Assembly: GCA_019973575.1 (NCBI GenBank)
Contig: BPUI01000004.1
Location: forward strand, 1-64,000
Reading direction: 5' to 3'
DNA from: Gemmatimonadetes bacterium T265
GTDB taxonomy: Bacteria > Gemmatimonadota > Gemmatimonadetes > Gemmatimonadales > Gemmatimonadaceae
Length of the DNA: 64,000 bases
Positions 1 to 64,000 of this stretch are shown piece after piece (the stretch's first letter is position 1; each line of letters begins with the position of its first letter). The notes below the pieces were generated by a model, which saw only the letters and a list, made by a program, of their open reading frames with translations, was not told the origin of the DNA and searched no databases. Position numbers and translations under genes: made by a program.

Positions 1-968
1 GCCTCAGTAGCGCCGGCGTCGGCGAAGGCCCGTCGTTCGGCGCAGCCTGGGCCAACTACGACTTTACGCCCGGCGCGCGCCCGCTCTACGTCGACGACTT
101 CGCGGCCGACAACGTCGGCGACTTCCCGCGCCGCCTCAAGTGGGAGGAGGGCACGTTCGAGGTGGTCGAGTGGCAGGGGGGGCGCTGGCTGCGCGCGACG
201 AGCTTCGGGGCGTTCGCGATCCCGCTCCCCGAGACGCTGCCCGAGCGCTTCACGATCGAGCTGGACCTGGCGGCGCCGAGCGGGTGGGACCAGCAGGTGT
301 ACTTCGGCCCCAAGGCGCGCGGCGCCGAGCAGGCGCACGTCGTCGCCGGCCCGCGCAAGACGGGCGTGTTCGTCGACGGCACGACGTCGGGGACCGGGCC
401 GGCGCGCGATTACGGCACCGCGCCCTTCCCGCTGCGCGTGCAGGCCGACGGGCAACACGTGAAGGTCTACATGGGCGAGACGCGCGTGGCGAACGTGCCG
501 CAGGCCGACCTCGGCCGCGACCGCGTGATCCGCTTCGGCATCAGCGCGAGCGCCGCGAACCCGGTGCTGGTCGGCAACGTGCGCGTCATGGCCGGCAGCA
601 CGGCGCTCTACGACGCGCTCGCGGGGAACGGGCGCGTGGCCACGCAGGGCGTCTACTTCGCCACCGGCTCCGACGCGCTGCGTCCCGAGAGCACGCCCAC
701 GCTCAAGGAGATCGCGGCCATGCTCGCCGCACACCCCGACCTGAAGCTGACGGTCGAGGGCCACACCGACAACGCGGGCGCCGCCGCGGCCAACCAGGCG
801 CTCTCGGCCCGACGCGCGGCGGCGGTCAAGCAGGCGCTGGTCGCGCAGTTCGGCGCCGACGCCGCCAGGCTCGACACCCGCGGCCTCGGTGCCGCCAAGC
901 CCGTCCTGCCGAACACGACCGCCGAGGGCCGCCAGGCCAACCGCCGCGTCGAACTCGTCCGCCGGTAG
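1..968 (+). CDS. OmpA-family C-terminal domain protein (5' end outside window)
   Basis: The reading frame is open from the first base of the window, so the start lies upstream. The last 110 residues form an OmpA-like peptidoglycan-binding domain: a VYFATGSDALRPES strand, the core VEGHTDNAG, then LSARRAAAVKQAL and a terminal NRRVELVRR. This domain family binds diaminopimelate in the periplasm and tethers outer-membrane proteins or lipoproteins to the cell wall. The preceding residues (about 40-190 of the visible part) look like a beta-sandwich with the DLAAPSGWDQQVYFGP segment, possibly a laminin-G or lectin-like fold; that part is not assigned. The next gene lies about 250 bp downstream on the same strand, so an operon is doubtful. 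Domain call is sure, exact role is not. Confidence 0.9.
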   Translation, partial: LSSAGVGEGPSFGAAWANYDFTPGARPLYVDDFAADNVGDFPRRLKWEEGTFEVVEWQGGRWLRATSFGAFAIPLPETLPERFTIELDLAAPSGWDQQVYFGPKARGAEQAHVVAGPRKTGVFVDGTTSGTGPARDYGTAPFPLRVQADGQHVKVYMGETRVANVPQADLGRDRVIRFGISASAANPVLVGNVRVMAGSTALYDALAGNGRVATQGVYFATGSDALRPESTPTLKEIAAMLAAHPDLKLTVEGHTDNAGAAAANQALSARRAAAVKQALVAQFGADAARLDTRGLGAAKPVLPNTTAEGRQANRRVELVRR

Positions 969-1218
969 TTCGCCGTTGGTCACTTCGTCCCTTCCGCTTC
1001 ATCACACCGCCGTGCCGCGCCCACTCAGTTCCCGCGCCGCCGCCCGGCGCGCGCGCCCTCGACGGCGCGCTCTCGGCCCAGCTCCTGGTGCGCAACGCGT
1101 CAGGCCCCGCGCGCCGTTGCGACTGGCTGCGCCGCGTTCCCCTCGGCCTCGTCGCGACGCCGCGCTACATGCGCCCGCGCCGCAGGCCCCGCCCATCGCC
1201 CACCCGAATACCCGTCCG

Positions 1219-2301
1219 ATGCCATACGCCTACGTCCGCCCGCTCGCGGCCGCCCTCCTCCACGCGGCCAGCCTCACAGCCGCGGCCCGCGCGCAGGCGC
1301 CCGCCGCCCCGGGCGCCCCTCCGGCCGCGTCGTCCACCCTGAGGCCAGTCGCCGTGCGCGAGCGCGCCGTCACCGTCGGCGACGGGGCGTGGGCCGTCCG
1401 CGGCACGCTCGCGTGGCCGGCGGCCGCCGCGGGCCCCGTCCCCGGCGTCGTGCTGACGCATGGTTCTGGGCCCGGCACCCAGGACGGCGACGTCGGGCCG
1501 AACAAGGTACTCCGTGAAGTCGCCTGGGCGCTCGCCGCGCGCGGCGTCGCCGTGCTGCGCTACGACAAGCGCACGACCGCGCACGCGGACGCGTTCCGAG
1601 CGTTAGGCCGCGAAGCCACCCTCGACGAGGAGCACGTGGACGACGCCGTGGCCGCGGTGCGGCTGCTCCAGCAGGCGCCACCGGCGGACCCGCGCCGCGT
1701 CTTCGTGCTCGCCCTCAGCCAGGGCACCGCGGTGGCGGCGCGGGTGGCCGCGCGCGTGGCCGCGGCGGGCGGCCCGCCCGTGTGCGGCCTCGTGCTCGTC
1801 TCGGCGAGCGCCCGCGCGCCGTCGGCCATGATCCGGGACCAGATCGCGTACGTCCGCTCCCTGCCCCGGCCCGCGGGCGCCCCGGCGCGCGACGCCGAGG
1901 GCGACCGGGTCCTCGCCGAGCTCGACCACGGCGACGCGCCCACCGCGCCCGACACGCTCACCGTGCTCGGCCGGCCGCTCGCGTACTGGCGCGCGCACGA
2001 CCCCGAGCGCACGTGGGCCGAGACGCGCACCTTCCTCGACGGCGGCGGGCGGGTGCTCGTGGTATCGGGAGGCCGCGACTACCTCACCACCGCCGAGGAC
2101 TTCACGGCGTGGGGACGGGCGCTCGCGGGGCGCCCGCGCGTCGCGCTCCGACGCTACCCGGACCTCAACCACCTCATGCAGCCCGGGGTTGGCCGGATGA
2201 CGCCCGGCGAGTACGCCCGCCCGATGACCATCGCGCCGGCGTACCTCGCCGACGTGGCCGCGTGGGTCCAGACCGGACGCCTGCCGGCATTGTCACATTA
2301 A
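1219..2301 (+). CDS. Secreted alpha/beta hydrolase (dienelactone hydrolase / serine aminopeptidase-like)
   Basis: A 360-residue protein. The frame is open further upstream, but ATG 1219 gives a clear signal peptide (RPLAAALLHAASLTAAARA, then QAP), so I place the start there. Fold markers follow in order: GVVLTHGSGPGTQDGD for the first strand and oxyanion loop, VAVLRYDKR, the nucleophile elbow ALSQGTAVA with Ser in an S-x-G context, the acid in VSGGRDYLT and the histidine in DLNHLMQPG near the C terminus. The elbow has Leu where most members have Gly, as in some peptidase S9-like hydrolases. The substrate cannot be told; an esterase or peptidase acting in the periplasm is likely. It carries one in-frame GTTAGGC heptamer (Ala-Leu-Gly) near 1602. 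Confidence 0.85.
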   Translation: MPYAYVRPLAAALLHAASLTAAARAQAPAAPGAPPAASSTLRPVAVRERAVTVGDGAWAVRGTLAWPAAAAGPVPGVVLTHGSGPGTQDGDVGPNKVLREVAWALAARGVAVLRYDKRTTAHADAFRALGREATLDEEHVDDAVAAVRLLQQAPPADPRRVFVLALSQGTAVAARVAARVAAAGGPPVCGLVLVSASARAPSAMIRDQIAYVRSLPRPAGAPARDAEGDRVLAELDHGDAPTAPDTLTVLGRPLAYWRAHDPERTWAETRTFLDGGGRVLVVSGGRDYLTTAEDFTAWGRALAGRPRVALRRYPDLNHLMQPGVGRMTPGEYARPMTIAPAYLADVAAWVQTGRLPALSH

Positions 2302-2424
2302 CGCGCGGGCCGGCCGTTTCTGGGATGGCCGACCCGCCACGCCGGACGTTCCTCGCGCCATCGGGCCATCAACTCCGGCGATCGCGGCGCTGAACGGGCG
2401 TTCAGCAGCTGCGCAACACGTAAC

Positions 2425-3183
2425 GTGGCAATGCCCCGGTACACGTGGGCGGACGACCGCCCCGTGGCCGCGCAGGTCCGCGCCGTGATCCGCGACCGCG
2501 CGACCTACGGCTACCGCCGCGTGACCGCGCTCGTCAACCGGGCCTGCGGCACCAAGTACAAACCGAAGCGCGTCCGCCGCGTGATGGCGCGCAACGGGTG
2601 GACGCTGCCGGTGCGTGTGCGGCGGCGCAGCGGCCGTGCGCACCCCGGCCGGGTCGCGCGCGACGGCCCGAACGAGCGGTGGTGCAGCGACAGCCTGCTC
2701 GTGCCGTGCACGAACGTCGAGGTGGTCGAGATCGGGTTCGTGCTCGACTGCTACGGCCGCGAGTGCCTCGCGGCACTGAGGCAGCCGCGTGACCTCTGCG
2801 GCGCGGACATCCGGGCGCTCATGGGCCAGGCGGTCGCGGCGCGCTTCGGCGAGGGGCGCTTCGGCGAGGGGCGCGCGACGCCGCCGGTGCAGTGGCTGTC
2901 CGACAACGAGGAGGTGTACACTGCGCTCGAGACGGTGATCGCGGCGGAGCGGGTTGGCCTCGCCCCGGTGACGACGCCGGCCTACAGCCCCGAGTCGAAC
3001 GGGACGGCCGAGGCGTTCCTGAAAACGCTGAAGCGCGACTACGTCGACGGCGCCGACCTCAGCTCGGCCGCCGCGGTCCTCGACCAGCTCCCGCGCTGGG
3101 CGGCCGACGACAACGGCGTAACGTCGCACTCGGCGCTGGGTTACCTCGCGCCCCAGCAGTACCGGGCACGGCAGCAGGTATAA
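2425..3183 (+). CDS. IS2-type (IS3 family) transposase OrfB, solo
   Basis: A 252-residue integrase-core transposase that resembles InsD of IS2. It has an HTH_21-like start (TYGYRRVTALVNR), the first catalytic Asp in ERWCSDSLL, the second in QWLSDNEEVY and the Glu in PESNGTAEAFLKTLKRDY, so the DDE triad is present. The second motif reads SDNE instead of the usual SDNG. No OrfA partner is visible: the hydrolase ends only 124 bp upstream, so the element is probably 5'-truncated and immobile by itself. A short palindrome of 8-bp arms (GCTGAACG and CGTTCAGC) sits just upstream at 2391-2408. I could not find convincing terminal repeats. Confidence 0.8.
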   Translation: MAMPRYTWADDRPVAAQVRAVIRDRATYGYRRVTALVNRACGTKYKPKRVRRVMARNGWTLPVRVRRRSGRAHPGRVARDGPNERWCSDSLLVPCTNVEVVEIGFVLDCYGRECLAALRQPRDLCGADIRALMGQAVAARFGEGRFGEGRATPPVQWLSDNEEVYTALETVIAAERVGLAPVTTPAYSPESNGTAEAFLKTLKRDYVDGADLSSAAAVLDQLPRWAADDNGVTSHSALGYLAPQQYRARQQV

Positions 3184-3589
3184 CGGACAGATTGGGGCAA
3201 GCGGTGTCTCGCCAACCCGGGAGCACTACATACGGCCTCAAGTACGCCAGCGGCTTCGGCGACATGCACCTGGGCCGCAAGGGGCCGATGCCCGGGGCAC
3301 CCCGGGCGTGAGGCCGACCGGCGCCCCACGGCCATCCCGCGCCACCCCCGTCGGTGGCATCGGCCGCGTGCGGGTCGTTTTCCGACGAGGGCCGGGGCGT
3401 CTCGAAACCGTTAGGCGTGGCCGGTCGCTGCCTTCGTGACGCGCCACACGTCGACGGCGTGCGGACCGCGGGCGCCCCGGGCGGCCCGGCTCCTGCCCCG
3501 AGGAGTCCCGCACCGTGCCGGACCACGTATGGGAGGGCACGGACTTGCAGGTCGCGGCTCCGGCTCCCGGTGCTCGTCTACTTCGCGGC
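3184..3589. other. Intergenic gap between IS2-type transposase and DoxX-like gene
   Basis: No gene is supported here. The one recognisable item is a copy of the intergenic repeat family described at 3371-3416, which ends in the GTTAGGC heptamer. Confidence 0.5.
3371..3416 (+). repeat. Intergenic repeat family, copy A
   Basis: The segment has a small stem-loop (GTCG, TTTTC, CGAC), a GC-rich spacer, then GCGTCTCGAAACCGTTAGGC. The same layout recurs at 11468-11516 and 12747-12793, with shorter versions near 28173 and 26598. All copies lie between genes. Confidence 0.6.
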
Positions 3590-4132
3590 CTACTTCGCGG
3601 CGTGGAGGCGCATCAAGGCCATGCCGACCAGATTCATGACCAACACCGCGACCACGATCAGCGTCCGGATCCAGACGTGCGCCGTCCGGGACGGCGCCGG
3701 CTCGGGCGCTTGTGCCGTGAAGGTTACCCGCAGGAGGTCGGGAGCAGCGCGCCACAGGAGCGCGGCCGTCGTCGAGAAGATGACGAGGGCGGGGAGGGTC
3801 GGTCCGTAGTCGGGCGGCAGGATGAGGAGGTCGATCAACAGGATGTTGACGATGACGGGCAACATCGTGATTGCGCCGAGCACGGCGGTCATCCGGAACA
3901 GGAGCAGGGCCCCGCCGACGATCTGCGTGAGGCCGAGGACCCAGGCGTACCCGCGGGAGTAGCCGTAGTAGTACCAGGTGAGCTCGTAGCCGGTGAGCGA
4001 CCCGACCGGCCGGTGGGCGAGCGCCGGACTGAGCGCGAACTGCAGGTGCAGGACCTTGCTCGCGCCGTACTGGAACAGGAGGAACGCGCTGAGGTAGCGC
4101 AGCCAGTCGAGGTACCGCGGGTAGGGTCGCAT
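3590..4132 (-). CDS. DoxX-like multi-pass membrane protein
   Basis: 180 residues. The frame extends to 4384, but ATG 4132 begins directly at MRPYPRYLDWLRYLSAF, which reads like a natural N terminus before the first membrane helix. About five hydrophobic segments follow: YLSAFLLFQYGASKVL, the stretch around YAWVLGLTQIVGGALLLF, AVLGAITMLPVIVNILLI, PALVIFSTTAALLW and VWIRTLIVVAVLVMNLVG. Order and spacing fit the DoxX or DoxD-like superfamily of small inner-membrane proteins, whose roles vary (quinone or thiosulfate redox partners in a few cases). The function here is not known. It stands alone, with an IS element on each side. Confidence 0.6.
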   Translation of the reverse strand: MRPYPRYLDWLRYLSAFLLFQYGASKVLHLQFALSPALAHRPVGSLTGYELTWYYYGYSRGYAWVLGLTQIVGGALLLFRMTAVLGAITMLPVIVNILLIDLLILPPDYGPTLPALVIFSTTAALLWRAAPDLLRVTFTAQAPEPAPSRTAHVWIRTLIVVAVLVMNLVGMALMRLHAAK

Positions 4133-4605
4133 ACCACCAGCCCCTACGGCAGCGACGCCGAGTGGGTTCACGTACCGACGATCGCACGCCGTCTCGCGCG
4201 GCCCGGGATGCACACGCCACACCGCTACCGGCGTGGTGAACCAGACAGTGGCGGAGCCGACGCTGCTCAGGGGTGCGTTCCCGTCGTTTGTGGGCGAGGC
4301 GCTGACCGCCTCAGTACCGTGGCCAGCGCCTAACGGAGACTCGGTGCCCGGGTCTCGCGGACTGGTGAGTTCCGCGCGTCCCACTCACCTCCGGGGACGC
4401 GCCGGCCACCGCGTGCCGACTCGTGCCGAGTGCGCGTCGGCCCGCGTCGCGGGGCGCGGTAGGCGGGCCCGCGTTGGCTCGGGCGCGGCGCCGGCCGCCG
4501 ACGGGGCGAGTGGCGGGGGCGCCGGGGGGTCCCGGACGTGCTCCCTGGTAGCGGGGCCAGGGGGTAGGTTGGGGATTAGCCCCGCCGGACGGCGGAGGAG
4601 GCCCC

Positions 4606-4890
4606 ATGAAGAGGAAGCGCTTCACGGAGGAGCCGATCGTCGCCGTGCTGCATGAGGCGACGGCGGCGGGCACGACCGCCCGCGAGGTCGCGCGGCGCCA
4701 CGGCGTGACCGAGACGACGCGGTACCGGTGGCGCGCGAAGTACGGCGCCATGCAGCAGACCGAGGTGCGCCGGCTCAAGCAGCTTGCCAGCGGCGAGCCC
4801 GAGGACGAGAACCGGCGGCTGACGCGGCTCGTGGCCGACCTGTCGCTCGACGTCGCGATGCGGAAAGACGTGGCGGGGCGAAGCTGGTGA
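4606..4890 (+). CDS. IS3-family transposase OrfA
   Basis: 94 residues with the usual OrfA plan: basic MKRKRFTEEP start, a helix-turn-helix (EVARRHGVTETTRYRWRAKYG) and a leucine-rich C-terminal helix (RRLTRLVADLSLDVAMRKDV). It binds the terminal repeats of its element and works with OrfB. The stop codon overlaps the OrfB start as GTGA, the standard IS3 arrangement that supports coupling or frameshifting. The start ATG follows the rule-like spacer GGCGGAGGAGGCCCC, which includes a strong ribosome-binding site. OrfA looks intact although OrfB is broken. Confidence 0.85.
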   Translation: MKRKRFTEEPIVAVLHEATAAGTTAREVARRHGVTETTRYRWRAKYGAMQQTEVRRLKQLASGEPEDENRRLTRLVADLSLDVAMRKDVAGRSW

Positions 4891-5672
4891 CGACGGATCA
4901 GCGGCGCGGCGCCGTCACCTACCTCCGCGCCACGTACCCCGTGAGCGAGCGCCGGGCGTGCCGCCTCACGCGCCTCGCCCGCTCGCGCTGGCAGCACCGG
5001 AGCGCGCGGCCGAGCGACGCGCCGCTCGCGGACGCCCTGAGGGCGAAGGCCGCGGACCGGCCCCGCTGGGGCTACCGCCGGCTCGCGTTGCTGCTGCGCC
5101 GCGACGGCTGGCGCGTGAGCCTCAAGCGCGTGCTCCGGGTGTACCGTGCCGAGGGGCTGCGGGTGCGCAAGGGGCGCCGGCGCAAGCACGTGAGCACGCC
5201 GCGCGTGCCGCGCCCGGTCGCCGCGGCGCCTAACGCGCAGTGGACCGCGGACTTCATCCACGGGTCGCGTCACGCGACCAGCTCGCGGACGGGCGGCGCT
5301 TCCGCACGCTCAGCGTCGTGGACGAGTACACGCGGGAGTGCCTGCACCTCGTGCCCGACGCCTCGTGGCCGAGCGGGAAAGTGGCGGCCGCCCGCGACGT
5401 GATTGCTGCGGCGCGCGGGGCGCCGGCGCGCATCGTCCTGGACAACGGCGCCGAGCTCGCGGCCCGGGCGCTCGACGCGTGGGCGTACGGGCGCGGCGTC
5501 GAGCTGGCCTTCACGCGGCGGGGTAAGCCCGTCGACAACTGTTACGTCGAGAGCTTCCACGACAAGTTCCGGGACGAGTGCCTGTCCACGCACTGGTTCC
5601 TCGACCTCGCCGACGCGCGCTGTCAACAGCACCGGCGACGTGGACAGATTCAGCGGTCCAGAAGTGGACACA

Positions 5673-6473
5673 TTACGCGCTGGGCGAGGCACCTCCGGCG
5701 TGCGGGGGTGGGCCGGGCAGACCAGCCTTGCGGCGGTGCCGCACGCGGTAGCTCTCCCCGCGGATGGTGAGCGTGGTCGCGCGGTGGAGGAGGCGGTCGA
5801 GCAGGGCGGTCGCGAGCGCGGTGTCCGGAAAAATCTCGTCCCACGCCCCAAAACTCTTGTTACTCGTGAGGATGATCGACTTCTGCAATTGGTAGCGTTT
5901 GTTGACCAGCTCGAAGAGGCAGGTCGCGTCCGGGCGCTCCAGCGGCAGGTAGCCGATCTCGTCGAGCACCAGGAGCTCGGGCCGGAGCAGCGGCTGCAGG
6001 AAGGCGTCGAGCCGGTTGCGCTCGCGCGCGGCCCGCGACTTCGTTACGAGGTCGTGCAGCGTGAGGAAGTAGATGCGGTGCCCCCGCGCGAGCGCCGTGA
6101 CCGCGAGGCCGGTCGCGATGTGCGTTTTTCCGACCCCGCACGGCCCCAAGAGCAGCACGTTCTCGCCCTGGTGCAGGAAGCGCAGGGTCGCGAGTTCGTC
6201 GACGACGGCTTTGGGCACCTCGGGCTGCGCGGCGAAGTCGAAGCTCTCGAGCGTCTTGAGCGCGGGCAGCCCGGCGAGCTTCCGGTTGGTCGCGATGCGC
6301 CGCTCGAAGCGCGCCGCCAGTTCGAGGCCTAACAGCACGTCGAGGACCTCGACCGTGGTCTGCTCGGCCTCCTGCCCGCGCGCGAGCACGGGGTCGAGTG
6401 AGGCGAGCGCCGCGTCGAGCGTGAGGCGGGCGAGCTGGTCGCGCACGCGCTCGTAGCTGACGGCCGCGCTCAT
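5673..6473 (-). CDS. istB: IS21-family helper ATPase IstB
   Basis: 266 residues, AAA+ ATPase of the DnaC/IstB type. It has a Walker A motif GPCGVGKTH, a Walker B motif LLVLDEIGYLP and the sensor region IILTSNKSFGAWDEIF, all typical of IstB. The family assembles on target DNA and stimulates IstA-driven cut-and-paste transposition. The start ATG overlaps the istA stop by 4 nt (ATGA), so the two are translationally coupled. The length matches the usual 250-270 residues. One GTTAGGC heptamer is read here as Leu-Gly. Confidence 0.95.
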   Translation of the reverse strand: MSAAVSYERVRDQLARLTLDAALASLDPVLARGQEAEQTTVEVLDVLLGLELAARFERRIATNRKLAGLPALKTLESFDFAAQPEVPKAVVDELATLRFLHQGENVLLLGPCGVGKTHIATGLAVTALARGHRIYFLTLHDLVTKSRAARERNRLDAFLQPLLRPELLVLDEIGYLPLERPDATCLFELVNKRYQLQKSIILTSNKSFGAWDEIFPDTALATALLDRLLHRATTLTIRGESYRVRHRRKAGLPGPPPHAGGASPSA

Positions 6474-7801
6474 GCCGCGGCCCCGGTGAGCATGGCCTCG
6501 TACTGCGCCAGGCCGCGCGTCTCGACCACGGGGGCGAGCTGCCGGATGGCGTCGAGCGTCGCGCTCGGCAGGTCGACGCTCATGCCTAACACGGCCCCTG
6601 GCTGCTGCACGAAGTGCGGCCGGTGGTGGCCGGGACGCCGGGCCGTCGCGCTCTGGCCGCGCGTCAGCGCGCGTACCGCCGCCACGTGTTCGGACAGGGT
6701 GACGTCGGGCGTGCCGCGCGGGCGGCGCTGGTGCGTGGCGACGACCTGCTCACCAAGCAGCACGACGAAGGGGTCGCCGACCAGCTCCCCGCTCGGCCGG
6801 ATCGTGACCGTGTGTCCCGCCGCGGTCGGGGCCACGCTGTAGCGCACGCCGCGGTAGCTCACGTGGCAGTCGAGCGCCGCGACGCGCAGCTCGACCGGGC
6901 GCACGTCGTAGGGCGGCACGGCCGCGGCCGCCCGCATGGCCTGCTGCTCCTCCGCGTAGCGCACCGCAGGGATCGCCTTCGTGGTGCCGTGCACGCGCTG
7001 ATTGGCGACCGTGGCGAGCCAGCGCTCGAGCTGCGCGTTCAGGTCGGCGAGGTCGGTGAAGGCGCGGCCTTCCAGAAACGAGTGCTTCACGTACCCGACC
7101 CCGCGCTCGACCTTGCCCTTGACCCGCGGCCAGTAGGGCGGGCTCGCCACGGGCAGCACGCCGTAGTGCTCGGCGAAGTCGAGGAAGGCGGGCGCCCAGT
7201 GCACGACGCCCGCGGCGACGTCGTGCCGGTCGACGCACGCCTTCATGTTGTCGACCAGGAGCTCGCGCGGGACGCCGAGCGCGGTGAACGCGCGCTGCAG
7301 ACAGCCGAAGAGCGCCGGCTGCTTCATGCTCGTCGTGAAGCGCGCGTACAGCATGCGGCTGTAGCCGAGCACGAGGACGAAGACCGACAGCTTCTTCGTC
7401 TCGGCGCCGACGGTGATCGTGCCGCACTCGCCCCAGTCGGCCTGCGCCTGGCGACCGGGCAGCGTCTCGAAGCGTTCGGTCACGCGCTGGATCTGCGCCG
7501 CCTTGAGCGGGCGCATCGCGGCGCGCAGGACGGTGAGGCCGCCCGTGTACCCCTTCGCGCGCAGCTCCCGGAGCAGCACGGGGGCGGGTAGATCGAACAG
7601 AGCGAGACGCGCCGCGAGGTAGTCGCGGTGTGGGTCGAGCGCCGAGGGACGGCGCGGACGCGGCGCCGGCGCCGTCGTGGCGCGGGCGAGCTGGTTGTAA
7701 ATGGTCTGGCGGCTGAGGCCGAAGCGGCGGGCGAGGACGGCGATGGGCTCGCCCTCACGCGCGAGGTAACGCACGGTCATGGACAGCTCCCGGGAGATCA
7801 C
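6470..7801 (-). CDS. istA: IS21-family transposase IstA
   Basis: 443 residues. The N terminus carries a helix-turn-helix of the Hin/IstA type (PIAVLARRFGLSRQTIYNQLA). The integrase core has the DDE residues in QADWGE, LLVDNMK and VKGKVERGV. The C-terminal beta domain includes VSYRGVRYSVAP and VTIRPSGELV, as in other IstA proteins. It catalyses strand transfer of the 5621-7984 element together with IstB. The frame is complete and no motif is missing. A GTTAGGC heptamer falls in VLGMS near the C terminus. Confidence 0.95.
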   Translation of the reverse strand: MISRELSMTVRYLAREGEPIAVLARRFGLSRQTIYNQLARATTAPAPRPRRPSALDPHRDYLAARLALFDLPAPVLLRELRAKGYTGGLTVLRAAMRPLKAAQIQRVTERFETLPGRQAQADWGECGTITVGAETKKLSVFVLVLGYSRMLYARFTTSMKQPALFGCLQRAFTALGVPRELLVDNMKACVDRHDVAAGVVHWAPAFLDFAEHYGVLPVASPPYWPRVKGKVERGVGYVKHSFLEGRAFTDLADLNAQLERWLATVANQRVHGTTKAIPAVRYAEEQQAMRAAAAVPPYDVRPVELRVAALDCHVSYRGVRYSVAPTAAGHTVTIRPSGELVGDPFVVLLGEQVVATHQRRPRGTPDVTLSEHVAAVRALTRGQSATARRPGHHRPHFVQQPGAVLGMSVDLPSATLDAIRQLAPVVETRGLAQYEAMLTGAAA

Positions 7802-8154
7802 GGTCGGACGCTCGGGGTGCGGGGGGCCGAGGTCGTCCCGCGGCCCGCCCGTCCGGCGTCATCGTAGGGTGGGGAGCGGGTGACGTGGCCTCTGCGCCTG
7901 CGGCGCTACGGCCCTCGACCTCTCCCCGAGAAGGTGTCCACTTCTCGACCGCTGGATCTGTCCAAGATCAAACCGGTGCTATCAGCGCCGGCTGATCGCG
8001 GCGTGGCGCGACGACGACAACGCCGTCCGGCCGCACTCGTCGCTCGGCAACCGCACACCCGACGAGTTCGCGGCGCTGCTGCACGCCGACCCCGAGCCCA
8101 CGTCAGCTCACCCCACTCCCAGCCCAACCTGACCGACGGACTGGCCCCGCCACG

Positions 8155-8330
8155 GGGAGCACGTCCTGGCTAGGCGCCGCGGGCGTGCACGTCTGGGTGG
8201 ACGGGGGCTGGGGCATGGACGCGCTGCTCGGGGCCGAGACGCGCGCGCACGCCGACCTTGACCTGGTCGTCGACGCCCGCGACCGCCGACGAGCGGCCGG
8301 CGCGCCTGGCGCTGGCGGACCCGGGCCCTC
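8155..8330 (+). pseudogene. Remnant of a lincosamide-type nucleotidyltransferase
   Basis: Directly after the right end of the IS3 element the frame reads WLGAAGVHVWVDGGWGMDAL, then ETRAHADLDLVVDARD. This is the active-site region of the LinA/LinB-like or aminoglycoside-type nucleotidyltransferases (GGWGxDAL, then D-L-D-L-V). The sequence then turns into unrelated Arg/Ala-rich codons, so only about 45 residues are left. No start codon or 5' half is visible; the IS3 insertion probably removed it. Non-functional. Confidence 0.65.
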
Positions 8331-8435
8331 GGTCACGTCGTCGTCGGCCAGCACGGACGTCGTGAACTCCCGGCACAGCCGGGTCAGCCGCTCCGCACCG
8401 GCGTCGTCGTCACGCCACGGCATCCTGCCCCTTGC

Positions 8436-8477
8436 TTGCTGCTTGCTGCTTGCTGCTTGCTGCTTGCTGCTTGCTGC
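8436..8477 (+). repeat. Heptamer tandem repeat, six exact copies of TTGCTGC
   Basis: Six perfect head-to-tail copies follow a partial copy. They lie between genes, in a gap of about 500 bp (8331-8848) that otherwise holds no supportable gene. A candidate for copy-number variation. Confidence 0.9.
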
Positions 8478-8600
8478 CGGCGTGCTGCGCGCGGGCCCCG
8501 GGCGGCGCTCGCGACGGCAGATACGCGCGTGCAGCCATCATCGCGCGGGGGCGACCAGGGACCCTACGCTCCGTCTGGTTCCGGAGCGGCCGGTTCGGGA

Positions 8601-8633
8601 CGGTGCGGTTCCGTACCGCGCGGTACCGGTGCG
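8601..8633. repeat. GTACCG-rich palindromic intergenic repeat, copy 1
   Basis: The segment alternates CGGTGCGG, CCGTACCG and CGGTACCGGTGCG. A related arrangement on the opposite strand is at 26771-26810, and the 15-bp tandem repeat at 26418 shares the GCGGTACGG core. No gene covers it. Confidence 0.45.
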
Positions 8634-8848
8634 CCTCATCGTCGTGGCGCGAGCCCGCCGGCTGGACGACTCCGGGGACCCGCATCGACCGGCTGCTCGA
8701 CGGCGCGGGCGCCCCGCTGCGTGCGTAACGCGGGGAAGAAGACATGACCAGCCGCGGCACGGGGGCCGGCTGCGCGCGCGGTCGCGAGTCCCCGAGGGGG
8801 CACGGCTGCGTCAATCCCTGTACGCGCGCCCCGGCGCGGAGGGCGTGC

Positions 8849-9460
8849 TCACGGATCGCCCGCGCGTCGCACGCCGCGGAGCACCTGACTCACCAGCGCG
8901 TCGCCGTACGCCTCGGTCAGCGGGGCGGACCGCAGGAGCATGCGATAGTAGATCGGGCCGAAGATCGCGTCGATCAGCAGCTCCGCATCCGCCTCGGCCC
9001 CGAACTCGCCGGCCGCCTTGCCCCGCTCGACGTCGGCCGCGGTCGCCGCCCGGCGGGGGCGCATGTGCCGCTCGTACAGCTCGCGGAGCACGTCGGGCTC
9101 GCTCTGACCTTCGGCGATGAGGTCGGCCACGACCCTGCCGAACACGCCGCCGAACTCGTGGATGAGGCGCCGGACCTTCGCCCGGATCGCCTCCTCGGCG
9201 GTCCCGGCCGCCGGCGCCGCCGACCCGGTCGCGATCCGCGCATGGAACGCGTCGAAGACGAGGGCGGCCTTCGACGGCCACCACTTGTAGAGGGTCGGCT
9301 TGCCGACCCCGGCGCGCCGGGCGATGGCGTCCATCGTCAGGGCGCGGGCCGGCCGCTCCTGCAGCAACGCGTAGACGGCGTCCAGGATCGCGTCATGGGA
9401 CGCGGCGGTGGTGCTCCGCGGACGGCCGCGCCGCGGACGGGCGATTGGCGGCATTGACAT
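8849..9460 (-). CDS. TetR/AcrR-family transcriptional regulator
   Basis: 203 residues. The N terminus carries the TetR helix-turn-helix: HDAILDAVYALLQ, then MDAIARRAGVGKPTLYKWW, ending in the usual SKAALVFDAF. The remaining helices form a ligand-binding domain with TetR_C-type features (FGPIYYRMLLRSAPL near the C terminus). It is divergent from the esterase-SDR pair that starts at 9591, and the 130-bp gap contains an imperfect palindrome over the promoter. The likely job is repression of that operon, and possibly of itself, until a ligand binds; the ligand is unknown. A basic stretch RPRRGRPRS precedes the DNA-binding helix. Confidence 0.9.
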   Translation of the reverse strand: MSMPPIARPRRGRPRSTTAASHDAILDAVYALLQERPARALTMDAIARRAGVGKPTLYKWWPSKAALVFDAFHARIATGSAAPAAGTAEEAIRAKVRRLIHEFGGVFGRVVADLIAEGQSEPDVLRELYERHMRPRRAATAADVERGKAAGEFGAEADAELLIDAIFGPIYYRMLLRSAPLTEAYGDALVSQVLRGVRRAGDP

Positions 9461-9494
9461 GCCGGAGTATTACGAGAACGCGTCGGAAAGACAA

Positions 9495-9542
9495 TTGACA
9501 TTGAGGCCACGATTATCACTTTACTAAACGGAACGTTAAGTG
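9495..9542 (+). promoter_or_regulatory. Promoter and TetR-type operator for the esterase-SDR operon
   Basis: A TTGACA -35 box lies at 9495-9500. About 19 bp downstream is an AT-rich TTTACT-like -10 region. Over it lies an imperfect palindrome (CACTTTAC, 10-bp centre, GTTAAGTG; 9517-9542) with 7 of 8 arm positions matching. The stretch is unusually AT-rich for this window. Its position between the divergent TetR gene and the esterase gene suggests the repressor binds here. Confidence 0.55.
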
Positions 9543-9590
9543 GTCGGCTGGTGTGATGCCCGGCCGCTTTCACCCAATGGAGTGTTGCAC

Positions 9591-10565
9591 ATGCAGACGC
9601 ACGAGGGCACGCGCAGTGCCGGGCGCTGGGCGACGATCCACCCGCTCACCGACCATGATCGAAGGGCGCGAATCGCGATGCGCGCCGAGGTCGGGCCGCT
9701 CAAGGGCAAGCTCCAGGGCGCGGCCGCCCGGGGGCCGTACGATGGCATTATGAGCCGTGTGCCCGCCGCTGACGGGGTGACGTACCAGGCCGACACGATC
9801 GGCGGCGTGGCGGGCTGGTGGTGCACGCCGCCCGACGCGCCGGCCGACGCGGCGGTCGTACACCTGCACGGCGGGTGGTACAACTTCGGGTCGGCGCAGG
9901 CGTTCCGGCACTTCGTCGGGCAGATCGCCGCGCGCGCCGGGGTCGCGGTGTTCGTCCCCGACTACCGGCTCGCCCCCGAGCACCCCTTCCCGGCCGCCCT
10001 CGACGACGCGCAGGCCTGCTATGAGGGGCTGCGTGATCGCGACATGCGCCGGATCGCGCTGACCGGTGATTCCGCGGGGGGTGGCCTCGCCCTCGCGTTG
10101 CTGGCCGTCACCACGGCGCGGGCGACCGCCGGCCGCCCGGCGCCGGTCGGCGCGGCGACCCTGTCGCCCGTGACCGACCTGGCGCAGGCCGGCGAGAGTT
10201 GGGAGACTCGGGCCGCGGCTGACCCGTTTTTCACCCGACCGCAAACCGCAGCAATGATCCGTGCCTACCTCGGCGACCGCGCGCCGACCGACCCCCGCGC
10301 CTCGCCCCTCTACGGCGACGTAGCCGGGCTGCCGCCGGTCCGCGTGCACGTCGGCGACGACGAGGTGCTGCTGGACGACGCCGTCCGGTACGTCCAGCGG
10401 GCCGCGGACGCCGGGGGCGATGCGCGACTCGACGTGTGGGAGGGGATGGCGCACGGGTTCGCGTCCGGTGTGGGCCGGTTCGACGCGGCCGCCCAGGCGC
10501 TCGACGTGGTCGGCCGATTCTTGCGCGAGCGGCTGGCACCCGCCGCGGCGGGGACGGCACGATGA
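9591..10565 (+). CDS. Alpha/beta hydrolase of the hormone-sensitive lipase family (esterase)
   Basis: 324 residues from ATG 9591. Motifs of the HSL/type IV carboxylesterase family: oxyanion-hole VHLHGGWYNFGS, VPDYRLAPEHPFPAA, nucleophile elbow GDSAGGG, acid loop HVGDDEVLLDDA and catalytic histidine in GMAHGFAS. All three catalytic residues are in place. Such enzymes hydrolyse short-chain acyl esters in the cytoplasm. The stop overlaps the start of the SDR gene (ATGA), so the two form an operon, probably a small detoxification or catabolic unit under the divergent TetR protein. Confidence 0.9.
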   Translation: MQTHEGTRSAGRWATIHPLTDHDRRARIAMRAEVGPLKGKLQGAAARGPYDGIMSRVPAADGVTYQADTIGGVAGWWCTPPDAPADAAVVHLHGGWYNFGSAQAFRHFVGQIAARAGVAVFVPDYRLAPEHPFPAALDDAQACYEGLRDRDMRRIALTGDSAGGGLALALLAVTTARATAGRPAPVGAATLSPVTDLAQAGESWETRAAADPFFTRPQTAAMIRAYLGDRAPTDPRASPLYGDVAGLPPVRVHVGDDEVLLDDAVRYVQRAADAGGDARLDVWEGMAHGFASGVGRFDAAAQALDVVGRFLRERLAPAAAGTAR

Positions 10566-11328
10566 GGACGACGGGCAACACGATCCTGATCACCGGCGGC
10601 GGCTCCGGAATCGGGCGCGGGCTGGCCGAAGCGTTCACCGCGTTGGGCAACGAGGTCGTCATCGCCGGTCGGCGCGCCGCGGCCCTCGACCGGGTCGTGG
10701 CGACCAACTCCGGCATGCGCGCGATCCCGCTGGACGTCGAGGACCCCGACGCCATCCGCGCGTTCGGAGAACGGGTGGCAGACGAGTTCCCAGCGCTGAA
10801 CGTCCTCGTCAACAATGCGGGCATCCAGCGACCGGAGAACCTCACCGCCCCGCCGGACGACCTGGCTGACGCGCAGGCGATGGTCACGACGAACTTGCTC
10901 GGCCCGATCCGCCTCACGGCCGCCCTGCTGCCCCTCCTCCGGCGGCAGCCGCGGTCGACCGTCGTGAACGTCACGTCGGGGCTGGCGTTCATCCCTCGGC
11001 CGGGGTGCCGACGTACAGCGCGACGAAGGCGGCCCTCCACTCGTACACGCAGTCGCTGCGCGCTCAGCTCCGGGGCACCACGACCGACGTCGTCGAGCTA
11101 ATCCCGCCGTACGTGAAGACCGACCTCGGGCCGGGGCACGGCACCGACCCGAACGCGATGCCGCGCGACACGTTCATCGCCGAGGTGATGACCATCCTGC
11201 GGACAGAACCAGACACCACCGAAGTCGTCGTCGAGCGGGTCAAGCCCTTTCGGTTCGCCGCGGAACGCGGCACGTTCGACGCCACGTTCACGCGGCTCAA
11301 CGGGGCGGTGACGGCCGCACGGGGCTGA
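10562..11328 (+). pseudogene. Short-chain dehydrogenase/reductase, one-base frameshift
   Basis: The first part (ATG 10562) has the SDR cofactor loop TGGGSGIG, then DVEDPDAI and NNAGIQ. The second part, in another frame from about 11000, has the catalytic YSATK motif and a normal C terminus (VELIPPYVKTDLGPG). They join if one G is added in the GGGG run at about 10999-11003: the product would read FIPRPGVPTYSATKAALHSY. The reconstructed length of about 255 residues is normal for a DltE-like classical SDR. The shift sits in a short homopolymer, so it may be a sequencing error and not a real loss. It is coupled to the esterase gene. Confidence 0.8.
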
Positions 11329-11421
11329 GCCGGGCGGCACGTGGGCGTCGTCGGAGGACGTGGCGTGATCCCGGGGCCGCGCTGCCCCGCGCCCGCGACG
11401 CCAACAATGCCGGACGGAGAC

Positions 11422-11457
11422 GGACGGGGCCTTCACGTGGGGTCCCGTCCGCGTTTT
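11422..11457 (+). terminator. Rho-independent terminator after the esterase-SDR operon
   Basis: A stem of GGACGGGGCC and GGTCCCGTCC (9 of 10 pairs) with a 9-nt loop is followed by GCGTTTT. It lies about 95 bp after the SDR stop codon on the same strand. Confidence 0.65.
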
Positions 11458-11467
11458 CCCCATCCGC

Positions 11468-11516
11468 CCGGTCCCTTTTGCGACACCGGCCAACCTGTCT
11501 CCGAACCGTTAGGCCG
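11468..11516 (+). repeat. Intergenic repeat family, copy B
   Basis: It starts CCGGTCCCTTTTGCGAC, has a GC-rich spacer, then GTCTCCGAACCGTTAGGC. It closely matches copy C at 12747-12793 in the same orientation; the two flank the DUF1028 gene. Confidence 0.65.
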
Positions 11517-11591
11517 GGACGCGGGCGAGGATGCGGGGTGCCGTCGGGGTCCGCGTCCGGCGGCCTCGTCGGGGCGCCGGTTCCGCCCCGT

Positions 11592-12500
11592 TCAGCGCGC
11601 GCGGGCGCGATCGTGGGACTCCCGGCGTTGCGCCGCGCCGACCCGCGCATTCGGCGACGCCTGACCCGCGGGCGCCCGGGCCGGCGCCTCCGCGGGCGGC
11701 TGCAGGCCCTCGTTGGTGATCGGGTTCCGGGGCCCGCCCGACGCCTCCCACCGGGCCAGCCGGCCGGCCAGCACGTCGACCGCGTTCACGCCCGGCGCGT
11801 GCGCCGTGCCGCGCGCGGCCCGGAAGACCGCGAGCGTGAGGTAGGGCAGGTAGGGCCGCTCGCCCGGGCGCGCCACGACGAGGAAGGCGCTCGTCGCGCG
11901 CTGCGCCCCGCACCGCACGTCCCCGCCGGCCGCTGCCCCCGCGGCCAGCCCGGCCATGAGTACGTCGTAGAGCGGGCGACCGGCGCGGCGGGCGGCCCCG
12001 ATCGCGGCCACCGCCCGGTCGAGCACGGCCGGGCCGGGGAGCGAGTTGCCCTGCACGAGCACGTCGGTCGTGCCGTCCCCCGTGCGACGCGCACCGTGGT
12101 ACGCGGCCGACGAATCCCCCGTGAACTGCGCGACGGCGTGCGCGGGATCGCCGGCGAAGCTGGCGGCCGCGTACTGGCGGAACCACGGCGCGGGATCCAC
12201 GGGCGGCGCCGTGACCACCCGCAGCACGGAGTCGGGTGCGACGCCGGCGGCGAGGAGCTGGTTCGCCCGCTGGATCGCGGCGTCGTGCCCGATGGCCTGG
12301 GCGACGAGCACGCCCTCGCCGGGTCGGAGATTGAGGATGCCGTAGACGTCCGGGGTGCACGAGGCCCCCGCGACGCCGATCCAGCGCCGGGCGCGGTCGA
12401 GCACCACGATGGACCACGTGGCGCGGGCGGGCCGCGGCGCGAGCAGCGCGAGCACCAGCAGCAGTGCGGCGAGGAGGATCCGGCGGTGGGCGGTGACCAT
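11592..12500 (-). CDS. DUF1028 family protein with signal peptide
   Basis: 302 residues from ATG 12500, where a signal peptide begins (RRILLAALLLVLALLAPRPARA). The mature start ATWSIVVLDRARRWIGVAGASC and later GVLVAQAIGHDAAIQRANQLL, VLVQGNSL and AFLVVARPGERPYLPY match DUF1028, an Ntn-hydrolase-like family also found linked to peptidoglycan or gamma-glutamyl chemistry. The longer upstream frame gives no better start. The C terminus has an Ala/Pro/Arg-rich tail of about 40 residues that is probably disordered. A copy of an intergenic repeat lies on each side. No operon partner. Confidence 0.8.
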   Translation of the reverse strand: MVTAHRRILLAALLLVLALLAPRPARATWSIVVLDRARRWIGVAGASCTPDVYGILNLRPGEGVLVAQAIGHDAAIQRANQLLAAGVAPDSVLRVVTAPPVDPAPWFRQYAAASFAGDPAHAVAQFTGDSSAAYHGARRTGDGTTDVLVQGNSLPGPAVLDRAVAAIGAARRAGRPLYDVLMAGLAAGAAAGGDVRCGAQRATSAFLVVARPGERPYLPYLTLAVFRAARGTAHAPGVNAVDVLAGRLARWEASGGPRNPITNEGLQPPAEAPARAPAGQASPNARVGAAQRRESHDRARAR

Positions 12501-12746
12501 GGCGGGCTCGCGGTGGGTTCGGCAGCAGGCGGGTGCGCCGAGCTGACAGCCCGACGCAGGACGCTGCGGCGTCAGGATGAGACGGCCGCCGGGCACGCGA
12601 GGTTTGAACGCGTGTGCCGCTCCGTCCATCTCCCCGTCCCCTGCCGAGGGACATGCCGCCGAGCGGTGCACGCGGGTCACGGCGTTCCGTGGTCACGTCG
12701 GATGCTCTCCGGGGCGGGCCTCGCTCGTGCGACGGCCTGGCGGTTT

Positions 12747-12793
12747 CCGGTCCCTTTTGGGACGTGGGCTGGAGCGTCTCAAACGGGTAGGCG
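12747..12793 (+). repeat. Intergenic repeat family, copy C
   Basis: It starts CCGGTCCCTTTTGGGAC, which can fold as a GTCCC stem with a TTTT loop, and continues to GCGTCTCAAACGGGTAGGC. The heptamer is altered here (GGTAGGC). The segment to 12939 has no gene; an intact GTTAGGC lies near 12879. Confidence 0.6.
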
Positions 12794-12939
12794 GGTTTGG
12801 CCCGGGGACGAGTAGTGGGACCGGGCTCGACAACCGCATTCCGTGTCGCGGAACTCATCCGCGCTGCGACGGTCCACCGTTAGGCGGGCCGCAGCGTTGC
12901 GTCAACACGCGAGCGGTTTCGGGACGCTAGTCGAAGCCG

Positions 12940-14565
12940 CTACGGCGTGCCCCGACCGGCGGTGAATTCGGGCGCGGCAAACGCGACCCGTCCCCCGACA
13001 ATCGTGAGTAGGCTCCGGGTGCCTGGCAGCGCGTCCGTGGGCGTGGTCATCGCGTCTTGGGAGAGGACGGCGAGGTCGGCGAGCATTCCCGGGGCCAGCG
13101 TCCCTTTCGACCGCTCCTGGAACTCGGCGAAGCTGGGGCCGCTGGTGAGGACGCCCAACGCCTGTTCGCGCGTAATCGCCTGCGGGTCGTGCGGGTCCGT
13201 CATGCGCGCGAACATGAAGAAGGGCGCCATCCCGCCGTCGGAGCCGTAGGCGAGGGGAATGCCGTCGGCCAAGAGCGTGCGGAACGGGCGCCCCGGCCGC
13301 GGCTGGGCGATGACGACGCCGAGCGCCCGGGCGCGGGCGTCCCGCGCGGGCGTCGTGAGGCCGTCGCCGTGCTCGAACCGGACCCGGAGCGGACGCCACC
13401 GCTCGGCCGGCGCGAGCTGCTCCATTTCGTCGAGGACCTCGTCCGTCATCGCGTCGCCGACGATGTGCAGCATGAGTTGGTCGTCGCCGCGGAGCGCCGT
13501 CCGGAACTGCCGGTCGAGGAAGTCGCGGCCGAAGTTCGGCCGGCCGCGCCAGCCCGCACGGTCCGGGTAGTCCGTCGTCAAGTAGGCGAGTTCCTCCAGC
13601 GGGGTGCCGTCGAGGATCCACTTGACGCCGGCGATTCGAGCCCGCGGGGTGAGGGACTCTTCGCCGCGGCCGTCGCGTTCACCCGCGCGCGCGTCCTCGT
13701 CGGGCATCGGCACGCGCATGAGCCGCAGGCGGAGCGGCACGTCCGCCTGCACCAGGGTCTGCCGGTAGGCACTCGGCGTCGCGCTCGTTCCCATGATCTG
13801 GACCGTGGTGACGCCCTCGGCGAGGCGGCGCTGCGCGTACGCCCACAGGTTGGCCACGCTCGCGGGCACGCCCGCCGCGGTGCCGAGCCGGCGCCGGATC
13901 GCGCTGCCCGCGTACTCCTCGGCGAGGCCGGTCAGATGCCCCTGCGGATCACGGTCGAAGCGTCCACCCTGCGGGTCTTGGACGCCGTCGTCGAGGCCTA
14001 ACGCGGCGAGCGCCGGCGTGTTGAGGATCACGCCGTGCCCCCACCAGGCGTAGAGCAGCACGGGGTGACCGCCTCCCGCGCGGTCCATCGCGGCCCGGGC
14101 TTCCGTCGGATGCCGGATGACCGTGACGCCTACACTCGCCTGGATCCACGCCGCCGCGCCCGCGCCCGCGGCGGCGCCGCGGACCGCCTCGCTCACGTCC
14201 TGGAGCGGCGGGTCCGCCATCGGGGGCCGCGACGTCCGGGCCTCCACCCCGTACGGCGCCCCGCCCACGTGGTCGTGCGCGTCGTTGATCCCCGGCATGG
14301 CCATGCGGCCGCGCAGGTCGATGACGCGGGTGTGGGCATCCGCCGTTGCGTCGATCGCGCTGTCCGAACCGGCCGCGAGCACGCGGTCCCCCCGGATCGA
14401 GACCGCTTCGACCCACGGGTGCGCGGGATCCCCGGTGTAGATGTGCCCGTGGCGGAGGATGAGATCGGGGGCCGACGTGGGCGTCTGCGCCGACGCGGAC
14501 GTCGCGCCGGCGAGCAGGAGCATGGCACACCAGGCGTGGGCTGGGGCGATCCGAGGGCCGCTCAC
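12940..14565 (-). CDS. Secreted amidohydrolase (Amidohydro_3 / YtcJ-like)
   Basis: 541 residues. I choose GTG 14565: it follows an AGAGAGAG ribosome-binding stretch and gives a signal peptide ending at ATSASA. Later markers of the family are the N-terminal beta segment RHGHIYTGDPAHPWVEAVSIRG, the metal-binding NDAHDHVGG (the H-x-H pair), a HIVGDAM segment, the ligand region RVRFEHGD, the Asp in LAYGSDGGMAPF and the final GTLAPGMLADLAVLSQD. These enzymes hydrolyse exocyclic amide or C-N bonds with a metal in the active site; the substrate here is unknown. The signal peptide places it outside the cytoplasm. One GTTAGGC heptamer is read as Leu-Gly in AALGLDDG. Confidence 0.85.
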   Translation of the reverse strand: MSGPRIAPAHAWCAMLLLAGATSASAQTPTSAPDLILRHGHIYTGDPAHPWVEAVSIRGDRVLAAGSDSAIDATADAHTRVIDLRGRMAMPGINDAHDHVGGAPYGVEARTSRPPMADPPLQDVSEAVRGAAAGAGAAAWIQASVGVTVIRHPTEARAAMDRAGGGHPVLLYAWWGHGVILNTPALAALGLDDGVQDPQGGRFDRDPQGHLTGLAEEYAGSAIRRRLGTAAGVPASVANLWAYAQRRLAEGVTTVQIMGTSATPSAYRQTLVQADVPLRLRLMRVPMPDEDARAGERDGRGEESLTPRARIAGVKWILDGTPLEELAYLTTDYPDRAGWRGRPNFGRDFLDRQFRTALRGDDQLMLHIVGDAMTDEVLDEMEQLAPAERWRPLRVRFEHGDGLTTPARDARARALGVVIAQPRPGRPFRTLLADGIPLAYGSDGGMAPFFMFARMTDPHDPQAITREQALGVLTSGPSFAEFQERSKGTLAPGMLADLAVLSQDAMTTPTDALPGTRSLLTIVGGRVAFAAPEFTAGRGTP

Positions 14566-14692
14566 AAGACGCTCTCTCTTCTGTCGTGGGTTGGTGGTCT
14601 CGATCGGCCGCGGCACCACCGGCCCTCTCGGGAGCGTGCGGGCCGACGGCGTTAGGCGCTCCCCGCCCCCGGTCAACTCGAGACCGCGCACG

Positions 14693-15229
14693 TCACGGGC
14701 TCCGGCGAGCGACGGCCGCTTCCGGCGCACGCACGTCGGTCCCGCCGCGCGCGAACGCCCGCGCGAGCCCGACCGCCGCGAGCGCGAAGCCGCCCGCCGT
14801 AAGCAGCGTGCGCGCCAGATGGCCGACTAGCCACCGGTCGCGCACGGCGGTCCACTCGGGCGGTGGCGCGGCCGCCGCCCAGCTCTGGACGACGCGGTTG
14901 AGCGGCACCTCGCGCGTGACCGTTACGGCGAGGGCGGCCGCGAACAGCACGGCCGCGACGGCGAACGGCGCCCGGGCGCCTCGGGCGGCGGCCGCGGCGG
15001 CGGCCAGCACCGCGACGGTGAGCGGCCACACGATCGGCATGACCGCGCCGAAGAGCGCGTCCTCGGCCTGGTGCCGGGCCACCCACGCGCTCGCGGGCAG
15101 CACGCGGGCCGAGTACTGGGCCAGCCCCGTCCCGAAGACGATCCCGGCCATTAGGCCGACGACGATCACCGCCCCGATCAGGAGCACGGCGCGCCAGCCG
15201 ATGATGGGCGGGTAGAGGCGTTGCACCAC
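14693..15229 (-). CDS. DUF1772 (anthrone oxygenase-like) membrane protein
   Basis: 178 residues from GTG 15229, which is preceded by a strong GGAGG ribosome-binding site 7 bp away. Four hydrophobic segments are visible: AVLLIGAVIVVGLMAGIVFG, GAVMPIVWPLTVAVL, PFAVAAVLFAAALAVTV and LLTAGGFALAAVGLA. The pattern of a first helix followed by GTGLAQY, and VPLNRVVQSW in the middle with a late RDRW, fits DUF1772, a family that includes fungal anthrone oxygenases. Its bacterial role is mostly unknown. It lies on the same strand as, and 128 bp upstream of, the amidohydrolase start. Confidence 0.75.
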   Translation of the reverse strand: MVQRLYPPIIGWRAVLLIGAVIVVGLMAGIVFGTGLAQYSARVLPASAWVARHQAEDALFGAVMPIVWPLTVAVLAAAAAAARGARAPFAVAAVLFAAALAVTVTREVPLNRVVQSWAAAAPPPEWTAVRDRWLVGHLARTLLTAGGFALAAVGLARAFARGGTDVRAPEAAVARRSP

Positions 15230-15291
15230 GGTGCTTCCTCCGGCTACAAGGTTCGAGGGGTAGGGACCGGCGGGTCGGTGCCGCCGCGCGG

Positions 15292-15420
15292 TCAGGCGAG
15301 GAACTCGGTGACGAAGCGCGCGCACGCGTCCGGCTGGTCGAGCCAGACGAGGTGCCAGGCGTCGGTCACCGCTTCCGACCGCCCGTGGGGATAGGCGTAG
15401 GTGAGTTCGGACGGCCCCCG
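15292..15420 (-). pseudogene. C-terminal fragment of an alpha/beta hydrolase
   Basis: A stretch on this strand reads SEAVTDAWHLVWLDQPDAC and ends FVTEFLA before a stop. That resembles the catalytic-histidine end of alpha/beta hydrolases (H-x-x-W-L-x-x-P-D-x-F-x-x-x-V-x-x-F-L). Only about 40 residues are recognisable; the rest of the gene is gone. Confidence 0.45.
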
Positions 15421-15502
15421 CCTGTCCGAGCATGCTGTACTAAGCAATCCGGCGTCGCCGCGCGATCCCGCCAATGGCGAGCAGCCCGGCGCCGAGGAGC
15501 AC

Positions 15503-16405
15503 CTAGGTCGACGGCTCGGGCGCGGTCACGGCGGCCACGAAGGTGAACGACGCGCCGCCGTCCCCGGCGGCCGGTTGCACGCCGAACACCGCGTCCGCCG
15601 CGACGTCGTACGACGGGCCGCCCTGGCCTCCGGCCCCGCCGCCGGCCTCCGTTCCCCCCGGCTCCCCGCCGTAGCCGCCGCCGCCGCCGCCGCCGTCGAA
15701 GGACCCGCCTCCACCCCCGCCGTATCCACCGGCGCCAGCGCCCGAGGAGGTCGGGACCCCGCCGATGCCGACCAGACCGGCGCCGCCGCCGGCGCCCCCG
15801 TGACCGTACGCGCGCCCCCCGCCACCACCGAGCGTCGCGACGTTGCCGGCGGTCGGCCCGTCGGCCCCCGCCCCGCCGTCGCCCGTGACGCCGCCCCCGC
15901 CGCCGCCGGCTTCTGCTCCGCCCACGGCCCCGCCGGTCCCGCCCGCCGGGCTGGCCCCGGCCCCGCGGCCCGCGCCGCCGGCGGTGCCCGTGCCGTACGT
16001 GCCCCCGCCGCCGCCACCCGCGATCAACAGGATGGCGTTCCCCGGTCCGATCAAATAGGTGCCGCCCCCGCCGCCGCCGGCGGCGGACACGCCGTCCGCG
16101 CCATGCCCGCCAATAAGCAGGGTGTAGGTGTCGCCGGTCGTGAACGTGAACGTGCCTCGCACGAGCGCACCGCCGCCGCCGCGGCTGCTCGCGCCAAACG
16201 TGAGCGAGCCGCCGCTCGCCCCGTACGCCTGGACGAGGTACGTGCCGGTGACCGGGACGACGAAGGATTGCGGCGCGCCCGTGTAGCCGAACGTTGTGGT
16301 CTGCGCCTGGGCGGCGCGGGTAGACACGAGGACCGAGGCGAGCGCGACGGCGGTGAGGGCCAGGGCGCGCGCGGACGAGGGGGGCATCCGAAGCGCGTTA
16401 GGCAT
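15503..16405 (-). CDS. Secreted glycine-rich PEP-CTERM protein, sorting tail cut by an amber codon
   Basis: 300 residues to the first stop. A signal peptide (LALTAVALASVLVSTRAAQA) leads to a beta-rich start (TFGYTGAPQSFVVPVTGTYLVQAYGASGG) and a Gly-rich body with many GGGGG runs. The ORF ends PEPST and then TAG. Read through the TAG, the same frame continues VLLGAGLLAIGGIARRRRIA and stops at 15440. That is a full PEP-CTERM tail: Pro-Glu-Pro, a hydrophobic helix and a basic end; TAG replaces the usual Trp codon TGG. Without read-through the protein would lack the helix that exosortase needs and would be released. It follows another PEP-CTERM gene, with an 8-nt overlap. Confidence 0.8.
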   Translation of the reverse strand: MPNALRMPPSSARALALTAVALASVLVSTRAAQAQTTTFGYTGAPQSFVVPVTGTYLVQAYGASGGSLTFGASSRGGGGALVRGTFTFTTGDTYTLLIGGHGADGVSAAGGGGGGTYLIGPGNAILLIAGGGGGGTYGTGTAGGAGRGAGASPAGGTGGAVGGAEAGGGGGGVTGDGGAGADGPTAGNVATLGGGGGRAYGHGGAGGGAGLVGIGGVPTSSGAGAGGYGGGGGGSFDGGGGGGGYGGEPGGTEAGGGAGGQGGPSYDVAADAVFGVQPAAGDGGASFTFVAAVTAPEPST

Positions 16406-17048
16406 CGGACGGCCTCCCGCGCGCGGCCGCCACCCGCCGCCGGGCGAGCCCGGCGACGCAGGCGAGACCGGCGCCCACGAGCGCCCACGTCGCGGGTTCG
16501 GGGGCGGTGGTCGCCGGAGTGACCGGCGTGATCGCGACCGAGACCCCGCCGGCGTTGTCGGGCAAATAGTAGTCGCGAACCATGAAATCGAGCGTCGCCG
16601 CGCCCGCGAGCGTGAACGTGTCGCGGTAGCCCTGCACCGCCGCCAGCGACGCGATCCCCTGCTGGGTGGCCGAGACGTAGCCGGCGTCGCCGTAATACAC
16701 GACGCGGTTGGTCGCGTCGTCGGCGACCACGAAGTTCCACACCCAGTTGGCGTCGCTGTTGTACCGCCAGCCGGTGAACCCCGCGTTCGCGCCGGCGAGG
16801 CCGGCCACCGCGGCGTTCGTGATCCGGTACGTGCCCGGGTCGAGGGTCAGTTGATTCAGCGCGCGGTCGGGCGCGAGGCTGAACGGCGAGATGAGTTGCC
16901 CGACCGTGGGGGCGGGGTCGGTCGGGTACGCGAACCCGTAGAGCATGGCGTCGATGTTGACGACGCGCTGCGCGCGGGCCGCGGGGGCGGCGAGGAGGAG
17001 GGCAAGGCCGGCGACCGACCTGTAACGGGCATGGCGAGTCCGAGGCAT
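16398..17048 (-). CDS. PEP-CTERM sorting domain protein
   Basis: 216 residues. An N-terminal signal peptide (SVAGLALLLAAPAARAQ) leads to a beta-rich domain of about 150 residues that contains FTGWRYNSDANWVWNFVV and a later YRDTFTLAGAATLDFMVRD, without a family I can name. The C terminus is a complete PEP-CTERM: PEPATWALVGAGLACVAGL followed by ARRR. Exosortase cleaves such tails during export to the cell envelope or extracellular matrix. No exosortase gene is in the window. The stop codon overlaps the start of the next PEP-CTERM gene, and the overlap contains a GTTAGGC heptamer. Confidence 0.85.
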   Translation of the reverse strand: MPRTRHARYRSVAGLALLLAAPAARAQRVVNIDAMLYGFAYPTDPAPTVGQLISPFSLAPDRALNQLTLDPGTYRITNAAVAGLAGANAGFTGWRYNSDANWVWNFVVADDATNRVVYYGDAGYVSATQQGIASLAAVQGYRDTFTLAGAATLDFMVRDYYLPDNAGGVSVAITPVTPATTAPEPATWALVGAGLACVAGLARRRVAAARGRPSDA

Positions 17049-17316
17049 GGCTGGCTAAGGAATGGGGTGAACGCGGTCGCGAAGGCAGTCGCGCACCGGC
17101 CCGGTTCGCGAGGGTTGTCGGCGCGGGCCTGCTGGTTTCGCTGTTCGCACTACTGCGGAATGGGCGACGAAACCGGCTCAGCGACAGGGAGGCGCCGCAT
17201 GCCGTCGAGGTCCGCATTGACCGCCGAGGCCGTGGCTGGTATGCTCGCGCGGTACGGATCGGCCGCCGCGCACCGGGCACCGCGCACGGCGGCCGCCATG
17301 GCCGAGGACGGGTCAC

Positions 17317-18213
17317 ATGCCGGGTGACGCGCTGGGCGCCGCATACGGTCCGCGCCCGGAGCGCTTGACGGAGCGCGGTGAGGTTTCGACAGCGCCGGGC
17401 GCCGCGGAGGCGCCGGTGCCCGACCGCGTAACCGACCGACTGCGCGCGTGGGGGGCGGGCGACCGGGGCGCGCTCGACGCCCTGTTGCCGGTCCTCTACG
17501 CCGAGTTGCGACGTCAGGCCGTGCGCGCGATGCGCCGCGAGCGCGACGGGCACACGCTCAACGCGACGGCGCTCGTGCACGAGGTCTACCTGCGGCTCGC
17601 GCGGCAGCCCGGGGAGCCGTGGCGGAACCGGGCACAGTTCTTCGGCGCGGCCGCCTACCTGATGCGGCAGGTCCTCGTCGATTACGCGCGCACCCGGCAG
17701 GCGGCCAAGCGCGGGGGCGGTGCGTGGCAGATCACGCTCGGCCACGCGGCGGATGTCGCGGCCGGCGCCGACGGCGCCGACGGCGCGGCCGACGTGCTCG
17801 CCGTTCATGCGGCGCTCGAGCGCCTGGCCGCCTTCGACCCCCCCAAGGCACGGTCGGTGGAGGTACGGTACTTCGGCGGCCTCACCCTCGAGGAGACCGC
17901 CGTCGTGCTCGGGGTCTCGGTGGCCACGGTCAAGCGCGAGTGGGCGGTGGCCCGCGCGTGGCTCCAGCGCGAGCTCGGGGCCATTTCGCCAACAGTATCC
18001 CCTCGTCATCCCCTCGTCTGCGGCGTCAGGCTGCGGGGGTGCCACGACACTTTGCAGACGCGTCTGCAAAATCGCTGCGAACCGATCGACGTCCCTCGGA
18101 ACGCGCCGTCAACGCCCGCTCGCCAGGGTTGGCGCGCTGTCGCCCCAGTCGGCGGTCCCGCCGGTCACGCAGTGGCGCTGCGCGTCGTAGGCCTGCACCT
18201 CCAGGAGGAGTAG
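17317..18213 (+). CDS. ECF sigma factor with an abnormal C-terminal extension
   Basis: 298 residues. Regions sigma2 and sigma4 of an ECF factor of the type common in Planctomycetes and Gemmatimonadota are clear: [20 protein letters not shown], then [25 protein letters not shown], and [20 protein letters not shown] with [30 protein letters not shown]. Typical members end near that last helix, at about 190-210 residues. Here the frame runs on for some 80 low-complexity residues, antisense to the HExxH gene at 18109-18952. The original stop was probably lost. ATG 17317 is the first start; GTG or ATG codons a little downstream are possible. No kinase gene follows it, unlike the second ECF gene. 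Confidence 0.85.
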
Positions 18214-18952
18214 CGCGTGGAGCCATGCGTCCCACCCGCGCCCGCGCGCGTCGCCACGCCCGCGGGCCAGCGTGGCGCGCACTGCCCGCCACTCCGGATC
18301 CACGAACAGCCGCGCAAGGACCGCCGCGCGCGCGGCCAACGCGCCGGGGCGGTCCGCCGGGACGGTGCGCGCCCGTGCCAGCAGGCGCGCGCCGAGCTGC
18401 GCGGCCGCTCGCTGGTCGGTGAACTTGGCGGCCACGCCGAACGCGACGGACGTCGTCGCCTGCTCGACGGTGGGCGCGTCGAAGCCGGAGGCCCGGTCTC
18501 GCGCGGCGAGCGCGGCGAGCAGCGCGTCGAACGCGTCGTCCGGGAGCGCGGCCTGCCACGCGTGCGTCAGCTCATGCAGCAGCACGGCCCCCTGGATTCG
18601 CGCGCGCCAGTAGGATGAGGGGATCGAGACCGCGCCCCGCCACCACCGACGCGCGCACGGGGGCGGGCACCTCGCGCGGCAACGCGGTGACCAGTACTTC
18701 GTGCCACCCCGCGGACGGGAACGCCCGCGCGAACTCGGCGGCCGCCCGCTCCACCTCGGCCGGCCGCGTGAGTTCCGCGCGGCAGAGCGCCGCCCACGCG
18801 GGCGCGCCGCCCGCGGGCCCCGCGACGGCCTGCGCCCGCGCCGGCGCCGGCGCGGTGCCTAACACCACGACTGCCGCCGCAAGCAGTCCGGCGCACAGTG
18901 CGGCACTCAGCGAGGCGCCCACCGCGCCGGCGCGCCTCATGCGTCGCCTCAT
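18109..18952 (-). pseudogene. Secreted HExxH putative zinc-peptidase-like protein, one-base frameshift
   Basis: The first part (start near 18952 or 18940) has a signal peptide (ALCAGLLAAAVVVLGTAPAPARAQ) and runs to about 18610. The second part, in another frame, begins GAVLLHELTHAWQAALPDD, the zinc-binding HExxH motif. Removing one C from the CCCC run near 18625 joins them as PSSYWRARIQGAVLLHELTHAW. The joined protein would be about 280 residues. The function is unknown, but the motif suggests a metallopeptidase. The shift lies in a homopolymer and could be a sequencing error. Its 3' end is overlapped by the extended ECF sigma ORF on the other strand. Confidence 0.6.
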
Positions 18953-19142
18953 GCAGGCCGGGTCGGCGCGCGTGGACAGGACGAGGGGATGGCGGGCGAC
19001 GAGCATCGGACGACTCCGGCGGCGAGAGGAGGGCCCCGAGATCCGCGCCGCGTGTTGCGACCCGGGCCGGGCGGCCGTACATCTGTGCGCGCGGGAGGGC
19101 TGCGGCCCGCGCCCGCGCTCGTCCTCTTCTGCGCAACGGCCC

Positions 19143-19775
19143 ATGGATCGAGCCACCGACCGCACGCGCCCCCCGTCGCCGCCGGCGCCGAGCGTCACCG
19201 CGCGCCTCGCGTGGGCCGCCGGCGGTGACCGTGAGGCGTTCGACGGGGCCATCGGGCTGCTGTACGGTCAGCTCGCCACGCGCGCGCGCGCGCAACTGCG
19301 GCGCGAGGGCGTCGGGCACACGCTCGACACCGGCGCGCTCGTCCACGAGGCGCACCTGCGGCTGGACGACGGCCGCGGCTCCGGGTGGGCGGATCGCGGC
19401 CACTTCCTCGCCGTCGCGGCGACCGCGATGCGGCGCGTGCTCGTGGACCACGCGCGCCGGGCGCACGCGGCCAAGCGCGGCGGCGACGCCCGCCCCGTCA
19501 CCCTCTCGGCCCTCGACGCGCGGCCGGCGGCGGCCGACGGCGACGCCCTGGTCGCGCTCGACGAGGCGATGGAACACCTGGCCGCCTTCGACGCGCGGCA
19601 GGCGCGCGTGGTGGAGTGCCGCTACTTCGCGGGGCTGACCGAGGAGGTGACGGCCGCGGCGTTAGGCGTCGGCCTGCGCACCGTCAAGCGCGACTTGGCG
19701 AAGGCGCGCGCCTGGCTCCGCCGCGCGCTCGACGGCGACGCGGCCGGGGGCGCCGCGCCGGCGGGCCCTGCGTGA
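19143..19775 (+). CDS. ECF sigma factor coupled to a Ser/Thr kinase
   Basis: 210 residues from ATG 19143. Sigma2: EAFDGAIGLLYGQLATRARAQL, LDTGALVHEAHLRLDD and MRRVLVDHARRAHAAKRGG. Sigma4: ALDEAMEHLAAFDARQARVV, EEVTAAALGVGLRTVKRDLA and RAWLRRAL. It belongs to the same ECF class as the factor at 17317. Its TGA overlaps the GTG start of the kinase-TPR gene, so the two are coupled. In this bacterial group such a pair is usually one signalling unit: the kinase senses or phosphorylates and the sigma factor redirects RNA polymerase. No anti-sigma factor is seen. A GTTAGGC heptamer is read as Ala-Leu-Gly near 19661. Confidence 0.9.
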   Translation: MDRATDRTRPPSPPAPSVTARLAWAAGGDREAFDGAIGLLYGQLATRARAQLRREGVGHTLDTGALVHEAHLRLDDGRGSGWADRGHFLAVAATAMRRVLVDHARRAHAAKRGGDARPVTLSALDARPAAADGDALVALDEAMEHLAAFDARQARVVECRYFAGLTEEVTAAALGVGLRTVKRDLAKARAWLRRALDGDAAGGAAPAGPA

Positions 19776-22423
19776 GCGCGCGTAACGAGACGCCGCCCGG
19801 CGCGGCGTCGCGGGCGCACTTCCGGCGCGTGGACGCGCTCCTCGACGCGGCGCTCGACCGCGACCCAGCGGACCGCGCGGCGTTCGTGGACGCGCTCGCG
19901 GCCGACGACCCGGCGGTAGGCGCCGAGGTACGTGCCCTGTTGCGCGCGGACGCCGAGGCCGGCGCGTTCCTCGACGGCCCGGCCCTGGCCGACCCGCTGC
20001 AGGCGCGCCTGCAGCGGGCCCTCGCCGGCCGGTACTCGCTGCGCGGGCGGATCGGCAGCGGCGGGATGGCGCGCGTCTATCTCGCCGACGACGTGCGCCA
20101 CGGCCGCCGCGTGGCGATCAAGGCCGTCGGACTGCCGGCGCACGGGGGGGGTGACGGGTCCGACGTCACGGCGGGTGGCGCGACGCCCGCGGCGCGCTTC
20201 CTGGCCGAGGTGCGCGTGATGGCGCGGCTGCAGCACCCGCACCTGCTGCCGCTGTTCGACTCGGGCGAGGCGGACGGGGTGCCGTACCTCGTGATGCCCT
20301 ACGTCGAGGGCGGCACGCTCCGGCGGCGGCTGGCCGCGGAGGGCCCGCTCCCGGTCGCCGAGGCGGTGCGCCTCACGCAGGCCGTGGCCGGCGCGCTGGC
20401 GCACGCGCACGCGGCGGGCGTTGTGCACCGCGACCTCAAGCCCGAGAACATCCTGCTGCGCGACGGCGAGCCCCTGGTCGCCGACTTCGGGATCGCCGCG
20501 GCCCTCGCCGGGGACGCGACCGGGGAGGCCGTCGCGGACGCGGAGCGCCTCACGCGCACGGGCGTGGTCGTCGGGACGCCGTCGTACATGAGCCCGGAAC
20601 AGTCGGCGGGCGAGCGGCACCTGGACGCCCGGAGCGACGTCTATGCGTTAGGCACCATGCTCTACGAGATGCTCGCCGGCGAGCCGCCGTTCCGCGGCCC
20701 GTCGGCGCGGGCGGTGATCGCGCGCCGGCTCTCGGAGGCCCCGCCGTCGGTCCGCGCGCGGCGCCCCGACGTACCGGAGGAGCTCGACGCCGTCGTCCTG
20801 CGCGCGCTCGCGCCCGAGCCGGCCGACCGATTCGCGTCGGCGGCGGCGTTCGCCCGCGCGCTCGACGCGCTCACGGCCCCGAGCAGCGGCTCGGCGCCGA
20901 TGGGCGCGGCCGCGGTGACCACCGCCGCGGCCGTTGGCGTGCGGCGCGCACGCCGGCGAATCGGCGTCGCTGCGGCGGCGCTCGTCGTGGCCGGTGGAGC
21001 CTGGATCGCGGTCGCGGCCCGCGCGGGCCCGACGGCGCCGCGGAGCATCGCCGTGATGCCGACCGACATGGGCGGCGACACGGCGCACTCGTACCTTGCC
21101 GACGGGTTGTCGAACGACCTGACGACGCGGCTGAGCCGCGTTCCCGGGCTCGTCGTGCGCGCGTACGCGTCGTCGAGGGCGCTGCGCGACAAGCCGATCG
21201 CCGACGTCGGCCGCGCGATGCGCGTGTCGTCGGTCCTCACGGCGTCGCTCGTGCGCGCCGGCAGCCGGCTGCGCGTGACGGCCTCGCTCGTCGACCCGGC
21301 CACGCAGTCGGTGCAATGGTCGGACACGTTCGAGGCGAGCGACCAGGACCAGTTCGCCCTGCAGGACAAGCTGGTCGCGTCCATCGCCGACGCGTTGCGC
21401 CTCTCGCTCGCCCCGGCGACCCGGGAGGCCGTGGCCGCGCGCGGCACGCGCAGCGCCGAGGCGCACGACTTCGTGCAGCGCTCGATGTTTCAGGCCGACC
21501 AGTTCACGCCGGCGTCGCTGCGCTCCGCCGTCGCGCTCGCCGAGCTGGCGATCCAGAAGGACTCGGCGTACGGCGACGCGTGGGCCGCGCTGGCGAACGC
21601 GTGGGAGTTGCTCGCCGACGACTTCGTGCCGCCGCGCGAGGCGCTCCCGCACCTGCGCCCCGCGGCCGATCGGGCCCTCGCACTCAACCCGCAGTCCGCC
21701 GAGGCGCACACGCAGGTCGGCTTCGTGCACCTGTTCTACGACTACGACGTCGTGGAGGCGACGCGGGAGCTCCGGACGGCGCTGGCGATTGACTCCGCGA
21801 ACGCGAATGCCGGGATCTGGCTCGCGCGCGTCCTCGAGGCCGATCCGCGTACGGCGGCGGAGGCGGCGCAGATCCGCGAGCGCGCCTTTCGGTTAAATCC
21901 CGGCTCGACCCTACTGTCGTATTACGCGATCGGCCGCTGGTCCCTCCGACCGCTCGGCGATGCGCAGCGCCGGGAGCGCTGCGCGAGCGCGGCGGCGCTC
22001 CGGCCGCGCGACGGCGCCCGGTGCGAGGTCGGCCGTCTCCTGCTGTCGGGCGACACGGCCGCGGCCATGACGCTGCTGCGATCGCCGGCCCTGGCCGTGC
22101 GCGCTGGCGCGCGCGGCGGCTTTCACGCGACGGTGGCGGCGTGGCTGTACGGGTTCTACGGCGACACGGCCGACGCGCGGCGCGAGCTCGCGATCGCCGT
22201 CGCGGAGTCGGCGCACGAATATGTGCGCGAGGACGACATCGCGATCGCCTACTTCCGGGTGGGCGACGTCGAGCGCTCGATCGCGTGGTTGCGGCGGGCG
22301 GTCGCGTCTCGTAGCTCTAACGTCGTCTTTGTCGCGACGGAATCGGACTTTGCGCCGCTCCGCGCGGACCCGCGCGTGCGGGCCCTGCTGGCCGAGGCCG
22401 GCGTGCGGGTCCCGGGCGCCTAA
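19772..22423 (+). CDS. Membrane Ser/Thr protein kinase with TPR/TolB-like sensor
   Basis: 883 residues from GTG 19772. After an N-terminal helical part of about 85 residues, a Hanks-type kinase domain starts at YSLRGRIGSGGMARVYLA (glycine loop about 94-101), with VAIK (Lys about 117), HRDLKPEN (about 219-226), DFG (238-240) and GTPSYMSPEQ. A transmembrane helix (about 395-415) separates it from a C-terminal region of about 460 residues: first a TolB/FlgO-like part (PRSIAVMPTDMGGDTAHSY, LADGLSNDLTTRLSRVPGL), then repeated tetratricopeptide-like helices. All catalytic residues are present. The stop is TAA inside a GCCTAAC heptamer. Likely a transmembrane sensor for the coupled ECF factor. Confidence 0.9.
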   Translation: MSARNETPPGAASRAHFRRVDALLDAALDRDPADRAAFVDALAADDPAVGAEVRALLRADAEAGAFLDGPALADPLQARLQRALAGRYSLRGRIGSGGMARVYLADDVRHGRRVAIKAVGLPAHGGGDGSDVTAGGATPAARFLAEVRVMARLQHPHLLPLFDSGEADGVPYLVMPYVEGGTLRRRLAAEGPLPVAEAVRLTQAVAGALAHAHAAGVVHRDLKPENILLRDGEPLVADFGIAAALAGDATGEAVADAERLTRTGVVVGTPSYMSPEQSAGERHLDARSDVYALGTMLYEMLAGEPPFRGPSARAVIARRLSEAPPSVRARRPDVPEELDAVVLRALAPEPADRFASAAAFARALDALTAPSSGSAPMGAAAVTTAAAVGVRRARRRIGVAAAALVVAGGAWIAVAARAGPTAPRSIAVMPTDMGGDTAHSYLADGLSNDLTTRLSRVPGLVVRAYASSRALRDKPIADVGRAMRVSSVLTASLVRAGSRLRVTASLVDPATQSVQWSDTFEASDQDQFALQDKLVASIADALRLSLAPATREAVAARGTRSAEAHDFVQRSMFQADQFTPASLRSAVALAELAIQKDSAYGDAWAALANAWELLADDFVPPREALPHLRPAADRALALNPQSAEAHTQVGFVHLFYDYDVVEATRELRTALAIDSANANAGIWLARVLEADPRTAAEAAQIRERAFRLNPGSTLLSYYAIGRWSLRPLGDAQRRERCASAAALRPRDGARCEVGRLLLSGDTAAAMTLLRSPALAVRAGARGGFHATVAAWLYGFYGDTADARRELAIAVAESAHEYVREDDIAIAYFRVGDVERSIAWLRRAVASRSSNVVFVATESDFAPLRADPRVRALLAEAGVRVPGA

Positions 22424-22496
22424 CGGCGCGGCGCACGGCGGCGTGCTCCGCGGCGCGGTCGGACGCGGGCATCCCCCAAATCCGAAGGGTGGAGCG

Positions 22497-23279
22497 ATGA
22501 CGACGGCGCAGGTGAACGGCGACCTGTGGGGCGCGCGGGCCCGCGACTGGGCCGAGTGGCAGGAAGGGCAGGCGCGCGCGCTCTACGACGCGGTGTTCGA
22601 CGCGCTCCGTGTCGGGCCGGGCCTAACGCTCCTCGACGCCGGGTGCGGGGCGGGGATGGCCGCGGGGCTCGCGGCCGCGCGCGGCGCGCGGGTGGCCGGC
22701 GTGGACGCGGCGGAGGCGCTCCTGGCGGTCGCGCGCGCGCGCGTGCCGGGCGGCGACTTCCGCGCGGGGGACCTCGAGGCGCTCCCGTTCGCGGACGCAA
22801 TGTTCGACGCCGTGGTGGGCTTCAACGCGTTCCAGTACGCCGCCGACCCGGCGGCGGCGCTCGGCGAGGCGCGGCGCGCGGCGCGCGCCGGCGCGCCGGT
22901 CGTGGTCGCGACCTGGGGGCCGCCCGACGGCATGCCCGCCGCCTCGCTCGTCGGCGCGCTGCGCCCGCTGCTGCCGGCGCCCCCGCCGGGCGCGCCGGGG
23001 CCGTTCGCCCTTTCCGACGAGGCCGCCCTGCGACAGCTCGCGTCCGCCGCCGGCCTCGCGCCGGAACGGGTGGCGGACGTCGACGCGGTGTGGACCTACC
23101 CCGACGTCGCCACCGCCGTGCGCGGGCTCAACGCGTCCGGCGTCGCGCAGCGGGCGATCCGGCATGCGGGCGAGGCCGCGGTCAGCCGGGCGCACGCGGA
23201 CGCGCTCACGCCGTTCCGCACCGCAGAGGGCGGCGTTGCGGTGCGAGCCATCTTCCGCTACCTCGTCGCGCGCGCCTGA
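22497..23279 (+). CDS. SAM-dependent class I methyltransferase (UbiE/Methyltransf_11-like)
   Basis: 260 residues from ATG 22497, which follows GGGTGGAGCG. Motif I is LLDAGCGAGMAAGLAAARGA, followed by GVDAAEALLAVARAR, the acidic end of strand 2, then GDFRAGDLEALPFADAMFD and FNAFQYAADPAAALGEARR. These are the SAM-binding landmarks of the UbiE-like or Methyltransf_11 group. The rest of the protein is helical and provides the substrate pocket, which I cannot identify. It lies 73 bp after the kinase gene on the same strand and may be part of that transcript. A GCCTAAC heptamer is read as Gly-Leu-Thr near the start. Confidence 0.85.
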   Translation: MTTAQVNGDLWGARARDWAEWQEGQARALYDAVFDALRVGPGLTLLDAGCGAGMAAGLAAARGARVAGVDAAEALLAVARARVPGGDFRAGDLEALPFADAMFDAVVGFNAFQYAADPAAALGEARRAARAGAPVVVATWGPPDGMPAASLVGALRPLLPAPPPGAPGPFALSDEAALRQLASAAGLAPERVADVDAVWTYPDVATAVRGLNASGVAQRAIRHAGEAAVSRAHADALTPFRTAEGGVAVRAIFRYLVARA

Positions 23280-23504
23280 GAGCCTTCGCGGTCCGTTCCG
23301 GCAGCGCCGCGCGGCGGACGCCCGCCGACTGCGGGACGGCCCCCGGCATGGCAGCGCCGAATGCGTCCTGCAGGGTCCTGAAACTCGCCCGCTCTCGCAG
23401 CGCGGCCGTCTCCATCGGCAGCGAGAGCGAGACTGCGACGAGCGTTGCAAAACCCGTCGCAGAACTACGCTCAGCTTGCGAGGGCGGCGTCTTGAAAACG
23501 CTCC

Positions 23505-23616
23505 GACTCTGTTGGCGAATTCGCTGCTAGTGGGGCGAGGCGGGACCGAGCGCAGGGGGAGCGCGGGGTCGCTCCCGCACGGCCGGCACGCACCGGCGGA
23601 ATTCGCCAACAGAGTC
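23505..23616. repeat. 18-bp perfect inverted repeat around a 76-bp centre
   Basis: GACTCTGTTGGCGAATTC at 23505-23522 is repeated exactly in inverse at 23599-23616. It lies in the gap between the methyltransferase and the convergent GntR gene. A similar ATTTCGCCAACAG stretch occurs near 17982-17995 inside the ECF extension. It may be a MITE-like unit, a long stem-loop or the target of a recombinase. No TSD was verified. Confidence 0.7.
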
Positions 23617-23632
23617 CGCTCCTATACGGCTC

Positions 23633-24661
23633 TTACGCGGCGTGCTCGTCCGCGAGGGCGCCCAGGTTCTCGCGCACCATGAACGTGAGGAGGTCGGCCG
23701 CCGACCGGGGCGACAGCGCGCGCGGCTCGGGCGTGCCGCGCGCGAGCAGCGCGGCGGCGCCCGCCTCGCCCGCGCGCTCCAGGCGCTCGCGCGCGCACCC
23801 GGTGACGTAGGTCGGGGCGCCGGCCGGGATCGCGGCCACCGCGTCGCGCCCCACGACGAGCGGGTGCAGGTTGCCCGCGCCCGGCGACGCGGCGAACACC
23901 CGCCCGAGCTTGGTGGCGAAGCGCGGGTCGGTGACCACGACGTACACGGGCCCGGCGGGCAGCAGCCGCGCGATCTCGGCCGGCATGTCGGTGCGCGTGG
24001 ACACGGCGAGCCACGGCTTGCCCCACTGCTCGGCCGCCGCCTTGACCGCGCCCGCGTGGAACGGCGTCGTGACGAGCAGGTGGGCGCGCCGCACCGCCAA
24101 CGGCGCGAAGCCCAGCGGCGGCATCCTGGCGGGGTCCCCCGCGGCACAGGCCGCAGCGTGTGCCGCGGCTCCCAGGGCCTCCACGTCCATGGCGCTCGTC
24201 TCCAGGCCGTAGTCCGTCGCGAGTTCGCCGGCGAGTGTGGTCAGCTGGTCGTCGTTGCACTCGACGGCCGCGACGCGCAACCGGAGCGTGTCGAGCACCT
24301 GGTGCAGCCGGTCGGGCGCCAGGGGCGCCGGCACGCCGTCCGCGAGTTCTTGCAGGAGGAACTGCACGACCCGGCGCGCGCGGCGCGAGAGCGCGTCGGC
24401 CCCCGGCGCGCCCGGGACGGCCGGGGTGGCCACGTAGATGCCCGAGCGCGGCCGCAGGTCGACCAGCCCCTCGCGCGCGAGCTCCTGATAGGCGGCCAGG
24501 ACGGCCCGTCGGCTCGCCCCCAGTTCAGCCGCCAGGTCGCGGGCACTCGGGAGCTGCGCCCCCGGCTGCAACAGCCCGAGGTGCAATCGGCTGAACAGCC
24601 GCTGCCGGATCGCGTCGGCGATCAGCTCGTGGGGCGTGGGCGAGGACGGGGGCGTGCGCAT
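23633..24661 (-). CDS. GntR-family regulator with a large C-terminal domain
   Basis: 342 residues from ATG 24661 (the frame extends to 24811, but this ATG begins the domain cleanly). N-terminal winged helix of the GntR type: HELIADAIRQRLFSRL, LLQPGAQLPSARDLAAELG and ASRRAVLAAYQELAREGLVDLRPRSGIYVA. The remaining 260 residues are an alpha/beta domain unlike the short FadR-type helical bundle, with stretches such as AHLLVTTPFHAGAVKAAAEQWG and VYVVVTDPRFATKLGRVFA. It may be a sensor for a small molecule. It is convergent with the methyltransferase and divergent from the DUF4142 gene at 24838, so it may control that operon. Confidence 0.8.
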   Translation of the reverse strand: MRTPPSSPTPHELIADAIRQRLFSRLHLGLLQPGAQLPSARDLAAELGASRRAVLAAYQELAREGLVDLRPRSGIYVATPAVPGAPGADALSRRARRVVQFLLQELADGVPAPLAPDRLHQVLDTLRLRVAAVECNDDQLTTLAGELATDYGLETSAMDVEALGAAAHAAACAAGDPARMPPLGFAPLAVRRAHLLVTTPFHAGAVKAAAEQWGKPWLAVSTRTDMPAEIARLLPAGPVYVVVTDPRFATKLGRVFAASPGAGNLHPLVVGRDAVAAIPAGAPTYVTGCARERLERAGEAGAAALLARGTPEPRALSPRSAADLLTFMVRENLGALADEHAA

Positions 24662-24837
24662 GGGACGATTCGGGAAATAGGCGTGGCGTACACGGCCGTG
24701 GCCCGTTCGTGCGGGCCAGCTCGCGCAGAACCGACGCACTGACCCGCTGAAACGAGGCCACTGGCCGCCGGCGTGCGAGGGTACGCGCCCCGACCACGCG
24801 AACCACCACATGCAGGATTCCTACGGAGATTGAGATT

Positions 24838-25500
24838 ATGACCGACCGCGACACGATCGGCGAGCCGCACGCAACCGCGCACGACGCCGTGAGCCGGCGC
24901 GCCCTGCTGACGCGCGCGGCGGCGACCGGGCTTGGCGTCGCCGCGCTCGGCTGGATGGGAACAGCCCAGGCGGCGGGCGCGCAGCCGCAGCCCGGGGCCC
25001 GGGCCCCGCAGCAGCCCGAGGCCGACAGCGGGCACGACTACGCGATGCCGACGCCCAACGCCCGCACCGAGCGCGACTTCCGCACGCTGCTCATCGGGCC
25101 GGCGATGCTGTCGCTCGCGGCGAGCCAGCTCGCCGTCACGACCGCGACCGACCCGCAGGCCAAGGAGTTCGCCAACTTCGAGCTGCGCGAGGCGATCGCG
25201 GTCACGACCGTGCTCCGGGAGCTCCAGACGCCGGTGCCACCCATGGACGCGATGGCGCGCGCGACGCTCGAGAAGATCCAGACGGCGGCCCGGGGCGCGG
25301 CGTTCGACCAGGCCTACATCACCGCCCAGCGCGACAACCACGAGTTCCTGCGCGACCTCGCCGAGGGGTACCTGCGGAACTCGGCCGGCGCGACGAGCAT
25401 GCCGGAGCTGCACGGGCGGCACCTCGCGACGCTGGCGCTCGCGACGTTCAAGGAGCACGTGGTGCACACCAAGACCATCCTGCGGACGCTGTCGGCGTGA
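24838..25500 (+). CDS. Tat-exported DUF4142 ferritin-like protein
   Basis: 220 residues. The N terminus has a twin-arginine signal: SRRALLTRAAATGLGVAALG, then AQAAGAQ. The mature part is mostly helical: TERDFRTLLIGPAMLSLAA, AKEFANFELREAIAVTTVL and AYITAQRDNHEFLRDLAEGYL, the arrangement of DUF4142, a ferritin-like domain without obvious diiron ligands. Members are periplasmic and often linked to stress, but the function is unsettled. The last 4 nt overlap the GTG start of the hydrolase gene (GTGA), so the pair is an operon. The upstream gap contains a GAGATTG ribosome-binding-like stretch before the ATG. Confidence 0.8.
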   Translation: MTDRDTIGEPHATAHDAVSRRALLTRAAATGLGVAALGWMGTAQAAGAQPQPGARAPQQPEADSGHDYAMPTPNARTERDFRTLLIGPAMLSLAASQLAVTTATDPQAKEFANFELREAIAVTTVLRELQTPVPPMDAMARATLEKIQTAARGAAFDQAYITAQRDNHEFLRDLAEGYLRNSAGATSMPELHGRHLATLALATFKEHVVHTKTILRTLSA

Positions 25501-26330
25501 CGCCGGCGCCCCGCCGCGCCCCGCGGCCCTTGGCGGGGGACGTGGGCCGCGACCTGCACCACGTCCGCCGGGGCGTCGGCCGACCGCTGCTGCTCCTGCA
25601 CGGGCTCGGCGGGAGCTGGCGCTCGTGGTCCACGATCCTCGACCCGCTGGCCGCCGAGCGCGAGGTGATCGCGCCCGACCTGCCCGGGTTCGGGGCCACC
25701 CCGCCGCTCGTGGGGGAGGTCTCGATCGCCACCCTGGCCGACGCGGTGACCGCGTTCCTCGACGCCCACGGCCTGCGCGGCGTCGATGCGGTCGGCAGCT
25801 CGATGGGCGCGCGCCTCGTGCTCGAGCTCGCGCGCCGCGGCGTCGTCGGCGCGACGGTGTCGCTCGACCCGGGCGGGTTCTGGCAGGGGTGGGAGCAAGT
25901 GGTCTTCTACGACTCGGTGGCGAGCTCGTACCACCTCGTGCGCGCGCTGCAACCGGTGATGCCCGCGCTCACGGGGAGTGCGGTCGGGCGCACGGCGCTC
26001 TTCACCCAGTTCTCGGCGCGGCCGTGGGCGGTGCCGGCGGACATCGCGCTCACCGAGATGCGCACCTTCGCGGCCGGGCCGTCGTTCATCCCGCTCCTGC
26101 GGTCCCTCGTACACGGGCCCGCCCAGCAGGGCGCGCCGGCGGGGGCGACGCCCGGGCCGATCACGATCGGGTGGGGGCGCCACGACCGGGTGTGTCTCCC
26201 GCGGCAGGCGGCGCGCGCCGTGGCCACGTTCCCCGGCGCGCACCTGCACTGGTTCGCGCACGCGGGCCACTTCCCCCAGTGGGACACGCCGGAGGAGACG
26301 GTCGCGCTCATCCTGCGCCGCACGGGCTGA
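25497..26330 (+). CDS. Alpha/beta-fold hydrolase
   Basis: 277 residues from GTG 25497, coupled to the DUF4142 gene. The fold is clear: RPLLLLHGLGGSWRSW (oxyanion loop), VIAPDLPGFGATPP, nucleophile elbow VGSSMGARLV, acid in IGWGRHDRVC and histidine in HAGHFPQWDTPEE. All three catalytic residues are present. This is the broad AB_hydrolase_1 group, which includes esterases, haloalkane dehalogenases and meta-cleavage hydrolases; the substrate is unknown. The 250 bp after the gene hold a 15-bp tandem repeat and no gene. Confidence 0.85.
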   Translation: MTPAPRRAPRPLAGDVGRDLHHVRRGVGRPLLLLHGLGGSWRSWSTILDPLAAEREVIAPDLPGFGATPPLVGEVSIATLADAVTAFLDAHGLRGVDAVGSSMGARLVLELARRGVVGATVSLDPGGFWQGWEQVVFYDSVASSYHLVRALQPVMPALTGSAVGRTALFTQFSARPWAVPADIALTEMRTFAAGPSFIPLLRSLVHGPAQQGAPAGATPGPITIGWGRHDRVCLPRQAARAVATFPGAHLHWFAHAGHFPQWDTPEETVALILRRTG

Positions 26331-26417
26331 CGGACGGCGCGCGCACGCGGCGCTGGGCTGCCCGGCGGCGGTGGGAGAGGGGTGCCTCACCGGGCGCGCG
26401 GGGCACCGCGGCACGGG

Positions 26418-26485
26418 GCGCTGCGGTACGGAGCGCTGCGGTACGGAGCGCTGCGGTACGGAGCGCTGCGGTACGGAGCGCTGCG
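26418..26485 (+). repeat. 15-bp tandem repeat, four exact copies
   Basis: Unit GCGCTGCGGTACGGA at 26418, 26433, 26448 and 26463, followed by a partial copy. It is flanked by degenerate copies. It lies in the gap between the hydrolase and the Asp-box protein. Confidence 0.9.
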
Positions 26486-26770
26486 GGGGCCGCAGTGAGC
26501 GCCCCACGTACGGGACTGAGAGCGTACCCCCGGGAAGCTCCCCCGCGCTGGTTCCCGAGTCCACCGTCCGTCGTTAGTTGAACGTGCATGGGGCGTCTCG
26601 ATAACGTCGATCGGGCCTAACGTGAGACTCGAGCCCGTGTCTGATCAGGGGATGAGTTCCGGGTGTTTCACCGGGCATGATCTTGGGGGTGGACACCTGG
26701 AACTGGTCCCAGGTCGCGCGGCGCGACGGTCCGCGAGCCGGGTACGTTTCGCGCCGGAGGCGCCCCGGTC

Positions 26771-26810
26771 GCGGCACCGCACCGGTACGGTACCGGCACC
26801 GTACGGGTGC
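26771..26810. repeat. GTACCG-rich palindromic intergenic repeat, copy 2
   Basis: GCGGCACCGCACCGGTACGG runs into TACCGGCACCGTACGGGTGC. It resembles the reverse complement of 8601-8633 and shares GGTACGG with the tandem repeat at 26418. It lies just upstream of the Asp-box gene and could affect its transcription, but no function is shown. Confidence 0.45.
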
Positions 26811-26933
26811 TGCATGTCCCGCGCGAGCGGCGGCCGACACCGGCGGTCGGCCGCTCACGCCGACCGCGACCGCGCTCCAGTCCCGACGGACCGGCGCCGG
26901 GACCACACGTCCACTCCACGACCCCCACGCACG

Positions 26934-27908
26934 ATGCACGAGCCTACGCCCCCGGCCTCGCCCCCGACCGTCCTCGTCGCGACGTGGGACGACGGCCTGT
27001 TCGTCGTCTCCGCGGGCACGGTGCTGCACGAACTGCCCGGGCACGCGGTGTCGACGCTCGCGCCGGACGGGCGGGGCGGCGCGCTCGCGATCGTGGACGG
27101 CCGCTCGCTGCGCCGCCGCCGCGCGGCCGGGGCGTGGCACCCGATCACGGGGGCCGCTCCGGAGGGCGCGTGCTGCGTGGCGGTAGGCGACGTCGTGTAC
27201 GTCGGCACCCACGACGCGGCGGTCCTGCGCGTCCGTGCCGACGGCACCGACGCTGCCATCGAGCGCCTGCGCGGCTTCGAGCAGGTCGCGGGTCGGGACC
27301 ACTGGTACGCGGGCGCGGCCGTGATCGACGGTCGGCGTGTGGGACCGCCGCTCGGCGTGCGGTCCATGGCGGTGACCTGCGACGGCACCGTGCTGCTGGC
27401 GAACGTGCACGTCGGCGGGATCCCGCGATCGCTCGACGGGGGCGCCACGTGGCAGCCCACGATCGCGATCGACACCGACGTGCACGAGGTCCGCGCGCAC
27501 CCGACGCGGGCGAACCTCGTGGCCGCGGCCGCCGGCGCCGGGCTGTGCCTCAGCCACGACGGGGGCGCGACGTGGGCGTGCACGGACGCCGGTCTGCACG
27601 CGCCGGCGTGTTTCGCCGTCGCGTTCGCGGGCGACGACGTCCTCGTGTCCGCGGCGGAGGGCCCCTTCGCGCCCCGGGGCGCGGTCTACCGCCGAGCCGT
27701 GGACGACCCCGGGCCGCTCGTCCGGGTCGCCGGCGGGCTCCCCGCATGGCTCGCGGGCGGCGTCGACACGGCGTGCCTCGCGGTGAACGGCCCGGCGATC
27801 GCCGTCGCCGACCGGCAGGGTACGCTCTATGTCTCGCCCGACATGGGGCGGACCTGGTCGCGGGCCGCGGATGGCCTGCCGACCCCGAGCAGCGTTGTGA
27901 TCGTGTGA
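26934..27908 (+). CDS. Asp-box (BNR/sialidase-type) beta-propeller protein
   Basis: 324 residues from ATG 26934. Three Asp-box motifs of the S-x-D-x-G-x-T-W type are visible: SLDGGATWQPT, SHDGGATWACT and SPDMGRTWSRA, along with a regular pattern of short beta strands. This indicates a beta-propeller like those in sialidases, VPS10 and photosystem assembly factor Ycf48-type proteins. No signal peptide is apparent, and no catalytic Arg-triad or Tyr-Glu pair was found, so a binding role is more likely than hydrolysis. It stands alone, between a repeat-rich gap and a gap of about 740 bp. Confidence 0.75.
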   Translation: MHEPTPPASPPTVLVATWDDGLFVVSAGTVLHELPGHAVSTLAPDGRGGALAIVDGRSLRRRRAAGAWHPITGAAPEGACCVAVGDVVYVGTHDAAVLRVRADGTDAAIERLRGFEQVAGRDHWYAGAAVIDGRRVGPPLGVRSMAVTCDGTVLLANVHVGGIPRSLDGGATWQPTIAIDTDVHEVRAHPTRANLVAAAAGAGLCLSHDGGATWACTDAGLHAPACFAVAFAGDDVLVSAAEGPFAPRGAVYRRAVDDPGPLVRVAGGLPAWLAGGVDTACLAVNGPAIAVADRQGTLYVSPDMGRTWSRAADGLPTPSSVVIV

Positions 27909-28651
27909 GGCGCCTGGTGAGAGCGCGGCGCGCCCGGCTCCGTTTCCACCACCGGCGCGCCCGACACGCGTGCGGAGCACCCGATGGCGCAAGACACGCG
28001 TCTGACCGGTCGTTGCCGGGTCACGGCGTGGATCACCAGCGCTGGAGCGTCACGCGGCGCCGCCGCGCGCGAGGCCGACCGTGGAGGGCCGGCGGGACCC
28101 GCCCCGGGTTCCCACAGGCGCCGGACAGCGGCTCGCTCTCGGTGCGCTGATCGTCCATTCTGCGCCGGTGGTCGGCGCGTCTCATTCGTTAGGCGTTCCG
28201 GGCGCGGGGCGAGTTGTGAAACCGGGATCCGCCGCCGGCCGGCTCGGCTCAGAACTCGCCGGCGTGCGAAATGTGGACGCCGTCGACGCGCCCTGGGTCC
28301 GTCCAGGCATGGCGCGGCGTTGCTCGTACGGATGCCGTCCTGGGCACGGTTCGCGGGAGGGCGCGTGCAACTCGCCGGCGCGAGCAGGCTTTCCGGCGCC
28401 ACCCGGGACGCCACACACGGATCGGGCGGCGAGCGGACCCGCCCCGTTCGCGCGCGGACACCCGCGTCCCACGAGCGCACACCCGGCGGGGGCGATGGCC
28501 CCGGGCACACGCGCGCAAGCGCTGTCGTAGTCTGGAGTTACCGCCGGCGGACGGGGGGCACGGAACCTCCCCTGTTGGGAGCGGTCGGTGGCCACGCCGC
28601 CCGCCGCCCGCCGCCGCCGTCCCCGTCTCCGGTCCCGCCCCCGAGGTCGAC
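27909..28651. other. Intergenic gap upstream of the ABC permease
   Basis: I see no supportable gene. The gap holds a short form of the intergenic repeat (GCGTCTC, then GTTAGGC) near 28173-28193. Confidence 0.4.
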
Positions 28652-31078
28652 ATGAACACCGTCGCTGTAGATGTGCGCACCGCGCTCCGGCGCCTCGGCC
28701 GCGAGCCGGGCTTCGCGGCCTTCGCCGTGCTGATCGTCGCCCTCGGCGTCGGCGCCGCCACCGCCGTGTTCAGCGTCATGAGCCCGCTCCTGCTGCGGCC
28801 GCTGCCGTTCCGCGAGCCGGGGCGCCTCGTCTGGGTGCCGCGGGCCGCCGAGGGCGGGCTCTCGTCGGTGACCTCACGCGCCAGCAACCTGCGCGACTAC
28901 CGCGCGCTGGCCCACTCGTTCGAGGCGCTGACGGGCTACTACGCCTTCTTCGAGTACGACAGTTACACCCTGGTGGGCCGCGGCGCGCCCGAGCGGCTCG
29001 TCGGCGTCGGCGTCGCGCAGAACTTCCTCCCCGTGCTCGGCGTGCGCCCGCTCCTCGGCCGCAACTTCACCGCCGAGGCGGGCGCGCAGGGCGGGCCGCC
29101 CGCCGTGATCCTCACCCACGCGTTCTGGCGGCGGCGCTTCGGCGGCGACCCGGCCGTCGTCGGCCGCTCGGTCACCATCAACAACGCGGCGGTCCCCGTC
29201 GTCGGCGTGCTCCCGCCGTCGTTCGACTTCGCCTCGACCTTCGTGCCCGCCTCGCGCGTCGACGTCCTGGCGACGTTCCCCATCAGCGACGAGACGGACC
29301 GGCAAGGCAACACGCTGGCCATCATCGGGCGGCTCCGGCCCGGCGCGACGGTCCAGGGCGCGCAGGCGGAGCTCGACCGGATCACCGCCCGGCTCCAGCG
29401 GGCGGATCCGGGCCGGTCGGGATTGGAGGCGACGGTGGCCGGCCTGCAGGACCACGTCGCGGGCGCGTTCCGCACGCCGTTGCTGGTGCTGGCCGCCGGG
29501 GCGGCGCTCGTGCTGCTGGTGGCGTGCGCGAACCTGTCGAACCTGCTGCTGACGCGCGCGCACCGGCGCGCGAACGAGATGACCGTGCGCAGCGCGCTCG
29601 GCGCGAGCCGGCGCCGGCTGCTCGCCCCGCTGCTCGCGGAGAGCCTCCTGCTCGCGGCCGGCGGCGGCGGCGCCGGGGCGGTGCTCGCCGCCGGGATCAC
29701 CCGGTGGGTCGCCGGCACGAGCGCCGTGAGCGTCCCGTTGCTGCGGACGGCGTCGGTCAACGCCCCGGCACTCGCCTTCGCCCTCGGGATCACACTCCTC
29801 ACCGGGCTCGTCGTCGGGATCGCGCCCGCGCTCCAGGTGGCGCGGGGCCGGGAGGCGGCCGCGCTCCGCGCCTCCGGCCGCGGCGCGAGCGAGGGACGCC
29901 GGAGCGCGGCGGTGCGCGAGGGCCTGGTCGTCGCCGAGGTGGCGCTCGCCTGCGTCCTGCTCGTCGGGGGCGGGCTCCTGCTCCACAGCTTCGTCCGGGT
30001 GCTCGACGTCGACCTCGGCTTCCGGCCGGCGGGCGCCGTGGCGTGGCAGCTCGGCACGCTGCGCGACTTCCCCAACGACTCGACCGGGGCGCAGCGCGCG
30101 GTCTTCTTCGACGGCGTGGCCGCCCGCGTGCGTGCCGTGCCCGGCGTCGAGGCCGTGGGGCTGACCGACACCCCGCCGCTCGGCCGCAACCGCGAGTGGA
30201 GCGTCGGCGCGAAGGGCGTCGCGTACGGCAAGGACCAGGTGCCCGTCGCCTTCCCGCGCCTGGTCGACAGCCGCTACCTGCAGGCCATCGGCATCCCGCT
30301 CGTGGCCGGCCGTCCGTTCACGCCGCAGGACGGCCCGGCGTCGACCAGGGTGATCATCCTCAACCGGACCGCCGCGGCGCGGCTCTTCCCCGGCGCGGAC
30401 CCCCTCGGCCGCACCGTGCTCGTGAACGGTGCGGAAGAGTGGCAGGTCGTGGGCGTCGCCGCGGACGTGCGGCACCAGGCCCTCGAGAAGGCCGCCGGGC
30501 TGGAGATGTACTTCCCGGTCGCGCAGAACCCCGCCTACAGCACGCTGACGATGGTCGTGCGGTCCCGCCGCCCCGCCGCGTCGCTGGCCCCCGCCGTCGC
30601 GGCGGCGCTGCGCGCGGCCGACGCCACCATGCCCACGAACGACTACCAGGCGCTCGACGCGGTCGTGGACCAGGCGACCTCGCCGCGCCGCTTCGTGCTC
30701 GCGGTCCTCGGCGCGTTCGCGGGGACGGCGCTGCTGCTGGCCGCGCTCGGGATCTACGCCGTCCTGTCGTACGCGGTGGGCCAGCGCGTGCGGGAGATCG
30801 GCATCCGGATGGCGCTCGGCGAGTCGGCCGCGCGCGTGCGGCAAGGCGTGGTCCGCCGCACGGTCCTGCTGGCCGCCGTCGGCGTCGCGGTCGGGGCGGC
30901 GGTGTCGCTCGGGACGTCGCGCCTCCTCGGGTCGCAGCTCTTCGGGGTGGGGGCCACGGACCCGGCGGCCTTCGTCGGCGCGGCCGCCCTCCTAATCGCA
31001 GTGGCGGCGCTGGCCGGCTACGTCCCGGCCCGGCGGGCCGCGGCTACCGAGCCGCTGGTCGCCCTGCGCGCGTACTAA
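28652..31078 (+). CDS. FtsX/MacB-type ABC transporter permease (ADOP-like)
   Basis: 808 residues from ATG 28652. The first helix starts close to the N terminus (PGFAAFAVLIVALGVGAATAVFSV). Then comes a MacB-like periplasmic domain with VGVGVAQNFLPVLGVRPLLGR and VVGRSVTINNA. Three helices follow around residue 270-390 (LLVLAAGAALVLLVACANL, LLLTRAHRRANEMTVRSALG), a second periplasmic domain, and a final three-helix FtsX domain (IGIRMALGESAARVRQGVV, PAAFVGAAALLIAVAALAGY). This double-FtsX plan of about 800 residues is common in Gemmatimonadota and Acidobacteria. The ATPase partner is not nearby. The substrate is unknown; peptides, lipids or antibiotics are possible. Confidence 0.85.
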   Translation: MNTVAVDVRTALRRLGREPGFAAFAVLIVALGVGAATAVFSVMSPLLLRPLPFREPGRLVWVPRAAEGGLSSVTSRASNLRDYRALAHSFEALTGYYAFFEYDSYTLVGRGAPERLVGVGVAQNFLPVLGVRPLLGRNFTAEAGAQGGPPAVILTHAFWRRRFGGDPAVVGRSVTINNAAVPVVGVLPPSFDFASTFVPASRVDVLATFPISDETDRQGNTLAIIGRLRPGATVQGAQAELDRITARLQRADPGRSGLEATVAGLQDHVAGAFRTPLLVLAAGAALVLLVACANLSNLLLTRAHRRANEMTVRSALGASRRRLLAPLLAESLLLAAGGGGAGAVLAAGITRWVAGTSAVSVPLLRTASVNAPALAFALGITLLTGLVVGIAPALQVARGREAAALRASGRGASEGRRSAAVREGLVVAEVALACVLLVGGGLLLHSFVRVLDVDLGFRPAGAVAWQLGTLRDFPNDSTGAQRAVFFDGVAARVRAVPGVEAVGLTDTPPLGRNREWSVGAKGVAYGKDQVPVAFPRLVDSRYLQAIGIPLVAGRPFTPQDGPASTRVIILNRTAAARLFPGADPLGRTVLVNGAEEWQVVGVAADVRHQALEKAAGLEMYFPVAQNPAYSTLTMVVRSRRPAASLAPAVAAALRAADATMPTNDYQALDAVVDQATSPRRFVLAVLGAFAGTALLLAALGIYAVLSYAVGQRVREIGIRMALGESAARVRQGVVRRTVLLAAVGVAVGAAVSLGTSRLLGSQLFGVGATDPAAFVGAAALLIAVAALAGYVPARRAAATEPLVALRAY

Positions 31079-31228
31079 GACGGGGGCCGTCGCGCCCGGG
31101 CCCCAGTTCGGAGCGTGAGTCGCCGCGACGGTCGTTAGCGAGCGTCTCGCTTCCGGTCTCAATTGCGGGCTGGGTGCCTAACGCCGCGCCCGGCGTGCCG
31201 TCTCGATTCCGGATGACTTCTCGGCGTC

Positions 31229-32551
31229 TCAGCGCGGCGCGGTGGCGGGCGGGTCGTCGAACACGAGGCGCGCGGCGCCGGTCAGGGCGTAGCCGGTCTG
31301 CGGCCGGCCGCGCCCGGCGGCCTCGCGGCGCTCGGCCTCGGCCACGTACCCGTGCCGCTGCAGCTCGCCCAGCGTCTGCGACACGGCCGGCTGCGTGACC
31401 CGCCACGCGCCCACCAGCTCCTTCTGCGTGAACGTCGCCCCCGGGCCCAAGTCGGCCAGTCGGCGCAGGTACCCCGCGAGCGTCTCGGGCAGGCTCGCGG
31501 CCAGCTCCTCGGCGTACCGGTGCCGCAGCACCGCGCGCACGTCGGCCGCCGTCATCGGCGCGTCCGCGTCCCGCGGGCCGTAGCCCACCAGCTCGTGCGC
31601 GGCCTCGTCGAGCGCCCGGAAGGTGCCCCGCAGGTCGCCCCGGAACAGGGCGTACAAGTCGGCCACCGCCGCGGGCTCGACCGGCAGCGCTACGGCGTGC
31701 TTCGGGTCGAGCCGCAGGTGGTCGTAGCGCCGGGCGAGCAGCGCGTGCAGCTCGTCGACGGCGAGCGGCGCGAGCGGCTGCGGCACGGCGAACACGCTGC
31801 GCACCTGCGGCTGCGCGGCGACCACCGTACGCATCGCGTCCGTAGTGCCGACCAGCAGCCAGTGATAGCCCTCCGCCAGGAGGCACGAGTCCCGGAGGTC
31901 GCGCACGATCGCGCCGGCGTGCGTCGCGTCCGCCTCGGTCAGGTTCTCCAGGTTGTTCAGGTGCACGAGCACCCCGCGCGCACCTAGGTGGTCGCGGGCG
32001 ACGTCGGCGAGCTGTCGGAGCAGCCCGGGCACGACCACGCTCGGCTGCGCGGTCGCGGGCGTCACGTACTGCTTGCCCGTCGAGCCGCCGACGCCGCCCA
32101 AGCCCGGCAAACTCACGTTCGCGCCGACGCTCCGCACCCGAAACGCGCGCACGAGCTGTTTGGCCGTCTCGAGCGGCTCGAGCGCCTTCGTGGTGAAGTC
32201 GCCGTTGGCGAGCACGGCCTCGTACACGGCGCTCAACACGCGCACGTAGACCGTCTCGGTCGAGTCAGCGTGCCCGACGCTCACCGGATCGGGCGACGAG
32301 ACGACGCCCGCGCGCCCGGCCTGCTCCTTCACGTGCTGGACGAGCGTGGTCTTGCCCACGCCCGGCGCGCCCTGGATGACCTGCCGGGAGCTCGGGGCGC
32401 TGCCGATGCCGCCGAGCAGTCGCTCGGACTCGGCCCCGCGGCCGACGAAGAGCGAGAGCGGGTACGGCGTCCCGGGGCTCGTGCGGAGCGTGTCCTGGAA
32501 GAAGGGGCTCTCGCGCAGGTTGTAGAGCTGCCAGACGTTGCGGAGCGTCAC
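31229..32551 (-). CDS. AAA ATPase with C-terminal winged helix (Orc1/Cdc6- or TniB-like)
   Basis: 440 residues from ATG 32551. Walker A: VIQGAPGVGKTTLVQH (about residues 57-72). A hydrophobic Walker B-like segment reads GVLVHLNNLENL and a sensor-like segment HWLLVGTTDAMR. The last 110 residues look like a winged helix: PGATFTQKELVGAWRVTQPAVSQTLGELQRHGYVAEAER. This is the STAND/Orc1-like plan of AAA ATPases that bind DNA. It is divergent from the resolvase gene at 32845 and the 290-bp gap contains an inverted repeat with AT-rich arms. A role in regulating or assisting the recombinase is a guess from position; no partner transposase was seen. Confidence 0.75.
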   Translation of the reverse strand: MTLRNVWQLYNLRESPFFQDTLRTSPGTPYPLSLFVGRGAESERLLGGIGSAPSSRQVIQGAPGVGKTTLVQHVKEQAGRAGVVSSPDPVSVGHADSTETVYVRVLSAVYEAVLANGDFTTKALEPLETAKQLVRAFRVRSVGANVSLPGLGGVGGSTGKQYVTPATAQPSVVVPGLLRQLADVARDHLGARGVLVHLNNLENLTEADATHAGAIVRDLRDSCLLAEGYHWLLVGTTDAMRTVVAAQPQVRSVFAVPQPLAPLAVDELHALLARRYDHLRLDPKHAVALPVEPAAVADLYALFRGDLRGTFRALDEAAHELVGYGPRDADAPMTAADVRAVLRHRYAEELAASLPETLAGYLRRLADLGPGATFTQKELVGAWRVTQPAVSQTLGELQRHGYVAEAERREAAGRGRPQTGYALTGAARLVFDDPPATAPR

Positions 32552-32626
32552 GCGCGCGAGGTGCGGGAGGCGAGCGGGGGCGACGTCCCCGGCGCCGGAC
32601 TTCGATCACCGGACCGGGACGCGGCC

Positions 32627-32671
32627 GCTTATAGAAGTCCGGGTCCGCGGACCAGCCCGCATTCTATAAGC
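32627..32671. promoter_or_regulatory. AT-rich inverted repeat between ATPase and resolvase genes
   Basis: GCTTATAGAA at 32627-32636 and TTCTATAAGC at 32662-32671 are perfect inverted arms 25 bp apart. They stand out in very GC-rich DNA. The site could be an operator, paired divergent -10 regions or a res-type crossover site of the neighbouring resolvase. Confidence 0.55.
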
Positions 32672-32844
32672 GCCGCCCGCGTCGGCGCGTGATGAAAATG
32701 CCCCGACGCCGGTGGGGTGCAGCCCGGCAACATGCCGCCGCCGCGCCACCTGCGCTACGCACGGCGCGGTGCCTAGCACGTCCGCCGCACGCCGCGCACG
32801 TTCGCGCCCCCGTTCGTCGTCCCGTTTCGCCCCGGAGGTGCCCC

Positions 32845-33494
32845 ATGCTCGTCGGCTACGGGGCGCGTATGCGCCGCGCGTGTCCACCCACGAACAGTCC
32901 CTCGCCCTCCAGCAGGACGCGCTGGCCAAGGCCGGCTGCGACCGCACCTACACCGACGTGATCAGCGGCGTCGCGGTCGAGCGCGAGGGCCTCGCGGCCG
33001 CGCTCGACTACGTCCGGAGCGGCGACACGCTCGTCGTCTGGCGCCTGGACCGGCTCGGCCGCTCACTCCGGCACCTCATCGAGCAGGTCACGGCGCTCGA
33101 GGCCCGGGGCGTCGGCTTCCACTCGCTCACCGAGGCGATCGACACGACCACGAGCGGCGGCAAGCTCGTCTTTCACATCTTCGGCGCGCTGGCCGAGTTC
33201 GAGCGCAACGTCATCCGGGAGCGCACGAAGGCGGGGCTCGCCGCGGCAAAGGCCCGGGGCCGCCTGGGCGGGCGCAAGCGCGTGCTCAGCCCCACGCAGG
33301 TCGAAGCGGCGCGCGGGCTCATGGCCGACCCGACGCGGCCGATCGCGGACGTGTGCGCGGCCATGCGCGTTTCGCGCGCGACCCTGTACCGCTACGTGCC
33401 CGCCGACCGGCGGCGGCCGGCGCTGCCGCCCCCGCCGCGTGCCCACCCGTTGCAGGCGGTCGAGCCCTTGGCCGCGCCGGTGCTCGTCGGCTGA
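32845..33494 (+). pseudogene. Tn3-type serine resolvase/invertase, broken near the N terminus
   Basis: ATG 32845 follows a strong GGAGGTG ribosome-binding site and reads MLVGY. Then 14 extra bases (32861-32874) shift the frame. Without them the start would read MLVGYARVSTHEQSLALQQD, the canonical resolvase N terminus with the catalytic Ser. Downstream the protein is complete: TLVVWRLDRLGRSLRHL, FHIFGALAEFERNVIRERT and GLAAAKARGRLGGRKR, and a C-terminal HTH with SRATLYRYVP. The restored length is about 211 residues. A shorter product could start at GTG 32880 but would lack the first beta strand. The insertion creates a short palindrome (see findings). Confidence 0.85.
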
Positions 33495-33837
33495 CCCGAA
33501 CGCCAGCGCGGACCTCGTACTTCGGCGGCCTCGCGGGTGCCGCATCCCGGCGCCTGACCGCGTTTGAACCACCCCTACGCTGAACAACGCGGGGTTAGAC
33601 GTTAGGCAGGGAGGGCCGCGTGCGTGTCCCGGAACTCGTCTACAAACCTCCCCCCGCCGCAGCGCCGCCGTCGCACAAACGCTCAGACACGGTTTACGTC
33701 GTCGCCAATCTGACTGCGCCTGGCGAGCGGTTCAGGACGTAGCATGGGTGTGACCACGACAGTGCTCCACGCTCCTGTATGGCTTGCGCATTCTGGTCGA
33801 GATCGTTGTGGCCGAACATCCTGTCTCTTGTGATTTA

Positions 33838-35730
33838 TGAACCGCGCCGGGTTTGGAGGCTCTCCCGCACTTTGATGCTGGTGGCGAATTCGGCGCGGTT
33901 AGGCCGCGAGTGAATGGAGTAGCGCAAACGCGGCGGGGCGCGTCCGCGCCTTCGGCGCTCCGGCCAGCCATTGCAGCAGGCGGACGAGATTCATCGCTGC
34001 CGCGATCATCAGGTGCGCGAGGTGCGTCTTCGCCTGTCCTAGATACGGCGTCCGCCGGAGCCGACCCGAGCGCACCCCCTGCGCGATCGTCCCCCCGACA
34101 CCGGCCCTTCGCGCGTACTCGGCCGCGAAGTCCGCGGTCTGCTCCCGCGCGCGGCCGACACGGAGCGCCTCGTGTTGGGCTTCGGGGCGGACGGTGATCG
34201 CCCGGCGTTCTGAGGTCGAGCGCGTGCACTGCGGCCGGAGGGCACACGCCCGACAGTCGGCGACCGCGAACTTGATCTCGATCACCGGCGTCGTGCCGCG
34301 GGCGAGCGCCGGGGTCCAGCTCTGGCTCGTGCGGCCGGCCGGGCACGTCGCGCGCTGTCGGGCGAAGTCGATCGTGAAGTCGCGCGCGGCGAAGCCGGTC
34401 CCGGCCTGCGCCTGCCACTGCCGGTCGCCGCGGGCCGGGCCGACGAGGTCGACGCCATAGCGCTCGCGGGCTTCGACGACGAGCGCGGAGTTCACGACGC
34501 CGGTGTCGGCGACGTGGGTCGTCGGGAGCAGGCCGCGGGCGGCGAGGGCCGCGTGAATCGTCGCGGTCACCGCGTCGTCCGAGACCGCCGCGGTCGTCGT
34601 CTCGACGTGCGTGATCAGGTTCGGCGTCGCGTCGTCGCACGTCTCCGTGAGGTGGACCTTGGAGCCGCTCCACGCCGTGGCGCCCTTGGTCGCGTAGCGC
34701 GCCTCGACATCGTACGGCGAGCCGATGTACCGGCCGGACGGCGGCGCCTGGTCGTGCGTCCGCCAGGCGACGCGGGGACCATCGGGCCCGTGCTCGACGA
34801 GGACGTTCTGCACCCAGACCTGCCGCAGGGTCTCGACGGCGGCCAGATCCCGCACCGCGCGGGACACGTCGTCCGCCCGGGCGAGCGCCAGCAGGGCGAA
34901 GCCGTCGACGCCGGTCTGCACGGCCCACGCGCGCCGCCCGGCCTCGCCCTTCGGCAGGCGGAATTCACTGGCCCGCAGCCCGTACCGGTCGACCCACGCC
35001 GGCGTCGGCATCGCCGACTGCGTGTGCGCGCGGAGCCAGTCGGGGGCGGCCGTCGCCAGCACGTTCGGCGCGTGGTGCAACGTTTCGCCGACCACCTCCA
35101 GCCGGCTCAGGGTGCGCATCGCCCCGAGCACGTGGGTGGAGTCGCTCCGCTGCGGCCCGCCGGCCTTCAGCAGTCCGCGCCCTCGCGCCAGGTCGAGGAT
35201 CGCGTCGAAGAGCCGCCCCTCCGCGCCGTGCGCGAGCAGGCGCCAGGGGCGCCTAACGCGTGCGGAACTCGCTGAGCACGGTGTGGTCGAAGCCGCCGTC
35301 CGTCAGCTCGAGACACAGCACGTACTTCCAGTCGATGCGGGTGCGCACCGCGTCCGCCGCCTGGCGGTCGGTCAATCCCTCCATGAACTGGAGGAGCGTC
35401 GCGAGCGCCAGGCGGACCGGCGCCTCGGCGGGTTGCCCGCGTGCCGGAAACAGGTCGGCGAAGTCGCGATCCTCGACGATCAGGTGCAAGTCGTCGTACA
35501 GGCGCATGACCGGATTGCCCTTGGGGAAGACCGCCCGCGCGACCTGCGCGGTCTGCTCCGGCACGACGTACGGGCGGGTGGCGTCGAGCGACATCGCCCA
35601 CCTCCCGGTTTACCGCCGCCCGGACGTCACCGAGGTCCGACGCGCGGGGGACGTCACCCGCCGCACGAGCCGCGCCGAATTCGCCACCAGCATCAAAGTG
35701 CGGGAGAGCCTCGAAACCTGGTGCGGTGCA
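33838..35730 (-). mobile_element. IS1182-type element with long terminal inverted repeats
   Basis: A perfect 43-bp inverted repeat flanks the transposase: 33856-33898 and 35670-35712, starting GAGGCTCTCCCGCACTTTGA. It continues outward with mismatches to about 33838 and 35730 (14 of 18 further positions). No clear target-site duplication was found. The transposase is frameshifted, so the element is inactive by itself. Confidence 0.8.
33899..35594 (-). pseudogene. IS1182-type transposase, frameshifted
   Basis: The N-terminal part (from 35594, about 113 residues) has AQVARAVFPKGNPVMRLYDD, LTDRQAADAVRTRIDWKYVL and LSEFRTR. It ends at a TAG that lies inside a GTTAGGC heptamer near 35252. The remainder reads LLAHGAEGRLFDAILDLARG, then QRSDSTHVLGAM and a full DDE domain with VHLTETCDDATPNLITHVET and the Cys-rich segment DCRACALRPQCTRS, ending in ALLHSLAA. 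Removing about 16 nt restores FRTRLLAHGAE; removing just the heptamer also restores the frame. The stop of the second part is TAA, again in a GCCTAAC heptamer. Confidence 0.8.
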
Positions 35731-36162
35731 ATCCGACTGCTGCTCGTCTCCGGGCCCCACCGTGTGGCGTAATCCCCTGGGGTTTGCGAGCGCGGCGTTA
35801 GCGCTGCGGACGTCCCTGGCCCTGGTCAGTGTGGCGTGCGGGATCGGCGCGGCGGAAGATTTCGTCCACCGCACGGCGTTCCGGACCCACCGGCTGCTCT
35901 CGTGGGAGATCGAGCGGACGGAGTACCGCGACGGCACCCTGCTGCTCCGGGCGCTCGACGGCGTCTTCGCGTGGCCCAACATCAACGTCCTGCTCGCCCT
36001 CCGGCTGGCCGCGCCCGTGGGGACCCTGTGCGCGGCGTTCGTGGTGACACGCCTGCCGTGGTTCGCCGTCTGGCCGTTGTTCCTCACGACCCTGCTCTGG
36101 AGTTGCCCCGCTGAAACGGACGCCTCGATAAGCTCTGCTATGCTGCAGGGCGGAGGTGGACG

Positions 36163-36489
36163 ATGGCGGGAGAGCCGAAGACGCGGCGCGCGTTCAGTGC
36201 CGAATTCAAGATCGAAGCGTTGCGCCGGATGGCGGAGCGGCGCGCAGCCGGGGTGTCGCTGAAGCAGATCGGCCGCGAGCTGGATGTACGAGACGACCTG
36301 CTGCGGAAGTGGCAGCGCCAAGCCAAGGAGCGCGCCGGGGCGCCGCCCGCCGACGTGTTCCCCGGGCAGGGGCGGTTGCCGGCGGACGAGGCCGAGTTGA
36401 AGCGCCTGGAACGGGAGAACGCGCGGCTGAAGCAGGAGGTCGCGTTTCTAAAAACCGCGGCGGTGTACTTCGCGAGGGAGTCGCGGTGA
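36163..36489 (+). CDS. IS3-family transposase OrfA
   Basis: 108 residues: TRRAFSAEFKIEALRRMAE, the helix-turn-helix GVSLKQIGRELDVRDDLLRKW, and a leucine-zipper C terminus RLERENARLKQEVAFLKTAA. The stop overlaps the OrfB start as GTGA. The run CTAAAAAC just before the end is a plausible slippery site for the OrfAB fusion that is the active transposase in this family, since OrfB is in the -1 frame. Confidence 0.95.
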   Translation: MAGEPKTRRAFSAEFKIEALRRMAERRAAGVSLKQIGRELDVRDDLLRKWQRQAKERAGAPPADVFPGQGRLPADEAELKRLERENARLKQEVAFLKTAAVYFARESR

Positions 36490-37376
36490 GCGACAAGTAC
36501 GCCGTGATCGCGGCCGAGCGCGGGACGTACCCCGTGCGATGGATGTGCGCGCTGTTGGGCGTGAGCGTGGCCGGCTTCTACGGCGCACAGCGCCGGCCGC
36601 CGGGCACGCGCGCCGCCGCGGACGAGCGGGTGCGGGTGGAGGTGCGCGCCGCACACGCGAAGAGTCACCGGCGCTACGGGGCGCCGCGAGTGCATCGCGA
36701 GCTGCGCGCGGCCGGCGTACGCGTCGCCAAGAAGCGCGTCGCGCGGCTCATGCGCGAGGACGGCCTCGTGGCGCGCCGCGCGCAGCGCCGCGTACGCACG
36801 ACCGACTCGGCGCATGCGCACCCGGTCGCGCCGAACGTGGTGGCGCGCGACTTCGCGGTCGCGGACCAGCCCGGGCTCGACCGCGTTTGGGTCGCCGATT
36901 TCACGTACATCCCCACGCGCGAGGGCTGGCTGTTCCTGGCGGTCGTGCTCGACCTGGCGAGCCGCCGCGTGGTGGGGTGGGCGGTGCGCGAGACGATGGA
37001 GACCGAGCTCGTGCTCGCGGCCCTGCATGCGGCGCTCGCCGACCGGCGCCCCGCGCCCGGGCTCGTGTGTCACTCGGATCGTGGGTCGCAATACGCGAGC
37101 GCGGCCTACCAGGTGCTGCTCGCTGCGTCTGGCGCGGTGCCGAGCATGAGCGCAAAAGGCGATTGCTACGATAATGCTGTTGCCGAGGCCTTCTTCGCGA
37201 CGCTCGAACACGAGCTACTGGCTGATGTCACCTTCGTGTCGCGCGCGGCGGCGCGGCCCGCGATCTTCGACTTCCTCTTCTGGTACAACGGCGAGCGGCG
37301 CCACTCGAGCCTCGACTACGTGAGTCCCGTCGCCTATGAGCAGCACCTGACCGCGCGCCCCGCGCGAGCAGCCTAA
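36486..37376 (+). CDS. IS3-family transposase OrfB
   Basis: 296 residues from GTG 36486. N-terminal HTH_21 region: SHRRYGAPRVHRELRAAGV and KKRVARLMREDGLVARR. The catalytic core has DDE residues in VWVADFTYIP, CHSDRGSQYAS and NAVAEAFFATLEHEL, with the terminal signature RRHSSLDYVSPVAYE. Nothing is missing, so it is likely active. It acts with OrfA on the 36098-37407 ends. Confidence 0.95.
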   Translation: MSDKYAVIAAERGTYPVRWMCALLGVSVAGFYGAQRRPPGTRAAADERVRVEVRAAHAKSHRRYGAPRVHRELRAAGVRVAKKRVARLMREDGLVARRAQRRVRTTDSAHAHPVAPNVVARDFAVADQPGLDRVWVADFTYIPTREGWLFLAVVLDLASRRVVGWAVRETMETELVLAALHAALADRRPAPGLVCHSDRGSQYASAAYQVLLAASGAVPSMSAKGDCYDNAVAEAFFATLEHELLADVTFVSRAAARPAIFDFLFWYNGERRHSSLDYVSPVAYEQHLTARPARAA

Positions 37377-37994
37377 ACTCCGCGTCCGTTCCTCGGGGTC
37401 AGCTCCACTCACCGGCCTCAAGGCCCGGCACGGCTTGGACGGGTCGCACCACATGACGCTCGTAGTGCTCCTGGCCTGCGCGATCGCGAGCATCCGCCCG
37501 GGCGATCCGGCCGTGCAACAGGTCTGCGCGCTGCGGGTCACCGCCCAGCTCGCGCTCTCGTACGTCCTCTCGGGGCTGGTGAAGGCCGTCGGGGCGTCGT
37601 GGCGCTCGGGTCAGGCGTTCGCCGGCATCTTCTCGGCCGAAACCTACGGCAGCGGCGCGCTGGTCCGACTCGCCGCACGGGTCCCCGCGTTCAGCCCCGT
37701 GTTCTGCTGGCTCGTGATCACGTACGAGATCGGGTTCCTTCTGGTGTTCGTCGCGCCCCGACCCGGCCAGATCGCGTTCGTCATCCTCGGGTTGGCGTTC
37801 CACCTCGCGGTCGCGGTGTTCATGGGGCTGAACAAGTTCCTGTGGGCCTGGTGGTCGGCGTACCCGTGCCTCCTCTGGGGGCTCTGGGGGCACGGGTAGG
37901 TGTTCGTTAGGCAGCGGCGGGGCGGCCACGGCCAGGATTCCCGAGCTGGCCGGTGTCGAGCACGTCCAGGTTCGCTCGGCGCAGCGGTGCAACC

Positions 37995-38412
37995 GGCTTT
38001 GTCACGTTCACAGCGCAGGGGTAGGTTGGGCCGCTTCCACCCCCCCGGAGCCGGCCTGTGCGTGAGCGTCCGAACCCGTACTGCGACCACGGCGTCCCGC
38101 GCGAGGTCATCGCCCACGCCGTGCGGCTGTCCCGCCGCTTCGCGCTGAGCTGCGGCGATGTCGAGGAGCTGCTCGCCGCACGCGGGATCGGCGTTGCCGT
38201 CCGAGACCGTGCGCCGCTGGGTGGCGACGTGCGGGAGCTACCACGCCGAGGAGCTGCGCCGCGCGAGGCGCGCGCGGGCCGGACGTGGTCGCTCGACAGG
38301 CTGGGCGTACGGAACAGAGCCGGCCGCGGTAGCGGCTGGCGTGCGCAGGCGGAAGGGAGCTCCGATGGCGAAAGCGCCGAAGCTAGCCACCCAAGCTGGA
38401 CGCGACAGAGCC
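37995..38412 (+). mobile_element. IS6-like remnant with TIRs shared by two MITE-like copies
   Basis: The left end GGCTTTGTCACGTT (37995) and right end GCGACAGAGCC (38412) are imperfect inverses. Inside, from about 38058, the reading NPYCDHGVPREVIAHAVRLS, then RRFALSCGDVEELLAARGI matches the N terminus of IS6/IS240-type transposases. A frameshift follows and PSETVRRWVATCG appears in another frame. The rest of the transposase is absent. The ends resemble those at 40492-40636 and 44115-44258. Confidence 0.65.
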
Positions 38413-38425
38413 GTCTTCCGGCGTA

Positions 38426-40162
38426 TCACGCGCCGGCGAGCCGGTCGAGCAGGTTCGTCTTGGCGAGGTCGACGAGCGTGCCGCCGCGCCCGCCGAGCAC
38501 GGCCTTCGTCAGGTAGAGGCCGAAGCCGAACGCCTGGTCGCGCGTGATCGTGGGCGGCAGCGACAGCTCCTGCCGGTGCACCAGCACGTCGACGAGCGCC
38601 GGGCCGTCGTGCGCGAAGGCGCGCGCCAGCGCCGGGCGGAGCGCCTCGGGCGTGGCCACGCGCTCGCCGAGCAGGCCGCACGCCTCCGCCACCCGACTGA
38701 AGTCCGGGTTCTGCAGCTCCGTCCCGAACGGCACGATCCCGGCCGCCATCATCTCGACCTCGACGAACGCGAGCGCGCTGTTGTTGAAGACGACGAGCTT
38801 CACGGGCAGCCGGTTCTGTACCGCCGTGAGCAGCTCGCCCATGAGCATCGCGAGGCCGCCGTCGCCGGCCATCGCGACCACCTGCCGCCCCGGGCACGCC
38901 GCCTGCGCGCCGATCGCCTGCGGCAGGGCGCTGGCCATCGAGCCGTGCGACCAGGAGCCGACCAGCCGGCGACGGCCGTTACAGCGCAGGTACCGCGCCG
39001 CCCAGATCGACGGCGTGCCCACGTCGACGGTAAACACCGCGTCGTCCGCGGCCACCTCGTCCAGCACGCGCGCGACGTACTCCGGGTGCAGCGGCGACGC
39101 GCCGGGCTTGCCGACGGCGAGCGCGTCGAGGTCGTTGCGCGCGTCCCGGTAGTGCGCGAGACTATCCGCGAGGTGCGCAACGTCTTTGCCCGGACCGAGC
39201 AGCGGGAGCAGCGCCGCGACCGTCGCCTTGACGGTGCCGATTAGGCCGACGTCGACCACGCCGCGCCGGCCGATCTGCGCGCCGCGCGCGTCGACCTGCA
39301 CTTTCTTCGCATCGGCCGGATAAAACTGCGCGTAGGGAAAGTCGGAGCCTAACACGAGCAGCGCGTCGCAGTGCATCATCGCGCGGTACCCCGAGGCGAA
39401 GCCCAGCAGCCCGGTCATGCCGACGTCGTACGGGTTGTCGTACTCGACGAACTCCTTGCCGCGCAGGGCGTGCACGATCGGCGCCTGCAAGCGCTCGGCG
39501 ATCGCCAACAGCTCCGCGTGTGCGCCCGCGCACCCGGCGCCGGCGAGGATCGTCACGCGCCGCGCGCCGTTCAGCAGCGACGCCGCGGTGCGCAGCGCCG
39601 TTTCGGGCGGAGTCATCGCAGAGTCGTTGCGGAGAAAGCCGAGCGTCGCGGCGCTGGCGCCGCAGGGCTGCATGGCGATGTTGCCGGAGAGCACGACCAC
39701 GGCCACGCCGCGTTCCGCGATCGCCGTGCGCATCGCGATCGCGAGGACCCGCGGCATCTGGTCGGGCTCGGAGATCACGCCGATGTAGTGGCTGCAGTCC
39801 TTGAAGAGCTGCTCCGGCGACGTCTCCTGGAAGTACGTCGTGCCGAGCTCCGGGCTCGGGATCTGCGCGGCGATCGCGAGCACCGGCACGCGACTGCGGT
39901 GGCAGTCGAACAGGCCGTTGATGAGGTGCAAGTTGCCGGGCCCGCAACTGCCCGCACACACGGCGAGGCCGCCGGTGAGGTGCGCCTCGGCGCCCGCGGC
40001 GAAGGCGGCGGCCTCCTCGTTCCGCACGTGCACCCACGCGACGTCCGTGCGCGTCCGGATCGCGTCGGTGATCCCGTTCAACGAGTCGCCGGGGAGCCCG
40101 AACACGCGCCGCACGCCGTTCAGCGCCAGCGTCTCGACCAAGACTTCTGCGACGTTCGCCAT
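38426..40162 (-). CDS. poxB: Thiamine-diphosphate-dependent pyruvate dehydrogenase/oxidase (PoxB-like)
   Basis: 578 residues from ATG 40162 (MANVAEVLVETLALNGVRRV). Three-domain ThDP enzyme: PYR domain with VFGLPGDSLNGI and the catalytic Glu in VRNEEAAAFAAGAEA, a central FAD/cofactor-type domain with VLGSDFPYAQFYPADAK, and the PP domain with VVAMAGDGGLAMLMGELLTA and FNN, the ThDP-Mg motif. The order and length match pyruvate:quinone oxidoreductase (PoxB) and pyruvate oxidase. The reaction is likely oxidative decarboxylation of pyruvate to acetate (or acetyl phosphate), coupled to the membrane quinone pool. Acetolactate synthase and related ThDP enzymes share the fold, but the VFGLPGDSLNG start points to PoxB. 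No operon partner. Confidence 0.85.
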   Translation of the reverse strand: MANVAEVLVETLALNGVRRVFGLPGDSLNGITDAIRTRTDVAWVHVRNEEAAAFAAGAEAHLTGGLAVCAGSCGPGNLHLINGLFDCHRSRVPVLAIAAQIPSPELGTTYFQETSPEQLFKDCSHYIGVISEPDQMPRVLAIAMRTAIAERGVAVVVLSGNIAMQPCGASAATLGFLRNDSAMTPPETALRTAASLLNGARRVTILAGAGCAGAHAELLAIAERLQAPIVHALRGKEFVEYDNPYDVGMTGLLGFASGYRAMMHCDALLVLGSDFPYAQFYPADAKKVQVDARGAQIGRRGVVDVGLIGTVKATVAALLPLLGPGKDVAHLADSLAHYRDARNDLDALAVGKPGASPLHPEYVARVLDEVAADDAVFTVDVGTPSIWAARYLRCNGRRRLVGSWSHGSMASALPQAIGAQAACPGRQVVAMAGDGGLAMLMGELLTAVQNRLPVKLVVFNNSALAFVEVEMMAAGIVPFGTELQNPDFSRVAEACGLLGERVATPEALRPALARAFAHDGPALVDVLVHRQELSLPPTITRDQAFGFGLYLTKAVLGGRGGTLVDLAKTNLLDRLAGA

Positions 40163-40491
40163 ACCACTCCGAGTTGGGTTCCGTGGGTGGGCGAGGAGCA
40201 CCCCGTCGCGTTAGGCGGTCGGTCCGCGTCGAGAACCGCCCCCGGCTGCACGCCGCGGTCCGCGCGGCAATGTTGGCCGCCGGCTATCGCGAAGCTCGTG
40301 CCTGCGACGCGCGTCGATGCGCGACTTCTCGGCAATCATGGTGTGCGCCACGGCACATCACCGGCCCGCGTTCTCCGACGCGGGCCGACGAACGTGTTCC
40401 GGACGCTCGAGCGCGGCATGCCGCTCGCGCGCCCGGCCCGGTGCGGTCCCGTCCGCGTGGGACGGGATTCGGGCGGCTCTGGACACTCAGA

Positions 40492-40636
40492 GGCGCTGTC
40501 ACATAAGCGACGCGAGCGACCCCAATTCGTGGTCGGGTTCGCTACGGCGCGCGTCGCTCTCACTCGCAAGCGCCGGCCGCGCTCGGGCTCGAACACTCGA
40601 GTGACGCTCATGCTTTCGATATAACGTGACAGAGCC
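40492..40636 (+). mobile_element. MITE-like element A (145 bp)
   Basis: It begins GGCGCTGTCACATAA and ends TTTCGATATAACGTGACAGA then GCC, so the ends are imperfect inverses. No coding frame lies inside. Its last 23 bp are nearly identical to those of element B (44115-44258) and it has the same length and orientation. The TIRs resemble those of the IS6-like remnant at 37995. Confidence 0.65.
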
Positions 40637-41076
40637 ACCACGAGCACCGCCGCACCGTTCACTCGGGCACCGGACGCCGCGGGAATACGCCCGCCAGCGC
40701 CATCCCACCACGGACGCCGCAGCCGCCTAACTCTAGCTATTCGCTGTCCGGACACGGGGCCAACGTCAGCGGCCTTCACAGTCTACCTCCGACTGTCTGC
40801 CAGGACCGGGAGCTTACGCGCCGGTGTGGCTTTGTCTCATTCGCGCGTCTGGCAAACTACCCGGGCTGCCGGTGGGCTCCGGACGCACCGCTCCCAGTGT
40901 TCGGCGGTTCGCAGGCCGGCGACCGGGCGAGCATGCGCGCGCCGCGACCTGGCGCGAGGGCGCACCGCTCCGCGCTGCCTAACGCGCCTGCCGCTCCGGA
41001 ATGCCCCCGGCCACGCGCCCCGCACACCCTCGCGTCGTCAACGTGGCAGCACCTCCTGAGCGCGGGGGGGCGGCCG

Positions 41077-43563
41077 TCACCGCGCGAGCGCGCACGGCCG
41101 GCCGGTCTCGAGGTCGCACAGGTGGTGCTGGTACAGCGCCGGCGGGAGCGACGCCTTCACGCGCGCCAGGTCCGCGCGCACTTTGGCCCGCGTCGCGGCC
41201 GAGGGGTGGGCTCCGAGCACGGCGAGCACGCGCGTCCGCAGCCCCGCGACGAACGCGTCGCTCGCGCCGCGGAGTCGGGCCGGCGCGAACGCGTCCTGCC
41301 AGCGTTCGCCTTCCACCTCGCGGTGGCTCGTCAGCGGCAGCACCCGCGCGCTCACCGTGCCCCCGCGCGGCCCGCGGCCGCCGGCCCGCCGCGCGACGCG
41401 TGGCGTGTACAGCTCGGGGCTGGCGACCACCGGGAGGTTGCGCAGCAGGGGGGCGCCGACGAGCAGTCGCGTGAGGAACGCCCGCGCCTGCGCGCTCAGG
41501 GTCGACGCGACCGGGGTCTGTCCCGGCGTCACGTTCAGGTACGCGACGTAGCCCGCACACCCGGAGTTGCTCGGGTTGAGCCCGGTGGTGCCCGCCGTAT
41601 TGTCGTTGCAGGACGAGTACTCGACGTCGCGGCCGGTCCCCCCGACGTACGTGTCGACTTCGCCGACGTCGTCGCTGCCGAACGTGTCCTGGTCGTACCC
41701 GGTCATCCGCAGCCGGGTGGTCGACGCCGGGAAGAGGTCGAACTGGAGGATCTCCCCGGCGAACACGCCGTCCGGCGCGAGGACGCCGGTCCGGAAGACG
41801 GACGCCGACGGCGTGTAGGTCTGCCGGTTCACACACCCGTCGCAGGTGATGACGCGGGTCCAGGGCCGCACCGCGTTCGCGTAGCCGATCCAGAACCGCC
41901 AGTCGCCCCCGTTGAACGGGAGATTGCCGTCCCCGTCGTCGGTCACGACGAGCGAGTCGAGGCCGACGCGGAGCGCGCGCAGCCCGTAGTTCGTCCCCGC
42001 GATGTCGGGGTAGACCCAGGCCGCGACCAGCCGCTTCGCGTACCGCGCGCCGGCCCGCAGCTGCGAGATGTCGACCGACACGGTGACGTAGGGCGTGTCG
42101 CTGTCGAGGTGCGTCGTGTCGACGATCTGGAGGGGCAGGCTGGTGCCGGTGCCGGCCGGCGCCTCGGGCGCGTCCACGACCGCCGTGTAGAGCGCGGGGA
42201 CCGGCGGGCTCCCGCCGGCGAGGCCGCGGACGATCCGCTGCGGGTTGACCGGCAGGTACACGTGGAACGTGAACGGCACGCCCAGCCCGTCGGGCTGCGC
42301 GACGCACGGCGTCGTGATCCCGACCGGGTTGTTCCGTGGGATCCGGCGCGACTGGTGGAGCGAGTTGTCGCGGCAGGCGAGGATGTCGCCGCCGTCCAGG
42401 TGCACGAACACGTCCGTGATGACGCCCGGCACGTAGACGTTGGTCCCGATCGGCACCGGCGGCTGCCCGCGTTCGAGCGCCGTCGTCGGCGGCAGCAGCA
42501 CGGGCAGGGGCCGCTGGACCGCGACGGCGATCGGCGGGTGAATTTCGGAGTTGATCGCGTGCCCGCAGTCGATCACGTGGTAGCCGAGCGCGCTGATCCG
42601 GTCGCCGGCGATCGGGCGGAACCCCTCGGCCCACTGCGACCACTCCCATTCCACCTCCAGGCCGCCGACCGGGAGTCCGACGGCCCCGAGGTCGTCGGCC
42701 GTGCCGACCGTGAGCAGGCGCCGCAGCCAGGGGTCGACCTCGACCTTCACGTCGCCGTCGTTGTCGTGGTGGCCGCCGGGGCTGTCGATCCGCGAGACGA
42801 ACGAGTCGTAGACGCGCCCCTCGGCGAGTTCGAGCGTCGGGAGCTCGTCGTCCCCCCAGACGTCGATTGTGTACCACTCGGGCTCCAACTCCAGCCCGGT
42901 CGCCGTCCGCGAGCCGCAGAACGGCGTCGCGGCGGCGAACGTTTGGGGGCTGGTCGGCGCCGCGCCGGCCGGACTCGGGCCCGCCGGCGGCACGATCAGC
43001 GGGGGCACCTGGGCGACGAGCGTGACGGCGAAGGGCAGCTGGCGCTCGGGGTCCGCGTAATAGACGGTGTCGAGCACCGGCCGGCCGTTCACGATGACCG
43101 GCTTTCCGTTGATGAACTCGGGGGTCGTCGTGAAGCAGTGGGTGCCGCAGCCGGTGAAGTGGATCGTGTACGATCCCGGCACGTCGGGGGTGAAGCTCGC
43201 CGCGAGGGTGGCCGTGTTGGCGAGCCGCGCGTGACTCCCGGCCGGCACGTCGAGGCGCCACGTCCAGCCGCGTGACAGGGGCTCGGACGTCCGCCCGCCG
43301 CCGCAGTGCGGCCCCGCCCCGATCTCCGTCGTCACCAGCATGGGTTGCGTCGCGGTGACGGTGATCGGCACGCGGACCACGGCCACGGACGGACTCGCGG
43401 TGAGCGCCATCTCCAGGCTGTAGGACAGCGTACAACCCGACGCGCCCTGGATCGGCGGGTGAACCTGCGCCGACGCCGGACGCAGGGCCGCGTGCGCGAG
43501 GAGCGTCGCCCCTCCGCCGATGCGGGCGAGACGCGCGACGCGCGCGAACGCGACGGGGGCCAT
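41077..43563 (-). CDS. Large secreted protein of unknown function
   Basis: 828 residues from ATG 43563. The signal peptide reads ARIGGGATLLAHAALRPASA, with cleavage before QVHPPIQ. The mature part is beta-rich, with several Cys and Trp residues and immunoglobulin-like strands, for example FTPDVPGSYTIHFTGCGTH. Further landmarks are WYTIDVWGDDELPTLELAEG, WEWSQWAEGFRPIAGDRISA, a second VHPPI-like segment (IHPPIAVAV), YVTVSVDISQLRAGARYAKR and WRFWIGYANAVRPWT. I do not recognise a family. It lies between two MITE-like elements in the same orientation (40492 and 44115), which could indicate capture as a unit. The other long minus-strand frame over the same bases (to 40979) is a shadow. Confidence 0.7.
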   Translation of the reverse strand: MAPVAFARVARLARIGGGATLLAHAALRPASAQVHPPIQGASGCTLSYSLEMALTASPSVAVVRVPITVTATQPMLVTTEIGAGPHCGGGRTSEPLSRGWTWRLDVPAGSHARLANTATLAASFTPDVPGSYTIHFTGCGTHCFTTTPEFINGKPVIVNGRPVLDTVYYADPERQLPFAVTLVAQVPPLIVPPAGPSPAGAAPTSPQTFAAATPFCGSRTATGLELEPEWYTIDVWGDDELPTLELAEGRVYDSFVSRIDSPGGHHDNDGDVKVEVDPWLRRLLTVGTADDLGAVGLPVGGLEVEWEWSQWAEGFRPIAGDRISALGYHVIDCGHAINSEIHPPIAVAVQRPLPVLLPPTTALERGQPPVPIGTNVYVPGVITDVFVHLDGGDILACRDNSLHQSRRIPRNNPVGITTPCVAQPDGLGVPFTFHVYLPVNPQRIVRGLAGGSPPVPALYTAVVDAPEAPAGTGTSLPLQIVDTTHLDSDTPYVTVSVDISQLRAGARYAKRLVAAWVYPDIAGTNYGLRALRVGLDSLVVTDDGDGNLPFNGGDWRFWIGYANAVRPWTRVITCDGCVNRQTYTPSASVFRTGVLAPDGVFAGEILQFDLFPASTTRLRMTGYDQDTFGSDDVGEVDTYVGGTGRDVEYSSCNDNTAGTTGLNPSNSGCAGYVAYLNVTPGQTPVASTLSAQARAFLTRLLVGAPLLRNLPVVASPELYTPRVARRAGGRGPRGGTVSARVLPLTSHREVEGERWQDAFAPARLRGASDAFVAGLRTRVLAVLGAHPSAATRAKVRADLARVKASLPPALYQHHLCDLETGRPCALAR

Positions 43564-44114
43564 CGTCGAAGACTCCGGGTCGTGAGGGGGACCTCGATCG
43601 GCGGCCGCGGCGTGTCCGAGCGGACGCCGCACCGCGGGGACGGCCCGAGGGCACGGGCGAACGGCGGCCGTTCCGCCGTTCGCCCGTTCGAGGCGCCGCG
43701 ACGATACGGTCCACGCGACCAGCCGGCAAGCGGACGTCGGCACCGGTCGCGTGGCCGCGCGCGGGCCCGGCGGCGGCCGACCGCGGCTGCCGCGTGCCGA
43801 ACGCATTACGCGGTCGATGGGGGTGCGGCGGCGTCGCATCCGGCCCAACGTGGGGCGCCCGAACACGGGGCCAGGGGAGAGGTAGCGTGCCCCCGGTGCG
43901 GTGGGGGCACTGGTGGCGTCGGATTCCCGTGCGTGTCAGCATGACGCGGTCCGACCGGGCCGGCGCTCCGGCGCGGGCGTCCCCGCGCCCGCCGCGGTCT
44001 GCTCCGTCGGCCTAGCGCGGCGCCTCAGCCATGCAGGAACCCGCACCAGGCAGGCTCGAGCGGCCGATAACGCCGCCGACGTCCTGGCCGAAGTAGGCGC
44101 CGGCCGCCGCGACC

Positions 44115-44258
44115 GGCTCTGTCACGTTGGGGACGAAAACGACTCGGTTCCGCGGTTGAGGTCGCCTAAATTCATCTCGCGTTTACTAGTAATACCGACC
44201 GAAGTACGGCTCCACTGCGCCGGTTGCACCCACGTTTTCGATATAACGTGACAGAGCC
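44115..44258 (+). mobile_element. MITE-like element B (144 bp)
   Basis: It starts GGCTCTGTCACGTT and ends AACGTGACAGAGCC, an exact inverse of 14 bp. The right end also shares TTTCGATAT with element A. There is no coding frame. The interior is AT-rich for this window. It has a GCCTAAA variant of the heptamer. Confidence 0.75.
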
Positions 44259-44300
44259 CGCGTGTGCCCCTCCACCGATCGCACCGCGCGCTCACGCCGT

Positions 44301-47171
44301 CTAACTCCCGCGTGGCGCAGCACCGGTCCGCTCCCCTGTGCACTCCGGGCTTGCCAGCACGAGGCCGGCCGTGAGCGCGGCGATGGTGTGGCTGGTGTAG
44401 TCCACGCGCATGATCGAGCTGTTGAGCGCCCCGCGGACGCCCCCGATCGCGGCCGCGTCGTGCAAGCCCGGCCCGTCGTCCGGGCGGACGATCAGTTGGC
44501 GCGCGAACCGCACGGCGTGCCACCAGGCGGTCTCGTACGCGGCGCGCCGCCGCACGTCGTCGCCCGCGAGGCGCCACGCCTCCGCGACCCCTTCGGCGAT
44601 GAACGCCGTGTGGAACGTCGGTCCTCCGGGCGCCAGATCGCTGAGGAACGCCCCGGTCCGCTGGACCTGGTGATCGAGCGCCCAGTCCGCCACATCGAAG
44701 GCCCAGTCGGCATACCGGCGATCGCCGGTGCGGGCGAACAGGCGTCCGCACGCCTGCGGGATCCACCCGGCCTGCCCCCACCGATGCAGCCGGTCGAAGC
44801 GCCGCACCTGCCACGCCATGCCGGCGTGCCAGCGGTCTTCCTCGGCCGGGCGGCCCGCGGCCGCCAGCGCGACGAGCACCGCGTTCGGGAGGTAGTCGTT
44901 GTCGCGCTCGGCCCGGACGTCCTGCCCGTCGAGGTGCACGCTCCCGTCCGGGCGCAGGAGCGCCGCTAGGCGTGCCGCGAGTGCGACCCGCACCTCCTCG
45001 TCGGCGCCGTCCCCGGCGGCGCCGGGGTCGAGGTCGACGCTCGCGGTCAGGAGCGTCGCATCCGCCATCGCGCCGCACCGGTAGCCTTCCAGGCGGAGGC
45101 TTCCGCGCCCGGTCGCCGCGTCGATCTCGACGGCGTCGAGGCACGACGTGATGCCGGCTCGCGCTGCGGCGACCCACGCGTCGCGTCCGAGTAGACGTCC
45201 CGCGGCGAGCAGCCCGTGCAACCCGTGCACGACTCGCGCTGCGGTCCCCTGGTCCCACCGCCACGGCATTGTCGGCGAGCGGGCGTACAGCGGGAGCCCG
45301 GAGGCCAGGAGGTTGGCGTACAGGTGGCCGCCGAGGAGCGCGACGTCTTCCCGGAGGCTCGCCGCGGTGCACGGGTCCCGCGGCGGGGTGAACCCGAAGC
45401 GGCGCGGCACCGGGCCGTGCGGACTCCAGGCCCACGTCGTGGTGCGATAGGTCGTCCAGTCGGCGGGTCCCGGCGTCGCCCCCGCTTTCCGGAGCAGCTC
45501 GGCGACGAGCTTCGACTTGTCCCACTCGTACTGCGGCGCGACCGAATCGAGCAGGAACGCACGATGCGTCCCGTCTTGGGCGTCCTGGGCGACCGCGATC
45601 GAGTCGAGGCCGAGGCGCAGCTTGCGCGCCGCCGCCGCCGGCTCGTAGCGCCGCAACCGCTCGGGGTCGGTGAGCACGGAGACGACCGGGGTTATGTCGA
45701 GCACCCGATCTCCGAGGCCGCCGAATCGCCGGTCGGCGAGCGCGGCGCGGGTCGCGGCGACCACCGCGTCCTCGAGGCGGCGCCGCTCGCTGATCGCACA
45801 GCCGACGACCCCCTGGCGATACAGTGACACCGCGATCGCGCTGAACCCGTCGGGCAGGAGGGCGTCGGCGAGGGGCGTCCCCGACACCTCGCCGCCCGCG
45901 AGGCTCGCTAACACGTCGCGGGCGCGGTCTGTCAGGGCCCGGCCGACGGCGGCATCCTCGACCCATCGGCGTTCGGGCGGGTCCGGCGCCCCGTACGGGA
46001 GCCAGCGCTGCCCGTCCTCGACGAGCTTCGTCACGCGATGCCGAAAGAGGTCGAACGGCTCGAGCTCGCCCAGCCGCGCGTTGCGCCGGGCGAGCGCGAG
46101 CTGCTCCGCCTCGCTCGTGAAGACCTGCGTGTTCGGCAGCGCGCCGCCGACCTTCACCGGCCACTCCGTGCTGCGCACGACGATCCCGAACGTCGCGAAA
46201 TCGAGATCGCGCGGCGCGATCGGCTCGAGCGCGCCGAACATCGTGACGGCGATCTTGAGCCGCGCGAGACGCGACGCGGTCAGGGCGGCGCCGGCGACGG
46301 TCTTCACGGTCGCGAGGACGACGTCCCGCCCGAGGTCGGCGTCGCCCGGGTCGAAGTGCCAGAACCCGTCGCGCGCGACCCGCTCGTCGGTGTCCCGGTC
46401 GCGCAGCGACACCCACACGCCACCCGCGGCGCGCTCCGCGGCGTCCACGATGCTCGGCGGCCGCGGGACGGTGCCGTCGCGGGTCACCTGCTCGGCGACG
46501 ACGCGTGCGACCTGCGTCGGCGTGAGGCCGTCCGCGACGCGGCCAGCTTCCGGGAGCGCCCGGACCCGGCGGTAGCCGGGGGTCGGCGTCGCGCGCGCCA
46601 TCCCGACGTCGTCCCAGATGTCGAAGAGGGCGCGCACCCGGTACCCGAGCGCTTCCGCGCGTTCGACGCCCCCGCGTCCCGGGAACCGGACGAGGCAGAC
46701 GCCCCCGAGCACCGTGAACCCGTGGCGCTCCAACACGGCCGCGCCCGCGAGGAAGGACCGGCCGGAACTGATGGAATCGTCGATCAGGACGACGGGCTGC
46801 GCGCGGTCGGCCGGGCCCTCGATCTGGCGTCCCCCCGCGTGGCCCTTCGGCTGCTCGCGGACGACGAGCCCGCGGTAGCGGCCCCCCGCCGCGAGGACGG
46901 TGCTCGTCAGTAGCGGCACGGCGGTCGCGCCGAACGTCGCGAGCTGCGGCGTCTCGAAGTCGCGTAGGGCCGCGAGGAGGCAGCGCGCCGCGGCGGCGCC
47001 GCCGTCGGCCGTTAGGGACACGTTCCAGGAGTAGAACATCCACGGTGCCGACACGCCGCCGCGGTCGACCACCGGCTCGCCGGGCCCCGCCCACAAGATC
47101 CCGCGCTCCCGCAGCAGCCCGAGCAGGACGTCCCGGTCGCTCGGCGCAGCGCCGCCCCCGGCCGGTGTCAC
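44301..47171 (-). CDS. OPRTase-like / tandem AMMECR1-like / alpha-toroid fusion protein
   Basis: 956 residues. Residues about 1-195 resemble orotate phosphoribosyltransferase: a flexible catalytic loop REQPKGHAGGRQIEGP (105-120) and a PRPP motif VVLIDDSISSG (127-137), also VSAPWMFYSWN. Residues 215-395 read like an AMMECR1-type region (GVWVSLRDRD, RLKIAVTMFGALEPIAPRDLD, FGIVVRS). Residues 410-580 repeat the plan more clearly (AVSLYRQGVVGCAI, DITPVVSVLTDPERL, LDSVAPQYEWDKSKLVAELL, RKAGATPGPADW). Residues 600-950 are repeated helix pairs with GLHGLLAAGRLLGRDAWVAA and YRCGAMADATLLTA, like six-hairpin glycosidases, epimerases or other alpha/alpha-toroids. The start is 8 bp after the upstream PEQ-repeat gene, so it is co-transcribed. 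No signal peptide. The TAG stop lies in a GTTAGAC variant. Confidence 0.75.
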   Translation of the reverse strand: MTPAGGGAAPSDRDVLLGLLRERGILWAGPGEPVVDRGGVSAPWMFYSWNVSLTADGGAAAARCLLAALRDFETPQLATFGATAVPLLTSTVLAAGGRYRGLVVREQPKGHAGGRQIEGPADRAQPVVLIDDSISSGRSFLAGAAVLERHGFTVLGGVCLVRFPGRGGVERAEALGYRVRALFDIWDDVGMARATPTPGYRRVRALPEAGRVADGLTPTQVARVVAEQVTRDGTVPRPPSIVDAAERAAGGVWVSLRDRDTDERVARDGFWHFDPGDADLGRDVVLATVKTVAGAALTASRLARLKIAVTMFGALEPIAPRDLDFATFGIVVRSTEWPVKVGGALPNTQVFTSEAEQLALARRNARLGELEPFDLFRHRVTKLVEDGQRWLPYGAPDPPERRWVEDAAVGRALTDRARDVLASLAGGEVSGTPLADALLPDGFSAIAVSLYRQGVVGCAISERRRLEDAVVAATRAALADRRFGGLGDRVLDITPVVSVLTDPERLRRYEPAAAARKLRLGLDSIAVAQDAQDGTHRAFLLDSVAPQYEWDKSKLVAELLRKAGATPGPADWTTYRTTTWAWSPHGPVPRRFGFTPPRDPCTAASLREDVALLGGHLYANLLASGLPLYARSPTMPWRWDQGTAARVVHGLHGLLAAGRLLGRDAWVAAARAGITSCLDAVEIDAATGRGSLRLEGYRCGAMADATLLTASVDLDPGAAGDGADEEVRVALAARLAALLRPDGSVHLDGQDVRAERDNDYLPNAVLVALAAAGRPAEEDRWHAGMAWQVRRFDRLHRWGQAGWIPQACGRLFARTGDRRYADWAFDVADWALDHQVQRTGAFLSDLAPGGPTFHTAFIAEGVAEAWRLAGDDVRRRAAYETAWWHAVRFARQLIVRPDDGPGLHDAAAIGGVRGALNSSIMRVDYTSHTIAALTAGLVLASPECTGERTGAAPRGS

Positions 47172-47179
47172 GGGGCGCC

Positions 47180-48142
47180 CTACCGCTGCTGGCGGAGTTG
47201 GATCGTGTGGACGGCGCCTTCCACGATCGCGACGCTCTGGAGAAACACCGCCTCGACCAGGCGCTCGAGCCGGACGAGTTGCGCGGACAACCCCGGCTCG
47301 GCGATCTCGCCGATCTCCGGATGCTCGGGTTGCTCGGGCTGCTCAGGATGTTCCGGCTGCTCGGGCCGTTCTGGCCGCTCCGGATGTTCGGGGTGCTCCG
47401 GGCGCTCCGGGCGCTCCGGGCGCTCCGGGTGTTCGGGACGTTCGGGCTGCTCCGGCTGCTCCGGCTGCTCCGGCTGCTCCGGCTGCTCCGGCTGCTCCGG
47501 TCGCTCCGGCCGCTCGGGTTGCTCGGGTTGCTCGGGTTGCTCGGGTTGCTCGGGTTGCTCGGGTTGCTCGGGTTGCTCGGGTTGCTCGGGTTGCTCGGGT
47601 TGCTCGGGTTGCTCGGGTTGCTCGGGTTGCTCGGGTTGCTCGGGTTGCTCGGGTTGCTCGGGTTGCTCCGGGCGCTCGGGGTGTTCTGGGCGTTCGGGCT
47701 GCTCCGGCTGTTCGGGGCGCTCCGGCTGCTCCGGGAACTCGGGTGCTTCGGGGAACTCCGGCGCTTCGGGGAACTCGGGAAACTCGGGTTGCCCGACCGG
47801 CGGCACCGATATCGGCACGCCCTGCGGGACGCTCGAATGCGTTTCGAACGACCCGGCCACCGTGCCCTTCTGCGACTGTACCTGCAGCCGGTAGTGGCCG
47901 GGCTGAATCCCATTGAAAAAGAAGTTCTGCGTCCCGGTGCCGGTGAACACCGGGGTATGGCCGATCACCGCCTGCTGGTTGAACGGCAACAGCTCGATGA
48001 GCGCGACGACGAGTCCGCCGTCGTTGCGATCGACCTTGAGGCGCAGTGTGAGGTCGAACGACTGCCCGAAGTTCAGCGGCGCGCCGAGCGCCGTCACGTC
48101 GTCGGTGCTGAACGGCCCCTTCGCCACAACGACGTCGCCCAT
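47180..48142 (-). CDS. Pro-Glu-X triplet-repeat protein, partner of the fusion protein
   Basis: 320 residues from ATG 48142, preceded by a GAGGAT ribosome-binding stretch. Residues about 1-115 are a small beta-rich domain (FDLTLRLKVDRNDGGLVVAL, FFFNGIQPGHYRLQVQSQ). About residues 119-277 are Pro-Glu-X triplets, mostly PEQ, also PER, PEH, PEF and PEA, likely a stiff polyproline-like or disordered spacer. The last 43 residues form an amphipathic helix pair: LSAQLVRLERLVEAVFLQSVAI and AVHTIQLRQQR. No signal peptide was seen. The gene lies 8 bp upstream of the AMMECR1-type fusion on the same strand. It may be a scaffold, anchor or substrate for the enzyme; no homologue is known to me. Confidence 0.75.
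   Translation of the reverse strand: MGDVVVAKGPFSTDDVTALGAPLNFGQSFDLTLRLKVDRNDGGLVVALIELLPFNQQAVIGHTPVFTGTGTQNFFFNGIQPGHYRLQVQSQKGTVAGSFETHSSVPQGVPISVPPVGQPEFPEFPEAPEFPEAPEFPEQPERPEQPEQPERPEHPERPEQPEQPEQPEQPEQPEQPEQPEQPEQPEQPEQPEQPEQPEQPEQPEQPEQPERPERPEQPEQPEQPEQPEQPEQPERPEHPERPERPERPEHPEHPERPERPEQPEHPEQPEQPEHPEIGEIAEPGLSAQLVRLERLVEAVFLQSVAIVEGAVHTIQLRQQR
47515..47667 (+). repeat. 9-bp tandem repeat, 17 exact copies (CGGGTTGCT)
   Basis: Seventeen head-to-tail copies lie inside the PEQ gene, each encoding Pro-Glu-Gln on the minus strand. Degenerate copies extend on both sides from about 47300 to 47790. Since the unit is 9 bp, any copy-number change keeps the frame. Confidence 0.95.
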
Positions 48143-48996
48143 GTCGGATCCTCAAGCGCGGTGCAGCGAGGGAAGCACGGGTGTCGACGAAGCAGCCGGC
48201 GCGACGCGGCATCCTGCCGAGCACCCGGCCATCCCCCGAACGGACACCCGGCCGTCGGGACCTCGTACCGAAGCTCGGGACCCCGAACGCGGGATCCGTC
48301 AGCTGAGGCAGCTGAGGCGGATCGGGGCGCGTGTAGAGTGCGCGCGTCGTCCATCGTGCGCGTCCGTCCGGCGACTGCCGACGCGCGACCGCACGGCCCT
48401 CTGCCGGCCGCGAATATGTCGCCGCATGAGCCGGACCGCCAGGGAAATCCCCGCCGAAGCACGTCGGGCGCCATCGTGGGGTCAGCGCTGGAGCTGACGC
48501 GGGGGCGCAGCCACGCGGGCTCGTGGCCTGTCGGTGCTGGTACGTCCTCTGTCACCGTCACGGTCACGCTCGCGCGACTCGATTGGACGGCTGCACCCGT
48601 TGCCTCGCACGTCGACGTCCCTGGCGAACACGGGTCGTCGCAGCGCCCCGGCCCCGTACTATGCAGCGCCTGGCGATCTGACCCCGGTTCCGTGGAGCAG
48701 GGGCGGGAGATGACAGCCGTGTCGACCCACGGCACTCCGGCGTCGGATCTCGGGCTACGAAGCCGATGCGACGCGACGTCGCGCGAGCGCGCGGAGATAT
48801 CATGGGGCGGTTCGCGCCCGAGGGACGCGGCGCCGCGTGTCCGGCGCGGTCACGAAGTATGCTGGCCATCAAGGAACGGCCGATAAAGCCCAGAGCCGCT
48901 CCAATCGGAGACCCGCCGGGCGAGGGCGGCGGGACGGGCGGGGGCTTCGGCCCCAGACGCCCCACCCCGCCCGACGGCCCGGGCGTTAGGCCGCGC
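48143..48996. other. Intergenic gap between PEQ operon and SusD gene
   Basis: No gene is supported in these 850 bp. A GTTAGGC heptamer near 48984 precedes the SusD end. Confidence 0.4.
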
Positions 48997-50388
48997 TCAC
49001 GGCGCGGCCTTGTTGCAGGCGCCGGTGTAGTTCGGGTTGTTCTGCTCCTGCACCGGGATGGGCAGGTTGACGTCCGTGCCGTACGCGCTGATGCCCTGGC
49101 CCGAGTAGGCGCCCGTAGGGAACACCGTTTCGGCCCCGCGGTTGTAGAACCGGATGAGGCGCCGCATGTCCCCGAGCCGGTGCCCGGTGAGCCAGAGCGT
49201 GAACGCCCGCTCCCGAAAGAGCAGATTCACTCGCCCGGTCTGGTCGCCGGGATCGGTGATCGTCGCGGTGTCCCCGACGGCCGTGCGCGCCTGCGCCAGG
49301 TAACTCAGGAACTGCGTGGGCGCGCCGGCCGCGAGCGCCCCTTCGGCCTGGATCAGCCGCGCCTCGGCACCGGTCGCGAGCGGGATGGGCGACGTGCGCT
49401 GCGGATACTTGAGCTGGGTGATCCACTCGCGCGCGCCGTCGAACCCGGGGCCGCCGGTGTCGAAGTACGGGACACGCGGGTCGTTGGCGCTCAGGTAGGG
49501 CAGCCCGTTTCCCCCCTCCCGGTCGATCGCGCTGAACCGCTTGTTGATGTTGTCGAAGTAGTAAATGCCGTTGTACTGGCGGGTCGTGTTCGACGAGGTG
49601 TAGAGGTAATACGTGAAGGTCGTCGACACCGCAGCCGCCTGGGTGGCCGCGTCGGCAACGTCGTTCAGGTCGAGCAGCGCGCGGGCGCGCCCCACGCGGG
49701 CGAGGTTGGCGAGCGAGTCGACCTTCGCCGCCGTGGCGAGCGTCAGTGCGGTGTCGAACTTCGCGACCGCGATCTGCAGTACCTGGTCCGTGGTGTTCGG
49801 CTGGCCGTAGACGAGCGTCGTCCCGTCGGACGCGAGTGAACTGAACGGGATACCCGAGCAGTACGACTCCGCCATGGCGACGTAGCTGAACCCGGCCAGA
49901 CTCGTCACCTCCGACAGGCGCGCGTCGGTCGGCGCCGTCTTCGCGAACTGTGCCTCGGCCAACTCGGCGGTCGACCGCGACCGCTGGATGGCGCGGAAGA
50001 TGTCCGCGTTGGTCGCGTTCGAGGGCTGCGTGCTCCGCGCGTCGGTCTCGTTGCGGGTCGTGAACGTGTCGACGCTCCCGACCTCGTCGGCGAGCAGGCC
50101 GCCGTAGTTGATCAATCCCTCGTAGGTCCCGCCGTCGCCCGCGTAGCCGACGATGAAGTCGCCGATCGCGGCCGCGTAGTACGCGGCGAGGCCGGACGTG
50201 CCCGAGAGACTGCTCGGCTGCGCAATGCCGGGGTTGCTCACGGTGAGCAGCTTGTCGGTGCTGCAGCCGCCGAGGAGGCCGACGGCGGCCAGGGCCACCG
50301 CCCCGGCGCTCGTCCGGCGGCCCGCGCGGCGGGCCGGACGCGCGGGCGTCATCGTCGCTCGCATCGGGAAGAGGGAATGGGGTTGCAT
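48997..50388 (-). CDS. SusD/RagB-family outer-membrane lipoprotein
   Basis: 463 residues (ATG 50388; later ATGs at 50364 or 50352 also fit). A lipobox (AVGLLGGC) follows a positively charged start, so it is a lipoprotein. The body shows the SusD plan: TPR-like helices (AIQRSRSTAELAEAQFAKTA, ADIFRAIQR), the GFSYVAMAESYCSGIPFSS segment, and the C-terminal LLFRERAFTLWLTGHRLGDM and RRLIRFYNRG. SusD proteins cap a SusC channel and bind oligosaccharides or other polymers at the cell surface. It starts 9 bp after the SusC stop, so the pair is one operon. No sugar-degrading enzyme is nearby. Confidence 0.9.
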   Translation of the reverse strand: MQPHSLFPMRATMTPARPARRAGRRTSAGAVALAAVGLLGGCSTDKLLTVSNPGIAQPSSLSGTSGLAAYYAAAIGDFIVGYAGDGGTYEGLINYGGLLADEVGSVDTFTTRNETDARSTQPSNATNADIFRAIQRSRSTAELAEAQFAKTAPTDARLSEVTSLAGFSYVAMAESYCSGIPFSSLASDGTTLVYGQPNTTDQVLQIAVAKFDTALTLATAAKVDSLANLARVGRARALLDLNDVADAATQAAAVSTTFTYYLYTSSNTTRQYNGIYYFDNINKRFSAIDREGGNGLPYLSANDPRVPYFDTGGPGFDGAREWITQLKYPQRTSPIPLATGAEARLIQAEGALAAGAPTQFLSYLAQARTAVGDTATITDPGDQTGRVNLLFRERAFTLWLTGHRLGDMRRLIRFYNRGAETVFPTGAYSGQGISAYGTDVNLPIPVQEQNNPNYTGACNKAAP

Positions 50389-50397
50389 CGCCGCGCC

Positions 50398-53300
50398 TTA
50401 GTAGTTGTAGGAGAGGCGGACCGAGAACAGCCGGACCGGCGGCTGCGAGAGGAAGTCGAACTGCGACCAGTTCTGCTGCGCGGCGCCGTTCGCCTCCGGA
50501 TCGAGCCCGCTGTACTTGGTCGACGTCAGCAGGTTGCGCCCGGCGAACGTGAGCGTTCCGTTGCTCGCCTTGCCGAAGAGCAGCGGCCGCGGGAGCGCGA
50601 TCGAGGCCGAGAGTTCGCGCAGCTTCACGAAGTCGCCTTTTTCGACGTACCCGGCGTAGTCGCCGTAATCGTTAGACGCGATCGCGCGCGCCTGGTCGAA
50701 GAGCGACGAGCCCTTCTGGCTCAGTTCGGGGCAGATCCCGAACAGGCAGCGGTAGATCTCGGTCCCGTTGAACTGCTTCCAGCCGCCGCGGTAGTCGACG
50801 AGCGCCTGCAGGCGCACCAGGCTGTTCGGCCCGAGCGTGAGCGCCGGCTGCACCGAGAGCGTGCGCCGCGGCAGCGGGTTGCCGAGGTACTGGACCCTGC
50901 CGTCGGCCGCGAGGTGCACCTCGTCGGGCGTGATGATGCCGTCGTGATTCGCGTCGTTGTACGTGAACGGGACCTGGAAGTACGAACCGGCGGGGTACCC
51001 CGTGCGGTGCTGCTGGACCGAGTTGAAGCCGAAGATGATCGGCGTCGTGTCGCGCAGCGAATAGACGTGGTTCGCGAGCGTGGCGAAGTTCCACGTGATG
51101 TCGAACCCAACCGTCCGCTGCCGCACGAACGTCGTCGTGAGCCCGACTTCGAGCCCCTTATTGGTGACCGTGCCGATGTTCTGCGTGCGCGTCGGCGCGT
51201 CCGGGCCGGTGCCGACCGACGGCGCGATCGGGACGGCGACGAGCTGGTCGCGCGTGCGGCGCCCGAAGTAGGTCACCTGGAGGTCCACGCGCCGGTCGAA
51301 GAGCCCCGCGTCGAACCCGACCTCGCCCTCGGTCGTGATCTCGGGGCGCAGATTCGTGTTCCCGAGGTTGCCGATCGTGAAGCCCGGCACGTCGTTGCCG
51401 GTGACCGAGACGGCGACCGGGTTGAAGTAGCGCAGCGCGGCGAGCTGCTGCGGGCGCTGGCCGGACTTGCCGATCGCGGCCCGCAGGCGGAACGAGTTGA
51501 GGGCCGCGAGCTTCGGGAAGAACGACTCGTCGCTCAGCACCCACGACGCGTTCGCCGACGGGTACGTGATGAATCCCACGTTCTGCCCGAACGCGCTGTT
51601 GTTGTCGCCGCGCACCGAGCCGGTGACGAAGACCCGGTCGCGGAACCCGATCTGCTCGGACGCGAGCGCGCCGAAGAGCCGCGTCTCGATCTGATCTTCC
51701 GCGACGGCGAACCGGGAGTTGGTCGTCGAGAGCGTCCCGGTGCCGGGCAGGATGTTGTAGCCGACCGATTGCGTCCCGTCGGTGCGGTCGCGCTGGTACT
51801 GCAGGCCGACCGTGGTCGTGGACGTCACGTCGCCCGGCAGCGTGCGCGTCGCGATCGCGCTCGCGTTGCCCGTATACGTGGCGATCCGGTACTCATTCCG
51901 GTTGCGCTGCCCCTGCGCGCGGTCCGGGTCGAACAGCGTGAGCAGGCCGTAGGGGGCGAGGTACTGGTCGTCCCGGTTGAAGATATCGAGGCCGGCCTGT
52001 CCGACGAACCGCAGCCACGTGAGCGGGCGGTAGTTGAGCGTACTGCCGCCGGTTAGGCGGTCGCCCGTCTGGACCGTCGTGATCCCGTCGAGGATCGCGG
52101 GGCCCGCGCGCAAGTAGCCCTGGCGCAACGTGTCGTACTGCGTCGAGCCGAGCAGCCCGCCCCCGAGAAATCCCTGGTCGTTGTTGTCGTTCTGCGGGCG
52201 CGGGTTGTTGAGGTTCAGGTAGCCGAGGTTCGCCGTCAGGTCGAGGTTCGACCGCAGCTGCGCCGTGGCGTTCGTCCGCAGGTTGATGCGGCGGATGCCG
52301 CTGTTCTGGTAGACGCCCTTCTCGTCCTCGTAGTCGCCCGACAGGTAGTACGTCGCCCGGTCGCCGCCGCCGGCGGCGCTGGCCCCGTAACGCTGCCGGT
52401 TGCCGACCCGGAACGGGGTCGTGCGCGGGTCGTTGAGCGGCTGGAACGACTGCAGCGAGTCCTGCTTGACACACGACCCGTCCGCGAGCGACTGCAGGTA
52501 GCAGCTCCCCGTGACCGCCCCGGTACTCGTCGTCCCGAACCCGACCGTGTTGAGCGGGAACGTATACGGGTTGTCGAGCGCCCCGCCCTCCGCGAACGCC
52601 GTGTACTGGGTGCGGCCGCGCACCCCGCGCTTGGTCGTCACCTGGATCACGCCGTTGGCCGCCTGCGTGCCGTACAGCCCGGTCGCCGCCGGCCCCTTCA
52701 GGATCTCGACGTTCTCGATGTCCTCGGGCTTCAGGTCGTTGATGCGCGACGGGTACTGCCCGCCGACGTCGAGCGACGACGAGTTGGGGTCGCTGTTGAC
52801 GCGCACGCCGTCGATGATGAGCAACGGCTCGTTCGAGTTCGACAGCGAGTTGCCGCCCCGGATGCGCACGCGCGCGCCCGACCCCGACGCGCCGCCGCTC
52901 TGGGTGATCACGACGCCGGCGGCTTTCCCTTCCAGCAGTTCCGAACCGCTCGTGATGGCCGGCAGCGGCTGCTGGTCGGGCGTGATGCGCGCCACCTGGT
53001 TGCCCGTCTCGCGCGCGGCCTGCTCCGCGCCTGTCGCGGTCACGACGATCTCCGACAGGGACTGCGCCTGGGACCGGTCGAGCGTGAAGTTGAGCGTGAC
53101 CGGGGCGCCCGCGACGACGGTCGCCCGCAAGGCCGTGAGCGCGTAGCCGAGCCGGCGCGCGCGCACCTCGACGGTCCCCGCCAGCACGCCGGTGATGCGG
53201 AACGTGCCGTTGTCGTTCGTGAGAGCGCTCTGGTTCCCGCCCACCACGTAGACCTGGACGCTGCCGAGCGGCGTGTTCGTGCCACGCTCGACGACGCGCC

Positions 53301-53463
53301 CGCTGACGACGCCCGTGGCCGCGGGCTGCTGGGCGCCGGCAGGGGCCGAGCGGCCCACGAGCGCGGCGGCCGTGAGGGCGGCCGCGCCACTGGGGGGGAG
53401 GACGGCGGGTGCGAGGGCGAGCACCGCGGACGCGCGGCGCACGCCGCGGCTCGAGCTCGGCAT
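50398..53463 (-). CDS. SusC/RagA-type TonB-dependent outer-membrane receptor
   Basis: 1,021 residues from ATG 53463. After the signal peptide comes a carboxypeptidase-regulatory-like domain (TGVVSGRVVERGTNTPLGSV), then a TonB-dependent plug with SELLEGKAAGVVITQSGGAS and RIRGGNSLSNSNEPLLIIDG and LKPEDIENVEILKGPAATGL, ending YGTQAANGVIQVTTKRG. The rest is a beta-barrel of many short amphipathic strands, and the C terminus VRLFSVRLSYNY ends in an aromatic residue, as outer-membrane barrels do. It imports large nutrients with TonB energy, together with the SusD gene downstream. One GCCTAAC heptamer is read as Leu-Thr. Confidence 0.95.
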   Translation of the reverse strand: MPSSSRGVRRASAVLALAPAVLPPSGAAALTAAALVGRSAPAGAQQPAATGVVSGRVVERGTNTPLGSVQVYVVGGNQSALTNDNGTFRITGVLAGTVEVRARRLGYALTALRATVVAGAPVTLNFTLDRSQAQSLSEIVVTATGAEQAARETGNQVARITPDQQPLPAITSGSELLEGKAAGVVITQSGGASGSGARVRIRGGNSLSNSNEPLLIIDGVRVNSDPNSSSLDVGGQYPSRINDLKPEDIENVEILKGPAATGLYGTQAANGVIQVTTKRGVRGRTQYTAFAEGGALDNPYTFPLNTVGFGTTSTGAVTGSCYLQSLADGSCVKQDSLQSFQPLNDPRTTPFRVGNRQRYGASAAGGGDRATYYLSGDYEDEKGVYQNSGIRRINLRTNATAQLRSNLDLTANLGYLNLNNPRPQNDNNDQGFLGGGLLGSTQYDTLRQGYLRAGPAILDGITTVQTGDRLTGGSTLNYRPLTWLRFVGQAGLDIFNRDDQYLAPYGLLTLFDPDRAQGQRNRNEYRIATYTGNASAIATRTLPGDVTSTTTVGLQYQRDRTDGTQSVGYNILPGTGTLSTTNSRFAVAEDQIETRLFGALASEQIGFRDRVFVTGSVRGDNNSAFGQNVGFITYPSANASWVLSDESFFPKLAALNSFRLRAAIGKSGQRPQQLAALRYFNPVAVSVTGNDVPGFTIGNLGNTNLRPEITTEGEVGFDAGLFDRRVDLQVTYFGRRTRDQLVAVPIAPSVGTGPDAPTRTQNIGTVTNKGLEVGLTTTFVRQRTVGFDITWNFATLANHVYSLRDTTPIIFGFNSVQQHRTGYPAGSYFQVPFTYNDANHDGIITPDEVHLAADGRVQYLGNPLPRRTLSVQPALTLGPNSLVRLQALVDYRGGWKQFNGTEIYRCLFGICPELSQKGSSLFDQARAIASNDYGDYAGYVEKGDFVKLRELSASIALPRPLLFGKASNGTLTFAGRNLLTSTKYSGLDPEANGAAQQNWSQFDFLSQPPVRLFSVRLSYNY

Positions 53464-54606
53464 GCCAGGTCTCCGGAACGGGGGAACGGCGGGCCGAGGG
53501 GGAGCGGCGCGCCTCGACACATGGGCCGGCGACCCGGAGGTCGCCCCACTACTTCCGAGAGACTCATCGGTAAGCGATCCGGGTCACAACCGCGCAACGG
53601 TTCGTCGCGGCCGCCGAATGCGGCCGGACGCTACGCGCGGACGCGGGCCGGATGTGGCCTACATGCGCCGGTTCCCGTACGTGGGCGGCGCCAAGCCGCA
53701 TGCGCGTCCGCGATCGCCCGAAGGCGTCATGCGGCGTCCGTTTTCGTTCGTGGCGCTGCGACGCCCAAGTTGTGCGGGGTGGCACGCACAGGCACCGGGT
53801 CGCGAATGCGTTCCACGGGTGGTGCGGGGCGCCGCAGGCGCGCGCAGGCCGACTGCAGGGGGCGCGCGAGCGGCGTGCCGCCGAACCAGGCTCCGAAGCG
53901 GACGCAGCCGAGTGGCGCCGCGGTGAGCCAGGGCGGCAAGCGGGTCTTCGCGAAGCCGAGGTCGCGCGCTTCCCGGAGGCGGAATGCGGCCGGTTCGGCG
54001 GCACGATGGCGTCCCTGGAGCCAAGTCGCTGCCGACAGCCGGACGCCCGGTGCCGGAACGGATCGGCGCCGGGCGCGGGCGTGCTCGCCCCCGCCCCCAC
54101 CCCCGTCGGGGACGATCCGACCGATGTGGGGCGGCACCCCAACGGTCGCCGGAACCCGCGCCCGGCACGCCCGGCCGGCCAATAAGACTAGTTGTTATTT
54201 CGTTATCATTCGCAAGCTCGGGCCATTTCCCGAACGCCCGGGTTGGACGTCAGCTCGGACCGGCCCGGGGGCACTGGGCGCGTGCCGCGCCCCTGCACGC
54301 TCTTCCTGAGTCGCCTCCGGGATCTCCGGGCCGAGATCCGCGCCGCCGAGGCGACCGGCGCGCGACGAGCGCGACGTCGCCGTCCGGGGTCGCCCTCGGC
54401 CCGGGCCGCACGCGCTTCGACCTGCCGCCCCGGACGAGCGCCCCGCGCGCTTGCTCGACCGCGGTGCGGGCGGTCCTGCGCTCCCCCGTGCGACCGGCGG
54501 GCGGACGCGAAGCGGAGCGACCGAAGTCGCCGCAACGCGCCTCACAGGACTTCCCGATTCCAAAGTTTGCAGGGGTGCGGCACGCTACGTCGACCCGTCA
54601 TACGGG
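53464..54606. other. Intergenic gap between SusC and matrixin genes
   Basis: About 1.1 kb without a supportable gene. One AT-rich island near 54182-54225 stands out from the GC-rich background. The long ORFs here are GC-driven and lack any family feature. Confidence 0.4.
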
Positions 54607-55470
54607 TCAGCGCGGCGTCGCGCTGCCCGCGCGTGTTGGCGCGGCGTCTTCGCACGACGCGCCGACCGGCAGTGTATACCAGACCTGGAGCGCGAGGCCG
54701 TCGACGGCGGCGACCTCATCGTTCGCGATCCGGGCGGCCATCACGGATCGCCTGTTAGCCTCGCCCGGACTGAGCGCCGTCGTATGCGCGAGGCCGAGCG
54801 CGTGCCCGATCTCGTGGAGGGCGACCGCGTGCACCTCGCGCGGCGTCAGCGTCACGCCGCGGTCGTCCACTTCGCTGAGCGTGATGACCGCGTCGGTGAT
54901 CGCGCCCGTCTGCGCGTCGTGGAACACCCCGCTCCGGCCGTCCGCGTTGCCCAGCGCACCGTCCGCCCTGGGGTGCACGCGTGGCACCCACCCGATCCGG
55001 ACGTCGGCGTCCGTCGAGTCGTGTACCACGCGCAGCTGCACGTCCGGCGTCGCGGCGTCCCAATCCCGAACCGCATGCGCGACGCCGAAGACGAACTCCG
55101 CACCGGACGCCGCGTCGCGCCGGCGGACGCCGGTCCACGCCGCGATCCACACGCCGATCGGCATGTGCTCGGTCGGCCAGCGCACGACGGTGCCCCGGGA
55201 GAACGCGAGAGTCTCGTGGACGAGCGTCCACGCAGGCCCGACGATGCGCTCCGCCGGCCGGGTGTGGCCGGCTCCCGGTTCCGCTGCGGACGGTGCGACG
55301 TGCGCCCGCGCCAGCGTTTCGCACGGGCCGACGGCCGTGGGGCGGACCGCGTCGGCGGACGCCGCGGCCGGTCCCGACGCGGGTGGATCGCCGGACGCCG
55401 GCCGAGATGCCGCGCGCGTTCCGGACGCCGTCGTGCACGCGGCGAGGACAACCGCGAGTGACACGCGCAC
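54607..55470 (-). CDS. Matrixin-type zinc metalloprotease lipoprotein
   Basis: 287 residues if GTG 55470 is the start; this puts a lipobox at SLAVVLAAC near the N terminus. The frame extends further upstream. The catalytic site is HEIGHALGLAH, the HExxHxxGxxH zinc motif of matrixins, preceded by DAVITLSEVDDRG and TPREVHAVAL. A substrate-binding strand region with WDAATPDVQLRVVHDSTDAD and VRIGWVPR is typical of the fold. It is likely an outer-membrane-anchored protease. The Met-turn may be VMAARIA after the zinc motif. It is convergent with SusCD and divergent from the efflux operon. Its N-terminal 60 residues are a low-complexity Ala/Pro linker. Confidence 0.8.
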   Translation of the reverse strand: MRVSLAVVLAACTTASGTRAASRPASGDPPASGPAAASADAVRPTAVGPCETLARAHVAPSAAEPGAGHTRPAERIVGPAWTLVHETLAFSRGTVVRWPTEHMPIGVWIAAWTGVRRRDAASGAEFVFGVAHAVRDWDAATPDVQLRVVHDSTDADVRIGWVPRVHPRADGALGNADGRSGVFHDAQTGAITDAVITLSEVDDRGVTLTPREVHAVALHEIGHALGLAHTTALSPGEANRRSVMAARIANDEVAAVDGLALQVWYTLPVGASCEDAAPTRAGSATPR

Positions 55471-55636
55471 GTACGCGTCCCGCGCACCACCGGTGTGAGC
55501 GACGGACGCCGCAGCGCGCGAGGAGTACGACACTCCACTAATGTGCGGGGCGGGCACGTCGGCCGCCGAACGCGACGCGTGCCGCCCCACCCTCACCGCC
55601 ACGACTCACCGCATTGCCTGACGTGCGACGGCTGGC

Positions 55637-56005
55637 GTGATGCCCCACCCCGGTCGGCCCTGGCGCCGATCTCCCTGGCTGCGCTACGTGGCGGTCGTCC
55701 TCGCCACCGTTTCCCAGCTTGCCTTCACCCTGCTGCCACTCGTCGACGGGTGGCACGGGCTCGGCGCGGGCCCGCACGTCGAGGCGGCCGGCGTGACGGC
55801 GCACTACGCGCATGCCGAGGACACGTGCGCCGCGTGCTACGTCGGCGCGCTCACCGTGCACCCGACGCCGACGGTGCGGCTGGCCGTCGCGTCGGACCCG
55901 ACGCCGAGCACCCGGGCGCGCGGCGGCTCGGCGCCGCCCGCCGCCGTCCCGACGGCGTCGCCCTCATCGCCCCACCGCTCGCGCGCCCCCCCGACCCCGG
56001 ACTGA
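55637..56005 (+). CDS. Small cysteine-containing membrane/secreted protein ahead of the efflux operon
   Basis: 122 residues. One hydrophobic segment (YVAVVLATVSQLAFTLLPLV) could be a signal anchor. It is followed by HYAHAEDTCAACYVGALTVH, a His/Cys stretch that could bind a metal, and a Pro/Ser/Ala-rich tail. It resembles DUF2946-like small proteins that accompany heavy-metal efflux genes, though I cannot assign the family. It lies 57 bp upstream of the TolC-like gene on the same strand, so a role in the efflux system is likely. Confidence 0.55.
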   Translation: MMPHPGRPWRRSPWLRYVAVVLATVSQLAFTLLPLVDGWHGLGAGPHVEAAGVTAHYAHAEDTCAACYVGALTVHPTPTVRLAVASDPTPSTRARGGSAPPAAVPTASPSSPHRSRAPPTPD

Positions 56006-56062
56006 TTCCCGTCCGCGACGTCGTCCCGACGTCGTTCGACCCCCTCAGGTTCGAGGTCTTCC

Positions 56063-57328
56063 ATGCGCGTCGTCGTTGGGCTGGGTGCGAGTCTCGCACT
56101 CGCCCGCTCCGCGTGGGCACAGCATCCGGCCGTCGACTCCCTCCGCCTCACGCGGCGCGAGGCGATCGCCGAGGCGCTCCTGCGCAACCCCCAGATCGAT
56201 GTCGCCCGCGAGCAGAGCGCGCAGTCCCGCGCGCGCCGCGTCGAGGCGATCGCCATCCCCGACCCGGCCGTGGTCGGGTCGATCGCCCAGAACTCGGCCA
56301 CCCTCAACCCGGGCCTTGCGGCGTCGCGTGCCGTCGGCGTCGCGCTGGACGTCCCGTTCCCGACCAAGTTCGCGTTGCGCAACAAGGTCGCGACGGCGGA
56401 CGTGCGCGCGGCGGAGTCGAACATCCGCCTGCAGCAGCAGACGATCGCCTCCTCGACCTCGGCCACCTACGACTCGCTGCTCGTCGCTCGGCGTCTGCGG
56501 GCCATCCTCCAGGAGGCGCGCCAGCTCTCGGCGGATTTCCTCAAGCGGACGCAGGCGCGGTACACCGCCGGCACCGTCGCGCGGCTGGACGTCATCCGGG
56601 CGCAGGTCGACGTCGGGCAATCCGACAACGCGCTGATCGCCAACGAGCGCGACGTCGCCAACGCGCAGGCGTCGCTCAACCGCCTGCTCGGCCGCGTGAT
56701 CGGCCTGCCCATCGCGCCCGCCGACTCGCTCGGCGCGCCGCCGGCGCTCCCCGACTCGACGACCATCGAGCGGATCGCCCTCGCCTCGCGGCCCGAGGTC
56801 GCCGTGCTCGAAAGCCAGCAGCGCGGGGCGCAGGCCAACACGACGCTCCTCAAGCAGTTCTGGGTGCCGGACCTGACGTTCGGCGTCGCGCACGACTTCA
56901 CGCTCCCCGACGCGCCGCTCGTCTCGGCCGGCGTCGCGCTCCCGCTCCCGATCCTGTTCCGCCAGCACACGCGCGGCGAGATCGCCGAGTCACAGGCGCG
57001 GGAGCGCGAACTCGCCGCGAGCGCGCGGGACCTGCGCGCGCAGGTCACCCAGGACGTCCGGTCCGCGTTCGCGAACGCCAACACGACGCTGCGGCAGGTG
57101 GTCTTCCTGCGCGACCAGCTCGTGCCGTCCGCGCGCGAGGCCTTCCGCGTCGCGTCCGTCAGCTACGGCCTCGGCGGGCTCTCCGCGCTCGACGTGCTCG
57201 ACGCCCGCCGCTCGCTGCAGGACGCCGAGACGCAGCTCGCCGTCGCGTTAGGCGCCGCGAACTCCGCGCGCGCCGACCTGCAGCGCGCCCTCGGCGTCCC
57301 GCTCACCTCGCTCCCGGCCGCCCCATGA
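56063..57328 (+). CDS. czcC: TolC/CzcC-family outer-membrane efflux protein
   Basis: 421 residues from ATG 56063 with a signal peptide (LGASLALARSAWA, then QHPA). The OEP fold is visible as two repeats of long amphipathic helices: RREAIAEALLRNPQIDVARE, FLKRTQARYTAGTVARLDVI, ANAQASLNRLLGR, and later SARDLRAQVTQDVRSAF and YGLGGLSALDVLDARRSLQD. The family forms the trimeric outer-membrane channel of a tripartite RND pump. The stop overlaps the start of the adaptor gene (ATGA). A GTTAGGC heptamer is read as Ala-Leu-Gly near the end. Confidence 0.9.
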   Translation: MRVVVGLGASLALARSAWAQHPAVDSLRLTRREAIAEALLRNPQIDVAREQSAQSRARRVEAIAIPDPAVVGSIAQNSATLNPGLAASRAVGVALDVPFPTKFALRNKVATADVRAAESNIRLQQQTIASSTSATYDSLLVARRLRAILQEARQLSADFLKRTQARYTAGTVARLDVIRAQVDVGQSDNALIANERDVANAQASLNRLLGRVIGLPIAPADSLGAPPALPDSTTIERIALASRPEVAVLESQQRGAQANTTLLKQFWVPDLTFGVAHDFTLPDAPLVSAGVALPLPILFRQHTRGEIAESQARERELAASARDLRAQVTQDVRSAFANANTTLRQVVFLRDQLVPSAREAFRVASVSYGLGGLSALDVLDARRSLQDAETQLAVALGAANSARADLQRALGVPLTSLPAAP

Positions 57329-58518
57329 CGACCACCTCGAACCACCGCGCGCTCGGGCGCGCCGCCGGGCGCGCGCTCGCGGGCGGCCTGCTCGGCGCCG
57401 TCGCCTGCAACGCGGGCACCGACCGGAGCGCTGCCGCCGCGTCCCCGACCTCCGCGCCGTCGACGGCCGCCCCCGCCCGCACCGCCGGCTTCTCCGTCAC
57501 GCCGGCGCAGCGCGCGCGCCTGCACGTCGTCACGGTGCAGCCGACGCACTACCAGCCCGTCGTGCAGACCACGGGGACCGTCGCCTTCAACGCCGACCGC
57601 TCGACGCCCGTGCTGTCGGACGTGTCGGGGCCGGCGCTGCGCGTCTTCGTCGACCCCGGCGCCGTCGTCAACCGGGGCGACCCGCTCGCGGCGGTGTCGT
57701 CGCCCGACTTCGCGACTGCGGTCGCGCAGTTCCGCAAGGCGCAGAGCGCGTACGGCAACCTCTCGCGCATCGCCACGCTCGACGCCCAGCTCTTCAAGAA
57801 CGACGCGCTGGCCCGGCGGGACCTGGAGCAGGCGCAGACCGACGCCGCGGCCGCCGCGGCTGACCGCGACGCGGCCATCCAGCAGATGCGCGCGCTCGGA
57901 GTCGGCGCCGCGGAGATCGCCGCGATCGCCGACAACCGGGCGGCGGCGCCGGTCGTCGCGACGATCCGCGCCCCGATCGCCGGGACCGTGGTCGAGCGGC
58001 TCATCAGCCCCGGCCAGCTGCTCACGGCCGGCACGACGCAGGCGTTCACGGTCGCCGACCTCTCGACCGTGTGGGTGCTCGCGAGCGTGTTCCCCGACAA
58101 CCTGCGCGACGTGGCGGCGGGCGCGGCGGCCGACGTTGTGACCGACGCGTCGCCCACCCCGCTCCAGGGACGCGTGACGTACATCGCCGCGCTCGTCGAC
58201 TCGTCGAGCAACGCGGTGAGCGTCCGCCTCCTCGTGCCCAACCGCGGGCTCGTCTTGCGCCGCGGCATGTTCGTGCGCGTCGGCATCCACGCGGCGCGGG
58301 AGCGGACGGACATCCTCGTGCCCGTGTCCGCCGTCCTCCGCGACGAGCAGAACCTGCCCTTCGTCTTCGTGGCCGCGCCCGACGGCTCGTTCGGGCGCCG
58401 GCAGGTGACGTTAGGCCAGCAGGTCGGCGACCAGTACGCCCTGCGGACGGGGCTCGCGCCCGGCGACCAGGTCGTGGCCGAAGGCGCGCTCTTCCTCCAG
58501 TTCGCGGAGACTCAATGA
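57325..58518 (+). CDS. czcB: RND efflux periplasmic adaptor (CzcB/CusB-like)
   Basis: 397 residues from ATG 57325. The start may be a lipoprotein signal (LLGAVAC). Membrane-fusion-protein order: VQTTGTVAFNADRSTPVLSD (barrel), the lipoyl half PALRVFVDPGAVVNRGDPLA, a helical hairpin with AQFRKAQSAYGNLSRIATLD, the second half RAPIAGTVVERLISPGQLLT, and a C-terminal beta-barrel with VRLLVPNRGLVLRRGMFVRV. Adaptors of this type bridge the pump and the outer channel and can bind metal. Both ends overlap neighbouring genes by 4 nt. A GTTAGGC heptamer is read as Thr-Leu-Gly. Confidence 0.9.
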   Translation: MTTTSNHRALGRAAGRALAGGLLGAVACNAGTDRSAAAASPTSAPSTAAPARTAGFSVTPAQRARLHVVTVQPTHYQPVVQTTGTVAFNADRSTPVLSDVSGPALRVFVDPGAVVNRGDPLAAVSSPDFATAVAQFRKAQSAYGNLSRIATLDAQLFKNDALARRDLEQAQTDAAAAAADRDAAIQQMRALGVGAAEIAAIADNRAAAPVVATIRAPIAGTVVERLISPGQLLTAGTTQAFTVADLSTVWVLASVFPDNLRDVAAGAAADVVTDASPTPLQGRVTYIAALVDSSSNAVSVRLLVPNRGLVLRRGMFVRVGIHAARERTDILVPVSAVLRDEQNLPFVFVAAPDGSFGRRQVTLGQQVGDQYALRTGLAPGDQVVAEGALFLQFAETQ

Positions 58519-61500
58519 GCGCGCTCCTCCCCCCGCCGACGGAGACGCCGCCGCCCCCCGCGACGCCCGCCCCGGTCGCGGGGGCCGACCGCCGGCGCGG
58601 TCCGATCCAGCGGCTCGTCGGCGCCGCGGTCGCGCAGCCGCTGCTCGTCGTGCTCCTGATGCTCGCGATCATCGGCGTCGGCTCCCTGTCGCTGCACCGG
58701 CTCCCGGTCGACGCGTACCCGGACGTGTCGTCGCCGATGGTCGAGCTCACGACCCAGTGGCCCGGCCACGCGGCCGAGGAGGTCGAGCGCCTCATCACGG
58801 TGCCGCTCGAGACGCAGCTCAACGGGCTCCCGCAGCTCGTCGTCATGCGGTCGATCTCGCTGTACGGGCTGTCGAACGTGCGCGTCACGTTCGCCGACGC
58901 GACCGACCTGTACTTCGCGCGCCAGCAGGTGCTCGAGCGCCTCCGCGACGCCACGTTGCCCGACGGCGTCGACGCCAGCGTCACACCGCCCACGTCGCCC
59001 TCGGGCCTCGTCTACCGCTACGTCGTGCAGAGCCCCGACCGATCGGCCATGGAGCTGCACGTGCTCGAGGACTGGGTGCTGGACAAGGCCTACCGCGCCG
59101 TGCCCGGCGTGGCCGACGTGTCCTCGCTCGGCGGCGAGACGATGCAGTACCAGGTGCTCGTCGACCCGACGAAGCTCGCCGGCGCGGGCCTCGGCGTCAG
59201 CGACGTGTCCACCGCGCTCGGCGCCAACAACACGAACGCCGGCGGAGGCTTCTACGCCCAGGGCGGCCAGTTCTACTACGTCCGCGGGCTGGGGCTGGTC
59301 TCCACCCCCGAGGACATCGGCAACATCGTGCTCGCCGTGCGCGACGGCACCCCGGTGCTCGTGAAGGACGTCGGGAACGTCGTGATCGGGCACGCGCCGC
59401 GGCTCGGCCAGTTCGGCTTCAACCGCCAGAACGACGCCGTGGAAGGCGTGATCCTCATGCGCACCGGCGAGCAGGCGCAGGTCGTCCTCAAGCGGGTCGA
59501 GGCCGAGACGCAGCGGCTCAACGACCACGTGCTGCCCAAGGACGTGAAGGTCGTGCCGTTCTACGACCGCAGCGACCTCGTGCAGCTGACCACGCGCACC
59601 GTCGGCGACAACCTCGCCCGCGGGATCGTGCTCGTCGTCGTCGTGCTGATCTTCTTCCTCTACGACGTCCGCTCCGGGCTGATCGTCGCCGCGACGATCC
59701 CGCTGGCACTGTTGATCGCGTTCGTCTGCCTCGACCTGCGCAACATCCCGGCGAACCTGCTCTCGATCGGGGCGATCGACTTCGGCATCCTCGTCGATGG
59801 CGCCGTCGTGATGGTCGAGAACGTCTACCGCCAGCTCGCGAACCGGCGCGGCACCGAGTACCGGGTCCGGGACGTCGTCGTCGCGGCCGCGGCGGACGTG
59901 AGCCGCCCGATCGTCTACGCGGTCGCGGTGATCGTCGCGGCGTTCCTGCCGATCTACGCGCTCGCGGGCCCGTCGGGCAAGCTGTTCCGGCCGATGGCGG
60001 ACACGACGATCTTCGCCCTGTTGGGCGCGCTGCTGTTGACGCTGACAACGGTGCCGGTGCTCTGCGCATGGGGCCTCCGGCGCGGCGTGCGGGAGCATCG
60101 CAACCACGCCTTCGAGTGGATCCGCGACCGCTACGCCGCGGGCCTCGCGTGGTGCCTCGCGCACACGCGCGCAACGGTCGTGGCGTCCGTCGCCCTCTTC
60201 GCCGTCTCGCTGCTCATCGCCGCCACGCTCGGCGGCGAGTTCATGCCCAAGCTCGACGAGGGCGCGCTGTGGGTGCGCGCGACGATGCCCTACACGATTT
60301 CGTTCGAGGAGTCGTCGCGCATCGTCCCGGAGGTGCGGCGCGTGCTGCAGAGCTTCCCCGAGGTGACCGTGGTCGCGTCCGAGCACGGGCGCGACGACGG
60401 GGGCACGGACCCGACGGGGTTTTTCAACGCGGAGTTCTACGTCGGCCTCAGGCCGTACGACACGTGGCACGGCGCCTACCACGCCAAGGACGCGCTGATC
60501 GCCGCGATCCAGCAGAAGCTGTCGAGCTACCCGGGGATCACCTTCAACTACACGCAGCCCGCGGAGGACGCGGTGGACGAGGCGCTCACCGGCCTCAAGG
60601 CGTCGCTCGACGTCAAGGTCTTCGGCACCGACCTCACCGTGCTCGAGAACCGCGGGCGGGCGATCAAGGCCGTGATCGAGAAGGTGCCCGGGATCACCCA
60701 CGTCACGCTCGTGCAGGAGCTCGGGCAGCCGAGCCTCACGATCACGGCGGACCGCGCGAAGCTGGCGCGCTACGGCCTGACGATCGCCGCGGTCAACGGG
60801 CTCGTCGAGGCCGCGGTCGGCGGCGCGGCGGCGACGCAGGTCGTGCAGGGGGAGCGGACCTTCGACCTCGTCGTGCGCCTCCAACCGCAGTACCGCGCCG
60901 ACCCCGAGCAGATCGGCAACATCCTCCTCGCGACGCCGAGCGGGGGGCAGATCCCGCTGCACGAAGTCGCGAGCATCGCCATCGCGAGCGGGGCGGCGTT
61001 CATCTACCGGCAGGACAACTCGCGCTACATCGGCGTCCAGTACTCGGTCGAGGGCCGCGACCTGGCCGGCGCGGTGGCCGACGCGCGGGCGGACGTGGCG
61101 CGCCAGGTACCGCTGCCGTCCGGCTACTCGACACGGTGGGGCGGGGAGTTCGAGCAGTACACCGAGTCGCGCGCGCAGATGGGCGTCGTAGTGCCGACCA
61201 CCGTGGTGCTCATCCTCGCCATCCTCTTCGCGCTCTACCACAACTTCAAGTTCCCGCTCATCACGGTCGTCGGAGTGATCCTGTCCGCGCCGCTCGGCGG
61301 GCTGGTCGCGCTGGCGCTCACCGGGACTGCCCTCTCGGTGTCGTCGATGATCGGGTTCCTCGCGCTCTTCGGCGTGTCGGTGCAGACGGCCGTCGTGTAC
61401 ATCTCCTACGCCAACGAGCTCCGGCTCGACGGGTTCGGCATCGCCGAGGCGACGCGGGAGGCCGCGCTGCTGCGCCTGCGACCGATCATGATGACGGCGC

Positions 61501-61679
61501 TCGTCGCCGCGTTCGGCCTGCTGCCCGCGGCGCTGTCGCACGGCGTGGGGTCAGACACCCAGCGCCCGTTCGCGTTGGTCATCGTCGGCGGGCTCTTCTC
61601 CCGGCTGCTCATCAGCGTGTTCCTGATGCCCGTGCTGTACCTGATGGTGGCGCGCGACGGCGACCACCTCGAGGTGTAG
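58515..61679 (+). CDS. czcA: HME-type RND efflux transporter (CzcA/CusA-like)
   Basis: 1,054 residues from ATG 58515. The N terminus has a first helix (LLVVLLMLAIIGVGSLSLHR) and the RND signature DAYPDVSSPMVELTTQWPG with AAEEVERLITVPLETQLNG. The heavy-metal-efflux motif in transmembrane helix 4 is IDFGILVDGAVVMVENVYR, containing the Asp residues used for proton coupling. The C-terminal half has GGEFMPKLDEGALWVRATMP, the signature of HME pumps, and the last helices include FALYHNFKFPLITVVGVILS. It is the inner-membrane, proton-driven pump. The metal cannot be told from sequence alone; Cu, Ag, Co, Zn or Cd are all possible. No sensor kinase or metal regulator is next to it. Confidence 0.95.
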   Translation: MSALLPPPTETPPPPATPAPVAGADRRRGPIQRLVGAAVAQPLLVVLLMLAIIGVGSLSLHRLPVDAYPDVSSPMVELTTQWPGHAAEEVERLITVPLETQLNGLPQLVVMRSISLYGLSNVRVTFADATDLYFARQQVLERLRDATLPDGVDASVTPPTSPSGLVYRYVVQSPDRSAMELHVLEDWVLDKAYRAVPGVADVSSLGGETMQYQVLVDPTKLAGAGLGVSDVSTALGANNTNAGGGFYAQGGQFYYVRGLGLVSTPEDIGNIVLAVRDGTPVLVKDVGNVVIGHAPRLGQFGFNRQNDAVEGVILMRTGEQAQVVLKRVEAETQRLNDHVLPKDVKVVPFYDRSDLVQLTTRTVGDNLARGIVLVVVVLIFFLYDVRSGLIVAATIPLALLIAFVCLDLRNIPANLLSIGAIDFGILVDGAVVMVENVYRQLANRRGTEYRVRDVVVAAAADVSRPIVYAVAVIVAAFLPIYALAGPSGKLFRPMADTTIFALLGALLLTLTTVPVLCAWGLRRGVREHRNHAFEWIRDRYAAGLAWCLAHTRATVVASVALFAVSLLIAATLGGEFMPKLDEGALWVRATMPYTISFEESSRIVPEVRRVLQSFPEVTVVASEHGRDDGGTDPTGFFNAEFYVGLRPYDTWHGAYHAKDALIAAIQQKLSSYPGITFNYTQPAEDAVDEALTGLKASLDVKVFGTDLTVLENRGRAIKAVIEKVPGITHVTLVQELGQPSLTITADRAKLARYGLTIAAVNGLVEAAVGGAAATQVVQGERTFDLVVRLQPQYRADPEQIGNILLATPSGGQIPLHEVASIAIASGAAFIYRQDNSRYIGVQYSVEGRDLAGAVADARADVARQVPLPSGYSTRWGGEFEQYTESRAQMGVVVPTTVVLILAILFALYHNFKFPLITVVGVILSAPLGGLVALALTGTALSVSSMIGFLALFGVSVQTAVVYISYANELRLDGFGIAEATREAALLRLRPIMMTALVAAFGLLPAALSHGVGSDTQRPFALVIVGGLFSRLLISVFLMPVLYLMVARDGDHLEV

Positions 61680-62122
61680 GCGCGCGGCGAGGGCGCGTGG
61701 GCGGCTCCCGACCGACGCCTCGCTCCCGACCTCCGCCCGCCGTCCACGCGCGGCGCGAGTTGCGCGTCGTGACGAAGTGCGGCGTCGGCGCGCCGCCGGG
61801 CGGCGCCCCGTCGTAGGACGGCCGTGTGTGGACCGCCATACGGACGACCGCCGAGCCGGGTACGTGGGTCGCCTCTCGACGGGCGGCATTGGGGCCGATG
61901 CCGGTTTAGCGCGGCCGGTGTCGCGGGCCGAGTCCGTTTGTTGGCCGTGTGCGTGCGGCCGATAAAGACCGTGCAGGTCCCCGGTACGGTGAGACCATCG
62001 TCTTCGTCCGGCTCGCACGCGATCACCTCGACGGCGGCGTGGGTCGTCAGCCGTCGCGCCTTCTCGTCCGAGATGGCCCGGACGAGCGTGCCGTAGTGCG
62101 CGGGAAACGTGTACGGTTGCAT
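61406..62122 (-). CDS. Uncertain small ORF downstream of czcA
   Basis: From ATG 62122 the first 60 residues look like ordinary protein: MQPYTFPAHYGTLVRAISDE, then THAAVEVIACEPDEDDG. After that the frame becomes Arg/Pro-rich and runs antisense into the 3' end of czcA. A real gene, if present, is probably short and ends or shifts near 61950. No family is recognised. The other 300 bp of this gap have no supportable gene except the hairpin site at 62344. Confidence 0.25.
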   Translation of the reverse strand: MQPYTFPAHYGTLVRAISDEKARRLTTHAAVEVIACEPDEDDGLTVPGTCTVFIGRTHTANKRTRPATPAALNRHRPQCRPSRGDPRTRLGGRPYGGPHTAVLRRGAARRRADAALRHDAQLAPRVDGGRRSGARRRSGAAHAPSPRAYTSRWSPSRATIRYSTGIRNTLMSSREKSPPTMTNANGRWVSDPTPCDSAAGSRPNAATSAVIMIGRRRSSAASRVASAMPNPSSRSSLA

Positions 62123-62293
62123 GGGGGGTCGCTCTCGGGGGATTGCCCTGCGCGCGGGCGGTGGCACCGCGTCGACGGCCCGACGACAGGCAGGGCCACG
62201 CCGCGCAGACGGTGTGCGCTTGGCCGGCGCCCGGGCGTGGGTGTCCGCGTGGCACATGTCCAAGGGCCCGGTCCGGACGCGCCACAGTCGTGC

Positions 62294-62379
62294 TACAATG
62301 GCGCACTGTCACGCTCGGTAGCTGCGAAGATTTCCTGTGCAAAGGGAGCCCAGACGCTCTGTTCTGGGTTCCCAATTTT
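62294..62379 (+). ncRNA. Candidate small RNA with terminator
   Basis: TACAAT at 62294-62299 resembles a -10 box. From about 62306 to 62379 there is an unusually AT-rich stretch without an ORF, ending in a perfect terminator-like hairpin. No -35 box is seen and no RNA family is recognised. Speculative. Confidence 0.3.
62344..62379 (+). terminator. Rho-independent terminator-like hairpin
   Basis: GGGAGCCCAGA (62344-62354) pairs with TCTGGGTTCCC (62363-62373) with one G-T pair around an 8-nt loop and is followed by AATTTT. It fits an intrinsic terminator on the plus strand. Confidence 0.7.
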
Positions 62380-62570
62380 GGTAAACAGTCTCCACCACAG
62401 GTCGCCTGAGTCGCGCGGCGCGGCCGTGCGGCAACTGGGTCGCGCCGGCGCACCAGCCCACACGCGTTCAACATCGGACCGGACGTACGCTGGCCGCCAC
62501 GCGTCCCAACTAGCGCGATGGTGAGTTGACAGCGCCGTTGGCCGTCGGAGCCGTCTAAACCTACATGTCC

Positions 62571-64000
62571 CTACTCACTCCGGAGTGCGACCATCGGGTC
62601 GACGCGGGTCGCGCGCCGCGCCGGCACGGCTGCCGCGAGGAGCGCCGTCGCGCCGAGCACGCCGACCACGCCCACGAGCGTCAGCGGGTCCCCGCCCTCG
62701 ACCCCGTAAAGCTGGTGCCGCAGCAGCCGCGCGGCCGCGACCGACAGCGGCAGCCCCGCCGCGGCCCCGCCCGCGACGAGCACCGCGGCCTCCCGCAGCA
62801 CGAGCCCCAACACGTGCCGCGCGTCCGCGCCCAACGCCATGCGCAGCCCGAACTCGTTCGTGCGGCGGAGCGTGGCGTGGGCGAGCACGCCGTACAGCCC
62901 GAGCGCCGCCAGCCCGAGCGCGAGCGCGCCGAAGAGCGTGACCACGCGCGCGACCAGGAGGTCCTCCCCCACCGAGTCGCGCACCAACGCGTCGAGCGGG
63001 CTCGCGTCCAGCACCACGGCCGACGGATCGGCCGCGTGCAGCGCCTGCCGCACCGGCCCGGCGGCGCGGGCCGGGTCGCCGGCGGTGCGCACGAGCAGGG
63101 AGTAGCGGTCCAGCCGGTCCGGGGCTTGGGCGACGGGCACGTACAGGCGCCGCGTCGGCGCGTCGCGCACCCCCTGCCCCTGCACGTCGGCGACGACGCC
63201 CACGATCGCGTACGTCGCGCTGTCCATCGTGACGTGCCGGCCGATCGGGTCCTGGCCCGGGAAGAAGAAGCGCGCCATCGACGCGTTGACGAGCGCGGCT
63301 TTCGCGCCCGACTCGTCGTCACTCGCCAGGAGATCCCGTCCGCGGACGAGGCGCGCGCCGACCGTGCGCGCGTAGTCCGGCCCCACGACGTCGTACTGGA
63401 CGACGGTGTCCGCGTCTGCCGCCGCCCGAAACCCCTCGACTTGGAGCGTGGTGCCGCTCTCGGTGCCGCTGAACAGCCCGTTCTCCGACGGCGTCGCCGC
63501 CAGCACGCCGGGCACCTGCCGCGCCCGCTCGGCCAGCGCACGCATCCGCGCCAGTCGCCGCGCGGCGGCGGTGTCGGTGCGCCCGACGTCGAGCGTGACG
63601 ACGAGCAGGCGGTCGCGCGCGACGCCGAGGTCCGCGCGCTCCACCCCGCGCATGCTGCGCCCGAGCATCCCCGTCGCGGCGAGCAGGACGGCGGAGAGGG
63701 CGACCTGCGCGACGACGAGCAGCGGGCCCGCCGTCAGGCCCCGCAGGCGCCCGCCCCCGCGCGCTGTCCCCGTCAGGCCGCGCCCCTGCGTGCGCAGCGC
63801 CGACGCCAGCTCGACGCGCGAGGCGTGGAGCGCGGGCGCGAGGCCGAACAGGAGCGCCGCGGCGAGGGCGAGGGCGGCCGTGAACAGCAGCGCGCGCGCG
63901 TCGAGCCCCGCGCCCAACGGCAGCGGCCGCGGCCCCCGGCTCGCCAGGCGGAGGAGGAGCGCGGTCGCGCCCGCGGCGACGACGAGCCCGAGCGCGGCGC
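62571..64000 (-). CDS. FtsX/MacB-type ABC transporter permease, N-terminal part outside the window
   Basis: The frame stays open from 62571 to the last base of the window, so the gene starts beyond 64000. About 476 residues are visible. They include the second half of an ADOP-type permease: three helices (RALLFTAALALAAALLFGLA, LLVVAQVALSAVLLAATGM), a MacB-like periplasmic domain with AATPSENGLFSGTESGTTLQ, VGPDYARTVGARLVRGRDLL and FFFPGQDPIGRHVTMDSA, and the final FtsX helices FGLRMALGADARHVLGLVLR and AAAVPARRATRVDPMVALRSE. It is the same family as the gene at 28652. No ATPase partner is seen in this part. Confidence 0.9.
   Translation of the reverse strand, partial: AALGLVVAAGATALLLRLASRGPRPLPLGAGLDARALLFTAALALAAALLFGLAPALHASRVELASALRTQGRGLTGTARGGGRLRGLTAGPLLVVAQVALSAVLLAATGMLGRSMRGVERADLGVARDRLLVVTLDVGRTDTAAARRLARMRALAERARQVPGVLAATPSENGLFSGTESGTTLQVEGFRAAADADTVVQYDVVGPDYARTVGARLVRGRDLLASDDESGAKAALVNASMARFFFPGQDPIGRHVTMDSATYAIVGVVADVQGQGVRDAPTRRLYVPVAQAPDRLDRYSLLVRTAGDPARAAGPVRQALHAADPSAVVLDASPLDALVRDSVGEDLLVARVVTLFGALALGLAALGLYGVLAHATLRRTNEFGLRMALGADARHVLGLVLREAAVLVAGGAAAGLPLSVAAARLLRHQLYGVEGGDPLTLVGVVGVLGATALLAAAVPARRATRVDPMVALRSE

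Follow-up and report, generated by a model that had tools for sequence, protein, structure and literature searches.

What might two adjoining genes do together when one encodes a protein of short acidic repeats and the other a fusion of a phosphoribosyltransferase (PRTase), an AMMECR1 domain and an (alpha/alpha)6 toroid? The question is raised by a window of DNA from Gemmatimonadetes bacterium T265, that is, the whole stretch of 64,000 nucleotides that was analysed (contig BPUI01000004.1, positions 1 to 64,000). Both open reading frames, and hence all features given below, are on the minus strand. P0002 (47180..48142; 320 amino acids) is followed after 8 bp by P0001 (44301..47171; 956 amino acids, GTG start), and a check of the reading frames verified both the spacing and the coordinates of the original prediction. 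Systems for the chemical modification of acidic repeat proteins probably form a group that has no name as yet, with this pair among its members. We favor the reading that P0002 and P0001 are a substrate and its maturase, at a probability of about 0.55.

The repeat protein and the domains of the fusion

P0002 has the layout first proposed for it, with an N-terminal beta-like domain (residues 1-117), a Pro-Glu-X (PE-X) array (residues 137-277; 47312..47734) and a C-terminal helix. The array comprises 47 units, in which Pro and Glu are invariant and yet four Pro and two Glu codons are used, a pattern that selection acting on the protein would leave. The third position is Gln in 29 units, Arg in 11, His in six and Ile in one (the last), and 21 distinct 9-mers are present. 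Long repeats of short period are rare in the T265 genome: P0002 is one of two places in the 1.26 Mb scanned. Among 179 genomes of the same taxonomic family, T265 alone carries a PE-X array of comparable length (0 of the 178 others). The PE-X arrays in those other genomes are short, several are in seemingly noncoding frames, and none sits inside a P0002-like protein. No leader peptide or export signal was seen on the P0002 translation, and inspection of the open frame (323 amino acids) revealed no upstream extension with a signal peptide.

The N-terminal region of P0001 (residues 1-205; 46557..47171) had been called orotate phosphoribosyltransferase (OPRT)-like, a call borne out by matches to the NCBIfam pyrE model (2.1e-9) and to solved OPRT structures in the PDB (down to 6e-9). 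It has in common with PyrE the fold, the PRPP motif VVLIDDSISSGRS and the Arg, Lys and His of the catalytic loop VREQPKGHAGGRQIEG (VREQPKGHAGG). Loop and motif together cover about residues 103-138 (46758..46865), as placed by alignment with PyrE from 16 relatives. To this extent, the earlier claim that the PRPP motif and the catalytic-loop residues are kept is correct. However, several positions conserved in the relatives' PyrE differ in P0001. In place of their SGR.S, GAD and DRE motifs, which we take to be orotate-site positions, P0001 has DRGGVSAP, FGATAVPL and VRFPG. Moreover, T265 has a second PyrE-like match elsewhere in its genome (C1:1560314).

The original prediction placed two AMMECR1-like regions in tandem behind the PRTase domain, and one of them stands. 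The AMMECR1 domain at about residues 443-590 (45402..45845) matches Pfam PF01871 over residues 456-574 with 4.7e-15 and 55.9 bits against a cut-off of 25, and its z score relative to shuffled sequences is 13. Scores under the NCBIfam cut-offs for TIGR00296 and for TIGR04335 (AmmeMemoRadiSam A) were obtained. The domain is thus shared with the AMMECR1 family at the Pfam level, but P0001 joins it to a PRTase on one side and a toroid on the other. The proposed upstream copy (about residues 205-400) gave no Pfam match when the segment was searched alone, HMMs built from canonical and from family domains failed, and PSSM and profile z scores of 0.6 and 1.9 were no better than shuffles. Residues 206-400 (45972..46556) consequently carry no domain assignment. 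By eye the segment looks AMMECR1-like, an impression that was counted as no evidence.

The C-terminal part of P0001 (residues 598-946; 44334..45380) is an (alpha/alpha)6 toroid; modeling and a fold search bear out the earlier suggestion. A model of residues 401-956 built on a 60-sequence family alignment gives the toroid with confidence; a single-sequence AlphaFold model of full-length P0001 (pLDDT 38) was left unused. The best structural matches of the modeled toroid are cellobiose 2-epimerases, GH76 mannanases, AprG and GH88 enzymes (Z 23-26), a group of sugar enzymes with this fold that also includes AGE-type epimerases and glucuronyl C5-epimerase. Sequence identity to these enzymes is 10-16%; P0001 differs from them in its AMMECR1 fusion and in having its own set of conserved motifs. 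The shared fold, as modeled, does not give the reaction of the P0001 toroid.

The AMMECR1-toroid family and its gene neighborhoods

The family to which P0001 belongs was found through a toroid-only match in another Gemmatimonadota genome (L033) and then through two plasmid homologues. An alignment-based scan of 84,980 species genomes gave 80 AMMECR1-toroid loci, spread over many bacterial phyla and one archaeon. The proteins are mostly 510-740 amino acids long and consist of an AMMECR1-like N-terminal region followed by the same toroid as in P0001. Residues 413-933 of P0001 align end to end with the Woesearchaeota protein L051 (2e-29 over 558 columns), with both domains collinear. Other members show weak toroid matches to GH76 (1.2e-6) or to the C-terminal C5-epimerase model (C5-epim_C; 2.9e-5). 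A direct Pfam AMMECR1 match is given by four of 60 members including P0001 (best 3.7e-12). In a profile-profile comparison (hhalign), the N-terminal region of the family matches canonical AMMECR1 with 90% probability (E 1.6e-6); without the archaeal and rumen members, these values become 42% and 2.6e-4. Given this drop, the homology of the divergent majority to AMMECR1 is probable, not proven. Neither Pfam nor NCBIfam holds a model that names AMMECR1-toroid proteins as such, and no description of AMMECR1 fusions, AMMECR1-toroid proteins, or GD-repeat or hydroxylase systems was found in the open-access literature. Judged from the alignments, P0001 is a divergent member of this undescribed family.

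The family alignment also indicates what P0001 has kept. Conserved toroid residues still present are Y629, R646, W803, D829, E860, R922, D924 and H928. In place of the NxYPGE motif, on the other hand, P0001 has NDYLPNA: the family-invariant Glu is replaced by Ala764, the nearby Tyr and Gly are also replaced, and so is another near-invariant Tyr of the family. With these residues lost, the toroid of P0001 may have a different activity or none at all.

In the sequence covered around the 80 loci, a (Gly-Asp)n (GD) array is present in 50 and lies within 3 kb of the enzyme in 48 (median distance 1.0 kb). These statistics are built from GD arrays only. In 42 of the 80 loci the array occurs together with an Asp/Asn beta-hydroxylase, with examples confirmed by Pfam, and 12 of 30 genomes without a nearby array carry one elsewhere; some loci stop at a contig edge beside the enzyme. 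As background, (GD)10 is found in four of 395 Gemmatimonadota genomes; these four include the sole genome of the 395 with a P0003-type enzyme, where enzyme and array share a contig. Enzyme and hydroxylase are fused in L052 and L093. Fusions of array and hydroxylase are seen by Pfam in L094 and L109, and also, as judged from the C-terminal sequence, in L085, L095, L121 and L122. A search for the Asp beta-hydroxylase model PF05118 gave no match in the T265 genome, but control genomes were equally silent.

The GD proteins themselves are diverse, and some are hydrophobic at the N terminus. The L067 protein is lipoprotein-like with a TbpB barrel, that of L053 is a BapA-type adhesin, and those of L050 and L120 are short peptides behind a double-glycine leader. 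In the Rhizobium locus L050, the peptide clusters with an exporter of the C39-peptidase type and a radical SAM protein, which is a precursor/maturase arrangement. The P0001/P0002 pair resembles such RiPP-type clusters in that a repeat substrate would adjoin its own enzyme. It differs in that P0002 is a 320-amino-acid protein in which neither leader nor export signal is visible.

The full architecture of P0001 is far rarer than the family. None of the 80 AMMECR1-toroid proteins has a PRTase domain. In 98 relatives, whole P0001 matched nothing but PyrE-type proteins, and searches with residues 205-956 in 394 genomes of the phylum and with residues 397-956 in 178 genomes of the taxonomic family likewise failed to turn up another PRTase-AMMECR1-toroid fusion. 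A first scan of genome contigs with P0001 alone and scans of viral sequences gave no match, and a plasmid search returned a PyrE gene as its sole match. For P0002, nothing was found beyond a 0.004 match, and the matching protein lacks a repeat of this kind. The original prediction made its case depend on homologues of the two genes being neighbors elsewhere; in the sets searched, the exact pair was seen once, in T265.

Readings of the pair

In view of the strong association of the family with repeat proteins, and since the window repeats the same theme with a PE-X array where other loci have GD and a PRTase where they have the hydroxylase, P0001 is read as the maturase of P0002. Guilt-by-association suggests acidic proteins with short repeats as the targets of AMMECR1-toroid enzymes, and on the same grounds we lean, somewhat beyond even odds, toward P0002 being the substrate of P0001. 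In this scenario, P0002 would be a stiff, acidic repeat protein and the AMMECR1 domain of P0001 might present the repeat peptide. The toroid, to go by its sugar-epimerase/glycosidase fold and its conserved residues, could make or trim a modification on the repeat. The OPRT-like domain, with its PRPP motif kept, may use PRPP to transfer a phosphoribosyl group to a small acceptor or to a side chain. That the mark on P0002 is ribosyl-derived is nonetheless doubtful, the presence of the PRTase domain being the one reason to propose a ribosyl step. The original prediction saw P0002 as substrate or scaffold; the (Gly-Asp)n arrays and Asp/Asn beta-hydroxylases of the family lend this view independent support, whereas the exact pair is unreplicated. 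The uniqueness of the pair, the loss of the NxYPGE Glu and the lack of a repeat-protein neighbor beside the closest relative, L051, count against the substrate/maturase reading.

Some of the same observations would suit a small-molecule enzyme, acting in ribosyl-sugar or nucleotide metabolism and merely sharing an operon with a structural linker or surface-related protein. The fold neighbors of the toroid act on free sugars, the substrate of OPRT is a small base, no other genome searched has a P0002 homologue and L051 stands without a repeat protein. This reading is possible but rather unlikely: it leaves aside how strongly repeat proteins accompany the family and how seldom such repeats occur in T265. 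The replaced residues in and around the NxYPGE motif, together with the changed orotate-site positions, could instead mean that P0001 is a degenerate or regulatory pseudoenzyme, a scaffold to which the repeat binds but by which it is left unmodified. We regard this as improbable, because the 956-amino-acid frame is intact with typical GC by codon position, and the PRPP motif, the loop Arg, Lys and His and most conserved toroid residues are retained. A variant of the AMMECR1-MEMO1-radical SAM triad, for which the genuine AMMECR1 domain of P0001 might speak, is already largely refuted: Memo (PF01875) gave no match in the T265 genome while the same search was positive in five control genomes, so this does not look like the standard system, and the nearest relatives of P0001 are toroid fusions rather than Memo fusions.

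Returning to P0002 as the substrate of P0001, we tentatively extend the proposal to the family as a whole, in a form that we hold to be less probable than its negation. The pair would be one branch of an undescribed class of modification systems in many bacterial phyla and an archaeon, in which AMMECR1-toroid enzymes modify acidic di- or tripeptide repeats. The targets would mostly be (Gly-Asp)n after Asp beta-hydroxylation and, in T265, (Pro-Glu-X)n with PRPP-derived ribose.

To our knowledge, the chemistry of the AMMECR1 domain is unsettled. If the class is real, it would provide the first concrete context for this domain, as a module that binds repeat peptides. The fusion of AMMECR1 to a catalytic fold beside a candidate substrate makes the role of the domain directly testable. 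The domain is conserved into humans, where mutations lead to developmental disease (PMC5502304). Chains of (Gly-Asp)n with hydroxylation, or of (Pro-Glu-X)n with some other decoration, would moreover add a new kind of acidic biopolymer to those encoded by genes; they would possibly bind metals, and some GD proteins resemble TbpB-type lipoproteins.

The (Gly-Asp)n system and rumen-type loci

Among the 80 fetched family loci (L051-L130), a (Gly-Asp)n protein, an Asp/Asn beta-hydroxylase and an AMMECR1-toroid enzyme make up an apparently undescribed three-part system (examples: L052, L055, L061, L094, and L109), the components of which are also found fused to one another. The rumen-type loci (L078, L099, L112, and L118, at positions of about 3.7-4.9 kb) encode membrane-anchored AMMECR1-toroid proteins together with, a few genes upstream, an acidic repeat protein built of 9-10-residue units (DGDTGDPQP or DSDEIPDTDE).

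Plasmid loci and window neighbors

The Rhizobium lusitanum plasmid carries a RiPP-like cluster (L050:6872-11365 and 12745-14919), which resembles RiPP clusters: a 73-aa peptide with a double-glycine leader followed by a (GD)n core lies beside a radical SAM protein, the AMMECR1-toroid enzyme, HlyD, and a C39-peptidase ABC exporter. On the Thioclava plasmid, a MurF-like Mur ligase gene (L049:8198-9709) is divergent from the AMMECR1-toroid gene.

In the window, a SusD-like/TonB-dependent receptor (SusC-like) pair (48997-53520) is positioned immediately upstream of P0002 (Pro-Glu-X repeat protein) and P0001 (fusion enzyme). Downstream of P0001, a 929-aa ORF (41077-43866) has no Pfam match at E 0.01.

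(GD)n arrays in lipoproteins

One (GD)n array is contained in a TbpB-like lipoprotein (L067:11711-12547; PF01298, 1.3e-5), and L081 and L117 encode similar (GD)n-bearing lipoproteins. The placement of the array within TbpB-like lipoproteins hints that they bind metal or iron.
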